From assembly GCF_026241095.1 (NCBI RefSeq), contig NZ_JAPFGB010000008.1, positions 186,001 through 250,000 on the forward strand: DNA of 64,000 nucleotides, given 5' to 3'. Under the pieces are notes generated by a model. It saw nothing but the letters and a program-made list of their open reading frames with translations, did not search any database and had not been told where the DNA came from. The DNA is from Saccharopolyspora sp. NFXS83 (lineage in GTDB: Bacteria; Actinomycetota; Actinomycetes; Mycobacteriales; Pseudonocardiaceae). Both the position numbers and the translations under genes were made by a program. Position 1 is the stretch's first letter; the number at the start of each line of letters is the position of its first letter. Below, piece after piece: positions 1 to 64,000 of the stretch.

Positions 1-163
1 CGTGACGACGGTCGCCACTCGGCGCGGGAACACTGACGTACGGCTGTGCGTCTGCAAGAGTGGGGTAAGCGAGCACCGGCCCCGCCGCCAGTGGGCCACC
101 GGTGGTCGCAGCAGGATCGAGGGCGTCGGGGACAACCCGGCGCCGGGACGGAGGGAGATCACG

Positions 164-349
164 ATGCCTGGAACGCTCACCCGCCCCGAGCTGACCGCCG
201 CCGACCGCTGCGACCGCTGCGGGGCCGCTGCGAAGCTTCGCGCCGTACTGCCATCCGGCGGGGAGCTGCTGTTCTGCGGGCACCACGGCCGGGAGTTCGA
301 GCCCCGCTTGCGGGAGATGGAAGCCGAACTCCAGCAGGACGAGCAGTAA
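164..349 (+). CDS. Small Cys-rich conserved protein (DUF7455-like)
   Basis: 61-aa protein with a C-x2-C pair (DRCDRCGAAA) near residue 13 and a later C-x2-H-H (FCGHHGREFE), which looks like a small zinc-ribbon. This resembles the short actinobacterial DUF7455 proteins that are often near sigma-factor genes; the family name is from memory. The ATG at 164 is chosen because GGAGGGAG lies just upstream; the frame is open further 5' but that part looks non-coding. A strong hairpin follows the stop. The function is unknown; a metal-binding or nucleic-acid-binding role would be inference. Confidence 0.8.
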   Translation: MPGTLTRPELTAADRCDRCGAAAKLRAVLPSGGELLFCGHHGREFEPRLREMEAELQQDEQ

Positions 350-361
350 CGACACCCGACC

Positions 362-400
362 CGAAGGCCCCCGGAGAACGCGGTTCTCCGGGGGCCTTCG
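362..400. terminator. Perfect 18-bp hairpin between convergent genes
   Basis: Arms 362-379 and 383-400 are perfectly complementary with a 3-nt loop, between two converging genes. There is no T-run, as is common in high-GC actinobacteria. It could work in both directions. Confidence 0.75.
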
Positions 401-416
401 GCGTGTCGGGCCGGAA

Positions 417-1625
417 TCAGGCCAGCTCGGCGAGCGCTCCCAGCAGCCGCCGCACGTCGCCGGCATCGGTGTAGTGGCACAACGTGGCGCGCACCGCGCC
501 CTCCTTGCCGAGCCCGAGCGCGTCCACCGCCTCCCACGCGTACGCGTGGCCGAACGACACGTTCACCCCTCGCTCCCCCAGGAATCCGGCCACCGCCTCC
601 GGTGACCGGCCGGGCACCGAGAACAACGCGATCGGAGTGCACTTCCCGCTCGGCGCTCCGATGCGGTGCACGTGCGAAAGCTCGGCCAAGCCGTCGAACA
701 GCATTGTCGCCAGCTCCTCCTCGTGCGCGACCACCGCGCGACGGCTCGCGCCGAGGCGCTCCCGCCGGTCACCGGTGGCCGCCGGGTCGAGGCCGGCGAG
801 GTGCTCCACGGCCGCCGTCACCCCCGCGAGCGCTTCGAACGAGGCCGTGCCCAGCTCGAAGCGAGCGGGGATCTCGTCCGGCGCGGGAAGCAGCTTGTCC
901 GGGTTCAGCATCTCCAGCGACCACGGATCGGCCGCGACGACCGCCGCGAGATGCGGCCCGGCCCACTTGTAGGCGCTGGTCGCGTAGTAGTCCGCGCCCA
1001 GCTCCGCGACCCGGACCTCCGCGTGCGGGCAGTGCTGCACGCCGTCCACGTAGCTGATCGCCCCGGCTTCGCGGGCCCGCCGGGTGATCGCAGCGACGTC
1101 CGGGATGCTGCCGAGCAGGTTCGACGCCGCGGTCACCGCCACCAGCCTGGTGCGCTCACCGATGAGCTCGGTGACCCGCTCGGCGGGCAGCTCCCCGGTA
1201 CCCGGGTCGAACTCGGCGAACCGCACGGTCGCGCCCGCGCGCTGGGCGTGCTGCACCCAGGGCCGCACGTTGGAATCGTGGTCGAGCTTGGTCACCACCA
1301 CCTCGTCGCCCGGCTGCCACCCGGCGGCGAGCACCCCGGCGAACCGGTAGGTCAACGCCGTCATGCTGGGGCCGAAGACGACGCACTCCGGAGCGGGAGC
1401 CCCGGTGAGGTCGGCGACCGCCGAACGCGCCTCGGCCACGACGGCGCCCGCGCGCTTGCTGGACTCGAAGGTGCCGCCCACGTTCGACACCCCGCGGCGC
1501 AGCACCTCCGACACGGCGTCGATGACCGCCTGCGGGACCTGAGTGCCGCCTGCGGCGTCCAGCCAGGACCGCCCGTCGGACAGCGCCGGGTACTGCGCCC
1601 GAACCTTCTCCACGTCAAATGCCAT
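417..1625 (-). CDS. Cysteine desulfurase-like PLP enzyme
   Basis: 402-aa fold-type I aminotransferase-like protein of the 'cysteine desulfurase-like' family. The PLP-binding lysine is K220 (SAYKWAGPHL), the ring-stacking/aspartate region is YVDGVQH (D194, H198), and HDSN (116-119) belongs to the cofactor pocket. The loop that carries the catalytic cysteine in IscS/SufS is instead GHAYAWE, with no cysteine, so classical sulfur transfer is doubtful. The reaction is unknown; an isopenicillin-epimerase-like or lyase activity is possible. The start is supported by the family-typical N-terminus (MAFDVEKVRAQYPAL); no clear Shine-Dalgarno is seen. Confidence 0.85.
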   Translation of the reverse strand: MAFDVEKVRAQYPALSDGRSWLDAAGGTQVPQAVIDAVSEVLRRGVSNVGGTFESSKRAGAVVAEARSAVADLTGAPAPECVVFGPSMTALTYRFAGVLAAGWQPGDEVVVTKLDHDSNVRPWVQHAQRAGATVRFAEFDPGTGELPAERVTELIGERTRLVAVTAASNLLGSIPDVAAITRRAREAGAISYVDGVQHCPHAEVRVAELGADYYATSAYKWAGPHLAAVVAADPWSLEMLNPDKLLPAPDEIPARFELGTASFEALAGVTAAVEHLAGLDPAATGDRRERLGASRRAVVAHEEELATMLFDGLAELSHVHRIGAPSGKCTPIALFSVPGRSPEAVAGFLGERGVNVSFGHAYAWEAVDALGLGKEGAVRATLCHYTDAGDVRRLLGALAELA

Positions 1626-1690
1626 GGGGAGCAGGGTAAGGACGGGCGGTCACGCCGAGGTCGCGTCCGGTCACCCGCCGCAGCGGGTGA

Positions 1691-3469
1691 TCACCAGGAG
1701 CGCAGCGTGGCGATGCGCTCCTCGAGCTGCTCGGCCGTGGCCATCGCCGTGGGCGGGCCGCCGCAGATCCTCCGCAGCTCGTTGTGGATCGCGCCGTGCG
1801 GTTTGCGGGTGCGGTGGTGCTGCAGCGAGACGAGCGTGTTGAGCTCCTTGCGCAGCCCCTTCAGCCGCTCCTGCACGCTCTGCGGGCGGCGGGCCTGCTC
1901 GGCCTGCTCAGCGCGTTCGGCGGCCTTCGCGGCCTTGTCCGCGGCCTCCCGCTTCCCGACGCCCTCCAGCTGCTGCTCCTGGCGCTGCCGCAGCAGCGCG
2001 CGCACCTGGTCGGGTTCGAGCAGCCCGGGCAGGCCGAGGTAGTCCTGCTCGTCCTCGCTGGTGCCGAAGGCGGCCGTGCCGAACGACGAGCCGTCGTAGA
2101 TCACCTGGTCGAGTTCGGCGTCGGCGCCCAGGGAGGTGAACGCCTTCTCCTCCTCACCCGGCTCGTCCTTCGTGCGGTTGGCGTCGGCGAGCAGCTCGTC
2201 GTCCCAACCGTCCTTCTCCCGGTGCGGCTTGCCGAGCACGTGGTCGCGCTCCGCTTCGAGCTGGCTGGCCAGCTCCAGCAGCACCGGAACGCTCGGCAGG
2301 AAGATGCTCGCCGTCTCCCCCGCACGCCTGGCCCGCACGAAGCGGCCGACGGCCTGGGCGAAGAACAACGGGGTGGACGCGCTGGTGGCGTAGACGCCGA
2401 CGGCCAGCCGCGGCACGTCGACGCCCTCGCTGACCATCCGGACCGCGATCATCCACTGGTCGTCGGAGTCCGCGAACTCGGCGATCCGCCCGGACGCCTT
2501 CGGGTCGTCGGAGAGCACGACCACCGGCGCCGTACCGGTCATCCGCTCCAGCGTCTTCGCGTACGCCTTCGCGGTGACGTGGTCGGAGGCGATCACCAGC
2601 CCGCCTGCGTCCGGAACTCCTCCGTTGCGCAACTGCTGGAGCCGGGTGTGCGCGGCTTGCAAGACCGACGGGATCCACTCGCCCGCCGGGTCGAGCGCGG
2701 TGCGCCAGGCGCGCGCGGTCTGCTCCGCGGTCAGCGGCTCGCCGAGGCGGGCGGAGAACTCGTCGCCCGCGTTGGTGCGCCACCGCGTCTCCCCGGAGTA
2801 GGCCAGGAAGATCACCGGCCGCACCACGCCGTCGCGCAGCGCGTCGGAGTAGCCGTAGGAGCTGTCGGCCTTGCTGCGCATCGAGCCGTCGCCATCCGGC
2901 TCGTAGTTCACGAACGGGATGGGCGTGTCGTCGCTGCGGAACGGGGTACCGGTCAGCGCCAGGCGCCGGATCGCAGGGGTGAACGCCTCCCGCACCGCGT
3001 CGCCCCAGGACTTCGCGTCACCGGCGTGGTGCACCTCGTCCATGATCACAAGCGTCTTGCGCCGCTCGGTGCGCACCCGGTGCAACGTCGGGTGCGCCGC
3101 GATCTGCGCGTAGGTGACCACCACGCCGCGGTAGTCGCTGGAGGTCATCCCGTCGGCGTTGCGGAACTCGGGGTCCAGCGGGATCCCGGCGCCGTTGGCC
3201 GCCGCGGCCCACTGGTACTTGAGGTGTTCGGTGGGAGCCACGACCGTCACCTGCTCGACGGTCCGATCGGCGAGCAGCTCGGCCGCGATCCGCAGGCCGA
3301 ACGTGGTCTTGCCCGCGCCGGGCGTCGCGACCGCGGTGAAGTCCTGCGGATTGCTGGAGAGGTACTTGGCCAGCGCTCTGCGCTGCCAAGCGCGCAGCGG
3401 TCGCTGGGCGGCCTGCGCCGGGTCGCTGAGCACAGATCGGACGGGATGGTCGAGTTGTGTCTCGGACAC
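1691..3469 (-). CDS. DEAD/DEAH-box superfamily 2 helicase
   Basis: 592-aa SF2 helicase: Walker A TPGAGKT (49-55), DEVH box (144-147), motif III-like LTGTPFR (172-178), and a motif VI-like FAQAVGRFVR in the second RecA domain. The C-terminal ~170 residues are charged and coiled-coil-like (KAAERAEQAEQARR). The GTG at 3469 is preferred over an open frame reaching 3943, because AAGGAG lies 9-15 nt upstream and the N-terminus then begins shortly before the helicase fold. It is likely an ATP-dependent nucleic-acid motor; the substrate is unknown. It diverges from the membrane protein at 3760. Confidence 0.85.
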   Translation of the reverse strand: MSETQLDHPVRSVLSDPAQAAQRPLRAWQRRALAKYLSSNPQDFTAVATPGAGKTTFGLRIAAELLADRTVEQVTVVAPTEHLKYQWAAAANGAGIPLDPEFRNADGMTSSDYRGVVVTYAQIAAHPTLHRVRTERRKTLVIMDEVHHAGDAKSWGDAVREAFTPAIRRLALTGTPFRSDDTPIPFVNYEPDGDGSMRSKADSSYGYSDALRDGVVRPVIFLAYSGETRWRTNAGDEFSARLGEPLTAEQTARAWRTALDPAGEWIPSVLQAAHTRLQQLRNGGVPDAGGLVIASDHVTAKAYAKTLERMTGTAPVVVLSDDPKASGRIAEFADSDDQWMIAVRMVSEGVDVPRLAVGVYATSASTPLFFAQAVGRFVRARRAGETASIFLPSVPVLLELASQLEAERDHVLGKPHREKDGWDDELLADANRTKDEPGEEEKAFTSLGADAELDQVIYDGSSFGTAAFGTSEDEQDYLGLPGLLEPDQVRALLRQRQEQQLEGVGKREAADKAAKAAERAEQAEQARRPQSVQERLKGLRKELNTLVSLQHHRTRKPHGAIHNELRRICGGPPTAMATAEQLEERIATLRSW

Positions 3470-3759
3470 GCTTGCTCGCCGCTCCTTCCTAAGCCTTCCC
3501 CCTCGCGATTCGCGCGGCACGGACCAACGGATCACGGCCTGGCGCGAGCGGCCCCGCGGCCCGGGTGGAACCGGTCCACCCCTCCCGTCACGCTGCATCG
3601 CGCCGAGCGGGAGATCCGCCGAGGGCGACCCGCAGCCTACCGTCCCGCCCTCCGTGACCGGGCGCACCGACCCGCCAGCCGGATTGAGATCGCACTGACA
3701 CTCCCGGTTCGCCGGGTCCACGCCCATTCGTGGTTCGCATGAAGCATCCTTGTAGCGCG

Positions 3760-4998
3760 ATGGGTTCCTCAGGTCCGACCGATGACAGCCAGCGGCCCGG
3801 CCGGCACGGCCGACGGTCGGCACTCTCCGATGCCCGGGAACCGGAGGAGATCGAATCGTCCGAGGACGTCGCCGCGGCTGATCGACCCGAGCAGCCCCGC
3901 AGGCGCGACGAACCGGATGCCACGGTGATCGAACGCACGGCACCCGCGAAGCGCGGGCCGCTGCGGCTCGTGTGGCGGACGATCTACAAGGCCTGGTGGG
4001 GCAACATCTTCTCGGAGTCGGCGGCAGCCGCCTTCTGGCAGACGCTGTCGATGCCGCCGCTGCTACTGGGACTGCTGGGCAGCCTGGGGTTCCTGGGCGA
4101 CTGGTTCGGCCCGGTGATCGTCGAGGCGGTGCACGGCAAGATCCTGTCCGGGGCCCGCGCCGTGTTCAGCGCCAACGTCGTGGACCAGATCATCGAGCCG
4201 ACGGTGCAGGACATCCTCACCCGCGGACGCACCGAGATCGTTTCGGTGGGTTTCCTGCTGTCGCTGTGGGCGGGCTCTTCGGCGCTGGCCTCGCTGGTGG
4301 ACTCGATCACGATGGCCTACGACCAGTACACGGTCCGGCACAGCGTCTGGCAGCGGATCTTCGCGCTGCTGCTGTACTTGGTCGGGCTGCTGCTGGCGGT
4401 GGTCGGGCTGCCGGTGATCGCGCTCGGCCCGGAATGGTTGCCGACGGTGTTCCCGCCGTCGATGCAGGACGACGTGGCGTGGCTGATCCAGGTGTTCTAC
4501 TTCCCGGCCACGGGACTGCTGCTGGTGCTCGCGCTGGCGACGCTCTACAAGGTGGCGCTGCCGCGGAAGCTGCCGTGGCACCGCGGCGTCCCCGGCGCGC
4601 TGCTGGCGATGATCGTGTTCCTGTGCTCCAGCGTGGGCCTGCGCTTGTACATCACCTGGGTGACCGGCACCGGCTACACCTACGGCGCGCTCGCCACGCC
4701 GATCGCGTTCCTGCTGTTCGCGTTCTTCATCGGGCTGGCGATCATCATCGGAGCCCAGTTCAACAACGCACTGCAGGAGCTGTGGCCCGCGAAGATGACC
4801 CGCAAGGAACGCAGGAAGTGGCGCAGGCTCGAGATGCGGCGGGCCGAGCAGCGGCTGCGCACCGAGGAGGGCTACCGCGCGTGGCGCAGCGAGGACGAGC
4901 GCCCGAGCGTCGGCGTCAAGCTGCCGCGGCCCACGGTGACGACCGCGCTGGCGCAGGAGGAACCGGCCCCTAGGCGCGCTGAGGGCGTCGAGGGGTGA
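3760..4998 (+). CDS. YihY/BrkB (YhjD-type) inner membrane protein
   Basis: About 412 aa. A charged N-terminal tail (~65 aa) is followed by SESAAAAFWQTLSMPP, typical of the YihY/virulence factor BrkB family, then about six hydrophobic segments (one near AFFIGLAIIIGAQFNN) and a basic C-terminal tail (RKERRKWRRLE). The old name 'ribonuclease BN' for this family is not supported. The relatives called YhjD in actinobacteria are inner-membrane proteins linked to envelope lipid transport. The start is uncertain: ATG 3760 is chosen, GTG 3730 and ATG 3739 are in frame, and none has a good Shine-Dalgarno. Confidence 0.8.
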   Translation: MGSSGPTDDSQRPGRHGRRSALSDAREPEEIESSEDVAAADRPEQPRRRDEPDATVIERTAPAKRGPLRLVWRTIYKAWWGNIFSESAAAAFWQTLSMPPLLLGLLGSLGFLGDWFGPVIVEAVHGKILSGARAVFSANVVDQIIEPTVQDILTRGRTEIVSVGFLLSLWAGSSALASLVDSITMAYDQYTVRHSVWQRIFALLLYLVGLLLAVVGLPVIALGPEWLPTVFPPSMQDDVAWLIQVFYFPATGLLLVLALATLYKVALPRKLPWHRGVPGALLAMIVFLCSSVGLRLYITWVTGTGYTYGALATPIAFLLFAFFIGLAIIIGAQFNNALQELWPAKMTRKERRKWRRLEMRRAEQRLRTEEGYRAWRSEDERPSVGVKLPRPTVTTALAQEEPAPRRAEGVEG

Positions 4999-5056
4999 TC
5001 ACGCCGACGCGCACCGCGCTGGCCGCGGTGGCGCCGTCGCGAGCCGCGGTGCCGGT

Positions 5057-5311
5057 TCAGTCGTCGTCGCCACCACCGGGCGGCAGACCCTCGAAGACCT
5101 TCTTGCAGTCCGGGCACACCGGGGAGCCGGGCTTCGCCGACTTCGTCACCGGGAACACCTCGCCGCACAAGGCCACCACGTACGTGCCCATGACCGCGCT
5201 TTCAGCGATCTTGTCCTTCTGCACGTAGTGGAAGACCTCGGGGCGGTCGTCCTGGGTCTGATCCGTGGTCTCCGGCCGGACATCGGTTTCCGGAAGCGTC
5301 ATCGTGCTCAT
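5057..5311 (-). CDS. DUF3039 protein, Cys-containing
   Basis: 84-aa protein matching the actinobacterial DUF3039 pattern: HYVQKDKIAES...VVALCGEVF...KPGSPVCPDCKKVFE. The CPDC pair plus the earlier CGE could bind zinc, which is inference. ATG 5311 is chosen because GGAGCG lies just upstream; the frame is open a little further. The acidic C-terminus ends GGGDDD. Function unknown. It shares the strand with the DUF3099 gene upstream (79 bp between coding regions). Confidence 0.85.
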   Translation of the reverse strand: MSTMTLPETDVRPETTDQTQDDRPEVFHYVQKDKIAESAVMGTYVVALCGEVFPVTKSAKPGSPVCPDCKKVFEGLPPGGGDDD

Positions 5312-5395
5312 CGCTCCATGATGCCCCACCGCACGCCGCTCACGCCGCTCACCTCGACCGCTGACCGGATCCACCCGCGCGTCGCCCGGGTCAGG

Positions 5396-5716
5396 TCAGG
5401 AGTCCTCGATCACCCGGTGCTCGCTCGATTCCAGCGCGCGATCGGAGTGCTGGAACCGGTTGACCTGTTCGGTCTTGCGCGGCGGGCGATCGTTGGCGAT
5501 GAGCACCGCCATCCACGGCAGCGGGATCGAGATCGCCACGATGATCAGCGCGAGCCACCAGATCTGGTAGCAGGCTGCACCGGCGATCAGGCACGGGATG
5601 CGCAGCGACATCATGATCGCGTACTTGCGGCGCCGCTCCGCCTGCTGATCGTCGTAGGACGGCTGCGCCTCGGTGATCAGCACCGGGGTGTCGTCGCCGT
5701 GCTGTGTACTGCTCAC
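5396..5716 (-). CDS. DUF3099 small membrane protein
   Basis: 106-aa protein with two adjacent hydrophobic segments (IPCLIAGAACYQIWW and ALIIVAISIPLPWMAVLIA) between a polar N-terminus (VLITEAQPSYDDQQAERR) and a charged tail, the pattern of actinobacterial DUF3099 proteins. The GTG at 5716 follows GGAGGTG at 6 nt, so the longer open frame to 5794 is not used. The start of the cytosolic part, TPVLITEA, is typical of the family. Function unknown. Confidence 0.85.
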   Translation of the reverse strand: MSSTQHGDDTPVLITEAQPSYDDQQAERRRKYAIMMSLRIPCLIAGAACYQIWWLALIIVAISIPLPWMAVLIANDRPPRKTEQVNRFQHSDRALESSEHRVIEDS

Positions 5717-5901
5717 GACACCACCTCCACGTCTCCATCGTCCCACTCCGGCATTCCCCTGGACACCCTGGGAGCCCGGTGACCGTCGCCGCACCTGAGG
5801 CGGTATTCAACGCGGTCTTCACACGGCGGCGACGGTGCCGTCGTCCGCCACCGGTAGGTTCGCGGAGCGGGTGAAGCCATGGCTAGGCGGGGAGGCACGA
5901 C

Positions 5902-6573
5902 ATGTTCTACATGCTGACCAAGCGGATCGTCGGCTCGGCGGCGCGCGCCGTGTACCGGCCGAAGGTCGTCGGCGCCGAGCAGGTGCCTGCCGACGGGCCC
6001 GTCATCTTCGCCGTGAACCACCTGTCGGTGGCCGACAGCTTCATCGTGCCGCTCGTGGTCCCGCGGCCGGTCGCGTTCCTCGCCAAGGCCGAGTACTTCC
6101 AGGGCCGCGGGTTCAAGGGCAGGCTCACCCGGACCGTGTTCACCTCGCTCGGCGCGATCCCGGTGCAGCGCGGCCGAGGCCGGGCCGCCAAGGAGGCGCT
6201 CGGCGCCGCCGAACAGGTCCTCGCCGACGGCGGCGCGTTCGGCATCCACCCCGAAGGAACCCGCTCGCCCGACGGACGGCTCTACCGCGGTCGCACCGGC
6301 GTGGCCCGGTTGGCGCTCAGCGGGAAGGCGAAGGTGGTACCGGTCGCGCTCAGCGGCACGGACCGGCTGCTGCCCATCGGGGCGAAGGTCCCGCGGCTCA
6401 CGCGGGTCACGGTCCGGTTCGGAGCGGCGCTGGACTTCGACCGCTACCACGGCATGGAGGGTTCGCTGCCGGTGCTGCGCTCGATCACCGACGAGATCAT
6501 GTACGCCATCTCGGAGCTGTCCGAGCAGGAGTACGTGGACCGCTACCAGTCCCCTTCGTCCGCAGCGGCCTGA
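5902..6573 (+). CDS. 1-acyl-glycerol-3-phosphate acyltransferase (PlsC family)
   Basis: 223-aa acyltransferase of the PlsC/LPLAT family, transferring acyl groups to lysophosphatidic acid or a related lysolipid at the membrane. It has the catalytic H-x4-D motif (NHLSVADSF), a substrate-binding block (AKAEYF, then LGAIPVQRGRG) and the EGTRS motif (HPEGTRSPDGR). The ATG follows a purine-rich GGCGGGGAGG. The length is normal for short actinobacterial members. It converges with the HhH-GPD gene at 6608. The exact substrate cannot be told from sequence. Confidence 0.88.
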   Translation: MFYMLTKRIVGSAARAVYRPKVVGAEQVPADGPVIFAVNHLSVADSFIVPLVVPRPVAFLAKAEYFQGRGFKGRLTRTVFTSLGAIPVQRGRGRAAKEALGAAEQVLADGGAFGIHPEGTRSPDGRLYRGRTGVARLALSGKAKVVPVALSGTDRLLPIGAKVPRLTRVTVRFGAALDFDRYHGMEGSLPVLRSITDEIMYAISELSEQEYVDRYQSPSSAAA

Positions 6574-6607
6574 CGAAGCCGGGCCGCGGCGGACGGGGCC
6601 CCGGGCC

Positions 6608-7183
6608 TCACTTCTGCTTCGCGGCGGCCTTCTGCTGCTTCTTCCACGCGCGGACCTCTTCCAGGGTGCCCTGGTCGAGCACGTCGGCGATGGAGCGGCG
6701 GGCGTCCGGATCGCCGTAGGCGCCCGCGGCCTCCCGCCAGCCCTCCGGGGTCACCTGCCACTGCTTGCCCAGCAGCGCCAGGAAGATCCGCGCCTTCTGA
6801 TCGCCGTACCCGGGCAGCGCCTTGAGCCGGGCGAGCACGCGGGCGCCGTCGGGCTCGCCCTCGGTCCAGATCCGTTCCGGGTCGCCCTCGTAGGTCTCCA
6901 CCAGGTACTCGCACAGCGCCTGGACCCGCTTGGCCATCGAACCGGGGAACCGGTGGATCGCCGGCGGGGTGACGCACACCGCGGCGAACTCCTCGGGGTC
7001 CATCGCCGCGATCCGGTGCGCGTCGAGCGCGCCGATCCGCTCGACCAGGACTTTCGGCCCGGAGAACGCCTTCTCCATCGGGATCTGCTGGTCGAGGAGC
7101 ATTCCCAGCAGCAGCGCCAGCGGGTCCTCCGAGAGCAGCGCGTCGGCTTCGGCGTTCTGGGTCAGGTGCAGCGTCCGGCTCAT
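6608..7183 (-). CDS. HhH-GPD base-excision repair protein
   Basis: 191-aa member of a short actinobacterial HhH-GPD family (TIGR03252-like, from memory). LGMLLDQQIPMEKAFSGP matches the start of the glycosylase fold. The helix-hairpin-helix is LKALPGYGDQKARIFLALLG, though the aspartate expected after the GPD loop is not obvious. The C-terminus is lysine/alanine-rich (KKQQKAAAKQK). It likely removes damaged bases; the substrate is unknown. It is transcribed away from the methyltransferase gene at 7267. Confidence 0.85.
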   Translation of the reverse strand: MSRTLHLTQNAEADALLSEDPLALLLGMLLDQQIPMEKAFSGPKVLVERIGALDAHRIAAMDPEEFAAVCVTPPAIHRFPGSMAKRVQALCEYLVETYEGDPERIWTEGEPDGARVLARLKALPGYGDQKARIFLALLGKQWQVTPEGWREAAGAYGDPDARRSIADVLDQGTLEEVRAWKKQQKAAAKQK

Positions 7184-7266
7184 GCCCGCAGGATCTCACG
7201 CGGTGGTGCGCACGTCCCTGCGCAGGCCGTTCGGGCCCTCGGCCGCAGCGGCCGTCAGGGGGGCGT

Positions 7267-8796
7267 GTGAGGATCGACCTCGTGATTCCGGATCTTTCAG
7301 CTGATCGTCTTGACCGTCTTCGCGCAGCGTTCCTGGAGGTCGGCTACGACGCCGACGGCGTGGTGGAGCTGCTCGGGCCGCAGGCCCACGCCGCGCTCGG
7401 GCGCGGCGAGCCCGAACCGGCGCTGCGGGCGACCGCGGACGGCGGCCCGCTGGGCACGCTCGTGCGGCTGTTCCTGCTCGGCGAGGCCGAACCCGCCGCG
7501 GACGTGGCGGCGGCGCTGCGCCCGCTGCCGGTCGACGAGGCGGTGGCGGGCGGTGTGCTGGCCGCCGACGGCGACGCGCTGCGCGCGGCCCTGGACATCC
7601 GGCCGCACGGCGCCGGGACGGACTCGTGGTGGGTCGTCTCCGACCTCGACGCCGACCTGCGCCCGGACGGCTGGGCCACCGGCGTCGACCACGTGCTCGG
7701 CGTCGGGCACGCCTCGATGAGCCTGGTGCGGGCGACCTCCCGCAGGCAGGTCGGCTCGGTGCTCGACGTGGGCACCGGCTGCGGGGTGCAGGCGTTGCAC
7801 GCGAGCACGCACGCGCAGCGCATCACCGCGACCGACGTGTCCGCGCGGGCGCTGGCGCTGGCCGCCGCGACGTTCCGGCTCAACCGCATCGACGTCGAGC
7901 TCGCCGAGGGCGAGTGGTTCGAGCCGGTGCGGGGCCGCCGGTTCGACCAGGTGGTGTGCAACCCGCCGTTCGTCGTCGGCCCGCCGCGGACCGACTACGT
8001 GTACCGCGACTCCGGCCTGGCCGGGGACGACGCGAGCGCTCTGGTGGTGCGGCAGCTGCCGTCGTTCCTCAACGAGGGCGGCACCGGGCAGCTGCTGGCC
8101 TCCTGGCTGCACCGCAAGGGCGAGGACTGGGAGGACCGGGTCTCGCGGTGGCTGCCGCCGGGCGGGGTGGACGCGTGGTTCGTGCAGCGCGACGTGGCCG
8201 ATCCGGCGCTGTACGTGGGGACCTGGCTGCGCGACGCCGGTTTCGACCCGCGCTCCCCCGCCGGGCGCCGCAAGGCGGCGGAGTGGCTGGACTGGTTCGC
8301 GGCCAACGACGTCGACGGCGTCGGGTTCGGGTTCGTCACGCTGCGCCGCACCGACGCCGAGCGCGGCGAGGTCGTGTGCGAGGACCTGCGGCAGGCGTTC
8401 GACGACCCGCTGGGCCCGGAGAGCGACGCCTGGCTGCGCCGCGTGGACTGGTTGCGCGAGCACGGCTCGGCCGAGGGCCTGCTGGGCGCGCGGCTCGTGA
8501 CGGCGCCCTCGACGGTGCTGGAAGAGGTCGCGGCGCACGGCGAGGAGGGCTGGGAGCGGTTCGTGCACCGGCTGCACCGCACCGACGGACCCGGCTGGCA
8601 GCACGAGATCGACGAACTCGGGACGCGGCTGCTCGCCGGGTGCCAGGGGGCGATGCCGACCCGGGATCTGGTGGAACTGCTCGCGCTCGGTTCCGGGGAG
8701 GACGCCGAGGAGCTTTCCCGCGCGGCGGTGCCGATGCTTCGGGAACTCGTGCGGCACGGAATGGTGATCCCGGCCGAATGGGCGGATGAGGAGTAA
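7267..8796 (+). CDS. Class I SAM-dependent methyltransferase
   Basis: 509-aa protein with three parts: an N-terminal actinobacterial region (~1-145), an MTS/PrmC-type methyltransferase core with SAM loop VLDVGTGCGVQALHA (~160-175) and catalytic-type NPPF (VVCNPPFVVGPP, ~235), and a C-terminal ~200-aa winged-helix-like region. NPPF/Y methylases modify amide or exocyclic amine nitrogens in RNA, DNA or protein; the target here is unknown. GTG 7267 has an AGGGGGG upstream; GTG 7282 is an alternative. The stop codon TAA overlaps the ATG of dtd (TAATG), which implies translational coupling. Confidence 0.85.
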   Translation: MRIDLVIPDLSADRLDRLRAAFLEVGYDADGVVELLGPQAHAALGRGEPEPALRATADGGPLGTLVRLFLLGEAEPAADVAAALRPLPVDEAVAGGVLAADGDALRAALDIRPHGAGTDSWWVVSDLDADLRPDGWATGVDHVLGVGHASMSLVRATSRRQVGSVLDVGTGCGVQALHASTHAQRITATDVSARALALAAATFRLNRIDVELAEGEWFEPVRGRRFDQVVCNPPFVVGPPRTDYVYRDSGLAGDDASALVVRQLPSFLNEGGTGQLLASWLHRKGEDWEDRVSRWLPPGGVDAWFVQRDVADPALYVGTWLRDAGFDPRSPAGRRKAAEWLDWFAANDVDGVGFGFVTLRRTDAERGEVVCEDLRQAFDDPLGPESDAWLRRVDWLREHGSAEGLLGARLVTAPSTVLEEVAAHGEEGWERFVHRLHRTDGPGWQHEIDELGTRLLAGCQGAMPTRDLVELLALGSGEDAEELSRAAVPMLRELVRHGMVIPAEWADEE

Positions 8797-9221
8797 TGCG
8801 AGCAGTGGTCAGCCGGGTCACCGAGGCCTCGGTGCGGGTCGGCGGTGAGACGGTCGGCAAGATCGAAGAACCCGGCCTGCTGGTGCTATTGGGCGTGACG
8901 CATTCCGATGGCTCCGAACAGGCCGAGAGAATGGCGCGCAAACTGCACGAGATACGGGCGCTGCGCGATGAGGAGTCGTGCGCCTCCACCGGCGCCCCGC
9001 TGCTGGTGGTGAGCCAGTTCACGCTCTACGGCGCCACCCGCAAGGGCCGGCGCCCGTCGTGGACCGAGGCGGCCCGGCCTGATCAGGCCGAACCTCTGGT
9101 GGCGGAGGTCGTGCAATGGCTGCGGCAGCGGGGCGCTCAGGTGGCCACGGGGAGCTTCGGAGCGATGATGGAAGTGGCGAGCGTCAACGACGGCCCATTC
9201 ACGTTGTTGATCGACGTGTGA
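8796..9221 (+). CDS. dtd: D-aminoacyl-tRNA deacylase
   Basis: 141 aa, full length. Dtd hydrolyses D-amino acids from mischarged tRNA. It has both signature motifs: SQFTLYG (with the nearby GATRKGRRPSW) and the C-terminal NDGPFT that forms the cross-subunit cis-Gly-Pro site. The N-terminus MRAVVSRVTEASVRV is typical. The ATG overlaps the preceding stop by one base, so it is co-translated with the methyltransferase. It is followed by a ~400-bp gap before sigB. Confidence 0.95.
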   Translation: MRAVVSRVTEASVRVGGETVGKIEEPGLLVLLGVTHSDGSEQAERMARKLHEIRALRDEESCASTGAPLLVVSQFTLYGATRKGRRPSWTEAARPDQAEPLVAEVVQWLRQRGAQVATGSFGAMMEVASVNDGPFTLLIDV

Positions 9222-9305
9222 ATGTAACGGCGGTTCTCAGCTGATCCTCAGACTTCGCGGAGCAACGGATGTGACCGCCGCGACGTCTCCTGGTCGAGCA
9301 GTTCG

Positions 9306-9331
9306 GGAACGAATTCGAGGTCGTGTTCGTT
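9306..9331 (+). promoter_or_regulatory. Candidate ECF-sigma (SigH/SigR-type) promoter for sigB
   Basis: GGAAC at 9306-9310 and GTT at 9329-9331 are separated by exactly 18 nt, the GGAAY-N18-GTT layout of SigH/SigR promoters. It would give a leader of roughly 290 nt to sigB. In mycobacteria sigB is driven by SigH/SigE; that this applies here is inference. The rest of the 9222-9623 gap shows nothing I can support. Confidence 0.35.
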
Positions 9332-9623
9332 TTCCAGGTATCAAAGCTTCGACAGCCAGGTCTACGAGCCGCCGCCACATCCGATGTGGCCCGGCTCAGC
9401 GGTGAGTCGAGCGGGTGTCCGAACAGAACGTGGTTCTGCTTCGACACCGCTCGCCCGCCGGGAACACGACTCCGAACCCGACAGCGCACGACACCAGACA
9501 GCACAACCGTCACATCCGGACGGCGTGGCATTCGGCCCGCAACACCGAGCGTACGCGTCCTCCACAGCGCCAGGCCGCGCCGTGAGTACGCCCCGCAAGC
9601 CAGCCCGTCAGGGAGGGAGCTCA

Positions 9624-10595
9624 ATGACCGTCCCGCAGACCAACACCATGACCGCCGCCACCGACGCCGACCTCGACAACCAGGGCCCCTCGGCCGACCT
9701 CGTCCGGGTCTACCTCAACGGCATCGGGCGCACCGCGCTGCTGACCGCGCAGGAAGAGGTCGACCTGGCCAAGCGCATCGAGGCCGGTGTCTTCGCGAAG
9801 CACATGCTGGAGACGGACGGCAAGATCTCGCCCGAGCGGCGCAGTGACCTGCGGTCGGTGGTGCGCGACGGCCGGGTGGCCAAGAACCACCTGATGGAGG
9901 CCAACCTGCGGCTGGTGGTGAGCCTCGCCAAGCGCTACACGGGCCGCGGCATGCCGCTGCTGGACCTGATCCAGGAGGGCAACCTCGGTCTGATCCGCGC
10001 GGTGGAGAAGTTCGACTACACCAAGGGCTTCAAGTTCTCCACGTACGCGACCTGGTGGATCCGCCAGGCCATCACCCGCGGCATGGCCGACCAGTCCCGC
10101 ACCATCCGGCTGCCCGTCCACCTGGTCGAACAGGTGAACAAGCTGGCCCGGATCAAGCGCGACCTGCACCAGAAGCTGGGCCGCGAGGCGACCGACGAGG
10201 AACTGGCCGAGGAGAGCGGACTCACCGCGACGAAGGTCTCCGACCTGCTCGACCACTCCCGCGACCCGGTGAGCCTGGACATGCCGGTGGGCGCTGAGGA
10301 GGACGCCCCGCTGGGCGACTTCATCGAGGACGCCGAATCGGCCGACGCGGAGAACGCCGTGATCTCCGGCTTCCTGCAGGACGACCTGCGCCGGGTGCTG
10401 GGCACCTTGGAGGAGCGGGAGCAGTCGGTGATCCGGATGCGCTACGGGCTCGACGACGGCCAGCCGCGCACGCTCGACCAGATCGGCAAGGCCTTCGGGT
10501 TGTCCCGGGAGCGGGTCCGCCAGATCGAGCGGGAGGTCATGTCGAAGCTGCGCCAGGGCGACCGGGCCGACCGGCTGCGCGCCTACGCCAGCTGA
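9624..10595 (+). CDS. sigB: RNA polymerase group 2 sigma factor SigB
   Basis: 323 aa, the same length as mycobacterial SigB. Region 1.2 is [18 protein letters not shown]. Region 2 is near-identical to SigA/SigB ([18 protein letters not shown], then [16 protein letters not shown]), region 3 is [14 protein letters not shown], and region 4.2 has [18 protein letters not shown]. It lacks the long N-terminal region 1.1 of the primary sigma factor, so it is a general stress/stationary group 2 factor. ATG 9624 follows GGGAGGGAG. A hairpin follows the stop. Confidence 0.93.
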
Positions 10596-10622
10596 CGCCT
10601 TCGTGCGGTGACAGGGACGTTC

Positions 10623-10650
10623 GCGTCCGGCCGGTGACTCGGCCGGACGC
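10623..10650. terminator. Hairpin after sigB
   Basis: Arms 10623-10632 and 10641-10650 are perfect 10-bp complements around an 8-nt loop, between sigB and a convergent gene. No T-run. Confidence 0.6.
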
Positions 10651-10716
10651 TCCCGAGGGGAGGTCGGACTCGCCCGATGAGGCAGGTCCGGCCTCTCGCC
10701 CGTTCGGGGCCGGTGT

Positions 10717-11439
10717 TCAGTCGGCGCGGAACTTGCGCCGCCAGCGGTCGATCTCACCGTCCGCCACGCCGTGGGCTCGCAACCAGCCCGCGGCGTGCTC
10801 GTCGTGCGCGGCGAAGGTCTCGAGCACGCCCTCGATGGCCTCCACCGGCGTGGAGATCAGCTCGCGCACGTCCTCCTCGCTGACGCCCGGCGGCAACGCC
10901 GGTGCCATTTCCAGCCGCTGCAGCACCCGGAACATGTTGCGGTCGGTCCGCACGTAGTCCGCGATGATCGCGTCGGAGCGCACGCCCGCCGCGCTGAGCA
11001 GCATCGCCGAAACGACCCCGGTGCGGTCCTTGCCGGCCGCGCAGTGCACCAGCACCGGCCCGTCCGCCTCCAGCGCGAGCCGGAACGCCCGCACCAGCTT
11101 CGCCGCCGCGTCCCGCAGCGCGAGCTGGTAGAGCACCGGCAGCGGGTGGGTCACCTCCGTCGAGTGGATGCCCGCGAGCAGTTCGATCTGCTGCACCTCG
11201 GCCACCGTCGCCAGCGGGTGCGGCGTGCCGTTGAGCTCCGACGCGTCGCGCAGGTCCAGCACCAGCCGCGGCGGCCAAGTGATCCCGTCCGGCTCCCGGT
11301 CTCCCGGCTGCGGGGCGTCGCTGCGCAGCACGATCCCCGCACGGGTCGCCCCCGACCCCTCACCGGCGGGCATGCCGCCGAGATCGCGCAGGTTGACCAG
11401 CCCGGCCAGGGCATCGGACGTCGGATCCGTCGTGGACAA
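10717..11439 (-). CDS. Tyrosine-protein phosphatase (Y_phosphatase3 type)
   Basis: 240-aa dual-specificity/tyrosine phosphatase with the HCx5R signature HCAAGKDRTG (C133, R139). NLRDLGG near residue 16 and the LRSD block are typical of bacterial PtpB-like enzymes. The TTG at 11439 is chosen because ATGGGAGACGCCC lies directly upstream; the frame is open to 11538 without family similarity. Mycobacterial PtpB also hydrolyses phosphoinositides, which cannot be judged here. No signal peptide, so it is likely cytosolic. Confidence 0.85.
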   Translation of the reverse strand: MSTTDPTSDALAGLVNLRDLGGMPAGEGSGATRAGIVLRSDAPQPGDREPDGITWPPRLVLDLRDASELNGTPHPLATVAEVQQIELLAGIHSTEVTHPLPVLYQLALRDAAAKLVRAFRLALEADGPVLVHCAAGKDRTGVVSAMLLSAAGVRSDAIIADYVRTDRNMFRVLQRLEMAPALPPGVSEEDVRELISTPVEAIEGVLETFAAHDEHAAGWLRAHGVADGEIDRWRRKFRAD

Positions 11440-11570
11440 GGGCGTCTCCCATCGGGTCGGCTTCGACCGACAGCGTCGCAGGTGCGCACGGTCACCAACA
11501 GACCTGATCCCCGACGCCGTCCGGTGCGTTAACGTCACGGCATTCCCCGAACGCGCAAAGGAGCGGCGTC

Positions 11571-13223
<1,653 letters not shown>

Positions 13224-13232
13224 GCGAATGCT

Positions 13233-13290
13233 GCGTGCGGCCCCCCGCACGCACGACGGCCGGCGGCGCCCATCGGGCACCGCCGGCCGT
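13233..13290 (+). terminator. Two tandem hairpins after fumarase
   Basis: The first hairpin has arms 13233-13240 and 13245-13252 with a 4-nt loop. The second has arms 13256-13266 and 13280-13290 (perfect 11 bp) with a 13-nt loop. Both follow the fumarase stop closely and would end its transcript. Confidence 0.65.
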
Positions 13291-13312
13291 TGCACACCAC
13301 GAACGCGGGAAC

Positions 13313-13354
13313 GCACTTCTCCCGTAGGAGCCCCACCTCCTACGGGAGAAGTGC
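13313..13354. repeat. Perfect 18-bp inverted repeat
   Basis: Arms 13313-13330 and 13337-13354 are perfectly complementary around a 6-nt loop. It lies between the convergent fumarase and lipoprotein genes, as a third hairpin after two terminator-like ones. It may be the terminator of the minus-strand lipoprotein gene. The stem is less GC-rich than its neighbours. Confidence 0.7.
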
Positions 13355-13376
13355 CTGCGACGCGCAGATCACCACG

Positions 13377-13838
13377 TCAGCGACGCGGGACCTTCGCCTC
13401 GCGCTCTTCGAGCACGACGGTCCGCTGATCCAGCGGTTCGTCCAGCTGGACCGCCAGCGGCGGATAGCGCAGATCCATCGTGCAGATCCCCGGCGGGTCC
13501 GGGGTCTCGTTGACCAGCACGACCTTCACCTGCTGGTCGTTCTGCTCAGCGACTTCGGCGCGCACCTTGCTGCAGCCGCCTTCTTGGCCGTTGGTGACGA
13601 CCACGGAGCCGCCGTCCTGGGTCCACACCCGAGGCGCGGCACTCCCGGACTGGTCCGTGGCCTTGATCAGATCGTCCGGCACGGGTGTGCGTTCCTGCTC
13701 GGGCTTCGGCTCCACCGGGGTGGCCGGGGCTGGGGCCGGCGGCTGCCCGCCGAATCCGACGTCTTCTTGCTGTCCGGCGCAGGCGGTGAAGGCGAGGAGC
13801 AGCATGCCCGCGCCCACTGTGGTGTGTAGGCGTTTCAT
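13377..13838 (-). CDS. Putative lipoprotein, unknown function
   Basis: 153-aa exported lipoprotein: MKRLHTTVGAGM, a hydrophobic core, then lipobox LTAC-like FTAC with the cysteine near residue 20, followed by a proline-rich linker (PPAPAPATPVEPKPE). The mature part has two cysteines (EGGCSKV and GICTMDL) that could form a disulfide, around a beta-rich region. It resembles conserved actinobacterial secreted proteins with no known role. ATG 13838 is chosen for the signal peptide although the frame opens earlier; the Shine-Dalgarno is weak. Confidence 0.75.
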   Translation of the reverse strand: MKRLHTTVGAGMLLLAFTACAGQQEDVGFGGQPPAPAPATPVEPKPEQERTPVPDDLIKATDQSGSAAPRVWTQDGGSVVVTNGQEGGCSKVRAEVAEQNDQQVKVVLVNETPDPPGICTMDLRYPPLAVQLDEPLDQRTVVLEEREAKVPRR

Positions 13839-13991
13839 GCCCAGAAGACGGAGTGCGTTCGCCGCGGGGTTGCTCGGAAGTTCGGATCTTTTGGGCGGAC
13901 ACTGTGGATTCCGCCGCAACCGGCATTGAAACCGCTGGTCAGCGGCATTCACTGGGAACGTTTCGATCCGAATCCGGCAGGCCGAGCCGGA

Positions 13992-14891
13992 TCAGCGGTC
14001 CGCGTCCGCCGTCGCGCCGGTGCCGTCGGTGCGGCGGGCGGTGGTGGCCCAGTCCTTGATCCAGCCGACGAGCACGCCGCTGTTGTAGACCCAGGCGTAG
14101 TGGCCGAGCTTCGCCGCGCCCGCGATCTCGCAGGAGTAGTGCCGCCGGGTGCGCGGTGCCGCGACCGCCTTCGCCGCCAGGTGATCCACTGAGGACTCGG
14201 GGGCGAGCTCATCGCCTTCCACGCTGACCGTCAGCAACGCGGCGTCCAGCTCCCGCAACGCCTCCTCGTAGTCGATCTTCGAGCCACCGAGGCGGTAGCG
14301 GGCGGTACGGCCCTGGCGCGCCCAGTCCTGCATGATCCCGGCGGGCTGGCGGCCACCGAAGCCGAACCGCTCCCCCGGCCAGTAGCCGAGCACGGCGGAC
14401 AGGACCGCGACGGTCTGGGTGGCGATCAGGTTCTTCCATCCCCGCAGGCCGGGGAAGCTGCGGAACCACACCGAGCCGGACGCTAGCAGCGTCACGCCCC
14501 GCACCCTTCCCGGGTGCGCGGCGGCGAACAGCATCGAGATCTGCCCGCCGAGGCTGTGGCCGACCAGGAAGCGCGGTGCGTGCGGGAACTCGCGTTCGAC
14601 GAGGTCCACGACGGCGGCGGCATCGTCGATGAGGTCCTGGTACCCGAACCGGATGCCCCGGCCGGCGGCCGGTGTGGCGGCACCTTGCCCGCGTGCGTCG
14701 ACGCTCACCGCGGAACAGCCCTGCTCGTGCAGCTCCTGCAGGAAGGGCCGGTAGTAGGTGGCCGGGACGCCCATCGCGGGCAGCACGATGACGACCGGTG
14801 CCGCCGGGTCGTCCGCGGCGAGCGCGCCGACGCTCAACTGGTGATCACCCGCGGACACCACGCCCAGCTCGGTCAACGTCAGGTCGGCCAT
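13992..14891 (-). CDS. Alpha/beta hydrolase
   Basis: 299-aa alpha/beta hydrolase. The nucleophile elbow is GHSLGGQ with S113, an oxyanion-type block ILPAMGVPATYY lies near residue 40, and a plausible catalytic histidine is in LGHYAW near residue 270. The fold is that of lysophospholipase/serine-aminopeptidase-like enzymes (COG4757 type). The substrate is unknown. No signal peptide. The upstream pat gene ends 90 bp away on the same strand. Confidence 0.85.
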   Translation of the reverse strand: MADLTLTELGVVSAGDHQLSVGALAADDPAAPVVIVLPAMGVPATYYRPFLQELHEQGCSAVSVDARGQGAATPAAGRGIRFGYQDLIDDAAAVVDLVEREFPHAPRFLVGHSLGGQISMLFAAAHPGRVRGVTLLASGSVWFRSFPGLRGWKNLIATQTVAVLSAVLGYWPGERFGFGGRQPAGIMQDWARQGRTARYRLGGSKIDYEEALRELDAALLTVSVEGDELAPESSVDHLAAKAVAAPRTRRHYSCEIAGAAKLGHYAWVYNSGVLVGWIKDWATTARRTDGTGATADADR

Positions 14892-14981
14892 CCCGGGACT
14901 CCCGTCCTTGAACTCGGCTCCTCAGCTCGGGACAGAATAACGATACGACCAAGTTCCGATGAGGGTCAGGGGTGATCCGGC

Positions 14982-17810
14982 TCAGCGCAGCCTGCGCGGA
15001 CCCGTATCCGGGGTGGCGGCCGACGGACGCACGCTGATCCGAGCACCGGTGACCCGCACCCCGGACGCGGAGGCCAGCACCGGCTGCAACGTCAGCTCCC
15101 GGACCTCCGGCAGGTCCTCGACCAGGGTCGCCACCCGCAGCACCAGGTCCTCCAGCGCCGCCAGGTCCGCCGGTTCGTCACCCCGGTACCCGGCCAGCAG
15201 CGGCGCCGCCCGCGGCGACCGCACCAGCGAGGCCACGTCCACATCGGTCATCGGGACCGCCCGGTAGGCCTTGTCCCCCAGCAGCTCACTGGCCACACCG
15301 GACAGTCCGAAGGAGACCAGCGTCCCGAAGGACGGGTCGTCCATCAGGTCGATCACGCAGGAATGGCCGCGCCCGGCCATGTTCTGCACGTAGACCTCGT
15401 GCGCACCGCACACCTGGAGCAGGTCCGCGTAGGCGGCGCGGACCGTGTCGGCGTTCACCAGGTCCAGCCGCACCCCGACCAGATCGGTGCGGTGCCGCAG
15501 CTGATCGTCGGCCGACTTCAACACCACCGGGAAACCCAGCTCGGTCGCCGCGCGCACGGCGTCCTGCTCGCTGCGCACCCGCCGGAACGCCACCAGCTCG
15601 ATCCCGTAGTGGCCGAGCAGCTCCACCGCCTGCTCGTCGCTGAGCCGCGTCTCGCCCTCGGTCAGCGAGGCCTCGACCAGCTCCCTGGCCCGCTCCGGCG
15701 CGATGCCCTCCGGGCGGGTGAAGTGGCCCTGCGGCGCGGACCGCCAGCGGGCGTAGCGGGTCGCCCTCGCCAGCGACAGCACCGCCCGCTCCGGGCTCGG
15801 GTAGGACGGCACCGATCCCCAGCCCGCCGAACCGTCCGGGCCCGGCACCGCGAGCTCGTCCGGCACGCCCTCCGCCGCCAGGAAGGTCGTCACCACCGGC
15901 TTCGTCGCCGCGATCCCCGCCTCCTGCAACGCCTCCCGCAACGCGCGGGCGTAGGCCGTGCCGGGCATTGCGACGGGCGGCACGAAGACGGTGACCAGGG
16001 CGTCCACGTCTTCGCTGAGCGCCGCTTCGCGCACCGCGGCGGCGAACACCTCCGGCTCCGCCGAGGCGCCCACATCGACCGGTTCGGCCGCCAGCCGCAG
16101 CCCTTCCGCCTGCGCGACGTCCGCGGCCAGCATGCCCAGCGCCGAGGAGTTGCCGACCACCGCGACCCGCTCCCCGGTGGGCAGCGGCTGGTGGGCGAGC
16201 AGCAACGCCGTGTCGAACATCTGCGCCACCGAATCGACGCGGATCACCCCTGCCTGCTCGAACAGGGCCTGCACACTCGTCTCGTCGACCTGCACCGACG
16301 TCGCCGCCAAGCCCGCGCGCACCGCGTTGCGGCCGGACTTGACGACCACGATCGGCTTGGTGCGCGCCAGCCGCCGGGCCAGCCGGGCGAACTTGCGCGG
16401 GTTGCCGAACGACTCCAGGTACAGCAGCACCACGTCGGTGGCGGGGTCGGTCTGCCAGTACTGCAGCATGTCGTTGCCGGACACGTCGGCGCGGTTGCCC
16501 GCCGAGACGAAGGTGGACAGCCCCAGCCCGCGTTCGGTCGCGGTCGCCAGGATCGCCACGCCCAGCGCGCCGGACTGGCAGAAGAACCCGGTGCGACCGC
16601 TGCCCGGCAGGCGCGGCGCGAGCGTCGCGTTGAGCCGGTGGCCGGCATCGGTGTTGACCACGCCCAGGGCGTTCGGACCGACGACCCGCATGCCGTGCAC
16701 CCGCGCGGCGCGCACCATGCGGCGTTCGATCTCGCGACCGTCCGGACCGGACTCGCTGAACCCGGAGCTCACGATCACCAGGGCCTTCACGCCCTTGGCC
16801 AGGCAGGCGTCCAGGACTTCGTCGATCCCGGCGGCCGGGATGGCCACCACCGCGAGGTCCACGTCGTCGGGAATGTCGAGCACCGACGGGTACGCGCGCA
16901 CACCGCGCACCGAGCGGTGCTCCGGGTTGACCGGGTACACCGGCCCGGCGAAGTCCGCGGTGAGCAGGTTGACGAGCACCGCGTGCCCGATCTTGCGGTG
17001 ATCGGTGGACGCGCCGATCACGGCCACCGAACGCGGGTGCAGCAGGTTGTGCACGCTGCGCGCCTCGGCGGCCTGTTCGCGGGCCCGCGCGACCGCCAGC
17101 GACTCCTCGGTCGGGTCGATGTCGAACTCCAGGTGCACGACGCCTTCCTCCATCGCGCGCCGCACCTGGTAACCGGCGTCGCGGAACACCCGCACCATCC
17201 CCGAGTTCTCCGCCAGCACTTCCGCGACGAACCGGTCCAGGCCGCACTCCTGGGCGGCGGCGGCCAAGTGCTCCAGCAGGATGGACCCGAGGCCGCGGCC
17301 CTGGTGCTGGTCCTGGACTACGAACGCCACCTCGGCCGAATCCTGCTCGTCGAGGCGGTCGAAGCGGCCCACCGCGACGATGTCGTCGCCGAGCAATGCC
17401 ACCAGCGCTACCCGGTTCTGGTGGTCGACGGTGCTGAACCGCTCCACGTCCCGTTTCGGCATCCGCGGGTAGGGACCGAAGTAGCGGAAGTAGCGGGTGC
17501 GGTCGCTGAGCCTGCCGTGGAACGAGACCAGCTGGTCGGCGTCGGCGGGCGTGATGGGACGCAAGTGCACGGTGCCGCCGTCGGAGAGCACGACGTCGGC
17601 CTCCCAGCGGCGGGGGTAGGCCTCGTCGAGCACCGCGCTCGACGTGTCGTCCGGCTGTTCGGCGGGCGGGTTCTCGGCGGCCGGCTGATCGGCGGGTGGG
17701 GACGTGGCCGGCGCGGGCGCCGCGCCGCTCGCGGCTGCGCCGTCGCCGCTGCCCTGGTCGTCCGGCCGACCGTCACCGTTCGAACCGCGCCGCTTCGCCC
17801 CGCCACCCAT
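14982..17810 (-). CDS. pat: GNAT + acyl-CoA synthetase-like protein acetyltransferase (Pat)
   Basis: 942 aa. A disordered Ala/Pro N-terminus is followed by a GNAT domain (~60-230; acetyl-CoA loop DQHQGRGLGSILLEHL), then a CoA-binding domain (~245 on; HPRSVAVIGAS), succinyl-CoA-ligase-like domains and a C-terminal ATP-grasp part. The GNAT-first order is the type II Pat arrangement. In active ADP-forming synthetases the phosphorylated histidine lies in an SHTG block; here it reads AATSVQVDE, so the synthetase part is probably non-catalytic and regulatory. Pat enzymes acetylate lysines of acyl-CoA synthetases. ATG 17810 follows GAGAGGG. It is 84 bp from acuC. Confidence 0.88.
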   Translation of the reverse strand: MGGGAKRRGSNGDGRPDDQGSGDGAAASGAAPAPATSPPADQPAAENPPAEQPDDTSSAVLDEAYPRRWEADVVLSDGGTVHLRPITPADADQLVSFHGRLSDRTRYFRYFGPYPRMPKRDVERFSTVDHQNRVALVALLGDDIVAVGRFDRLDEQDSAEVAFVVQDQHQGRGLGSILLEHLAAAAQECGLDRFVAEVLAENSGMVRVFRDAGYQVRRAMEEGVVHLEFDIDPTEESLAVARAREQAAEARSVHNLLHPRSVAVIGASTDHRKIGHAVLVNLLTADFAGPVYPVNPEHRSVRGVRAYPSVLDIPDDVDLAVVAIPAAGIDEVLDACLAKGVKALVIVSSGFSESGPDGREIERRMVRAARVHGMRVVGPNALGVVNTDAGHRLNATLAPRLPGSGRTGFFCQSGALGVAILATATERGLGLSTFVSAGNRADVSGNDMLQYWQTDPATDVVLLYLESFGNPRKFARLARRLARTKPIVVVKSGRNAVRAGLAATSVQVDETSVQALFEQAGVIRVDSVAQMFDTALLLAHQPLPTGERVAVVGNSSALGMLAADVAQAEGLRLAAEPVDVGASAEPEVFAAAVREAALSEDVDALVTVFVPPVAMPGTAYARALREALQEAGIAATKPVVTTFLAAEGVPDELAVPGPDGSAGWGSVPSYPSPERAVLSLARATRYARWRSAPQGHFTRPEGIAPERARELVEASLTEGETRLSDEQAVELLGHYGIELVAFRRVRSEQDAVRAATELGFPVVLKSADDQLRHRTDLVGVRLDLVNADTVRAAYADLLQVCGAHEVYVQNMAGRGHSCVIDLMDDPSFGTLVSFGLSGVASELLGDKAYRAVPMTDVDVASLVRSPRAAPLLAGYRGDEPADLAALEDLVLRVATLVEDLPEVRELTLQPVLASASGVRVTGARISVRPSAATPDTGPRRLR

Positions 17811-17894
17811 CAGCCAGCACCCTCTCAACCGCACCGGCGTCGAGCAGGCCGGGCGCACTGCGCCGCCGGTGCGGGCACGCGTGCGCCGCCGATG

Positions 17895-19070
17895 TCAATC
17901 GCGGACATCGGCCGGGTCCAGTCCGTGCAGCGGGAACAGCGCGTGCCGCGCGTCCCGGATCGCCGTGTCCACCGTGGACTCGGTGATCCCGGTCCACGGT
18001 GCGAACGACGGATCCTCCCCATCCGTCAACGACGTGGGCAGCGGAACGTTCCCCGCCACCCTCAACGCGTGCGCCAGCCAGTCCTGCGGCAGCGACGTAG
18101 CCGGGTCCAGGTCCCGGTCCAGCGCGGTCGCCAGCAGGTGCGTCCAGCTGCGCGGCACGACCCGGTACAGCGAGTAGCCACCGCCGCCGAGCGCGACCCA
18201 CTTGCCGCCCGCGTAGCGCTGCGCCAGGTCCCGCAGGCTGCGGTAGGAGGCCCGCTGACCGTCCACGGACATCGCCAGGTCCGCCAGCGGATCTTCCCGG
18301 TGCGCGTCCGCCCCGGACTGCGTGACCAGCACCTGCGGCTGGAAGTCGGCCAGCAGCGACGGCACCACGGCCTGGAATGCCCGCTGCCAGTCCGCGTCAC
18401 CCGTCCCCGGCGGCAGCGGAACGTTCACCGCCGACCCCTCCGCACCCGGCCCACCGGTCTCGGTGGCGAAGCCGGTGCCCGGCCACAAGGTGATCGGGTG
18501 CTGGTGCAGCGAGATGGTCAGCACTCGCGGGTCGTCGTAGAACGCCGCCTGCACCCCGTCGCCGTGGTGCACGTCGACGTCGATGTAAGCGATGCGCTCC
18601 ACGCCCTGCTCGAGCATCCAGGCGATGGCCACGGCGCAGTCGTTGTAGACGCAGAAGCCCGCCGCACGCTCCGGCATCGCGTGGTGCAGGCCGCCCGCGA
18701 TGTTGACGGCGCGGTCCGTCCGGCCCGACACGACCTGCTCGGCAGCGGTGATCGACGCTCCGGCGATGAGCGCGGACGCCTCGTGCATCCGATCGAAGAT
18801 CGGGTTGTCCTCGGTGCCCAGCCCGTACCCGACGTCCCAGGCCGAGGTCGGCGCCGAGCGCACCGCCGCCAGGTAGTCGGGACGGTGGACGCGGAGCAGG
18901 TCCTCGTCCGATGCCGGTCGCGGCGGCACCGGCGTCACGTCGTCGAGCACGCCAAGCGACCGCGCCAAGCGCATCGTCAGGTCGAGCCGCACCGGGTGCA
19001 ACGGATGCTCGCCGCCGAGGTCGTAGTCGAGGACCGACTCGTCCCACACCACCGCGCATGTCTCGCCCAT
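17895..19070 (-). CDS. acuC: AcuC-type lysine deacetylase (class I HDAC fold)
   Basis: 391-aa zinc-dependent deacetylase of the AcuC/histone deacetylase family. It shows the tandem active-site histidines (GLHHAM, H129-H130) and the metal ligands in [10 protein letters not shown] (D166, H168). The N-terminal [11 protein letters not shown] is typical of AcuC. In Bacillus AcuC reverses acetylation of acetyl-CoA synthetase. Here it lies immediately upstream of pat on the same strand, so writer and eraser are probably linked. ATG 19070 is chosen because family similarity begins there; a longer open frame extends to 19964 but overlaps the sulfurtransferase. Confidence 0.9.
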
Positions 19071-19189
19071 GGCCGGGACGCTACCCGCCCTGTGGCCGCC
19101 CCCACAGTGGTCCAGGGCACAGCGGAATCCTCGCCTCCGGTGTGGCGAAACTTGGCCACCAGCACCCGTGCGCGCATCCGCGCGCCTCG

Positions 19190-20041
19190 TCAGCTCGGCC
19201 GGTCGCCCGTGGCCGCCGGGCGATCCGGATCCGCCGACCAGTGCGACCACGATCCGGCGTAGAGCGCAGCCGGATTCCCCGGGCCGCTCAGTCCCGCGTG
19301 TTCCAGCGCGAGCAGCGTCGAGCACGCGGTCACGCCCGAGCCGCAGTACGCCCCGACCTGCGACGTGCCGTCCACCCCGAGGTCGCGGAACAGCGCCACC
19401 ACGTCCTGCGGCGTCCGCCACGTCCCGTCCTCCGTGACGTTGGCCGCGAACGGCGCGTTGCGCGCGCCCGGGATGTGGCCCGCCCTGGGGTCGACGGGTT
19501 CCACCTCGCCCCGGTACCGCTCCGGTGCCCGGGCGTCGAGCAGCCGTCCGGCTTCGGCCAGCCGCGCCGCCTCGTCCGCGTCGATCACCGGCAACGAATC
19601 GGGGACGCCCTGGAAATCGGTGGGCACGACCTCCGGTACCTCGGCCGTCACCGGGTTGCCTCGCGCGACCCAGGCCCGGTAGCCGCCGTCGAGCACCCGA
19701 ACCCGGGGGTGCCCCGCCCACCGCAGCAACCACCAGGCCCGCGCGGCAGCCGAACCGTTGTCCGCGTCGTAAGCCACGACCTCCCGGTCGGCGGTGACCC
19801 CCGCCCGCCGGAGGACGGCCTGCAGGTCGGCGGCAGTGGGCAGCGGGTGGCGCCCGCCTGCGCCGGGCGGCGCGGCGAGTTCGGTGTCGAGATCCACGAA
19901 CACCGCACCCGGCAGGTGATCGCGGTCGTAGTCCTGCCTGCCGGGTGGCCCCAGCAGGCTCCACCGGACGTCGAGCAGCACCGGCGGGCGGGCTCCCGCG
20001 ACTTCCTGGGAAAGATCATCCACGCTGATCAGCGGGTCCAT
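19190..20041 (-). CDS. sseA: Sulfurtransferase (two-domain rhodanese)
   Basis: 283-aa thiosulfate/3-mercaptopyruvate sulfurtransferase with tandem rhodanese domains: the inactive N-terminal one (VLLDVRWSL) and an active C-terminal one with loop CGSGVTA (C233) carrying the persulfide. CGSGVTA is closer to the mercaptopyruvate/SseA type. The strong Shine-Dalgarno (CAGGAGGT) precedes ATG 20041. The upstream region is shared with the divergent ideR. Confidence 0.9.
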
Positions 20042-20141
20042 GTCGACCTCCTGGAGGGAATGGGAACTGAGCCGGAAGAACGGCCTCGAACACTGGAAAC
20101 GGCTGCTCGGAAGCCACCGACCGGCGGTAGTGCCGCGGGAC

Positions 20142-20147
20142 TAGAAT
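20142..20147 (+). promoter_or_regulatory. Candidate -10 box for ideR
   Basis: TAGAAT (5/6 match to TATAAT) lies 29 nt before the GTG of ideR. A weak -35-like block is further upstream. It lies in the 135-bp divergent interval to sseA. No palindromic iron box of the TTAGGTTAGGCTAACC type is seen. Confidence 0.4.
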
Positions 20148-20176
20148 CGCGGGTGGGACTGCAACGGGGAGCCAGC

Positions 20177-20875
20177 GTGAACGATCTCATCGATACCACC
20201 GAGATGTACCTTCGCACCATTTACGACTTGGAGGAGGAGGGCGTCGTCCCGCTGCGCGCCCGAATCGCGGAACGCCTGGAGCAGAGCGGGCCCACCGTGA
20301 GCCAGACCGTGGCCCGGATGGAGCGCGACGGCCTGCTCACCGTGGCTGAGGACCGGCACCTGGAGCTCACCGAGGCCGGTCGCACCCGAGCGGTCCGCGT
20401 GATGCGCAAGCACCGGCTCGCCGAGCGGCTGCTGGTCGACGTGATCGGCCTGGAATGGGAACACGTGCACGATGAGGCGTGCCGCTGGGAGCACGTGATG
20501 AGCGAGGCGGTGGAGCGCAAGCTCGTCGCCCTGCTCGGCAATCCCGCGACTTCCCCGTACGGCAACCCGATTCCCGGTCTCGAAGAGCTCGGCGCGGGGC
20601 CGCAGCCCGCACCCGCCAACGAAGCCGACCTGCAGCGCGTCGATGAGATCGCCCGCCGAGGTGGCGGCCGTGCCACGGTGTGCCGGATCGCCGAGCACGT
20701 GCAGCTCGACCCCGACCTGATGAGTGAGCTCAAGGAAGTCGGGCTGATGCCCGCCCAGGAGATCGAGATCGTTCCGGTCACCGGCGTGAACAAGCCGATC
20801 GAGGTCACCGGTCCCAAGGGCAGCACCCAGCTCGCCCCCGGCATCGCCCACGCCGTCCTGGTCATCGCCCGGTGA
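20177..20875 (+). CDS. ideR: Iron-dependent regulator IdeR (DtxR family)
   Basis: 232-aa metal-activated repressor. All metal ligands of DtxR are at canonical numbering: M10, H79, E83, H98, C102, E105, H106. A winged-helix DNA-binding part ([16 protein letters not shown]) comes first, then the dimerisation domain, and a C-terminal SH3-like domain ending the protein. The cysteine at 102 is the usual sign of an iron- rather than manganese-type sensor. GTG 20177 is chosen by family alignment. The stop overlaps the GTG of galK by four bases. Confidence 0.95.
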
Positions 20876-22050
20876 GCCCCGCCGAGTCCGCCGCCGAAGC
20901 GTTCGGCGGCGAGCACGGGCGTGCCCCGAGCGCGGTCTGGTCGGCGCCTGGCCGGGTCAACCTGATCGGCGAGCACACCGACTACAACGACGGCTTCGTG
21001 CTGCCCATCGCCTTGCCGCACCGGATCGCGGTGGCCGCCGCGCCGCGGACCGACGGGCGGCTGTCCGTGGCCACCCTCGGGGACGACGGCGTGCTGCACC
21101 GGGCCGGGCCGACGCCGCTGGACGCGCTGTCGCCCGGTGTGCAGACCGGCTGGGCCGCTTACCCGGCCGGAGTCGCGTGGGCGCTGCGCGGGCAGGGCAT
21201 CGACGTTCCCGGCGCCGACCTGCTCATCGCCGGGGACGTGCCTGCCGGCGCCGGGCTGTCCTCCTCCCACGCGCTGGAGTGCGCCGTCGCACTGGCGCTG
21301 CTCGACCTGGCCGGTCGGCCGGCGGACGGGCCGGAAGCGGCGCCGCTGTCCGAGATCGCCCGCTGGGTGCAGATCTCGGAGAACGACTTCGTCGGAGCCC
21401 CCACCGGGCTCCTGGACCAGACCGCCTCGCTGAGCTGCACCGAGTCGCACGCGCTGTTCTTCGACGTGCGTTCCGGTGAGCTCGAGCAGATCCCGTTCGA
21501 CACCGGCGCGGTCGACCTGGAACTCCTGGTGATCGACACCCGTGCGAAGCATTCGCACAGCGAGTCCGGGTACGGCGAGCGGCGCCGCGGCTGCGAGCAC
21601 GCCGCCGAACTGCTCGGCATCAAGGCGTTGCGCGACGTGTCCGTCGCCGAGCTGGACGAAGCGCTCGCCGTGCTCCCGGAGGAATTGCGCCCGCTGGTGC
21701 GCCACGTGGTCACCGAGAACGATCGGGTGATCTCCACCGTCGCCGAGCTCGACGCCGGTGAGCTCGCCTCGATCGGGCCGCTGCTGACCGCATCCCACAT
21801 GAGCATGCGCGACGACTACCGGATCTCCTGCCTGGAGCTGGACGTCGCGGTGGACGCGGCGCTGGAAGCGGGTGCGCTGGGCGCCCGGATGACCGGCGGC
21901 GGTTTCGGCGGGTCCGCCATCGCGCTGGTCCGCGCGCAGGAGCGGGAGCAGGTCGGGCAAGCGGTGCTCAACTCCTACGACGAGCACGGGCTGACCCCGC
22001 CGCGGTTGTTCACCGCGACCCCGGCGGCCGGAGCCGGCCGAGACCGATAG
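20872..22050 (+). CDS. galK: Galactokinase
   Basis: 392 aa. GHMP kinase that phosphorylates galactose to galactose-1-phosphate (Leloir pathway). It has the galactokinase signature [20 protein letters not shown], the ATP loop [11 protein letters not shown] and the C-terminal [11 protein letters not shown]. It starts at GTG inside the end of ideR (GTGA overlap), so it is translationally coupled to the regulator. galE follows 87 bp downstream. No galT is visible in the window. Confidence 0.93.
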
Positions 22051-22137
22051 CCTCGCCGGCTCAGCCCCGCGGTGCCGCGGGGCCGCCGAGTCAGACGTCT
22101 CTGGCGAGTTCGATGTCTCAGGAAAGGCAGAACCTCC

Positions 22138-23100
22138 GTGAAGCTCCTCGTCACCGGTGGTGCGGGATATGTGGGCAGCGTGTGCGCGGCACGCCTGCTG
22201 GAGAACGGTCACGACGTGACCGTGGTCGACGACCTCTCGACCGGGCACGCCGATGCGGTGCCGCCGGGCAGCACCTTCGTGCAGGCCGACATCGCGGAGG
22301 CCGCCGGTGATCTGCTCGCCGACGGGTACGACGGAGTGCTGCACTTCGCGGCCAAATCGCTGGTCGGCGAGTCGATGCAGGATCCGCACAAGTACTGGCA
22401 GGGCAACGTGCTCACCTCGCTGCGGCTGTTGGAGGCCGTCCGCGAGCACGGCACGCCGCGCCTGGTGTTCTCCTCCACCGCCGCCACCTACGGCGAGCCC
22501 GACACCGTGCCGATCCCGGAGACCGCCCCGGCCCGGCCCACCAACACCTACGGCGCGACGAAGCTCGCGATCGACCACGCGATCAGCTCCTACGCCACCG
22601 CCCACGGCCTGGGCGCGGTGAGCCTGCGCTACTTCAACGTGGCGGGTGCGCACGGCGCGTTCGGCGAGCGGCACACCGTCGAGACGCATCTGATCCCGAT
22701 CGTGCTGCAGGTCGCGCTGGGCCAGCGCGAGCAGGTGCAGATGTACGGCGACGACTGGCCCACCGAGGACGGCACGTGCGTCCGCGACTACATCCACGTC
22801 ACCGACCTCGCCGACGCGCACCTGCTGGCGCTGGACAACGCTCGGCCCGGTGAGCACCGGATCTACAACCTGGGCAACGGGACCGGGTTCTCGGTGCAGC
22901 AGGTGATCGAGACCTGCCGCGCGGTGACCGGCCACCCGATCCCGGCCGCGGTGGCACCGCGGCGGGCCGGCGACCCGGCGACGCTGGTGGCCGCGAGCGA
23001 CCGCGCTCGCGAAGAGCTTTCCTGGAAGCCGAAGCTGGCCGACCTGTCCGTGATCGTGCACGACGCCTGGGAATTCACCCGCGCTCGTCAGCAGGGCTGA
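22138..23100 (+). CDS. galE: UDP-glucose 4-epimerase
   Basis: 320-aa extended short-chain dehydrogenase. NAD-binding GGAGYVGS (7-14), catalytic SST (112-114) and YxxxK (Y138, K142 in NTYGATK). It interconverts UDP-glucose and UDP-galactose. GTG 22138 is chosen because the Rossmann motif begins six residues later and AGGAAAGG lies upstream. It is the last gene of the ideR-galK-galE set. Confidence 0.93.
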
Positions 23101-23106
23101 CCTCTC

Positions 23107-23139
23107 CCGGTGCCCGGCCGCCGAGCCGCCGGGCACCGG
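23107..23139. terminator. Hairpin after galE
   Basis: Arms 23107-23118 and 23128-23139 are a perfect 12-bp stem with a 9-nt loop between convergent genes. Confidence 0.65.
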
Positions 23140-23171
23140 AGCGGCCTCGTGGTGGTGCATCGCGGCGCCCA

Positions 23172-24263
23172 TCAGGACTCCTCCTGTTCGATCATCAGCT
23201 GGGCATCGGTCATCGCGTCCTTGGCCAACTCGGCCATCTCCTTCGGCGAGACGCCGGTGTCCAGCGCCCGGCGCAGCAGTCCGCCGAGCGCGTGTTCCGG
23301 CCGACCGGCCTCCACTCTTTCCAACGCCACGCTGGCCAGCGCGCCTTCGCCGCGCAGGTACGCGGAGAACGCCAGCAGGGCTGCCACCTCGGCGACCTCC
23401 GGTTCCGGCGCCTTGCGCACCAGGCTCAGCCAGAGCTGCTCGGCGGCGAGCGCGGACTCGCCCAGCGCCACCCCGAGGCAGAGATCGCGGACCCGGTGGT
23501 CGGACAACGCGAGCAGGATGCGGAGCTGGTCGTCCTCGGTCAGCGCCTCCCCCGCCGCGGTCCGGCGGATCCCGGCCAGCGCGATGGACACGTCGCGGTG
23601 CACGCCGACACCTGCAGGCTCCCGCTCCCTGTCCTCGGCCATCCCCGACAGCCGCGCCGACCAGCGGGCCAGCACCTGTTCGGATTCCGGCGCGACCAGC
23701 CTTTGCAACTCCTGACGGCTGTCGAAGGTGACCGAACCGGAGGCGGCCATCGCGGCACCGAGCGCGGTGCGCTTCGGATCCGGAATGCGCCCGCCGCACA
23801 CGGGATCGTCGTAGCACCGCCACGATCCGCCGGCCTCCAGACGATCGGTCCAGAGCTCGTGCAGCACCTCGATCCCGGCCTCGCCGAGCCCGTCCCGAAG
23901 CAGTGCGATCAAGTCGCGCTGCGGGGCGTCGGCGTCTTCGTCGGGTTCGGACCGATCGAGCGGCGGATCGCCCGGCGGCCCGTGCTCGGCGGTGCCGGAT
24001 CCGGTGACCACGACGATGACGCCGGTGACACCCCGCCGGATCAGCGGGCCGGTGGAGACGTATTCGACGAGCGCGCGGCGATGTTCCGGCGGCGGCAGGT
24101 CCAGCCTCAGCGTGAGACCGAACGTCGCGGTGTCCCCGGTGGTGTGCAGGCCGAGCAGCACCAGTGAATCGGCCGGGGTGAAGCCGAGCAGGTGCGGAAC
24201 GGCGGCCAGCACCTCGCCGGCGTCACCGATGCGGATGCGTGCGTTGAGCGGAGTAGCGGTCAT
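23172..24263 (-). CDS. DUF4192 protein
   Basis: 363-aa actinobacterial DUF4192 protein, with LLGFTPADSLVLLGL near residue 25, typical of the family. It has further hydrophobic strands and a long alpha-helical C-terminal half (LALSDHRVRDLCLGVALG). No signal peptide or clear membrane segment. Function unknown. It converges with galE. Confidence 0.85.
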   Translation of the reverse strand: MTATPLNARIRIGDAGEVLAAVPHLLGFTPADSLVLLGLHTTGDTATFGLTLRLDLPPPEHRRALVEYVSTGPLIRRGVTGVIVVVTGSGTAEHGPPGDPPLDRSEPDEDADAPQRDLIALLRDGLGEAGIEVLHELWTDRLEAGGSWRCYDDPVCGGRIPDPKRTALGAAMAASGSVTFDSRQELQRLVAPESEQVLARWSARLSGMAEDREREPAGVGVHRDVSIALAGIRRTAAGEALTEDDQLRILLALSDHRVRDLCLGVALGESALAAEQLWLSLVRKAPEPEVAEVAALLAFSAYLRGEGALASVALERVEAGRPEHALGGLLRRALDTGVSPKEMAELAKDAMTDAQLMIEQEES

Positions 24264-24367
24264 ACCCAGAACATCGGTGGTGCCGGGCTAGCCGCCGCAG
24301 GGTCGGTTTTCGGATCTGTGGACGAATCGATCGCCTGTGGACAACTTCGCCGCCCACCCCGGAAAAC

Positions 24368-27300
24368 TCACTTCCGAGTGACCGTGAACCCAGTGGTCCG
24401 CTTCACCCCATTGATCATCACGCTCAGTTCTCCCCGGCCGGGCCGCAGTCCGGTCAGCGCCCCGGTGGCCGGATCGAAGGCGGCGACCGAGCCCGGAGCC
24501 GCCTCGTCGGGTCGCCCGACGTGCACCGACCGGCCGCCTTCCCAGTCCGCGCTCACCGGATACCGCACCGGCACGACCCGATCGCCCTGCACCACGTCGG
24601 CCGTCACCGGCACCTCGGCCCCCGCCGCCACCGGTGGCACGGCCAGTTCGAGCCGATCGACGTGCGGACGGGTCTCCCACTGCACCGGACGCCGCCGATC
24701 GGACGGATCGATCCGCAGCAGGCTCCACCCGGTGAAACCGCCGTCTCCGGGGGCGGCTGCGGGCCGCTTTCCCGAGTTGCCGTTCACCTCGGACTGCACT
24801 CCGTCCGCAGTGGATGAGTGGAAGACGCCCGCGTGACCTGACACCAGCACGGCGGACTTCCCCGTCTCCCGCTCGAACCCAGCAAGCCACCGGGTGAGCA
24901 ACTCGGCCTCCTTCGGATCCGAGAGCTGGGACGCCTCACCTGGCCCCGGATCGTCCGGCGGGTGGTGCAGGAACACCGAGACCGAGTGGATCCGCGGATC
25001 CTCCGACGCCTCGTCCAGCGCGGACCGCAGCATCCGGACCTGGTCGAACCCACCGCCGAGCAGCGACCCCGCCGAGGAGTCCAGCAGCACCGCCCGACTG
25101 CCCGCGACGTCGGCGACCTGGTGGGTCGCGCCGAACTCGGCGGCGAACTCGCTGAGATCACCCGGCCCGGACGCCTCGTGGTTGCCCGGCACGTAGTACC
25201 AGGGCACCCGGTCGCCCACCGCCGAATCGATCACCTGGCGAGCCAGGTCGAAATCGGCCGCGGTGCCCCGATCCACCAGATCACCGTTGATCACCAACGC
25301 GTCCGGGCGGCCGGCCACCGCTTCGCGCAGCGACCGCCGCGCCAACGCCACCAGCGGGCCGTCCGGATCGTCGGCGGTGAACTGGGCGTCGCTGACCACC
25401 GCGATCCGAGCCGCTCCCGGAGCCGGCGGCAACGTCGCGTCCTGCACCACCGAGGGGTCCCGCGGTCTCGGATTCGGCGGGACCGCCACGTCGGGTGCGA
25501 CCCGCGCGGTCAGCTCGTCGAACACCAACCGCCCTGAATACTGCCGCGCCCCGTCGGGTTCGACCGCGTACAACCGTTGCCACCGCAGCGCACCGGAGGT
25601 CCCGGCGGGCAGCGGGGCCTCCACGTAGCGCCACCCCGTCCAATCCACGTTCCTCGTCAGGTCCACCGTGGTGGCGACACCGGCCGCGTCCTCGACGGTG
25701 CCGCGCAACCACGCGCCGTTGCCGTCCCCGTTCACCCACACGCCCACGCGCTGCGTTCCCGGCGGCAGCGGCAGCGCCTCATCCGCGTTGACGTAGGCGG
25801 CGCGCGTCGTGGTGCTGCCAGTGAGCGCGTAGTCCAAGGCCAGGCCGGGCGTTCCCGCGTGCCCCGGCGCCTCGCCCAACGACGTGCGCACCGATTCCGG
25901 GAAAGCGGTGGCGTTCCAGCCCGCGGGCCCGTCCAGCGGTGCCAGCGGTTCCGGCCGGGATCCGGTGGTGACGCCCAGGTGCGTGACCTGATCACCCGCT
26001 CGCGCCGTCACCGCGGAGCTCGCCGACGGCGACAGCGCCGTCACCGCGAAACCATCCCCGTCCGGCTCGATCCGCACCGCCCGCCGGTCGTACTCCAGCC
26101 GGACGTCCGCCGGTTCCACCCAGGTCGCGAAACCCTCCGCGTCATGCCCGAGCACCTGGAACCGGCCCCGCGCGCCCTCCGCGGGCAGCTCCACCCGTTC
26201 GGTGTCCGTGCTGAGCCGGACCGGTCGTCCGAGCACCGTCAGCTCCGCCGACCCCGCTGCCCCCGGCGCGCTCGCGGTGACCGTGCTCGTCCCCGGCCGC
26301 CCCGCGTGCAGGACTCCCCCGTCCACGCGGCCCCCGCCCGGCGAGACCGACCACGCCGGTTCCGCCGCCACCGGCGCCCCGCTCTCGTCGTGGCCGTGCG
26401 CGGCCAAGCGCCGGGTGAGCCCGGACAGCACCCGCGTGCCGTCGGACGGTTCGACGCGGAATCCGCGCAGCCGCCCGCTGCCCGGCGCGGTGGAGAACCC
26501 GATCCCGTTGGGCACCGGGCGCAGCTCGCCGTCCGAAGGTGAGTTGTGCACGCCCGCGGCGGCGGCACCGCGCTCCCGCGCCAGCAAAGTCGACGATCCA
26601 CCCCCGTCCAGGTTGATCGCGTCGACCGCGCCCAGCGCGCGCAGCCGCTCGGCGAGCTCCCGCTCCGTCGCGCCACGGCTGTCGACCTGCCTGCCGTCGA
26701 TCGTGACCAGCCACATCCGGGAACCGTCCGCGGAGAACCCCACGGCGGTGCGCGGGTGCAGCGCCACGTCGTCGACCTGCTGCACCTCTCCCCCGCGCAG
26801 CAGCACCTTGTTGCCCCCGACCGCCACGTCCGCGCCCTCCGTGCGGGGCCGGTAGCCGACGCCGACCCGATCCCCCGGTCGCAGCGAACCGAGTGCCTCG
26901 GCTCCGCCGCCGACCCCGAGCAAGCGCACCGCGCCGCCAGGAACGGGACCTTCCGCCGGGGAGGGACGCACTTGGGTCACCACGTCACCGGCCACCTCCA
27001 CTTCCACCACCGGTGCACGTCCGTCCACCACCGATCCTCGAGAAGCCTCGCCCCAGTACGGCGTGTAGAGACCGATGCCGTCCGGCGCGATCGTCGGCGC
27101 GTTCAAGTCTGTGATCGGAGTGACCGTGCCGTCGGCGCGGGTCAACTCGGCCGCCAGGAACACCTGCATCAGGCGCCCGGCGGCTCGGACACCACCGACC
27201 GCGGCCACTTCGTTGTGCCCGGCTGCCGGTGCGCTGAGCAGCTCACCACCCGACATCGCCGCGCCGAGCGGCGCACCGGACTCGTCGATGTCGAAGAAGT

Positions 27301-27700
27301 CCCCGTTGACCCCGGCGACGGCACCGGACAGCTGCTCGGCCAGCGGAGCACGCGCCGAGGCGGCTCCCGGACTCAGGTATTCGGGCCGCAACCCGGTACC
27401 GGCCAAGTCCGCGGTGAGCACGTCGCCGCGCAGCCAGCCTTCCGGTTCGTAGCGGTCGAACTCGGTCAACGTGAGGCCCGGGGCGAGCATCGAGGTCTCC
27501 CGCGAGATCTCGAATCCGTCCGCGACCGACGCCCGGTTCTCCTCGGGACGGACGCTGACCGGTCCCTGTTCGGCGGCCGAAGCCGCGGGGACGTCCTCCA
27601 CCGGCGGCGGCCCGAGCGGTGCGGTCATCCCCGCGGGTGCGGTCACCACACCCGCCAGCACCGCCCCGGACACCACCACGACAAGACCGCGCGACCGCAT
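24368..27700 (-). CDS. Secreted phosphodiester glycosidase / metallophosphatase fusion
   Basis: 1110 aa. A Sec signal peptide (MRSRGLVVVVSGAVLAGVV) precedes a NAGPA-type phosphodiester glycosidase domain (GDFFD at 133-137, LDGGGSS at 364-370). The middle is a beta-rich, Ig-like stretch (~390-760). A calcineurin-type metallophosphatase follows (about 760-1000): VVSDAQF in place of a D-x-H motif, INGDLVDRG, PGNHEASG, and a C-terminal GHAG. The end is again beta-rich. It probably acts outside the cell on glycan or phosphodiester-linked polymers; the substrate is unknown. ATG 27700 follows GGGGAGGG. Confidence 0.85.
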   Translation of the reverse strand: MRSRGLVVVVSGAVLAGVVTAPAGMTAPLGPPPVEDVPAASAAEQGPVSVRPEENRASVADGFEISRETSMLAPGLTLTEFDRYEPEGWLRGDVLTADLAGTGLRPEYLSPGAASARAPLAEQLSGAVAGVNGDFFDIDESGAPLGAAMSGGELLSAPAAGHNEVAAVGGVRAAGRLMQVFLAAELTRADGTVTPITDLNAPTIAPDGIGLYTPYWGEASRGSVVDGRAPVVEVEVAGDVVTQVRPSPAEGPVPGGAVRLLGVGGGAEALGSLRPGDRVGVGYRPRTEGADVAVGGNKVLLRGGEVQQVDDVALHPRTAVGFSADGSRMWLVTIDGRQVDSRGATERELAERLRALGAVDAINLDGGGSSTLLARERGAAAAGVHNSPSDGELRPVPNGIGFSTAPGSGRLRGFRVEPSDGTRVLSGLTRRLAAHGHDESGAPVAAEPAWSVSPGGGRVDGGVLHAGRPGTSTVTASAPGAAGSAELTVLGRPVRLSTDTERVELPAEGARGRFQVLGHDAEGFATWVEPADVRLEYDRRAVRIEPDGDGFAVTALSPSASSAVTARAGDQVTHLGVTTGSRPEPLAPLDGPAGWNATAFPESVRTSLGEAPGHAGTPGLALDYALTGSTTTRAAYVNADEALPLPPGTQRVGVWVNGDGNGAWLRGTVEDAAGVATTVDLTRNVDWTGWRYVEAPLPAGTSGALRWQRLYAVEPDGARQYSGRLVFDELTARVAPDVAVPPNPRPRDPSVVQDATLPPAPGAARIAVVSDAQFTADDPDGPLVALARRSLREAVAGRPDALVINGDLVDRGTAADFDLARQVIDSAVGDRVPWYYVPGNHEASGPGDLSEFAAEFGATHQVADVAGSRAVLLDSSAGSLLGGGFDQVRMLRSALDEASEDPRIHSVSVFLHHPPDDPGPGEASQLSDPKEAELLTRWLAGFERETGKSAVLVSGHAGVFHSSTADGVQSEVNGNSGKRPAAAPGDGGFTGWSLLRIDPSDRRRPVQWETRPHVDRLELAVPPVAAGAEVPVTADVVQGDRVVPVRYPVSADWEGGRSVHVGRPDEAAPGSVAAFDPATGALTGLRPGRGELSVMINGVKRTTGFTVTRK

Positions 27701-27877
27701 GAACCCTCCCCGAGTACGCCGGAGCACCAGCAGATCGCACCTGTGCTGCCGGACGCGAGCGCCGAACTGAACAACACTCGAACAGCCCATGCCGATCGAT
27801 CGGCTCCGGCGGCGAGCCGAGATCGCCGGGGGCGTCGGTACAGTCGAAGCACCACTTCCCCGCGAAGGAGTCAGGTC

Positions 27878-28192
27878 ATGCGCAGCGTTCCGCCCGCTCT
27901 GCTCTCGCCCGCGGGACTGGTCGCCGGTTTCGCCGTCACCAGGCTGCAACGACACCGCTCCTGGAGCGGACTGGTCGCGGGGGCGGGCGGCCTCGCCGCG
28001 ATGGAGAGCTGCCGACGGCGCAGCGGCGGTGGCCGGGCCCTCGTGCTCGGAGCCGCGTACGCCGGCGCGCTCGCCGGATCACACCCGCTGGCGCGGCGAA
28101 TCGGCGCGTGGCCCGCGGTGTTCACCGCGGCCGGCGGCGTCGCAGTGGCCGCGCGAGTGCTCGCTCAGGGCGGTACCGCTCCCACCGGCTGA
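27878..28192 (+). CDS. Small Gly/Ala-rich membrane protein
   Basis: 104 aa, basic, with hydrophobic stretches LLSPAGLVAGFAV, SGLVAGAGGLAAME, ALVLGAAYAGALAGS and VFTAAGGVAVAARV, so three or four short membrane segments. GAAGGAG lies 7 nt before ATG 27878. I do not recognise the family. It is divergent from the big phosphodiesterase gene, across a 177-bp gap. Confidence 0.65.
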   Translation: MRSVPPALLSPAGLVAGFAVTRLQRHRSWSGLVAGAGGLAAMESCRRRSGGGRALVLGAAYAGALAGSHPLARRIGAWPAVFTAAGGVAVAARVLAQGGTAPTG

Positions 28193-28322
28193 ACGGGAAC
28201 GTCCACCGCGATGATCTGCGGCTCCAGCGCAGGAGGGGCGACCGACCGGCGCGTACGCCCTGCGTGGCGCCTCATTAGGCTGTCTCGGTGGCTTTCCACG
28301 ATTTCACGGTGAAGGGACTCCG

Positions 28323-29603
28323 GTGACCGCTCAAGCCTCGACCATCGAAGAGCTGACCGCCCAGCGCGATCGCGCCCGCCAGGACCACGCGGCGCTGGCC
28401 GCGCGCGAGCTGAAACTGGACCTCACCAGGGGCAAGCCGTCGCCGCAGCAGCTCGACCTGTCCGGTGGCCTGCTGGAATCACCGGAAGCCGCGGTGTCCG
28501 CTGATGGCACCGACCTGCGCAACTACGGCGGCCTGCAGGGCCTGCCCGAGCTGCGGGCGATCTTCAGCGACACGTTGCAGGTGCCGGTGGAGCAGTTGCT
28601 GGCGGCGGGGAACTCCAGCCTGGAACTGATGCACGACGCCCTCGTCTTCGCGCTGCTCGGCACGCTCCCCGGCGGACAGCGCCGCTGGGTGGACGAGCCG
28701 CAGATCGCGTTCCTGTGCCCCGTTCCCGGCTACGACCGGCACTTCGCGCTGTGCGAGCGGCTGGGCATCGAGATGATCCCGGTGCCGATGACCTCGGACG
28801 GCCCGGACATGGACGTCGTGGAACGGCTCGCCGCCGAAGATCCTCGGGTGAAGGGCATCTGGTGCGTGCCCAAGTACAGCAACCCGGACGGCGCCGTCTA
28901 CTCCGAGGACACGGTGCGCCGATTGGCCGCCATGCCCACGGCCGCACCCGACTTCCGGATCTTCTGGGACAACGCGTACGCGGTGCACCACCTCGGCGAT
29001 GAGCCGGCCGCGATCGCGGACCTGCTCGGGCTCTGCTCCGAGCACGGCAACTCGGACCGGGCGTTCGTGTTCGGTTCCACCTCGAAGATCACGTTCGCGG
29101 GCAGCGGGGTCGCCTTCTTCGGCTCCTCCCCGGCGAACGTCCAGTGGTGGCTGGGCTGCACCGCCAAGCGCAGCATCGGTCCCGACAAGATCAACCAGCT
29201 GCGGCACGTGCGGTTCCTCCGCGATGCGGACGGCCTGCGCGAGCACATGCGGCAGCACGCGGCGGTGATCCGGCCCAAGTTCGAAGCGGTCGACAAGATC
29301 CTCAACGCCGAGCTGGGCGGGACCGGGCTCGCCGAGTGGACCCGCCCGGAGGGCGGCTACTTCATCACGGTGCGGGTGCCCGCGGGCTGCGCCCGCGCGG
29401 TGGTCGCCAAGGCGAAGGAGGCCGGCATCGCCCTCACCCCGGCGGGCGCGACCCACCCCGGGGGTGACGACCCGCTCGACCAGGTGATCCGCATCGCGCC
29501 GACCTACCCTGAGCAGTCGGAGCTCGAGGTGGCCATCGCCGGGTTCGCGACCTGCGTGCGGCTCGTCGGAACCGAGAAGCTGCTGGCCGAGCACCCGGGC
29601 TGA
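28323..29603 (+). CDS. Aspartate-aminotransferase-like PLP enzyme (MocR-type)
   Basis: 426-aa fold-type I aminotransferase of the MocR-like (PF12897-type) subgroup. LTRGKPSPQQLDLS near residue 34, a Y/N stretch (WDNAYAVHHL ~215) and the PLP lysine K255 in GSTSKITFAG are visible, as is the late arginine in VIRIAPTYPE. Relatives of this type (Corynebacterium AspT; the main aspartate aminotransferase of M. tuberculosis) move amino groups between aspartate and 2-oxoglutarate. GTG start with AAGGGA upstream. A terminator follows. Confidence 0.85.
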   Translation: MTAQASTIEELTAQRDRARQDHAALAARELKLDLTRGKPSPQQLDLSGGLLESPEAAVSADGTDLRNYGGLQGLPELRAIFSDTLQVPVEQLLAAGNSSLELMHDALVFALLGTLPGGQRRWVDEPQIAFLCPVPGYDRHFALCERLGIEMIPVPMTSDGPDMDVVERLAAEDPRVKGIWCVPKYSNPDGAVYSEDTVRRLAAMPTAAPDFRIFWDNAYAVHHLGDEPAAIADLLGLCSEHGNSDRAFVFGSTSKITFAGSGVAFFGSSPANVQWWLGCTAKRSIGPDKINQLRHVRFLRDADGLREHMRQHAAVIRPKFEAVDKILNAELGGTGLAEWTRPEGGYFITVRVPAGCARAVVAKAKEAGIALTPAGATHPGGDDPLDQVIRIAPTYPEQSELEVAIAGFATCVRLVGTEKLLAEHPG

Positions 29604-29625
29604 ACCGGAGAAGGACGACACGGGC

Positions 29626-29655
29626 GCGGGGGCCGATCATCTGATCGGCCCCCGC
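29626..29655. terminator. Intrinsic terminator after the aminotransferase
   Basis: Arms 29626-29639 and 29642-29655 pair over 14 bp with a tiny loop, followed by TTT. It lies between convergent genes and can serve nrdJ as well. Confidence 0.75.
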
Positions 29656-29806
29656 TTTCAGCATCGGCGCGGCACGCGGACAAGACGCGCGCAGCCGGTC
29701 ACAACAGCGGCGGGTGGCCCGGCATCAAGCCGGACCACCCGCCGCAGTGCTACTTCAGTTCAACTCGCGGAACGATCGGTGTTGCGCCGAACGCTCGTGC
29801 GCTCGA

Positions 29807-32635
<2,829 letters not shown>

Positions 32636-32756
32636 GACCTGTCCCTCTTCCCTGTTGCTCGCTCGTGCATTCCCGCCACCGTCCGGGCTCCCCGTCCGGT
32701 TCGGTCGCATCCCACCCACGTTCGCCGACCCGCGCCTCGCGTGCCGCCGCTTCGAC

Positions 32757-33242
32757 CTAGCCACCGGCGTTCTCCTCGGCCGCACGGGCGACGCCGCCCG
32801 CCGCGTCCCGGAGGTCCGCGATCTCCTTCTCGAAGTCCTCGACGGAGGAGAAGGCCCGATACACGCTGGCGAACCGCAGGTAAGCGACCTCGTCCAGTTC
32901 GCGCAGCGGCCCCAGGATCGCGAGTCCGACCTCGTGGCTGGACAACTCCGACACGCCTCGGGAACGGACCGCGTCCTCGACGCGGTGCGCGAGCTGCTGC
33001 AGCGCGTCCTCCTCCACGGGACGACCCTGGCAGGCGCGCCGCACTCCCCGGACCACCTTCTCCCGGCTGAACGCCTCGGTGACGCCGGAACGCTTGACGA
33101 CCGACAGCACGAGCTCTTCCACCGTCGTGAACCGGCGACCGCAGGCCGAACATGATCGCCTGCGCCGGATCGCCTGGCCTTCCTCGACCTCGCGCGAGTC
33201 GACCACTCGCGAATCGTCGCCTCGGCAGAACGGGCACCGCAT
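32757..33242 (-). CDS. nrdR: Transcriptional repressor NrdR
   Basis: 161-aa nucleotide-dependent repressor of ribonucleotide reductase genes. The N-terminal zinc ribbon has C3, C6, C31 and C34 ([17 protein letters not shown]). The ATP-cone follows ([19 protein letters not shown]). The C-terminal tail is Ala/Gly-rich. ATG 33242 follows GAAGGGGG. Upstream (33243-33516) is AT-richer and may hold its operator. Confidence 0.93.
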
Positions 33243-33347
33243 CGCACTCACCCCCTTCCCGGCGTCGTCGTCACCCACACCATCGCGGCAGCCGGTCGCG
33301 CTCACGGTCCGTGGACGCGTGAATACTCCGTGATCCCAACCTGTGGA

Positions 33348-33378
33348 GTAACTACACCGGCGTAACTACTAGATGTTG
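33348..33378 (-). promoter_or_regulatory. Direct repeats and NrdR-box-like site upstream of nrdR
   Basis: GTAACTAC occurs at 33348-33355 and 33362-33369, 14 bp apart. The following CTAGATGTTG (33369-33378) matches the core of the NrdR consensus CWATATATWG at 8 of 10. Flanking bases and a second box at 31-32 bp are not convincing, so this is only a candidate. On the minus strand TTAAAG-N17-TAGTTA might be a weak promoter. Confidence 0.25.
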
Positions 33379-33516
33379 TGGTCGACTTTAATCCGCCGCA
33401 GATCGGGAAGCAAACCGGCCCACCCCTCCCCGCCCGGTCGAGTGACATCGAACCGAGCGACCTGCGGAAGCCGCAGCCGACACCCCGACAGGCGGGCGAG
33501 CCGACGCCCCCGGGCG

Positions 33517-33978
33517 TCAGCCGCGCTGCGCGGGAACGATCAACGTGCGACCTAACCCGACCCCGTCGACACCGAGGCGGTTGAGCTCCACGATCCGGCC
33601 GACCACCGCGCGCTGGTCACTGTCCGGAGCGAAACGAGCCGCCACCGACCACAGCGTGTCGCCGTCCGCGACGCGCGCGACCGCCGTAGCATCCGGCACT
33701 GGCCGCGCTCCCGAATCCAGCGCGAGCATGCCGAACAGAAGGACACCCACGAATGCGCAGGCGCCCACCGCGACGAGCCAGGCGCATTCGCGGGCGGCGG
33801 CGAACCACCCCGCCCGCGTCGACGCCACCCCCGGAGCGGGCCGTGCGACCCTCCGCGGCCACGGTTCGGCCGCGGCGACTCCACGCGGCGCGGAGAGCCC
33901 ACCCGCCGGAACCGCCGGTGATCCCATTCTCGCAGCGCCGGATCGCGACCGGGTCGCCGCACCGGACATCGCCACCAT
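33517..33978 (-). CDS. LysM-domain membrane protein, SOS-linked (Rv2719c/ChiZ-like)
   Basis: 153 aa. A basic Ala-rich N-terminus is followed by one transmembrane segment (CAWLVAVGACAFVGVLLFGMLAL ~65-88 region) and a C-terminal LysM (ARVADGDTLWSVAARFAPDSD...VVGRIVELNRL...GRTLIVP), which binds peptidoglycan. The position beside lexA, divergent, with shared SOS boxes, matches mycobacterial Rv2719c (ChiZ), a cell-wall-acting division inhibitor. The role as an SOS division inhibitor is inference. ATG 33978 is preferred for its GGAGGTG. Confidence 0.85.
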   Translation of the reverse strand: MVAMSGAATRSRSGAARMGSPAVPAGGLSAPRGVAAAEPWPRRVARPAPGVASTRAGWFAAARECAWLVAVGACAFVGVLLFGMLALDSGARPVPDATAVARVADGDTLWSVAARFAPDSDQRAVVGRIVELNRLGVDGVGLGRTLIVPAQRG

Positions 33979-34031
33979 GAGCACCTCCAGCATCAGGGCC
34001 TAGGGTCGGCCCGCAGATCGATGTATCAAGA

Positions 34032-34047
34032 TCGAAAAGATGTTCGA
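34032..34047. promoter_or_regulatory. LexA (SOS) box, LysM side
   Basis: TCGAAA-AGAT-GTTCGA matches the actinobacterial SOS box TCGAAC-N4-GTTCGA at 11 of 12 fixed positions. It is 54 bp from the LysM start and is well placed to repress it. Confidence 0.8.
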
Positions 34048-34111
34048 TCGAACCTGCGTGCGATTGTGTACCAGCAGTGCCCGAATGCGCCAGAGTCTGG
34101 CCGAAATTAAC

Positions 34112-34127
34112 TCGAACAGGTGTTTGA
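34112..34127. promoter_or_regulatory. LexA (SOS) box, lexA side
   Basis: TCGAAC-AGGT-GTTTGA matches TCGAAC-N4-GTTCGA at 11 of 12. It overlaps the candidate -35 of lexA, so bound LexA would block its own promoter. Confidence 0.85.
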
Positions 34128-34152
34128 TCTTCCACTTCGCCCCGTCTACTGT
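34124..34152 (+). promoter_or_regulatory. lexA promoter
   Basis: -35 TTGATC (34124-34129), 17-bp spacer, -10 TACTGT (34147-34152). The SOS box covers the -35. The start site would lie near 34160, giving a short leader to the GTG at 34201. Confidence 0.6.
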
Positions 34153-34200
34153 GGAAATCGGAGTCACGAGCAGTCCCGTTCACGAGGACAGGAGGCAGTG

Positions 34201-34989
34201 GTGGTCAGCAATACGACCGAATCGATCAACGACGAACTCGGCGGCACGTCCGACGGCGCCGGATCGACGAACGGTTCTCGCGGCGCGGAGGCGATCGTGA
34301 CCGACGTCCGAGGTGGCACAGCAGCGGAGCCGACCGCGCCCACCTCGTCGGTCCCCGAACAGCCGGGCACCGGCGAACTCAGCGACCGGCAGCTCAAGGT
34401 GCTCGAGTCGATCCGCAGCTGGATGCGGGAGCACGGCTACCCGCCGAGCGTGCGCGAGATCGGCGACGCGGTGGGCCTCACGTCCACCTCGTCTGTCGCC
34501 TACCAGCTGCGCGTGCTGGAGCGGAAGGGCTTCCTGCGGCGTGATCCGCACCGTCCGCGCACGGTGGGCGTGCTGGTCGCCGATTCCGAGCAGTCCGAGC
34601 TCGCCGGCCGCCCGAAGCCCGCGTACGTCCCAGTGGTGGGCCGGATCGCCGCCGGTGGACCGATCCTGGCCGAGGAATCGGTGGAGGACGTCTTCCCGCT
34701 GCCGAAGGAGATCGTCGGCGAGGGGTCGCTGTTCCTGCTCCAGGTCGTCGGCGACTCGATGACCGACCTGGCCATCACCGACGGCGACTGGGTCGCGGTG
34801 CGCCAGCAGCCGGACGCGGACAACGGCGACGTCGTGGCGGCGATGATCGACGGCGAGGCGACCGTCAAGACGTTCAAGCGCACCGAGGACCACGTGTGGC
34901 TCGTTCCGCACAACGAGGCGTACCAGCCCATCCTCGGCGACGACGCGACGATTCTGGGCAAGGTAGTAGCAGTCCTGCGCCGCCTCTGA
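34201..34989 (+). CDS. lexA: LexA repressor
   Basis: 262 aa with GTG 34201 (GGAGG 5 nt upstream). Winged helix-turn-helix ([33 protein letters not shown]) then the S24 self-cleaving domain. The cleavage site is A151-G152 (RIAAGGPIL), the catalytic pair is S186 (GDSMTD) and K223 (TVKTF), with the same spacing (34 and 37) as in E. coli. The N-terminus is about 60 aa longer than usual, acidic/Ser/Thr-rich. An alternative GTG at 34297 also has GGAGG 5 nt upstream and would give a more usual 230 aa. A palindromic repeat element starts 19 bp after the stop. Confidence 0.93.
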
Positions 34990-35007
34990 GGGACTTCCCG
35001 AAAGGGA

Positions 35008-35176
35008 TGATGTGCGTAGTGGTCGGGTGGCGGCACCTCAGTGTTCTTCTCGCTGCGGGATCAATTTCGCGAGTGGCTCCGCCACACACGAAATCGCTGT
35101 CCCTCGCGAGAAGAATGCTGAGAACCCGCTGCAGTGCCGGTTGCGAGAGTGGCCGCCGTCCAGCGGCTTCGCCGCT
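35008..35176 (+). repeat. Palindromic element copy A (after lexA)
   Basis: Begins 19 bp after the lexA stop with TGATGTGCGTAG and GGGTGGCGGCACCTCAG. The main stem is 35037-35053 against 35106-35122 (17 bp, two G-T pairs). The inner stems are ATTTCG/CGAAAT (35064-35069, 35089-35094) and GTGGC/GCCAC (35073-35077, 35081-35085). A distal small hairpin AGCGGC-TTC-GCCGCT ends at 35176. About 75 percent alike to copy C over the main ~120 bp (by eye). It lies between convergent genes. Confidence 0.75.
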
Positions 35177-35216
35177 GCCGGGATATCGATCATTGGTGCG
35201 CAGGTTGCTCGCGCTG

Positions 35217-36290
35217 TCAGCGGCGGCGCATTCGTGCAAGGAAGTACAGCAGGAGGGCCGCGAGGCCGCCGGCGACGACGAGCGCGGGTGCGGTGGAGAA
35301 CGCGTCGCTGCTCGATCCCGGCTCGGCGGTGCCGTCCTCGTCGGGGCGTTCCGAGTACGTGCGGTCGGCGCCCGGGGCCGGTGGGGCATCGGGCTCTGCG
35401 GGGGCGAGCAGTGCTGCCGCGGCGGGCAGGGCGAACACCGGTTGCAGCCCCTCGGAAGTTGTCAGCAACGTGCCGTCCGGCTCCCAGGCGATCGCCTCTC
35501 CTTGCGGCTCGGGTGGCAACCTGATCGGCGCCGGAGGGCGTTGCAGGGCCGCCGCGACGTCCCCGTCGGGAGCGTGGAACAGGTACGCCTCGGTGTAGGT
35601 CCGCAACGCGATCATGGTTCCGTCCGGGCTCACCGACCCACCGGTAACCAGCCGGGTGCCGATTCCCTTGATCGGGCCGTCCGGCGAATCCGTGGAGGGC
35701 AGCGCGACCGAGCCGACCCGTTCCCACGGCACCGTCGCGTCCGCCGCTAGCGGAGCGGCCGGACGGTAGACGAACGCCACGCCGAACGGTTCCTTGGTGA
35801 CCACGTGCGGGGTGCCCTCCCGGTCGAGCAGGATCGCCTCCGCGTCGTGCGGACCGTCCGGATAGCTGAGCCGGTACAGCGTCGAGTCGCCGTTCTCGGT
35901 CAACCTGTGCAGCGCCACGGTGCTCCGTTCGCGCCGGTTGTCGCCGGTATCGGCCAGCCACACCGCGCCGTCCGGCGCCAAGGCGAGGTCCTCGACGTCG
36001 TACGGGTCGGCCTCGGAGGTCCACACGTCCCGCACCGAACAATCACCACGATCGAGCAAGGTGACCCGGATCGAGCTGCCGCCGTCGTCGACCGCGTACC
36101 AGTACCGGCCGTCGGAAGCCAAGCCCGACAACTCCGTCAGGTCCGGGTCGCTGATCCGGCACCGCTGCTCGGGCACCGCAACGCCCTGAGCGGCGGCCAC
36201 ACCCGTCGTGACGCTCACCAACGCGAGAACGGAGACGAACGCGCACGACCGCCGCCACCGCCGACGACCAGTGCTCACCGGCGCGGTCAC
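35217..36290 (-). CDS. Exported beta-propeller-like protein with C-terminal anchor
   Basis: 357 aa. A twin-basic N-terminus and hydrophobic signal ([26 protein letters not shown], in part) is followed by repeated strand-rich blades (ELSGLASDGRYWYAVDDGG, VWLADTGDNRRERS, GSVSPDGTMIALRTY), then a Pro/Glu-rich linker, one transmembrane segment (PALVVAGGLAALLLYFLA) and a basic tail. It is likely surface-anchored. I do not know its role. It ends 40 bp from repeat element A. Confidence 0.75.
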   Translation of the reverse strand: MTAPVSTGRRRWRRSCAFVSVLALVSVTTGVAAAQGVAVPEQRCRISDPDLTELSGLASDGRYWYAVDDGGSSIRVTLLDRGDCSVRDVWTSEADPYDVEDLALAPDGAVWLADTGDNRRERSTVALHRLTENGDSTLYRLSYPDGPHDAEAILLDREGTPHVVTKEPFGVAFVYRPAAPLAADATVPWERVGSVALPSTDSPDGPIKGIGTRLVTGGSVSPDGTMIALRTYTEAYLFHAPDGDVAAALQRPPAPIRLPPEPQGEAIAWEPDGTLLTTSEGLQPVFALPAAAALLAPAEPDAPPAPGADRTYSERPDEDGTAEPGSSSDAFSTAPALVVAGGLAALLLYFLARMRRR

Positions 36291-36330
36291 CGCACGAGGA
36301 CGACGACGGCCCGAACCTTCCCGGCCCTGC

Positions 36331-37905
36331 TCATCCGACTCCTACGAACGGGCGCAGCGCCCCAGCCAGATCGGAACGCACCTTCGCCCGCAACCGGGTC
36401 CCCTCGGCGGTGTGTTCCTCGGCCACGAGCTCACCTTCGGCGTGCACGCGGGCCACCAGTTCGCCGCGGGTGTAGGGCACCAGCGCGTCGATCAGCACAT
36501 CCGGCCTGGGCAGCCGCTCGGCGATGAGCTCGCGGAGGTGGGCGATGCCCTCACCGCTGTGCGACGAGACGAAGACCGCGCCCGGCAGCAACTGGCGCAG
36601 CTCCACGATGCGGGTGGGGTCGACCTGGTCGACCTTGTTCACCACGAGCAGCTCCTCCGGCACCGGGGCGCCGTGCTCCGCGGCGATGTCGGCGACGACC
36701 GTGCGCACCGCGGAGACCTGCTCGTGCGGTTGCGGCTCGGAACCGTCCACCACGTGCACCAGCAGATCGGCGGCGGTGACCTCTTCCAGCGTCGAGCGGA
36801 ACGCCTCCACCAGCTGGTGCGGCAGGTGCCGGACGAAGCCGACCGTGTCGGTCAGCGTGTGCGGCCTGCCGTCCGGCGTCTCGGCTCGACGCGTCGTCGG
36901 ATCCAGAGTCGCGAACAGCGCGTCCTCGACCAGCACACCGGCCCCGGTCAAAGCGTTGAGCAGGCTGGACTTGCCTGCGTTCGTGTAACCCGCGATGGCC
37001 ACACCGGGCACGTGCTGCGCTTCGCGCCGACCGCGCTTGGTGCTGCGGACGGTGCTCATGGCCTTGAGCTCCTTGCGGAGCTTGCTGATCCGCTTGTGGA
37101 TCAACCGGCGGTCGGTCTCCAGCTTCGTCTCACCGGGACCACGGGTACCGACACCACCGGTGGCGCCGCCGGCTCGCCCGCCTGCCTGCCGGGACATCGC
37201 CTCGCCCCAACCGCGCAGCCGCGGCAGGAAGTACTGCAGCTGAGCCAGCTCGACCTGGGCCTTGCCCTCCTTGGAGCTGGCGTGCTGGGCGAAGATGTCC
37301 AAGATCAGCGCGGTCCGGTCGATGACCTTGACCTTGAGCTTGTCCTCCAGCTGGCGCAGCTGACCGGCGGACAGTTCGCCGTCGCAGATGACGGTGTCCG
37401 CACCGGTGGAGATCACGACGTCGCGCAGTTCCTTGACCTTGCCGGAGCCCACGTAGGTGGCGGGATCCGGCCGCGGCCTGCGCTGCACCAACCCGTCGAG
37501 CACCTCGGAACCCGCGGTCTCGGCGAGCCGGGCGAGCTCGGCCAGCGACGTCTCGGCGTGCGCAGCGTCGCCCTCGGTCCAGACGCCCACCAGCACCACG
37601 CGCTCCAGGCGCAGGCGTCGGTATTCGACCTCGGTGATGTCCGCGAGCTCGGTGGACAGCCCGGCGACGCGGCGCAGCGAGGCGCGCTCTTCGAGTGCCA
37701 TCTCCCCCGCGGACGGGTCCGGGAGATCGGAATCGGGCAGGAAGTCGAGGTCGCCGTCGCCGAACGGGGCTTCCCCGTCCAGGTGGATGCCTTCGTCGGC
37801 TTCGGCTGCCGTGGGGGCACCGGCCGGGGTGCCTGCCTCATGTGACCACAGTGCGGAATTCTTCATATCGACACCATTGTCCCACGGCACGCGAGCGGTT
37901 TTCAT
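36331..37905 (-). CDS. hflX: GTPase HflX
   Basis: 524-aa HflX-family GTPase that binds ribosomes and can split stalled ones. N-terminal HflX domain (~90-270, with GWGEAMSRQ and GTRGPGETKLETDRR), G1 loop GYTNAGKSS, DTVGF (G3), NKVDQ (G4). The N-terminal ~75 aa are low-complexity. The first ATG 37905 has AGG directly adjacent; ATG 37866 (MKNSALW) is an alternative, and neither has an ideal Shine-Dalgarno. It is the last gene of the cluster extradiol-like, miaA, dapF, hflX (gaps 102, 9, 33 bp). Confidence 0.93.
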   Translation of the reverse strand: MKTARVPWDNGVDMKNSALWSHEAGTPAGAPTAAEADEGIHLDGEAPFGDGDLDFLPDSDLPDPSAGEMALEERASLRRVAGLSTELADITEVEYRRLRLERVVLVGVWTEGDAAHAETSLAELARLAETAGSEVLDGLVQRRPRPDPATYVGSGKVKELRDVVISTGADTVICDGELSAGQLRQLEDKLKVKVIDRTALILDIFAQHASSKEGKAQVELAQLQYFLPRLRGWGEAMSRQAGGRAGGATGGVGTRGPGETKLETDRRLIHKRISKLRKELKAMSTVRSTKRGRREAQHVPGVAIAGYTNAGKSSLLNALTGAGVLVEDALFATLDPTTRRAETPDGRPHTLTDTVGFVRHLPHQLVEAFRSTLEEVTAADLLVHVVDGSEPQPHEQVSAVRTVVADIAAEHGAPVPEELLVVNKVDQVDPTRIVELRQLLPGAVFVSSHSGEGIAHLRELIAERLPRPDVLIDALVPYTRGELVARVHAEGELVAEEHTAEGTRLRAKVRSDLAGALRPFVGVG

Positions 37906-37938
37906 CCTTCGACCGGTGTGACCGCCGCCCGCGGCGGG

Positions 37939-38790
37939 TCAGCCGCCCTCGACCTGCCGCCACCACCCGGCGTCGAGCCTGCCGCCGCCGACCAGCACCG
38001 CCGGCCCGGTGAGCAGCGTCGTCGTCTCGGTCACGTCGACCTGCACGGTGCCGCCGGGGATGTCGACGACCCGGCGACCGGTGCTTTCACCGTCAGCGCG
38101 CAGCGCCGCGACGGCGGCGGCGACGGTGCCGGTGCCGCAGGAGCGGGTTTCGCCGACACCGCGTTCGTGCACGCGCATCCGCACCCGCTGCGGCCCCGCA
38201 GGGCGCACGAACTCCACGTTGACGCCGTTCGGGAACAGCCCGCCGTCGTGTTCGGGGGCCTCGGCGAGGTCGAGCGCGTCGAGGTCCGCGTCGGTGACGC
38301 ACGCCAGGTGCGGATTGCCCAGGTCCACCGCGACCCCGGCGAACTCCCGGCCGCCGTGCGTCGCCGCGGAGTCGCCGAAGATCCGCGCCGCGCCCATGTC
38401 GACGGTGCTGCCGCCGTCCGGGTGGGTGCGGACCGAGCGGATCCCGGCCCGGGTGCCGACGGGGAACTCGGGCTGCGCGACCAGGCCCGATTCGACGAGG
38501 TAGCGGGCGAACACCCGGACGCCGTTCCCGCACATCTCGGCGAGCGACCCGTCCGCGTTGCGGTAGTCCATGAACCACACGTCCGGGGCGACGTCGCCGG
38601 GAGCGTCGGGCACCGCGCCCGCGGGAACGACGCGCAGCACGCCATCGGCGCCGAGGCCGCGCTGGCGGTCGCACAGCGCGCGCACGTGGGAATCGGTGAG
38701 CTTCAGCTCGCCGTCCGGGTCGGGCAGCACGATGAAGTCGTTCTGCGTGCCGTGGCCCTTGGTGAACTCAGGTCCTTCGGAAAACCGCAC
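37939..38790 (-). CDS. dapF: Diaminopimelate epimerase
   Basis: 283 aa, full length. DapF makes meso-diaminopimelate for peptidoglycan and lysine. The two catalytic cysteines are in EMCGNG and RSCGTGT; substrate-binding DLGNPH and FPNGVNVEF are also present. GTG start. It lies 9 bp after miaA and 33 bp before hflX, so it is probably co-transcribed. Confidence 0.95.
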   Translation of the reverse strand: MRFSEGPEFTKGHGTQNDFIVLPDPDGELKLTDSHVRALCDRQRGLGADGVLRVVPAGAVPDAPGDVAPDVWFMDYRNADGSLAEMCGNGVRVFARYLVESGLVAQPEFPVGTRAGIRSVRTHPDGGSTVDMGAARIFGDSAATHGGREFAGVAVDLGNPHLACVTDADLDALDLAEAPEHDGGLFPNGVNVEFVRPAGPQRVRMRVHERGVGETRSCGTGTVAAAVAALRADGESTGRRVVDIPGGTVQVDVTETTTLLTGPAVLVGGGRLDAGWWRQVEGG

Positions 38791-38799
38791 GTGACGAGT

Positions 38800-39711
38800 C
38801 TACGTGCGCACCAGCTGGTGGATTCCGGGCCTCGCCGCCGCGGGCTCGAACCAGTGGATGCGGTCGTCGCGGCGGAACCAGGAGCGTTGCTTGCGCACGA
38901 AGCGCCTGGTCAGGCGAGCCGTCTCGGTGGCGGCGACGGCCATGTCGCCGGATCCGTCGAGTTCGGCCAGGACCTGCTGGTAGCCCAGCGCCCGGGATGC
39001 CGTCCGGCCGTGCCGCAGGCCGTGGTCGGCCAGCTCGCGCACCTCGGCGGCCAATCCGGTGTCGAACATCCAGGTGACCCGCCGATCGACCCGGTCGTCG
39101 AGCTCCGCGACCGGGCGGTCCAAGCCGATCAGCACCGTGTCGTAGCGGGGCGGGCCCGGCACGGGCAGGTTCGCCGAGAACGGCTGTCCGGTGATCTCGA
39201 TGACCTCCAGCGCCCGCACCAGGCGCCGCCCGTTCGACGGAAGGATCGCCGCCGCCGCGGACGGGTCCAGTTCGGCGAGGCGGTGGTGCAGCGCCTCCGC
39301 GCCGCAGGTCCGCAGTTCTTCCTCCCAGCGGGCCCGCACGTCCGGGTCGGTGCCGGGGAACCGCAGGTCGTCGAGCACCGCCTGCACGTACAGGCCGCTG
39401 CCACCGACGAGCACCGGGGTGCGTCCGCGCGCCAGCACGTCCTCGACGACGGCACGCGCTTCCCGCTGGTAGGCGGCGACGGAGGCCGCCTCGGTCACGT
39501 CGAGCACGTCCAGCAGGTGGTGCGGGACACCGCGGCGCTCCGCCTCGGTGAGCTTGGCGGTGCCGAGGTCCATGCCGCGGTAGAGCTGCATGGCGTCGGC
39601 GTTGACCACCTCCCCGCCGAGCTCGATCGCGACCTCGACGGCGAGATCCGACTTGCCGGTGGCGGTGGGCCCGACGATCGCCACCGGTCGAGCTGTGGAT
39701 GCGGCGGACAC
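38800..39711 (-). CDS. miaA: tRNA dimethylallyltransferase
   Basis: 303 aa. Adds a dimethylallyl group to A37 of tRNAs reading U-starting codons. P-loop GPTATGKS (14-21), [15 protein letters not shown], and the C-terminal [10 protein letters not shown] signature are visible. GTG start, with a weak Shine-Dalgarno. Its product is the substrate of MiaB, whose gene lies ~4 kb upstream on the same strand. Confidence 0.95.
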
Positions 39712-39813
39712 GGTGGCGACTGTAAGGCCTGTCCCCCGATCGATTCACCCAGGGCCGACGCCAGGTCGGGCGGCGGAGCAGCGATCCCCGGCGCAGGCCG
39801 GTCGAAGCGGCCC

Positions 39814-40530
39814 CTAAGCGGCTCTGGACCACACGCCGACGTGGTACGTGATGCCCAGCGGGGTGTCCGAGTACAGCGGCTCCGCCTGCCACGTGCCGGT
39901 CGCGGCGACGCCCGCGGCGACCTGCCACGCGGCCCGGCTGTGCACGCCGAGCTCGTCGCACACCTGCGGGTCCAGTCCGAGCAGCGCGGGGCCGTCCGCG
40001 TCGCGCAGCGCGTCGCGCAGGACGTCGTCGAGCCCCGCCGCCCGCGGATCGGGGAGGTGCGGTGATCGTTCGTCCCGGCGGCTGCCGCCTTCGGCGAGCA
40101 CCAGCAGCCCGGTCTCCGGGCCGTCGGCGTCGAGCCGCGCACCGAGCTCGGCGGCCTGACGAGCCGGGGTGTCCGGTGCCAGCAGCCGCACCGTCACCGA
40201 CCGCGCACCGGCCTGCGTGCGCAGGAAACCGGCGATCAGGGCGGGCAGCGGCAGGTCCGGGTCGGGCGGTGTGGACTGCTCCGCTCGATCCCGCAGCGCC
40301 ACCGGGACGTCGACGCCGTAGCCGGCGAACGTGCCCGTGGTGTCCGGTCGCAGGACGGCCGGTCCGGAACGATCTACACCGACGGCCACCCATTCGGTTG
40401 CGGCTTCCGTCAAACTGGTGGTGGCGCGCAGGCATGCGCTCCGCACGGGCTCGATCAGCGAAGTCGACCGCACGGTCAGTTCGGGGACGAGCAACGGCGG
40501 GTAAGGCACCACGGCGATGCGGGTGATCAC
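39814..40530 (-). CDS. Class III extradiol dioxygenase-like protein
   Basis: 238 aa, opening with RIAVVPYPPLLVPEL as in LigB-like (class III extradiol) proteins. It is the kind often found upstream of miaA (like mycobacterial Rv2728c). The catalytic histidines of true dioxygenases are not obvious, so activity is uncertain. It is first in the cluster with miaA-dapF-hflX and divergent from the DUF349 gene. Confidence 0.75.
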   Translation of the reverse strand: MITRIAVVPYPPLLVPELTVRSTSLIEPVRSACLRATTSLTEAATEWVAVGVDRSGPAVLRPDTTGTFAGYGVDVPVALRDRAEQSTPPDPDLPLPALIAGFLRTQAGARSVTVRLLAPDTPARQAAELGARLDADGPETGLLVLAEGGSRRDERSPHLPDPRAAGLDDVLRDALRDADGPALLGLDPQVCDELGVHSRAAWQVAAGVAATGTWQAEPLYSDTPLGITYHVGVWSRAA

Positions 40531-40811
40531 ACCCGTGCACGGTAAAGGTCATGGTCAGCGGTGAGCGGAGCAGGGACCCGAACAGGGCGCGCGACGGGTG
40601 GTCGCAGGACCTGCCCGCACCTGCGCTCGCGACCGCGCGGACCGCGCAGTGGTACCGCCGGAATTCCGGAGCCGGGGGCGACCTGTTTGAATGCGCCAGC
40701 GGAGATCGGACTCACCATGCGAGTCCGGATCGCCGCGCACCGGCCCCGCACGCGCGGGGCGCCCGTGCCCGGCACGGGCACCGAAGCGGGTACCCGAGGA
40801 GGATTCCGGTC

Positions 40812-42140
40812 ATGACGCACCAGGACACGACCCCCGAGAGCACTGCGGGCGCCACGCCCGACGCGGCTGCGGCCGTCACCGGGACCGGGTCCACCTCGAC
40901 AGCGCCCACGGTCCCGGCGGCTTCGGCGAATCCGGACCGGTGGGGTCGGGTGGACGAAACAGGCACCGTGTGGGTGCGCACGGTCGACGGCGAACGCGCC
41001 GTGGGTTCCTGGCAGGCCGGTGAGCCGTCGGATGGCTTGGCGCACTTCGCCCGCAAGTTCGACGACGTGCGCACCGAGGCCGAGCTGCTCGAGAAGCGGC
41101 TCAGCAGCCGTTCCGGTGACGCGAAGCAGTCGCTGACCAGCGCCCAGCACCTGCGCGACGGACTTCCGGAAGCCGCCGTCGTCGGTGACCTGGAGGCGTT
41201 GGGCGCCTTGGTGGAGCACCTCGTGCAGCACGCCGAGAAGGCGGTCGAGGAGGCGAAGGCGCACAAGGAGCAGGCCCGCACGGACGCGGTGGCCCGCAAG
41301 GAGGCGCTCGCCGCCGAGGCCGAGCAGATCGCGGCGGAGGCGACGCACTGGAAGTCCGCCGGGGACCGGCTGCGCGGGATCCTCGACGAGTGGAAGTCGG
41401 TGCGCGGCGTGGACCGCAAGACCGACGAGCAGCTGTGGCGGCGGTTCTCCAAGGCTCGCGACGCGTTCAACCGCAGGCGCGGATCGCACTTCGCCGACCT
41501 CGACCGCCAGCGCGCGGCGTCGAAGGTCCGCAAGCAGGAACTGGTCGACGAGGCCGAATCGCTCACCGAGTCGACCGACTGGGGCGCGACGGCCACGCGC
41601 TACAAGGACCTGATGGCGGAGTGGAAGGCCAGTGGCCGCGCTCCGAAGGACAGCGACGACGCGCTGTGGCAGCGGTTCCGCTCCGCGCAGGACGCGTTCT
41701 TCGCCCGCCGCTCGGCGGCGTTCTCGGAACGCGACGCGGAGTTCGCGGAGAACGCCAAGCTGAAGGAGGCGCTGCTCACCGAGGCCGAGACGATCGACCC
41801 CGGTGCGGGCCTGGCCGCCGCGCAGGCGCACCTGCAGCGGATCCAGCAGCGCTGGGACGAGATCGGCAAGGTGCCCCGGGAGCGGATGCGCGAGCTCGAA
41901 GGCCGGTTGCGCACGGTCGCCGACCGGGTGCGGTCGGCGTCGGACGCGCAGTGGCGGCGCACCGACCCGGAGGCGCAGGCGCGGGTCGACCAGTTCCGCG
42001 AACGGGTGGAGCAGTTCGAGGCGCAGGCCGAGAAAGCTCGCGTGGCGGGCGATGAGAAGCGCGCCAAGAAGGCCGACGAGCAGGCCGGCCAGTGGCGCGT
42101 GTGGCTCTCCGCCGCGGAGCAGGCCCTTGCCGACCGCTGA
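40812..42140 (+). CDS. DUF349 coiled-coil protein
   Basis: 442 aa, with a Thr/Ala/Pro-rich N-terminus then DUF349 repeats. WKSAGD...LWRRFSKARDAFNRRR and later WKASGRAPKDSDDALWQRFRSAQDAFF are two clear units, with a third (WDEIGKVPRERMREL) at about 350. Helical throughout. ATG 40812 follows GAGGAGG. DUF349 proteins sit near miaB in many actinobacteria; the function is not established. A terminator follows its stop. Confidence 0.88.
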   Translation: MTHQDTTPESTAGATPDAAAAVTGTGSTSTAPTVPAASANPDRWGRVDETGTVWVRTVDGERAVGSWQAGEPSDGLAHFARKFDDVRTEAELLEKRLSSRSGDAKQSLTSAQHLRDGLPEAAVVGDLEALGALVEHLVQHAEKAVEEAKAHKEQARTDAVARKEALAAEAEQIAAEATHWKSAGDRLRGILDEWKSVRGVDRKTDEQLWRRFSKARDAFNRRRGSHFADLDRQRAASKVRKQELVDEAESLTESTDWGATATRYKDLMAEWKASGRAPKDSDDALWQRFRSAQDAFFARRSAAFSERDAEFAENAKLKEALLTEAETIDPGAGLAAAQAHLQRIQQRWDEIGKVPRERMRELEGRLRTVADRVRSASDAQWRRTDPEAQARVDQFRERVEQFEAQAEKARVAGDEKRAKKADEQAGQWRVWLSAAEQALADR

Positions 42141-42147
42141 TCGATCC

Positions 42148-42175
42148 GCGGTGGGCGCCGATCGGCGCCCACCGC
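42148..42175 (+). terminator. Hairpin after the DUF349 gene
   Basis: Arms 42148-42160 and 42163-42175 form a 13-bp stem just after the stop. No T-run. Confidence 0.7.
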
Positions 42176-42256
42176 TCGGGGCCGCCCCGGAAACCTCACG
42201 ACCTGTTCTTGCCCGCGAGCGACCGCGCTACGTGCCAACGGGTTCGTTGTTCGGTC

Positions 42257-42368
42257 AGAGGCGAAGCCGCTGGGCACCGGAGCAATCGGCATGGCAGTGG
42301 GTTCGCGGCGTTCTTCTCGCCGCGTAGAACGCCGCGGTTCCGCCGACCCCGTCCCCTGCGCGAAATCA
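42257..42368 (-). repeat. Palindromic element copy B (short form)
   Basis: In the sense of the gene ending at 42374 it starts 5 bp after its stop with TGATTTCGCGCAGG and GGGGTCGGCGGAACC. It then has a perfect 11-bp hairpin (42304-42314 with 42326-42336) where A and C have the long stem. The distal AGAGGCGAAGCCGCT module (42257-42271) is shared with copy A. It looks like a shortened version. Confidence 0.65.
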
Positions 42369-42373
42369 GAACC

Positions 42374-42973
42374 TCAAGGCCGGGTCAGCACCACGCGGAT
42401 CCATTGCACGGCCAGCACCACCATGCACAGCGCGGCGAGCACCAAACCCCACGAGGGGCCGCCCGAGGGCACGGTCTGGCGCGACCAGATCGCGATCATG
42501 CCTTCGAAGGACACGATGATGGCCGCCATCCCGGCCACCCACGCGATCGCCCAGCGGCGGGTGATGAGCGCCAGCGCACCGATCAGCACGCCGACGATGG
42601 TGGCGTTGAGCGCGAACAACCTGGGCAGCAGGCCGACGTCCAGAGCCGGGTCCGCTTGCCCGAGCAGGATCTCCAGGCCGGTCGAGTCCCCGATCCACGG
42701 CAGCAGCGAGCTGACGATCAGGACCAGGATGACGGCCGCGATGGTGACGGCCTTGCTACCGGGGTCGATGCGCCGGAGCAGGTCGCGTTCGGCCTGGGAG
42801 AGGCTCCGCCGGTCGGCGCGGTCCTGGTCGGTTCCGCTCGTGTCCGATGGTTCCGTGCGCTGCACGTCGGTCCCTTCCTGAGCGTCGAGGTCCGGGCGAT
42901 CCGAGTCGCCGGGTTCCGCCGGTTCTTCCGGCTCGGGACGGGATCGCCGCTCGTCGTCGCTCAACAGCCACAT
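42374..42973 (-). CDS. Membrane protein downstream of miaB (Rv2732c-like)
   Basis: 199 aa with an acidic N-terminal ~70 aa and about four hydrophobic helices ([75 protein letters not shown]). The ATG at 42973 overlaps the end of miaB by 13 bp. In mycobacteria a similar membrane gene follows miaB. The start is uncertain because no clear Shine-Dalgarno is seen. Function unknown. Repeat element B begins 5 bp after its stop. Confidence 0.75.
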
Positions 42974-44442
42974 CCTTGGTCGGTCGCGGGCGGCGCCGCC
43001 GGGGCGCCGAAGGTGGGCAGCCCCAGGCTGGTCCCGGAGGTCTTGGGCTTGCGCCCCTCCTCCCACCGGTCGCCGGCCTTGGTGCGCCGGTGCGCGGTGA
43101 GTTCACCGTCCGCGACGAGGTGGTGCGGGGCCGCCCTGGTGATGCTGGTGTGCACGATGTCGCCGGGCCGGATCTCGCGGTCGATGGCGCCGCCGGGGTG
43201 GAAGTGCACGAGCCGCCCGTCGCGGGCCCGCCCGGAGAGCCTGCGGGTCTCGACGTCCTTGCGGCCTTCGCCTTCGGCGACGAGCAGTTCGACGTCGTGG
43301 CCGACGAGACCCTTGTTGAGCTCCCAGGACATCTCGTTCTGCACCGCGACGAGCCGTTCGTAGCGCTGCTGCACGACTTCCTTGGGCAGCTGGTCGGGCA
43401 GCTCGGCGGCGGGGGTGCCGGGGCGCTTGGAGTACTGGAAGGTGAACGCCGTGCTGAACCGCGCCTGGCGGACGACGTCGAGGGTCGCTTCGAAGTCCTC
43501 TTCGGTCTCGCCGGGGAAACCGACGATGAGGTCGGTGGTGATCGACGCGTCCGGCATCGCCTCGCGCACCTCACGCAGGATGTTCAGGTAGCGGTCCGAG
43601 CGGTAGGACCGGCGCATCGCCTTGAGCACCCGGTCGGAACCGGATTGCAGCGGCATGTGCAGCTGGTGGCAGACGTTGGGCGTCGCGGCCATCGCCTCGA
43701 TCACGTCGTCGGTGAAGTCGCGCGGGTGCGGCGAGGTGAAGCGCACGCGTTCGAGGCCGTCGATCTCACCGCAGGAGCGCAGCAGCTTGCCGAACGCGAG
43801 CCGGTCGCCGAACTCGACGCCGTAGGCGTTGACGTTCTGGCCGAGCAGCGTCACCTCGAGCACGCCCTCGTCGGCCAGCGCCTGCACCTCGGCGAGCACG
43901 TCCCCGGGCCTGCGGTCCTTCTCCTTGCCGCGCAGCGCGGGCACGATGCAGAACGTGCAGGTGTTGTTGCACCCCACCGAGACCGACACCCAGCCGGAGT
44001 AGGCCGATTCGCGCCGGGCGGGCAGCGTGGACGGGAACGTCTCCAGCGATTCGAGGATCTCGACCTCGGCCTCGTCGTTGTGCCGGGCGCGTTCGAGCAG
44101 CGTGGGCAGCGAACCGAGGTTGTGGGTGCCGAACACGACGTCGACCCAGGGCGCGCGGCGGACGATCTCACTGCGGTCCTTCTGCGCGAGGCAACCGCCG
44201 ACGGCGATCTGCATGCCGGGGTGTTCCTGCTTCGCGGGGCGGAGCCTGCCGAGGTTGCCGTAGAGCCGGTTGTCGGCGTTCTCCCGGACCGCGCAGGTGT
44301 TGAACACGACGACGTCGGGGTCGTGGTCCTTCGCGGCGCGCACGTAACCGGCGTCTTCCAGCATTCCGGACAGCCGCTCGGAATCGTGCACGTTCATCTG
44401 GCATCCGTACGTGCGGATGTCATATGTCCTGGAAACGCTCAT
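42961..44442 (-). CDS. miaB: tRNA-2-methylthio-N6-dimethylallyladenosine synthase
   Basis: 493-aa radical-SAM methylthiotransferase. The N-terminal auxiliary cluster cysteines are in TYGCQMN (C14), FNTCAVRE and VGGCLAQK. The radical-SAM triad is [10 protein letters not shown]-terminal TRAM domain follows ([13 protein letters not shown]), then a Pro/Ala-rich tail. It acts on the MiaA product at A37. ATG 44442 is chosen; a GTG at 44451 is also possible. Confidence 0.95.
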
Positions 44443-45012
44443 CGTGCTCACCCCGCCACCATATCGGCTGCTCAGGAGCGTTCGATGGCCGCCCGGAGAC
44501 CAGTGCCGACGGCAGTGGCCGGTCCCGCGCGGGAGCTCCCGGAGCTGGGACGACCGCCGATTTCGGACGGGCGGCGAGCTCGTGCTCGCCGCCCGCCGAC
44601 CGGCGCCGAACGATCGCCGCGCGGCGGAATCCGCGCGGACCCGCGCACCCCGGGAGCTTTCCGGACCGGCGCGGAAATCGAATGAAACGCCCCGCCGCAC
44701 GGGCCGGTTCATTCATAGTGGGCATTGTTCGATCCGGTCGGCGGGCCCCGGCCGCGAGCACGAGATGAGTGGCGAATGGCGCAATCGAGCCTCACCCGCA
44801 AGCGCTACTACCAGTCACGCACGAACACCACCGCGCGGGCGAACCGGGAATCTTGCGAGTACGGACAGTCACCGGGCAGGGGCCGTTGGTACGCTCGGAA
44901 CGATCATCGACCACGCGCCGGAACCACTGGCGGCGAGATGCTTACACGCAGTTGGCAGGCCTGCGGACAGATCTTGTAAGAAGCCGGGAAAACCCTCGCC
45001 TTCTCCGGACGC
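44443..45012. other. Gene-free interval before gluA
   Basis: No convincing coding region on either strand. It contains one hairpin (arms 44568-44579 and 44584-44595, 12 bp with TCGT loop) near the miaB start. No repeat element seen. Confidence 0.5.
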
Positions 45013-45028
45013 GTAACCGAGTTGCAAC
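45013..45028 (+). promoter_or_regulatory. GlnR-like site upstream of gluABCD
   Basis: GTAAC-N6-GCAAC fits the actinobacterial GlnR half-site GTnAC-N6-GaAAC at 9 of 10. TTAAC follows after 5 nt. Its centre would be about 63 bp before the likely transcription start, a typical activator position. A candidate only. Confidence 0.35.
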
Positions 45029-45048
45029 CTGCATTAACCCGCACCATA

Positions 45049-45077
45049 TGGACTAATCGTGTCCGGCGGCTTAAATT
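45049..45077 (+). promoter_or_regulatory. Candidate gluABCD promoter
   Basis: -35 TGGACT (45049-45054), 17-bp spacer, -10 TAAATT (45072-45077), each a 4/6 match. The leader to gluA would be about 33 nt. Confidence 0.4.
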
Positions 45078-45116
45078 TTCGCCATCAGATCCGGACTTCT
45101 CGGGCTAGGAGAGTGC

Positions 45117-45872
45117 ATGACCGCAGGTTCCCCGGATTCGCCGATGATCCGCATGTCCTCGGTCGACAAGCACTTCGGGTCCCTGCACGTGCTGCAGGAC
45201 ATCGACCTGACCGTGCCGCCCGGCCAGGTCGTGGTCGTGCTCGGCCCCTCCGGATCGGGCAAGTCCACGCTGTGCCGCGCGATCAACCGGCTCGAACCGA
45301 TCGACTCCGGCACCGTCGAGATCGACGGCAAGCCGCTGCCCGCCGAAGGACGCGCGCTCGCCGAGCTGCGCGCCGACGTGGGCATGGTGTTCCAGCAGTT
45401 CAACCTGTTCGCGCACAAGACGATCCTCGAGAACGTGCTGCTCGGCCCGATCAAGGTCCGCAGGCTCGACAAGGCCACCGCCGAGCGGGAAGCGACGGCA
45501 CTGCTGGATCGGGTCGGCATCGCCGACCAGGCGCAGAAGTACCCCGCCCAGCTCTCCGGCGGCCAGCAGCAACGGGCGGCGATCGCCCGCGCTCTGGCGA
45601 TGAAGCCGAAGGTCATGCTGTTCGACGAGCCGACCTCGGCGCTCGACCCGGAAATGGTCAACGAGGTGCTCGACGTGATGGCCGGGCTCGCCGCCGAAGG
45701 CATGACGATGCTCGTCGTCACGCACGAGATGGGCTTCGCCCGCCGGGCCGCGCACCGCGTGCTGTTCATGGCCGACGGCCGCATCGTCGAAGACTCCACG
45801 CCGAGCCGGTTCTTCGAGGCACCGGAGAGCGCACGGGCCCAGGACTTCCTGAGCAAGATCCTCACCCACTGA
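45117..45872 (+). CDS. gluA: Glutamate ABC transporter, ATP-binding protein
   Basis: 251-aa ABC ATPase of the polar amino acid class: Walker [10 protein letters not shown] (43-51), LSGGQQQR signature, Walker [14 protein letters not shown]-loop [11 protein letters not shown] follows TAGGAGAG. It heads gluABCD and drives uptake through GluC/GluD. Confidence 0.93.
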
Positions 45873-45943
45873 CCTCGCGGTCCCCGCGCACGTCGCAGGA
45901 CGCGCGCGGAGCGTTCGGTTCACCTCAGAGAGGGGCATTCGAG

Positions 45944-46837
45944 ATGAAAGCGCGGAGCATGCGCTGGGGCGTGCTGGTGGCATCGGCGGCGCTGGCGTTG
46001 ACCGCCTGCGGAGGCGGCGGGGGGAATCAGCTCGCGGGCGGCACCGACATCCCGGTCGACGCGAACGCCGAGTTCGCACCCGGCACCACGATGGCGAACC
46101 TGAAGCAGGCGGGCAAGATCCGCATCGGCACCAAGTTCGACCAGCCGCTGTTCGGCCTCAAGGGCCTCGACGGCACGCCGCAGGGCTTCGACGTCGAGAT
46201 CGGCAAGATCGTCGCGGCCAAGATCGGCCTCTCTCCCGAGCAGATCGAATGGGTCGAAGCCCCGAGCAAGACCCGCGAGGAGATCATCGAGCAGGGCCGG
46301 GTCGACATGGTCGTGGCCACGTACACGATCAACGACAAGCGCAAGGAGCGGATCAGCTTCGCCGGGCCGTACTACGAGGCCGGGCAGGACCTGATGGTCA
46401 AGGGCGACAACGCCGAGATCACCGGACCGGAGTCGCTGCGCGCCAGCGGCGCCAAGGTCTGCTCGGTCACCGGCTCCACCCCCGCCGAAGAGATCAAGAA
46501 GTACGTCGACCCGCAGAACCTGACGCTGTTCGACGTCTACTCGAAGTGCTCCGACGCGCTGCGCACCGGCCAGGTGCAGGCCGTGACCACGGACAACGTG
46601 ATCCTGATGGGTCTGGTGGAGAACAGCGGCGGGCAGTTCAAGCTCGTCGACAAGCAGTTCACCGCGGAGCCCTACGGCATCGGCATCAAGAAGGGCGACG
46701 TGCCGTTCTGCCAGTTCATCGACGACACGCTCACCAAGGCCGCGGGCGACGGGACCTACGAGAAGGCCTGGCAGTCCACCGCGGGCAAGGTGTCGCCGCA
46801 GACACCGGCGCTGCCGCAACTGGCCCCTTGTAGCTGA
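45944..46837 (+). CDS. gluB: Glutamate-binding lipoprotein
   Basis: 297-aa extracellular solute-binding protein (family 3). Signal peptide with lipobox LTAC (C ~22), then GTKFDQPLFGLKG, PQGFDVEIGKIVA, and the KAAGDGTYEKAW end. Two cysteines in the second lobe (AKVCSVTG, YSKCSDAL) may be a disulfide. Full length, with both lobes. 71 bp after gluA. The hairpin downstream may set its higher level over the permeases. Confidence 0.92.
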   Translation: MKARSMRWGVLVASAALALTACGGGGGNQLAGGTDIPVDANAEFAPGTTMANLKQAGKIRIGTKFDQPLFGLKGLDGTPQGFDVEIGKIVAAKIGLSPEQIEWVEAPSKTREEIIEQGRVDMVVATYTINDKRKERISFAGPYYEAGQDLMVKGDNAEITGPESLRASGAKVCSVTGSTPAEEIKKYVDPQNLTLFDVYSKCSDALRTGQVQAVTTDNVILMGLVENSGGQFKLVDKQFTAEPYGIGIKKGDVPFCQFIDDTLTKAAGDGTYEKAWQSTAGKVSPQTPALPQLAPCS

Positions 46838-46846
46838 TCGGATTCC

Positions 46847-46877
46847 GGTGCGGGGCGCCGCGACGGCGCCCCGCACC
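46847..46877 (+). terminator. Intra-operon hairpin between gluB and gluC
   Basis: Arms 46847-46860 and 46864-46877 form a 14-bp stem with a 3-nt loop. It sits between the binding-protein gene and the permease genes, where partial termination or mRNA end protection is common. Confidence 0.65.
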
Positions 46878-46900
46878 TGGCCGCAGAGCCGGAGACAACC

Positions 46901-47551
46901 GTGCACGTCATCACCGACAACCTGCCCCTGTACCTGAGCGGACTGCTGCGCACGCTGCAGATCTGCCTGTACGCGGGAGTGCTCGCAGTGGTCCTGGGGA
47001 CCGTGATCGCGGCGTTCCGGGTGGCACCGCTGCCACCGTTGCGCGCCACCGGCACCTCGTGGGTCACCGTGTTCCGCAACTGCCCGCTGACCGTGGTGCT
47101 GTTCTTCATGGCCTTCGGGCTGCCCGAACTCGGGCTCAACGGCTCGTACTTCTGGTTCGGGACCATCGGTCTCGCCCTCTACACCTCGGCGTTCGTGTGC
47201 GAGGCGATCCGCAGCGGCATCAACGCCGTGCCGCCCGGCCAGGCGGAGGCGGCGCGCGCGATCGGCCTCGGGTTCGGCCAGACGCTGGGGCTGGTCGTGC
47301 TGCCGCAGGCGGTGCGCACCGTGGTTCCGCCGCTGGGCAACGTGATCATCGCAATGATCAAGAACTCGGCGATCGTGGGCGCGTTCGGCGTCGGCGGGGA
47401 CCTGTTCGCCGTCGGCGACACGCTGACCTCGGCGCGCGGTGAAGCCGTGCTGCCGGTGCTCATCGGGGTGGTACTCGGCTACCTGGTGATCACGATCCCG
47501 GCCGGGCTGCTGCTCGGCGTCCTGGAGCGGAAGGTGGCGATCGCCCGATGA
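46901..47551 (+). CDS. gluC: Glutamate ABC transporter permease GluC
   Basis: 216-aa permease of the HisM type: five or so membrane helices and the EAA loop EAARAIGLGFGQTLGLVVLPQA (in part). GTG start preceded by GGAGAC. Its stop overlaps the ATG of gluD (ATGA), so the two halves are co-translated. Confidence 0.92.
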   Translation: MHVITDNLPLYLSGLLRTLQICLYAGVLAVVLGTVIAAFRVAPLPPLRATGTSWVTVFRNCPLTVVLFFMAFGLPELGLNGSYFWFGTIGLALYTSAFVCEAIRSGINAVPPGQAEAARAIGLGFGQTLGLVVLPQAVRTVVPPLGNVIIAMIKNSAIVGAFGVGGDLFAVGDTLTSARGEAVLPVLIGVVLGYLVITIPAGLLLGVLERKVAIAR

Positions 47552-48411
47552 CGAACTCGGTGCTCTACGAGGCTCCCGGCCCGGTCGCGAAGCGGCGTGG
47601 ACTGGTGGTCAGCGTCGTCGTGGGCGCGCTGCTGCTGGCGCTGCTGGCGTGGGTGCTGGTGACGCTCGGCGCGAACGGCCAGCTCACCGTGGACAAGTGG
47701 GGACCGCTGATCGACCCCACCAACGGGACGTTCACCGCGCTGTGGAGCCTGCTCGGCACCGGGCTCGGCAACACGCTGCTCGCGGCCGTGCTGGCGATGG
47801 CGTTCTCCCTGATCACCGGCACGCTGCTCGCGGTCTCGCGGGTCGTGGCGGCGCCCTGGTACCGGTGGGCGGTGGTCGGTCTCGTCGAGCTGCTGCGCGG
47901 CGTGCCGGTGGTCATCGCGGTCTTCTTCGCCAGCCGGGTGCTGCCGTCGTTCGGCCTGGACATGCCGGTGATGTGGTACCTGGTGATCGGGCTGACCGCG
48001 TACAACTCGGTGATCATCGCCGAGATCGTGCGCGCCGGGATCCTGTCGCTGCCGCGCGGGCAGAGCGAGGCGGCTTACGCGATCGGGCTGCGCCGCTCGC
48101 AGGTGCTGCGCACCGTGGTGCTGCCGCAGGCGTTCCGGGCGATGCTGCCCGCGCTGATCAGCCAGCTCGTGGTGATCGTGAAGGACACCTCGCTGGGCTT
48201 CATCATCTCGTACGTGGATCTGGTGCGGCAGGGGCAGATCGTCATCCAGAACCTGAACAACCCGATCCAGACGTACTTCGTCATCGGCGTGGTGTTCGTG
48301 CTGCTCAACTACGCGTTGAGCCGCGCCGCAGTGTTCACCGAGCGCAGGCTCAGCCAGGGGCGCAAGGGCGGGTTCACCGCGCCTCGGAAGGCCCCGGCGG
48401 CCGGGGAGTGA
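47548..48411 (+). CDS. gluD: Glutamate ABC transporter permease GluD
   Basis: 287-aa permease partner. About five helices, an EAA loop (EAAYAIGLRRSQVLRTVV), and a longer N-terminal region with an extra-cytosolic segment (ANGQLTVDKWGPLID). The C-terminal tail is basic (RRLSQGRKGG). It starts within the gluC stop. It converges with the gene at 48425. Confidence 0.92.
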   Translation: MTNSVLYEAPGPVAKRRGLVVSVVVGALLLALLAWVLVTLGANGQLTVDKWGPLIDPTNGTFTALWSLLGTGLGNTLLAAVLAMAFSLITGTLLAVSRVVAAPWYRWAVVGLVELLRGVPVVIAVFFASRVLPSFGLDMPVMWYLVIGLTAYNSVIIAEIVRAGILSLPRGQSEAAYAIGLRRSQVLRTVVLPQAFRAMLPALISQLVVIVKDTSLGFIISYVDLVRQGQIVIQNLNNPIQTYFVIGVVFVLLNYALSRAAVFTERRLSQGRKGGFTAPRKAPAAGE

Positions 48412-48424
48412 CCGGCGAAGCCGT

Positions 48425-49042
48425 TTAGCGCGGAGCGGGGCGGGCCTGCACTCCGGCCGGAGCGAGCGTGCCGTCGTAGGCCCGCTGCCAGCCGCCACCG
48501 CGCACCACCGCGGCGAGCGCCTCGGAGAGCTGATCGCGCATCGCGTCGTCACCGGACTTGATCACCAGGTAGTGCTCGGCACCGTCCGCGGTGACCGCGT
48601 ACGGCCCGATCCCGGAGACGCCGGGGCCTGCCGGGTCCAGGCCGGCGAACTGCAGGTCCACGCTGCCCCCGGCGAGGGCGTCGGCTCGCAGCGTCTTCGG
48701 CAGCAGCCGGTAGGAGACCTGGGTGTCCGGGTTCAGGCCGAGCTCCTGGGCCACCAGCTTCGCGACCTCGACGTCGAATCCGCGGTAGCCGCCAGCGCCG
48801 TCGCGCGCGGCGAAGTCCGGCTCCTCCGCGCGGAGTCCGACCAGCAGCGAACCGCGCCTGCGGATCTTCTCCAAGGTCGGTGAGGCGTCGAGCTCCACCG
48901 GAGGCGGCGGTGCCACGCTCGTCGGGGGCGCCACCGGGGGCGGCGCGGCGTCGGGCGACCGCTCCGGTTCGCCGCCGCCGCCGGAACATCCGGCCAGCGC
49001 CACCGCGCTCGCCAGCACCACTGCCACCACACCGCTGCGCAT
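48425..49042 (-). CDS. One-lobe solute-binding-protein-like lipoprotein
   Basis: 205 aa. Signal peptide with lipobox LAGC (C~19), a Pro-rich linker (~25-55), then only part of a family 3 binding fold. The first lobe is LEKIRRRGSLLVGLRAE, RGFDVEVAKLVAQELGL, VDLQFAGLD. It then jumps to the closing helix (MRDQLSEALAAVVRGGGW, YDGTL). The ~80-residue second lobe found in GluB is absent. This may be a specialised sensor or partner, or a degraded copy. ATG 49042; weak Shine-Dalgarno. It faces gluD. Confidence 0.75.
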   Translation of the reverse strand: MRSGVVAVVLASAVALAGCSGGGGEPERSPDAAPPPVAPPTSVAPPPPVELDASPTLEKIRRRGSLLVGLRAEEPDFAARDGAGGYRGFDVEVAKLVAQELGLNPDTQVSYRLLPKTLRADALAGGSVDLQFAGLDPAGPGVSGIGPYAVTADGAEHYLVIKSGDDAMRDQLSEALAAVVRGGGWQRAYDGTLAPAGVQARPAPR

Positions 49043-49489
49043 GCGCCCATCCTGCCAGCCGGGCGGATCTTCGGGAGCCCCTCCACCGAACCGGCCATCC
49101 CGAACACGATCGGTGATCAACGGCGCGCCGATCCGGCGAGTCCGCCGCGCGACTCCGCCCGATCGAAGGCGAATCTCGCTCCACCGCGCGTCCGATTTTC
49201 GGGACCCGATCCCGAAGAGGTGATCTTCATCGGCGGGATCGCGGCCCCGAGAGGTCGTCGCAACCGGTCGGCAACGGCACCGCCACGCCGTCGACGCCCG
49301 GATCCGGGCTGATCGGCGGACTCGGGAAATCACCAGAACCTCGCTGGCCTCCTACGAGCGCCCGCCACGATCCGACATCTCGGACGCGTGAGCGTCGCTC
49401 CAGGTCAGTGCCGCTGAACGGACGCGTACCGCGGCTCGTCATCCATCCGACATCCCGAATTCACGATCACCGCCTGCTCTTTATCGGTT
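49043..49489. other. Gene-free interval
   Basis: About 450 bp with no supportable gene. It holds the upstream regions of the binding-like lipoprotein (minus) and of edd (plus). Confidence 0.4.
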
Positions 49490-49517
49490 TTGATTTCCGC
49501 ATCACACCCGTTAGTGT
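49490..49517 (+). promoter_or_regulatory. Candidate edd promoter
   Basis: -35 TTGATT (49490-49495), 16-bp spacer, -10 TAGTGT (49512-49517), about 75 nt before edd's Met. Confidence 0.45.
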
Positions 49518-49597
49518 GGCTGGCGTCACGCAGATCAGAGGCGCCAGCGTCGTCGCCCGTGTGCGAAAGCAGCACCGAATCCGTCAGGAGGCGACGA

Positions 49598-51454
<1,857 letters not shown>

Positions 51455-51559
51455 TCCTCCGCCGAGAGCCGCGAACCTCCCGCGGCCCGCGCACGACATG
51501 ACAGGATCAGTGCGATCGACCGCCTGAACTGGCGTTTACGGAAACAGGTGAACCCCGCC

Positions 51560-52183
51560 ATGAACACTGCCTCCGAAGTGCTCGACATCAGTCCCGTCGT
51601 TCCCGTCGTCGCCCTCGACGACGCCGCCCACGCGGTCCCGCTGGGGCAGGCGCTGCTGCGCGGCGGCATCCGCACCATCGAAGTCACCCTGCGCACGCCC
51701 GCCGGGCTGCCCGCGATCGAACAGCTCGCCGCCGAAGTGCCGGAGATCGTCGTCGGCGCGGGCACCGTCACCGAGGTCGGGCAAGCCGACAAGGCCCGCG
51801 AAGCCGGGGCGCGCTACATCGTCACGCCGGGCAGCACGGATCGGCTGCTCGACGACATCGACGCCACCGGCCTCCCCTACCTCGCCGGGATCAGCACCGT
51901 GTCCGAGGCGATGCGGCTGGCCGAGCGCGGCGTGACGGCGATGAAGTTCTTCCCCGCCGAAGCCAGCGGCGGCGTGCCCTACCTGAAGTCCATCGCCGGG
52001 CCGTTGCCGCAGCTGCGCTTCTGCCCCACCGGCGGCATCGACACCGACAACGCCGGGCGCTACCTCGCGCTGCCCAACGTGGGCTGCGTCGGCGGGTCCT
52101 GGCTCGCCCCGAAGCAGCTGCTCGCAGCCGGGCAGTGGGGCCAGGTCGAGGCGCTCGCCCGGCAGGCCGCGGCCCTCGGCTGA
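51560..52183 (+). CDS. eda: KDPG aldolase
   Basis: 207 aa. Cleaves 2-keto-3-deoxy-6-phosphogluconate to pyruvate and glyceraldehyde-3-phosphate. Schiff-base lysine K129 (AMKFFPAE), catalytic E41 (TIEVTLRT), GAGTVT and PGSTD pocket. ATG 51560 is chosen with AGGTGA upstream; GTG 51548 is possible. Same transcriptional unit as edd. Confidence 0.95.
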   Translation: MNTASEVLDISPVVPVVALDDAAHAVPLGQALLRGGIRTIEVTLRTPAGLPAIEQLAAEVPEIVVGAGTVTEVGQADKAREAGARYIVTPGSTDRLLDDIDATGLPYLAGISTVSEAMRLAERGVTAMKFFPAEASGGVPYLKSIAGPLPQLRFCPTGGIDTDNAGRYLALPNVGCVGGSWLAPKQLLAAGQWGQVEALARQAAALG

Positions 52184-52189
52184 GCACGA

Positions 52190-52225
52190 CCGGTGCCATC
52201 CGCGGCTCGTCGCGGATGGCACCGG
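52190..52225 (+). terminator. Terminator after edd-eda
   Basis: Arms 52190-52204 and 52211-52225 form a perfect 15-bp stem with a 6-nt loop, seven bases after the eda stop. Confidence 0.75.
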
Positions 52226-52327
52226 CACTCGTGCGAACGCGGTAGGTGGTGTCCCCTCCGCAGGCGATCCGGGCAGCCGTCGCCGGCTCGTAGCGTCGAA
52301 GGACCTCGACGCTTGGGCGGTCACCGA

Positions 52328-53731
52328 ATGCACCTGCGCGACATCCGACACCGCTTGCCGGATCGCTTCGCCACGCACCGGCGAGCACCCGGCGCCCTGC
52401 TGCTGGCCGCCCTGCTCGGACTCGCCGCGGCGAGTCCGGTCACCGCCGCACCCGCGCAGCACTCCCCGCAACCGAACACCGTGGTCACGTTCACCTTCGA
52501 CGACGGCAGCGCCTCGCAGGCCACGGGCGCCGAAGTCCTGCAGCGGCACGGGATGCACGGCACCTTCTACATCATCTCCGGCGCCGTCGCGAGCCCCGGC
52601 TACCTCGGTCACGACGAGCTGCGGCGCATCGCTGAGGAAGGCCACGAGATCGGCGGGCACACCGTCACGCACCCGGACCTGACCCAGGTCAGCTCCGACG
52701 AGATGCGCAGGCAGATCTGCGACGACCGCGCCAACTTGAGCCGGTGGGGCTACCAGGTCACCTCGTTCACCGCGCCGTTCGACGAAGTCGACGACGACGT
52801 GCGCGCCGCGGTCGATCGGTGCGGCTACAGCAGCGCGCGCACCATGGGCGGGCTCCGCGCGCCGCGCGACTGCCCGGACTGCGTCGACGCCGAATCCATG
52901 CCGCCCGCCGACGCCTACGCGATCAGGTCGCCGGGCATGCTCACGCGGGAAACGACCGTCGACGAGCTGAAGGAAACGGTGACCCGCGCGGACGACTCCG
53001 GGGGCGGCTGGGTGCCGTTGGTGCTGCACCAGACCTGCGACATGTGCGGTCCGCTGGCGGTGAGCCCGGGGGTGCTCGACGAGTTCGCGGCTTGGCTGCA
53101 CGACCGCGGGACCGCCGTGCGCACCGTGCACGAGGTCATCGGCGGCACCGTCGCGCCGGTCCACCGGGCGCCGCCGCCGCAGCAGCGGGACCGGCCGGTG
53201 AACGCCTCGCTCGAACGGGCCGGTCCCGACGGCGTCCCGCTCGGGTGGGAAACCGGGGGCTGGGGCAAGAACACCCCGGTGTGGACCAGGACGCGCGATG
53301 CGCACGACGGGGAGTGGGCGCAGCGGCTGGACATGCCGCGGTTCACCGACGGGGACGCCAAGCTCATGTCCACCTTGGACCTCGGCGAGTACGCGCTGCC
53401 CGCGCGGAAGGGGCAGAACTACTCGCTGAGCACCTGGTACAAGTCCACCGCGCCCACCCAGCTCGCGGTGTACTACCGGGACCGCGTCGGCCAGTGGCGG
53501 TACTGGGCGGCGGGCCCGACGTTCGCGCCGGCCGAGCAGTGGGCGCAGGCGTCCTGGACCACTCCGCCCGTGCCCGAGGAGGCGACCGGGATCAGCTTCG
53601 GGCTCGCCCTGTTCTCGCGCGGTTCGCTCACCACCGACGACTACGGGGCGAGGGTGAACGCCGAAGCCAGCAACGACAGCGCCTGCCGTGAACTGGACTG
53701 GTGGGTTCCCCGGAGGTGGCTGTGCTTGTGA
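52328..53731 (+). CDS. Secreted polysaccharide deacetylase (NodB family)
   Basis: 467 aa. Signal peptide (~1-41), NodB domain with TFDDG (56-60; D58/D59), metal ligands HTVTH (H111, H115) and FTAPF in place of the usual R-x-P-Y/F. Two C-D-x-C-type pairs (CPDC, CDMC) are possible disulfides. From about residue 300 a beta-sandwich-like C-terminus (WYKSTAPTQLAVYYRD) could bind glycans. It likely deacetylates wall or extracellular polysaccharide; the substrate is unknown. 27 bp before the lipoprotein gene, so a probable pair. Confidence 0.85.
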   Translation: MHLRDIRHRLPDRFATHRRAPGALLLAALLGLAAASPVTAAPAQHSPQPNTVVTFTFDDGSASQATGAEVLQRHGMHGTFYIISGAVASPGYLGHDELRRIAEEGHEIGGHTVTHPDLTQVSSDEMRRQICDDRANLSRWGYQVTSFTAPFDEVDDDVRAAVDRCGYSSARTMGGLRAPRDCPDCVDAESMPPADAYAIRSPGMLTRETTVDELKETVTRADDSGGGWVPLVLHQTCDMCGPLAVSPGVLDEFAAWLHDRGTAVRTVHEVIGGTVAPVHRAPPPQQRDRPVNASLERAGPDGVPLGWETGGWGKNTPVWTRTRDAHDGEWAQRLDMPRFTDGDAKLMSTLDLGEYALPARKGQNYSLSTWYKSTAPTQLAVYYRDRVGQWRYWAAGPTFAPAEQWAQASWTTPPVPEEATGISFGLALFSRGSLTTDDYGARVNAEASNDSACRELDWWVPRRWLCL

Positions 53732-53757
53732 TCTGCCCGGGACCGGGGTGAGCGCGC

Positions 53758-54501
53758 ATGCCGCTGCCCCGGAGGCGCGCGACGGCGGCGCTGGCCGCGG
53801 CACTGTTCACCGCTTCCTGCTCGGGCGGTGAACAGGTGCACGGCCGCCAGTACCCGTGGCACACCGGCATCGTGGCGACGACCTTCTGGGTCGGTGAGGT
53901 CCTCGACCCGGACACCTCCGACGGCAGTCAGGTCATCTCGACCTACGACTCCGCCTGGCAGCAGCACTACGGCGGCTGCGATGGGGTCCTGCTCGACGGC
54001 CGGTGCGACACGGAGCCGCGGACCGCCGCCAACGGCTACTTCCCGACCAGGATGACGCCGCGGGAGAACCCGTTCTACCTCGATCTCCCCTTCGACGACC
54101 TCAACGACCCGATCGCCTTCGAGCAGCGCGGCGCCGTGGTGCCCTGGAGCCGGGACCCGGGCTACGCCGGGCGCGAACGGGACGAGTCGTTCAGCTACCT
54201 GAAGAACCGCTGGGTGCAGCTCACCAGGGGCGACGCCGTCTGCTTCGGGCAGGTCCAGGACGCCGGGCCCGCCGAATACCACGACGCCCGGTACGTCTTC
54301 GGGCACGACGACCCCCGACCGGTGAACACCCGGTTCAACGGGGCCGGGCTGGACGTGTCCCCCGCGTTGAACGGCTGCCTCGGCTTCACCCACCTCAACG
54401 GCGCACAAGATCGGGTCGACTGGCGTTTCGTCGAGGGGGCCGACGTTCCCGACGGCCCCTGGCGACGCGTCGTCACGACCTCGCCGCCGACGCTGTACTG
54501 A
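53758..54501 (+). CDS. Lipoprotein, possible double-psi beta-barrel
   Basis: 247-aa lipoprotein (lipobox FTASC, C21). Cysteines in GGCDGVLL, GRCDTEP, AVCFGQV and NGCLGF. The stretch VCFGQVQDAGP ... GAGLDVSPALNGCLGF follows the double-psi beta-barrel pattern of RlpA/expansin-like wall proteins, though I cannot align it fully. It follows the deacetylase gene closely on the same strand. It probably acts at the cell wall, which is inference. Confidence 0.65.
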   Translation: MPLPRRRATAALAAALFTASCSGGEQVHGRQYPWHTGIVATTFWVGEVLDPDTSDGSQVISTYDSAWQQHYGGCDGVLLDGRCDTEPRTAANGYFPTRMTPRENPFYLDLPFDDLNDPIAFEQRGAVVPWSRDPGYAGRERDESFSYLKNRWVQLTRGDAVCFGQVQDAGPAEYHDARYVFGHDDPRPVNTRFNGAGLDVSPALNGCLGFTHLNGAQDRVDWRFVEGADVPDGPWRRVVTTSPPTLY

Positions 54502-54506
54502 TCCGG

Positions 54507-55172
54507 CTAGGCCGCGAGGTTCGTGGAGATCCGGTCCACCGCTTCGGGGATGGAATCGACGACGGGGACTCCGGCGGTTTCCAGCGCGCGACGGCTCATG
54601 ACGCCCGTCGTCACCAGGACGCAGCCGGTACCGACCCGCTCGGCCGCGAGGGCGTCGTCGAGCACGTCGCCGATGAGCACCACGTCGGCCGGGTCGAGCG
54701 CCTGTTCCGCGAGGTGGTGGCGCAGGTGCTCGGCCTTGGCGCCGCCGCCGACGTCGGTGCGCAACCCGTCGACCCGTTCGAACAGCGGCAGCAGCTCCAG
54801 CCGGGTGATCAGCGGGACCAGCTCGTCGTGGAACCACATCGACAGCAAGGACTGCGTCCGGCCCGCTTCGCCCCACTCGCGCAGCACGTCCGGGACGCCC
54901 GCGGCCAGCTTCGCCGTGTGCAGCAGTTCCCGGTAGTGCTCGTGGTAGAGCACGTCGAGCCTGCTCCAGTCGGCTTCGGTCAGCGGGCGGTCCAGCAGCC
55001 GCTCGTAGCACTGCTGCAGCGGGCGGCTGAAGATCGACCGCCACTGCTCGAGGTCGACGTGCTCACGCCCGAACTCGGCGCACACGGCGTTCACCGCCGA
55101 GACGACCGCGTCGTTGTCGTCCAGCAACGTGCCGTTCCAGTCCCACACGATGTGCCGTGCCGCTGAAGTCAT
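54507..55172 (-). CDS. HAD-superfamily phosphatase
   Basis: 221-aa phosphoglycolate-phosphatase-like HAD hydrolase. Motif I is DWNGTLLDD with asparagine in place of the second aspartate (D11, N13), a late motif is VVLIGDVLDDALAAE, and a lysine lies in the GGGAKAEHL segment. The D-x-N variant is seen in some HAD proteins; whether the enzyme is active is uncertain. ATG 55172 follows GGCGGTGGG. Its end is 5 bp from that of the lipoprotein gene. Confidence 0.82.
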   Translation of the reverse strand: MTSAARHIVWDWNGTLLDDNDAVVSAVNAVCAEFGREHVDLEQWRSIFSRPLQQCYERLLDRPLTEADWSRLDVLYHEHYRELLHTAKLAAGVPDVLREWGEAGRTQSLLSMWFHDELVPLITRLELLPLFERVDGLRTDVGGGAKAEHLRHHLAEQALDPADVVLIGDVLDDALAAERVGTGCVLVTTGVMSRRALETAGVPVVDSIPEAVDRISTNLAA

Positions 55173-55284
55173 CCCACCGCCGACTCGCATAACGCCCCTG
55201 TCCCGATCGACTGCCGCCGCCCGATCCGGCAGCCTAGCGAAACCGGACGATCTCCCGTCATCCCCCGAACCCCGGAGAACGACC

Positions 55285-55806
55285 TTGCCCTACTCGCACC
55301 GCCTCGCCACCCGCGACGACCTTCCGGCCATCGTCGACATCTGCAACGCCGCCATCCCCGCCAAGACGAGCACGTGCGACCTCGAACCGATCGACGTCTC
55401 GGCACGCGTAGCGTGGTTCGACGAGTCGCACCCTGAGCGTCGTCCCATCTGGGTCGGGCACGAACCGGGATCGCCGCGAACGGTGACCGGGTACCTGTCG
55501 TTCGACCCGTTCCTCAACGGACGGGCCGGGTACGACGTGACCGCCGATCTCGCGATCTACCTGTACCCGGATCACCGCGGACGTGAGCAGGGCCACCACC
55601 TGCTGGACATGGCGATGGCACACGCTCCGAAGCTGGGAGTGCGCACCCTCGCGGCCAGCATCTTCGCCGCCAACGAGGCCAGCATCCGGCTCTTCCGTTC
55701 GCACGGATTCCAGCAGTGGGGACTGCTGCCGGGCGTCGCCGACCTGGACGGCGTGGTCCACGACCTCGTGTTCGTCGGACGCTCCGCCGGTGGCACGGCG
55801 CCATGA
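55285..55806 (+). CDS. GNAT acetyltransferase (phosphinothricin/MnaT-like)
   Basis: 173-aa GNAT enzyme: LATRDDLPAIVDICNAAI at the start, acetyl-CoA loop DHRGREQGHHLLD, and SIFAANEASIRLFRSHGF, the typical motif B of the phosphinothricin/L-amino-acid N-acetyltransferase group. TTG 55285 is chosen with GGAGA about 8 nt upstream. The frame is open 5' without family similarity. Substrate unknown. Confidence 0.8.
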   Translation: MPYSHRLATRDDLPAIVDICNAAIPAKTSTCDLEPIDVSARVAWFDESHPERRPIWVGHEPGSPRTVTGYLSFDPFLNGRAGYDVTADLAIYLYPDHRGREQGHHLLDMAMAHAPKLGVRTLAASIFAANEASIRLFRSHGFQQWGLLPGVADLDGVVHDLVFVGRSAGGTAP

Positions 55807-55879
55807 GCCGCGTCCGGCGGGTCAGCCCGTCGATCAGGCCGAGCGATCGGAAAGGCGGTGCGGGTGAAAGTCGTGTGGT

Positions 55880-56734
55880 TCACGGCATTTCCGGGTCTTC
55901 CGCACCGGCTTCCAGTTCCGATCGGTCGAGTTCGTCCTTGACCACCCGGAAGGCCATGCCTTCCGGGTAGCCCTTGCGGGCAAGCATTCCGACGAGACGG
56001 CGCAGCCGCTTCTCCGGGTCGTCCACGGTGATCGAGCGGAGCTTGCGGCGCACCAGTTCCCGCGCCCGCTCCTCTTCCGCATCCGCGTCCACAGTGGAGA
56101 GAGCTTCGGCGACCAGGTGTTCCTCGACGCCTTTGCGGCGCAACTCGTAGCCCAGCGCCTTGCGGCCCAGGCCCTGGTTGCGCTGCCGCTCGCTGACCCA
56201 CGCCTCGGCGAACTCGGCGTCGTCGACCAGGCCCGCGTCGACGAACTTCTGCAACACCGCGTCCGCGACGTCCTCGTCGATCTCCTTGCGCAGCAAGGCC
56301 TGGCGCAGCTCGGCCCGGCTGCGGGCGCGCACCGCCAGCATCCGGTACACCACGTCGCGGGCCGACGCCTCCGGGGACTGCGGTACTCCCGGCGGGCACT
56401 CGTCGCGCTGCCGCCGCTTGCCGGTGCGCCCCGACGACCGAGCCGCTGACGATTCCGGGGACTCCGAGGATTCCGACATGGCACTGCGGCGGCGGCGCTT
56501 GCCGGTGCCCCGCGCGGCGGAGCCGTCCGGTTCAGCGGTCTCCGCCGCAGCCCGCGTCGTCGCGGTCTCCGCTTCGGATGAGCTCAGCCCCGCACCGGCG
56601 CCCGGCGAACCGGGCGCGTGGTCGGTACTGCGCCACACGCCCCGCCCGGAACGGCCGCCGCCGCGCTGCGAACCCGACGAACCCGCACGGGGCCGCGATC
56701 GGGGGAACTCCGCGGAGTCGTCGTCTGCCGACAC
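55880..56734 (-). CDS. recX: RecA regulator RecX
   Basis: 284 aa. The C-terminal ~160 residues (from SARDVVYRMLAVRARSR) are RecX, with tandem three-helix repeats (RKEIDEDVADAVLQKFVDAG, LGRKALGYELRRKGV, RKLRSITVDDPEKRLRRL). RecX limits RecA filament growth. The N-terminal ~125 aa are low-complexity Ser/Arg/Gly-rich, not found in short RecX. GTG 56734 is 8 bp after the recA stop, so it is translationally coupled. An internal ATG at 56479 has no Shine-Dalgarno. Confidence 0.88.
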   Translation of the reverse strand: MSADDDSAEFPRSRPRAGSSGSQRGGGRSGRGVWRSTDHAPGSPGAGAGLSSSEAETATTRAAAETAEPDGSAARGTGKRRRRSAMSESSESPESSAARSSGRTGKRRQRDECPPGVPQSPEASARDVVYRMLAVRARSRAELRQALLRKEIDEDVADAVLQKFVDAGLVDDAEFAEAWVSERQRNQGLGRKALGYELRRKGVEEHLVAEALSTVDADAEEERARELVRRKLRSITVDDPEKRLRRLVGMLARKGYPEGMAFRVVKDELDRSELEAGAEDPEMP

Positions 56735-56742
56735 CGCCGGGC

Positions 56743-57786
<1,044 letters not shown>

Positions 57787-57937
57787 CGGGGGTCCACCTC
57801 GGTCAAGTCGAAGCTTCGTCGTGTGCGCACGACGCTACGGGTAGGGACCGACACTCCGGTGGACTGCCCTGGCCACCCGGCCGCCCGTTGCCCGGCGACG
57901 GGGCCCGGCGAACACCGAGGTCCGATCCGCGAATCCG

Positions 57938-57960
57938 ATCATAGGCGAACGGATGTTCGA
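57938..57960 (-). promoter_or_regulatory. recA promoter -10 with SOS box
   Basis: On the minus strand, TATGAT (57938-57943) is a 5/6 -10 box. Immediately upstream is TCGAAC-ATCC-GTTCGC (57945-57960), 11 of 12 to the SOS box. LexA would block polymerase here. Confidence 0.75.
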
Positions 57961-58039
57961 TCATCGAGCCGACACGCCAACACCGTCACCCTTCCGCGTG
58001 AAGCATGATCGCCATCGAGCGGCGGCCTCCGCCTTCTAC

Positions 58040-58275
58040 AGCGGCGAAGCCGTGCAGTAGGGCGGGGGCGGGCGAAGCCACGCCTGCCTCGCGGCCGAAG
58101 GCCGTGCCTGTACGCGCGCCAGCGCATAGCCCACGTCGAAAACCTGGTCACCCGCGGGTTCTCAGCGGCTTCCTCGCGAGGACGGCTTTTTCCCTCGTGG
58201 CGGGGCCACTCGGGAAAAAGATCCCGCAGCGAGGAAACCGCTGAGGTTCCGCCACCCCACCACCTACGCAAATCA
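58040..58275 (-). repeat. Palindromic element copy C (recA upstream)
   Basis: In the sense of DUF3046 it starts 11 bp after its stop with TGATTTGCGTAGG and GTGGCGGAACCTCAG. The stem is 58154-58201 with 58205-58252 on one axis: CTCAGCGG/CCGCTGAG (58161-58168, 58238-58245), TTCCTCGC/GCGAGGAA, CTTTTTCCC/GGGAAAAAG, GTGGC/GCCAC with a GGG loop. The distal module has several GGCGAAGCC-like hairpins (from 58040). It lies between DUF3046 and the recA promoter. Confidence 0.75.
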
Positions 58276-58286
58276 AGCGAGGAGAT

Positions 58287-58481
58287 TCAACGACGCGCGG
58301 TGGGCACTTCGAAGGTGTCGCAGAGGGCCAGCCACACCTGCTTCGGCGAGAAACCCGCTTCCAACGCCTCGTCCACGGTTCGGCCGCCGAGCTCCGACAT
58401 CACGTGGTCCTCGGCGAGCATCTCGGCTCGCAACCGGCCGAACTCATCGGCCATGCGTTCGCGGAAATCGGTGTGTCGCAT
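58287..58481 (-). CDS. DUF3046 small protein
   Basis: 64-aa DUF3046 protein (MRHTDFRERMADEFG, then GFSPKQVWLALCDTFEVP). Always close to recA in actinobacteria; function unknown. ATG 58481 by family. Repeat element C begins 11 bp after its stop. Confidence 0.88.
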   Translation of the reverse strand: MRHTDFRERMADEFGRLRAEMLAEDHVMSELGGRTVDEALEAGFSPKQVWLALCDTFEVPTARR

Positions 58482-58532
58482 CGCGTCCAGCCTACCGAGG
58501 GCACCCGCGGGTACGGTCGTGGTGTGCTGCTG

Positions 58533-58649
58533 ATGCAAGCCGACCCGACCGGACTGTCCGGCCCGCTGGGACAACTCGTGATCGCGGCGATGCTGCTGGT
58601 CGCGATCGTCGTCGCGCTGCGCTGGCTGTGGAACCAGCGCGGGCGCTGA
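58533..58649 (+). CDS. Possible 38-aa membrane peptide
   Basis: Short ORF with one hydrophobic helix (LGQLVIAAMLLVAIVVALRW) and a basic end (NQRGR). ATG 58533 or GTG 58524. It abuts the Hsp70 stop. No good Shine-Dalgarno. Support is only the membrane helix and the free position. Confidence 0.4.
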   Translation: MQADPTGLSGPLGQLVIAAMLLVAIVVALRWLWNQRGR

Positions 58650-60422
58650 TCACGCCGCGCCCGGCTGCACGGTCCGCTCGAACTCGTCGGCCAGCGCGTC
58701 CGGCGTCAGCCGCCCGTCCCGGTTCGGCGCCAGCACCATGCCCACCACCGGCCGGTCGGCGACGGTGAACACCAGCGTCCCGGCGGTCTCCCCGGTGACC
58801 GCCCGGTAGCGGCCCGAGTAGCCGTTGCCGGACCAGTTCGCCTGCACCTGGTCACCGGTGGCGCCGTGGAACATCAGCAGCAGGTCCGCCCGCAGCCGCG
58901 CCTCCTCCGGCGAGTCCAGGTGCGTGTAGATCACCAAGGTGTCCTCGTTCGGGTTCCCCTCCGCGCAGGACACGACGGTGCCGTCGAGATCGCGCAGCCC
59001 GGCGACGAAGCGCTGCCAGCCCGGCACGCAGTTGGACCGCTCCGGCAGATCCCCGGCGAGCCTGCTCAGGCACGGCGTGAAGCCGGCGGCGTCCTCGGTG
59101 GTGGTGTCCCGGCACTCCTCAGCGGTGGGCGCCGCACCGCCCCCGCCGAGGACGGCCGCCAGCACCACGACCGCCACGAGCAGCAGCACCGCCGCGATCG
59201 ACCCGCCGATCAGCCACGGGCGACGACCCCCGCGCGACGGTGGCCGCGGGCCGGGCGGACCGGGCGGCGCGGGCGGCTGCGCGACCGGCTGCGGAGGGCC
59301 GAACGCGACCTGCGGCGGGACGCCGCCGAGGTCGCCGGTGCGCAACGAGGCCCCGTCACGCAGGACGTGGTGCGCGCCGAGCGCCACCGCGGTCTCCGGT
59401 TGGTCGAGGCTGGTGGCGACGACGTTGAGCTGCTCCCCGATCAGGCTCGCCACCAGCGGCAACCGGCTCGAACCGCCGACCAGGTAGAGCCCCGCGAGGT
59501 GCTGCGGCGTCATCCCGTTCGCCTGCAGCAGCGCGGCGAGCATCTCGACGCTGCGGCGCAGGCTCGGCCGGGTCAGCGCCTCCAGTTCCTGGCGGGTGAC
59601 CAGCACGTCGGCGAACGGTTCCGGCATGGGCACTTCGGTCTGCACGTGCCGGGACAGCACCTCCTTGGCCTCCCGGACGTCCTCGCGCAGCGTGCGCTGG
59701 GTGCGGCGGTCGGCGGTGGAGGCAGGGCGCAGCAGCGCCTGCCAGCGCTGCGGATCCTTGTTCGAGACCTGGCGGCCGACGTGTTCGAGCAGCGCCTCGT
59801 CGACGTCCAGCCCGCCGAGGTCGGCCAGCCCGTCCTCGGCGAGGACCGCGAAGCCGCTGTGGGTGGCGCCGACGATGGCGCAGTCGAAGGTGCCCGCTCC
59901 GAGGTCGTAGACCGCCAGCGCGCGGCCCTGCGGCAGCGAGCGGTCCGGGAAGGACGCGAAGTGCGCCGCGGCGGCCACCGGTTCCGGCACCAGCACCAGG
60001 TTGCTGCCGAAACCGGCGAGCCGGGCCGCCGACAGCAGCACGTTGCACCGGGTGGTGCCCCATTGCGCGGGGTGGGTGAGCCGCACCTCGTCGGGCTGGA
60101 CGCCGCCGAGCTGGCGGGTGGTCTCCTCCGCGACGCGGTGCAGGACTGCGGCCATCGCGTCGGTGACGGTGATGATCGTTTCACCGAGCAGCAGGGTGCC
60201 TTCGTCGATGCGGCGCTTCGGGTTCGGCTCGAACCGGGACGGGTCGAGGCGCGCTCGGCGTTCCGCGTCGCGGCCCACGATGATCGCGCCGTCCTCGGTG
60301 GCGAACACCGCCGAGGGCATCGTCGACGAGCCGTCGACCTCGATGACCCTGGGTGGCCTGCCGTGCGCCGAAAGCACCGCCACCGTGTTGGAGGTGCCGA
60401 GATCGACCGACAACACGCGCAC
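58650..60422 (-). CDS. Membrane-spanning Hsp70-like protein
   Basis: 590 aa. N-terminal Hsp70/actin-type ATPase (DLGTSNT 7-13, DLGAGTFD 173-180, GGSSRLP 316-322), no substrate-binding domain. A Pro-rich linker (~375-400), one transmembrane helix (LIGGSIAAVLLLVAVVVLAAVLG in part, ~404-426) and a ~160-aa outer domain with conserved-looking cysteines (EECRD, TPCLS, SNCVP, SCAEG). It may sense an outside signal or link ATP binding to envelope state, by inference. GTG 60422 follows GGAAGGA. Confidence 0.85.
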   Translation of the reverse strand: MRVLSVDLGTSNTVAVLSAHGRPPRVIEVDGSSTMPSAVFATEDGAIIVGRDAERRARLDPSRFEPNPKRRIDEGTLLLGETIITVTDAMAAVLHRVAEETTRQLGGVQPDEVRLTHPAQWGTTRCNVLLSAARLAGFGSNLVLVPEPVAAAAHFASFPDRSLPQGRALAVYDLGAGTFDCAIVGATHSGFAVLAEDGLADLGGLDVDEALLEHVGRQVSNKDPQRWQALLRPASTADRRTQRTLREDVREAKEVLSRHVQTEVPMPEPFADVLVTRQELEALTRPSLRRSVEMLAALLQANGMTPQHLAGLYLVGGSSRLPLVASLIGEQLNVVATSLDQPETAVALGAHHVLRDGASLRTGDLGGVPPQVAFGPPQPVAQPPAPPGPPGPRPPSRGGRRPWLIGGSIAAVLLLVAVVVLAAVLGGGGAAPTAEECRDTTTEDAAGFTPCLSRLAGDLPERSNCVPGWQRFVAGLRDLDGTVVSCAEGNPNEDTLVIYTHLDSPEEARLRADLLLMFHGATGDQVQANWSGNGYSGRYRAVTGETAGTLVFTVADRPVVGMVLAPNRDGRLTPDALADEFERTVQPGAA

Positions 60423-60561
60423 CGGTTTCGTCCTTCCGTAGCCAGATCCGGGGTGCACTCACCCGTTCTGCGGAATGTTGTCACGGTGGACGATCACAGG
60501 TGGGTGGTTCGGGCGAATCGCCGTCGGCGACGTTGTCGGTGCGGTGGTCCAGCATGGAGGG

Positions 60562-63500
60562 GTGAGCGACCCGCTGGACGACTTCTCCCCCGCGACCCGC
60601 GAGTGGTTCCGGGGCGCGTTCGACGCGCCGACCCAGGCCCAGGCCGGGGCGTGGCGGGCGATCGGCGCGGGCGAGCACTCGCTGGTCGTGGCGCCGACGG
60701 GGTCCGGCAAAACGCTCGCCGCGTTCCTGTCCGCGCTGGACGGGCTGGCCTCGGCGCCACCGCCGGAGGATCCGCAGCGGCGCTGCCGCGTGCTGTACGT
60801 GTCGCCGCTGAAGGCGCTCGCGGTCGACGTCGAGCGCAACCTGCGCGCCCCGCTCACCGGCATCCGGCAGGCCACCCAGCGCCACGGCGGGGTGCCGCCG
60901 GAGATCCGGGTCGGGATGCGGACCGGGGACACGCCCGCCGAGGAACGGCGGGCGTTCAACCGGACACCGCCGGACGTGCTGGTGACCACCCCCGAGTCGC
61001 TGTTCCTGCTGCTGACCTCGGCCGCGCGGGAGTCGCTGCGCGGCGTCGAGACGGTGATCGTGGACGAGGTGCACGCGGTGGCGGGCACCAAGCGCGGGGC
61101 GCACCTGGCCTTGTCGCTGGAACGGCTGGACGAGCTGCTCGCGGAACCGGCGCAGCGGATCGGGTTGTCGGCCACGGTGCGCCCGGTCTCCGAGGTGAGC
61201 ACGTTCCTGGGCGGCGGCCGTCCGGTGCGCGCGGTGCAGCCGGAGCACGCCAAGCAGGTCGAGGTCACCGTCGAGGTCCCGGTGCCGGACCTGGCCGAGC
61301 TGGGACAGCCGACCGGTGAGGTGACGGGGTCGGCCGCGGGCGCCGAGCAGCGCACCTCGATCTGGCCGTCGGTGCAGGAACGCATCCTGGACCTGATCGG
61401 GCGGCACCGGTCGACGATCGTGTTCGCGAACTCGCGGCGGCTCGCGGAACGGCTGACGGCGGGCATCAACGAGCTCGCCACCGAGCAGGCGGGCGAGACC
61501 GCCGAGCAGACCGGGAAGTTCCCCGCGGAAGCGGTGGGCGGTTCCGGGGTCACCTCCGGCGCGGCGGTGACGGTGGCGCGAGCGCACCACGGGTCCATGT
61601 CGAAGGAGCAGCGCTCCGCGGTGGAGGAGGAGCTGAAGTCGGGCCGGTTGCCGTGCGTGGTGGCGACCTCCTCGCTGGAGCTGGGCATCGACATGGGCGC
61701 GGTGGACCTGGTGGTGCAGGTGGAGACGCCACCGAGCGTCGCCTCCGGGATGCAGCGCATCGGCCGGGGCGGGCACCAGGTGGGCGCGGTCTCGCACGGG
61801 GTGGTGTTCCCGAAGTTCCGGGGTGACCTGGTGGGCTGCGCGGTGGTGGCGGAGCGGATGGCCGCCGGGCTGATCGAATCGCTGTCCTTCCCTCGGAATC
61901 CGCTGGACGTGCTGGCCCAGCACGTCGTGTCGATGGTGGCGATGGAGCCGTGGGGCTTGGAGTCGCTGGCAAGGGTGGTGCGGCGGGCGGCACCGTTCGC
62001 GGGCCTGCCGGATTCCGCGCTGTACGCGGTGCTGGACATGCTGGCGGGGCGGTATCCGAGCGAGGAGTTCGGCGAGCTGCGGGCGCGCATCGTGTGGGAC
62101 CGGGTGCAGGACGAGCTGCGGGCGCGGCCGGGCGCGCAGCGGCTGGCGGTGACCTCGGGCGGCACCATCCCGGACCGGGGCCTGTTCACGGTGACGACGC
62201 CGGGCGACGAGGAGGCCGGTCGCGGCGGCGTGCGAGTCGGCGAGCTGGACGAGGAGATGGTCTACGAGTCGCGGGTGGGCGACACGTTCCTGCTGGGCAC
62301 CTCGTCGTGGAAGGTGCAGGACATCACCCACGACCGGGTCGTCGTGGTGCCCGCGCCGGGGCAACCCGCGCGGATGCCGTTCTGGAAGGGCGACTCCCCC
62401 GGCCGGCCGCTGGAGCTGGGCCGCGCCCTGGGCGCGTTCGTCCGGGAGCTGGTGGCCGCGGACCGGGAGGCGGCGACGGAGCGGATGACGCGCGCCGGAC
62501 TGGACGAGTGGGCGCGGGACAACCTGCTGGCGTACCTGGCCGAGCAGCGGGACGCGACGCGGCACGTGCCGGACGATCGGACGATCGTGGTGGAACGGTT
62601 CCGCGACGAGCTCGGCGACTGGCGGATGGTGGTGCACTCGCCGTTCGGCGCGCAGGTGAACGGGCCGTGGGGCTTGGCGATCGGCGCCCGGTTGCGGGAG
62701 CGGCGCGGCATCGATCCGCAGGTCGCGTCCTCCGACGACGGGATCGTGGTGCGGCTGGCGGACGCGCTGGACGAGTCGGGCGCGGACGTGCTGCCGACCG
62801 CGGAGGACGTGCTGCTGTCCCCGGACGAGGTGCAGCGGGTGATCACCGATGAGGTCGGCGGCTCGGCGTTGTTCGCGGCGCGGTTCCGGGAGTGCGCCGC
62901 GCGGGCGTTGCTGCTGCCGCGGCGGGATCCGCGGAAGCGCTCACCGCTGTGGCAGCAGCGGCAGCGGTCGGCGCAGCTGCTGGCGGTGGCGGCGCAGTAC
63001 GAGCAGTTCCCGATCGTGCTGGAGGCGATGCGGGAATGCGTGCAGGACGTCTACGACGTTCCGGGCCTGACGGAGCTGATGTCGCAGATCGCCGCCCGCA
63101 AGGTGCGGGTGGTGGAGGTGGAGACGCCGTCGCCGTCGCCGTTCGCGCGCAGCCTGCTGTTCGGCTACATCGGCATGTTCCTGTACGAGACGGACGCGCC
63201 GCTGGCGGAGCGCCGGTCGGCGGCGCTGAGCCTGGACTCGACGCTGCTTGCGGAACTGCTCGGGTCGGAAGCGCTGCGGGAGCTGCTGGATCCGGAGGTG
63301 ATCGCGGAGGTCGAGCAGCAGTTGCAGCGGCTCGTCCCGGAGCGGCACGCGAAGGATGCGGAGTCCGCGGTGGACCTGCTGCGGTTCCTGGGCGACCTGT
63401 CCACTGCGGAGGCCGAGGAGCGCGGGACCCGCCCGGAATGGCTGGCGGACCTGCACGCGCAGCGGCGCGTCCTGGAAGTGCGCGTGGCCGGGGAGCCCCG

Positions 63501-64000
63501 GTGGATCGCGGTCGAGGACGCGGGCAAGGTCCGGGACGCGCTGGGGGTGGCGTTGCCGGTGGGCGTGCCGGAGGCGTTCACCGAACCGGTCGCGGATCCG
63601 TTGGGGGAACTGCTGATCCGGTACGCGCGCTGCCGCGGCCCGTTCGCGGCGGAGTCCGCGGCGCGGCGCTTCGGGTTGGGCGTCGCGGTGGTGCACGACG
63701 TGCTGGATCGGCTCGCGGGTTCGGGCCGGTTGGTGCGCGGCGAGCTGCGCCCGCTGGAATCCGGCGGCGGCCGGGCGCTGGAGTACTGCGACGCGGAGGT
63801 GCTGCGCCGGTTGCGGCGCGGTTCGCTGGCTCGGTTGCGGGCCGAGGTGGAACCGGTGGAACCCGCGGCGCTGGGCCGGTTCCTCCCGGTGTGGCACGGC
63901 GTCGGGGCCCGGTTGCGCTCGGCGCCGACGGTGGACGACGTGTATGCGGTGGTCGAGCAGCTGGCGGGCGCACCGGTGCCGGCGAGCGCGTTGGAGTCGC
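60562..64000 (+). CDS. lhr: Lhr-family helicase, cut at window end
   Basis: Partial, about 1146 codons present, no stop. GTG 60562 with GGAGG upstream. Walker A APTGSGKT (~44-51), VDEVHAV box, SATVRP, then SSLELGIDMGAVDLVVQ and MQRIGRGGH of the second RecA domain. A winged-helix and the long Lhr C-terminal region follow. Lhr helicases unwind DNA/RNA in repair, and full length is ~1500 aa. In mycobacteria lhr is SOS/mitomycin-linked, but no SOS box is seen just upstream here. Confidence 0.92.
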   Translation, partial: MSDPLDDFSPATREWFRGAFDAPTQAQAGAWRAIGAGEHSLVVAPTGSGKTLAAFLSALDGLASAPPPEDPQRRCRVLYVSPLKALAVDVERNLRAPLTGIRQATQRHGGVPPEIRVGMRTGDTPAEERRAFNRTPPDVLVTTPESLFLLLTSAARESLRGVETVIVDEVHAVAGTKRGAHLALSLERLDELLAEPAQRIGLSATVRPVSEVSTFLGGGRPVRAVQPEHAKQVEVTVEVPVPDLAELGQPTGEVTGSAAGAEQRTSIWPSVQERILDLIGRHRSTIVFANSRRLAERLTAGINELATEQAGETAEQTGKFPAEAVGGSGVTSGAAVTVARAHHGSMSKEQRSAVEEELKSGRLPCVVATSSLELGIDMGAVDLVVQVETPPSVASGMQRIGRGGHQVGAVSHGVVFPKFRGDLVGCAVVAERMAAGLIESLSFPRNPLDVLAQHVVSMVAMEPWGLESLARVVRRAAPFAGLPDSALYAVLDMLAGRYPSEEFGELRARIVWDRVQDELRARPGAQRLAVTSGGTIPDRGLFTVTTPGDEEAGRGGVRVGELDEEMVYESRVGDTFLLGTSSWKVQDITHDRVVVVPAPGQPARMPFWKGDSPGRPLELGRALGAFVRELVAADREAATERMTRAGLDEWARDNLLAYLAEQRDATRHVPDDRTIVVERFRDELGDWRMVVHSPFGAQVNGPWGLAIGARLRERRGIDPQVASSDDGIVVRLADALDESGADVLPTAEDVLLSPDEVQRVITDEVGGSALFAARFRECAARALLLPRRDPRKRSPLWQQRQRSAQLLAVAAQYEQFPIVLEAMRECVQDVYDVPGLTELMSQIAARKVRVVEVETPSPSPFARSLLFGYIGMFLYETDAPLAERRSAALSLDSTLLAELLGSEALRELLDPEVIAEVEQQLQRLVPERHAKDAESAVDLLRFLGDLSTAEAEERGTRPEWLADLHAQRRVLEVRVAGEPRWIAVEDAGKVRDALGVALPVGVPEAFTEPVADPLGELLIRYARCRGPFAAESAARRFGLGVAVVHDVLDRLAGSGRLVRGELRPLESGGGRALEYCDAEVLRRLRRGSLARLRAEVEPVEPAALGRFLPVWHGVGARLRSAPTVDDVYAVVEQLAGAPVPASALES

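What the first reader, a model, noticed from the sequence alone, without database searches (positions are those of the whole stretch)
35008..35176. Three-member family of long palindromic elements placed right after stop codons
Copies A (after lexA), B (after the membrane gene downstream of miaB) and C (after DUF3046) all start 5-19 bp behind a gene's stop, in the same sense as that gene. They open with a TGATKTGCG/TGATTTCGC block and a GGTGGCGG-NACC block, then a hairpin. Elements with a fixed place and orientation relative to stop codons could be terminators, 3' protectors, regulatory RNAs, or small mobile palindromes that target gene ends. I know no described family with this layout.
Basis: partly seen in the sequence, partly recalled or inferred. 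Interest (0 to 1): 0.75.

Follow-up and report, generated by a model that had tools for sequence, protein, structure and literature searches.

The report
Repeated hairpins parked behind stop codons
The palindromes belong to a large, apparently unnamed family of folded DNA repeats that sit a few bases behind the ends of genes in one family of soil bacteria; they resemble known bacterial repeats but fit none exactly, and what spreads them is unknown.

Summary
A and C are full copies and B a shortened copy of one family; 150 of 150 scored candidates in this genome matched (cap reached), 144 over the whole model. Each has a leader, a 104-nt imperfect palindrome with strong covariation, and an exchangeable 3' module. 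None of 145 placeable copies lies inside a called gene. 110 have a sense gene upstream; their 5' end sits a median of 7.5 bp after its stop codon, far from random in tandem gene pairs. Relatives occur in 67 of 249 sampled Pseudonocardiaceae genomes (14 of 46 genera); all 19 positives among 298 genomes of the order were in that family. Sites are empty in sister species, and single-copy orthologues keep the hairpin through double substitutions. In three relatives copies follow the assumed replication direction (weak or absent in two closer ones). No Y1/RAYT transposase was found in the most element-rich genomes, stop-codon identity is irrelevant, and stem mismatches do not favour sense RNA. Best reading: a REP/ERIC-like mobile palindrome working as a gene-end hairpin, mobiliser unknown; a new variant of a known kind. 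Function is inferred, not shown.

The parts
35002..35024 (+). Copy A, 5' leader, beginning 12 nt behind the lexA stop codon (34987-34989)
35025..35129 (+). Copy A, core palindrome
   Evidence: (R1, 112.3 bits), fold (z -5.46)
35130..35185 (+). Copy A, 3' module type I with the GCGGCTTCGCCGC hairpin; end approximate
42297..42348 (-). Copy B, shortened core without inner arm, 25 nt behind the stop of the ORF ending at 42374
   Evidence: (32 bits, E 2.7e-5)
58258..58280 (-). Copy C, 5' leader behind the DUF3046 stop codon (58287-58289)
58154..58257 (-). Copy C, core palindrome
   Evidence: (123.7 bits), fold (z -7.69)
58030..58153 (-). Copy C, 3' module type II (GACGTGGGCTATGCGC... and small TTCG hairpins); its far end is approximate

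Best explanation
This is a Pseudonocardiaceae family of dispersed, copy-number-variable, non-coding palindromic elements that behave like REP/ERIC-type mobile repeats. Shown by computation: many copies, placement a few bp behind stop codons, a conserved covarying fold, empty sites in sister species, different 3' modules at one orthologous site. Inferred: copies are spread in trans by a recombinase not identified here, and are taken up or kept behind stop codons because there the long hairpin, which folds on either strand, serves as a gene-end structure (transcription stop or mRNA 3' end, bidirectional between convergent genes) without harming a promoter or reading frame.
For: 144 matches over the whole model in the own genome, cap reached. 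0 of 145 placeable copies inside a called gene; neighbours in element orientation: convergent 74, tandem sense 36, tandem antisense 28, divergent 7. Gap after the stop: median 7.5 bp, quartiles 3 and 12 (110 copies); in ++ tandem pairs the element lies at 2-4% of the free gap (KS p 2.5e-11 and 1.5e-18, n 13 and 21). Covariation over 37 cores of 5 genera: 171 cells with double changes against 54.8 shuffled, 95.4% of cells paired against 79.7%, covariation score 0.397 against 0.110 shuffled and at most 0.109 in slid controls. lexA site occupied in G000 and G001, 13-bp gap in G002, 54 bp in G003, 111 bp without a match in G004 and G005; DUF3046 site occupied in G000, G001, G002 and empty in G003; one G003 copy without a match in the five other species. 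A site behind gatB in three species whose genomes gave one match each has four double substitutions in the stem between two of them. Both strands of A and C fold strongly as RNA.
Against: No transcript data. No regular T tract: TTTT within 15 nt after the core in 38 of 145 copies, and none in +40..+75 of type I copies. At one site the element lies between the stop and a terminator-like hairpin that is kept in all four species aligned, so it is not needed there for termination. No mobiliser and no consistent target-site duplication found. Tandem-antisense copies (27 typed of 28) are not anchored to either end of their gap (KS p 0.45 and 0.23). The number of pairs with any double change is only modestly above shuffles (15 against 12.3; 5 of 500 shuffles reach it).
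Confidence: 0.55

Rival explanations
1. The element enters single-stranded DNA at the replication fork: a recombinase recognises the folded strand on the lagging-strand template, as HUH/Y1 transposases and group IIC introns do (recalled), and gene-end hairpins are the preferred landing site.
For: Copies follow fork direction (origin taken at base 1, terminus at half length): 31 of 33 listed in G017, 86 of 103 listed in G018, 93 of 127 in G003. In convergent pairs alone, where gene sense predicts one half, 42 of 50 do so (p 1.2e-6). A GTGG or GTAG tag stands at the foot of the palindrome in 111 of 145 copies, like the GTAG tag of REPs.
Against: Weak in G001 (89 of 150, p 0.02) and absent in the 50 listed G002 copies (22 of 50). 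No Y1 family match in G000-G003, G018 or G019; four other element-bearing genomes have one. Origin and terminus were assumed, not mapped. Preference for strongly expressed leading-strand genes could mimic part of it.
Confidence: 0.22
2. It is a structured cis-acting RNA or terminator class inherited in place and kept by selection, with no mobility of its own.
For: Covariation across five genera and at a single-copy orthologous site behind gatB; spacing from stop to core mostly 30-45 nt in several genera, though 10 nt at gatB.
Against: Empty orthologous sites and species-only copies; copy number from 1 to over 100 between genera. In the own genome G.T and C.A mismatches in the stem are equal (62 and 61); selection on the sense RNA alone should favour G.U.
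Confidence: 0.13
3. It is an ordinary selfish repeat that lands at random and survives only where it does no harm, so the stop-codon position is a by-product.
For: No copy inside called genes, few between divergent genes. The convergent share (74 of 145) is close to the share of gene 3' ends that face each other (0.48-0.51 in four regions of 64-75 kb).
Against: In tandem ++ gaps with a median of 149 or 268 bp free on the far side, copies still sit at 2-4% of the gap. Conserved fold at a single-copy site.
Confidence: 0.1

Closest known systems
REP / BIME / REPIN elements with RAYT transposases
   Same: Dispersed extragenic palindromes, mostly behind coding regions and between convergent or unidirectional genes; GTAG tag at one end; the CGTC group apparently lacks a dedicated transposase (PMC3733652, passages including part of the abstract). 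In E. coli a significant proportion was reported 1-20 nt behind the nearest ORF, and that paper itself counts 446 of 4,072 predicted REPs within 15 nt of a stop (PMC12306157, passages).
   Different: Core of 104 nt instead of 20-40 bp, exchangeable 3' modules, no Y1/RAYT match in the most element-rich genomes, anchored by one end at mostly 3-12 bp behind stops.
ERIC / MITE-type intergenic palindromes
   Same: Size of 100-200 bp, one large imperfect palindrome, intergenic, copy number very different between relatives (recalled for ERIC).
   Different: No consistent target-site duplication found and no clear terminal inverted repeat defined; the ERIC sequence itself was not compared.
MIRU (mycobacterial interspersed repetitive units)
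   Same: Small, apparently mobile actinobacterial repeats placed at a fixed point relative to reading frames (PMC12548453, one passage).
   Different: MIRUs are described there as inserting at start codons with an internal ORF coupled to the gene; here the element follows stop codons, the gap varies and the stop codon is not selected. An internal ORF was not sought.

Membership tests
REP/REPIN-RAYT | short palindrome unit of 20-40 bp | tested here: not met
   104-nt core; size definition from the start of the abstract of PMC3733652
REP/REPIN-RAYT | GTAG-type tag at one foot of the palindrome | tested here: inconclusive
   GTGG 84 and GTAG 27 of 145 copies
REP/REPIN-RAYT | Y1 (RAYT) transposase gene in the genome | tested here: not met
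   PF01797: no match in G000-G003, G018, G019; matches in 5 of 17 genomes searched: G004, G005, G010, G017 (with copies) and G012 (no copies)
REP/REPIN-RAYT | extragenic, behind coding regions | tested here: met
   138 of 145 border at least one gene's stop end
MITE / ERIC | terminal inverted repeats and target-site duplication | tested here: inconclusive
   Shared words of 7 nt or more between the two flanks, observed against cross-pair expectation: G000 49 of 145 against 30 (partly words inside type II modules), G018 8 of 48 against 8.8, G017 7 of 28 against 5.7, G003 6 of 20 against 4.0, low-copy set 4 of 20 against 4.3, G010 4 of 7 against 1.2, G019 2 of 7 against 0.4
MITE / ERIC | related autonomous transposon | not tested
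   Only the Y1 family was searched
MIRU | sequence-specific DTGA target (recalled) | tested here: not met
   TGA share at elements 82 of 92, elsewhere 495 of 556, Fisher p 1; spacing varies
Intrinsic terminator | G+C-rich hairpin followed directly by a T run | tested here: not met
   TTTT within 15 nt after the core in 38 of 145 copies only
Intrinsic terminator | stops transcription | not testable with these tools
   no RNA data
Known Rfam family | match above gathering score | tested here: not met
   0 matches in the window and in 12 loci from 5 genera

The most novel reading that the evidence does not exclude
A previously undescribed mobile system of Pseudonocardiaceae in which a folded element, read from one strand at the replication fork, is placed with single-end precision a few bases behind stop codons by a recombinase unrelated to RAYTs, recognising gene ends by structure or by termination rather than by sequence, and thereby supplies genes with exchangeable 3' ends.
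Probability: 0.2. Interest if true: 0.88.

Novelty: new variant of a known kind. Interest (0 to 1): 0.62.

Why it matters
It is an abundant interspersed repeat of a bacterial family rich in antibiotic producers (recalled), with over a hundred gene ends in some genomes carrying the same covarying hairpin. It gives a natural set of candidate gene-end parts, a test case for how a repeat can find stop codons without reading their sequence, and a link between repeat orientation and replication that can be tested directly in culture.

Tried and rejected
Rfam: no family. Y1/RAYT as mobiliser: no match in G000-G003, G018, G019. MIRU-like stop-codon target: stop identity equals background. CTAG/CTAA as target: suggestive in G019 only (TAA/TAG stops 4 of 6 against 5 of 20, p 0.14), not general. 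Copy-specific pairing between leader and trailer: none beyond cross-pairs (1 of 68 and 2 of 69 above the 99th percentile). Target-site duplication by longest shared word: some excess in G000, G010 and G019, none in G018 or the low-copy set, no fixed length or place. Plasmid and phage collections with copy A: no match at 1e-5. IMG/VR viral contigs and GTDB genome contigs with one exact pattern of 29 fixed bases: no match; such a pattern misses diverged copies, and records near the own genome may be left out. Sense-RNA selection by wobble counting: not supported (G.T 84 and C.A 135 over all sets, where shared ancestry inflates counts; 62 and 61 in G000). Literature: ten searches listed no description of this family; only open papers are held, and four were opened for passages.

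Weak points. Genes were called with a home-made codon-usage finder that missed DUF3046, so copy C was counted as divergent; 'inside a gene' means more than 40 bp of overlap with a called gene that is not itself mostly inside the core. The 145 copies are those with at least 200 bp of flank on each side out of 157 with nhmmer score 40 or more; 12 were dropped. Copies come from the best-scoring candidates (150 of 9,259 first-look candidates scored), so decayed copies are under-sampled. The fork test assumes origin at base 1; for G017 33 of 41, for G018 103 of 117 and for G002 50 of 97 matches were listed and used. For G003 I used 127 of 145 matches: 12 of the dropped rows are the opposite strand of a copy already counted and six are further weak matches, five of which are co-oriented (counted by eye). 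Neighbour classes in relatives rest on 28 (G017), 48 (G018) and 21 (G003) copies, fetched from the best matches and not at random. In the family and order searches only 16 and 13 candidates per genome were scored.

Full report
What is there. The window lies in a 6.9-Mb draft genome (G000:C69:186001-250000). Its relative G004 has a contig of the same length as one of Saccharopolyspora sp. HNM0986 (384845 bases), so the genus is most likely Saccharopolyspora, family Pseudonocardiaceae. Copies A and C score 112 and 124 bits with a covariance model of the family; B scores 32 bits and is a shortened copy.

The family. A DNA search with copy A scored 40 of 314 candidates and all 40 matched. The element has three parts: a leader (about GGCTCGTTCTGCTTnGGTGGTC, from 23 nt before the core), a core of about 104 nt, and a 3' module. 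Of 145 copies, 68 carry module I (a GCGGCTTCGCCGC hairpin about 32 nt behind the core), 69 module II, and 8 could not be typed. Of 145 cores 141 are distinct; three of the four identical pairs were printed, and they differ in the leader or in the version of module II. At one orthologous site the module is I in G002 and II in G000 and G001. Modules can therefore be exchanged between copies.

Fold. Within the own genome, 15 of 30 predicted pairs show changes on both sides. Over 37 cores from five genera, again 15 of 30 do (12.3 expected from shuffles, reached by 5 of 500); more telling, 171 cells show double changes against 54.8 shuffled, 95.4% of cells are paired against 79.7%, and the covariation score is 0.397 against 0.110 in shuffles and at most 0.109 in slid controls. 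An AAC/AAC internal loop next to the basal helix is nearly invariant. The best case is a genus in which three species gave one match each at 1e-5 (150 candidates scored in each), at one site behind a gene that is gatB by Pfam in one species and plainly the same protein in the other two. The loop is identical, yet the stem carries four double substitutions between two of them. No second copy was found there to donate them. Selection for pairing, or copying of one arm onto the other during replication, could both do this. Mismatches in the outer stem of 133 own-genome copies are 62 G.T, 61 C.A and 59 others; selection on the sense transcript alone should favour G.T. A structure needed on both strands, or in DNA, fits better.

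Position. Of 157 distinct copies, 12 near contig or stretch ends were set aside. Of 145, none lies inside a called gene; in element orientation 74 lie between convergent genes, 36 between tandem sense genes, 28 between tandem antisense genes and 7 between divergent genes. One of the 7 is copy C, whose DUF3046 gene my finder missed. For the 110 with a sense gene upstream, the gap from stop codon to leader has median 7.5 bp (quartiles 3 and 12), and 93 have the core within 45 nt of the stop. In tandem sense pairs the element takes 2-4% of the free gap on the stop side (KS p 2.5e-11 for 13 type I, 1.5e-18 for 21 type II). Antisense copies show no anchoring. The stop codon itself is not selected: TGA 82 of 92 at elements, 495 of 556 elsewhere. 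The convergent share is what one element per gene end would give: about half of all gene 3' ends face another 3' end in four regions of 64-75 kb.

Turnover. The lexA-side gap holds an element in G000 and, diverged, in G001; it is 13 bp in G002, 54 bp in G003 and 111 bp without a match in G004 and G005. The DUF3046 site is occupied in G000, G001 and G002, with different but compensated stems, and empty in G003 (8 bases between the aligned flanks). A full copy in G003 has no match in the five other species, and two weaker copies in G002 have none in the three and five species in which the site could be aligned. In one of these the element lies between the stop codon and a terminator-like hairpin that all four aligned species keep.

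Distribution. Model R1 hit 10 of 41 genomes (own included), all in the same family, with 97 matches (the cap) in G000-G003 and 38 and 36 in the two other same-genus genomes; none of 16 genomes of other families of the order matched. Model R2, built from five genera, hit 67 of 249 family genomes in 14 of 46 genera and 19 of 298 genomes drawn from the order, all 19 in the same family; how many of the 298 lie outside the family was not shown. Copy number runs from 1 to more than 100. Plasmid and phage collections gave no match to copy A.

Replication. In three relatives the copies point with the replication fork if the origin is at base 1: G017 31 of 33 and G018 86 of 103 (listed matches only), G003 93 of 127. 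G001 shows 89 of 150 (p 0.02) and the 50 listed G002 copies 22 of 50, so the closest complete relatives of the window show little or none of it. Among 97 classified copies of the three relatives, those in tandem pairs are sense to the genes in 38 of 45, so gene direction contributes. In convergent pairs, where gene direction predicts one half, 42 of 50 follow the fork (16 of 17, 17 of 22, 9 of 11; p 1.2e-6), and of copies antisense to both neighbours 6 of 7 do. The genes in these loci are 59-64% on the assumed leading strand, as expected if origin and terminus are roughly right. Strand-specific entry into single-stranded DNA, or preference for strongly expressed leading-strand genes, would explain this; I cannot separate them here.

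What moves it. No Y1/RAYT match was found in G000-G003, G018 or G019; G004, G005, G010 and G017, which have copies, and G012, which has none, each have one or more. There is no consistent target-site duplication. One copy (L287) is flanked by an 11-nt direct repeat that includes the stop codon, and several copies in other genera end in CTAG or CTAA on both sides, which is a lead and not a result.

Comparison. By position and dispersal it works like REPs, which PMC3733652 (passages) reports mostly behind coding regions, one group apparently without a dedicated transposase, and of which a significant proportion lies 1-20 nt behind ORFs in E. coli according to PMC12306157 (passages). It fails two defining features of RAYT-linked REPs (unit size, Y1 gene). 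It is not a MIRU by the target test. No Rfam family matches. Ten literature searches in an open-access library listed no description of it. I therefore call it a new variant of a known kind. The gene-end role is inference from position, fold and both-strand symmetry; no transcript was examined.

Noticed in passing
G000 contigs C14, C20, C21, C26, C30, C35, C40, C47, C69: Nine of the 150 matches begin within 80 bases of a contig end or are cut by it: the assembly tends to break at this element.
   Followed up: no
L035, L036, L042, L043, L044, L056, L058, L149, L156: A shared 50-nt block (conserved over about 110 nt in the seven aligned) precedes the element leader in 9 of the 157 own-genome loci searched: a longer 5' variant, or a second repeat beside which the element stands.
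   Followed up: partly
L287, L366, L373, L353, L396 flanks: CTAG or CTAA at both ends of copies in G019 and some other genomes; L287 has TGAACACCTAG on both sides.
   Followed up: partly
G000:C45:293958-294584 (L167) and L164-L166, L168, L169: Each of the six same-genus genomes has a second LexA-like protein, 50-53% identical to the first; the own-genome one also has an element copy nearby (L167).
   Followed up: no
window 42145-42186: Separate perfect hairpin GCGGTGGGCGCCGATCGGCGCCCACCGC between copy B and the opposite gene, a likely native terminator beside the repeat.
   Followed up: no
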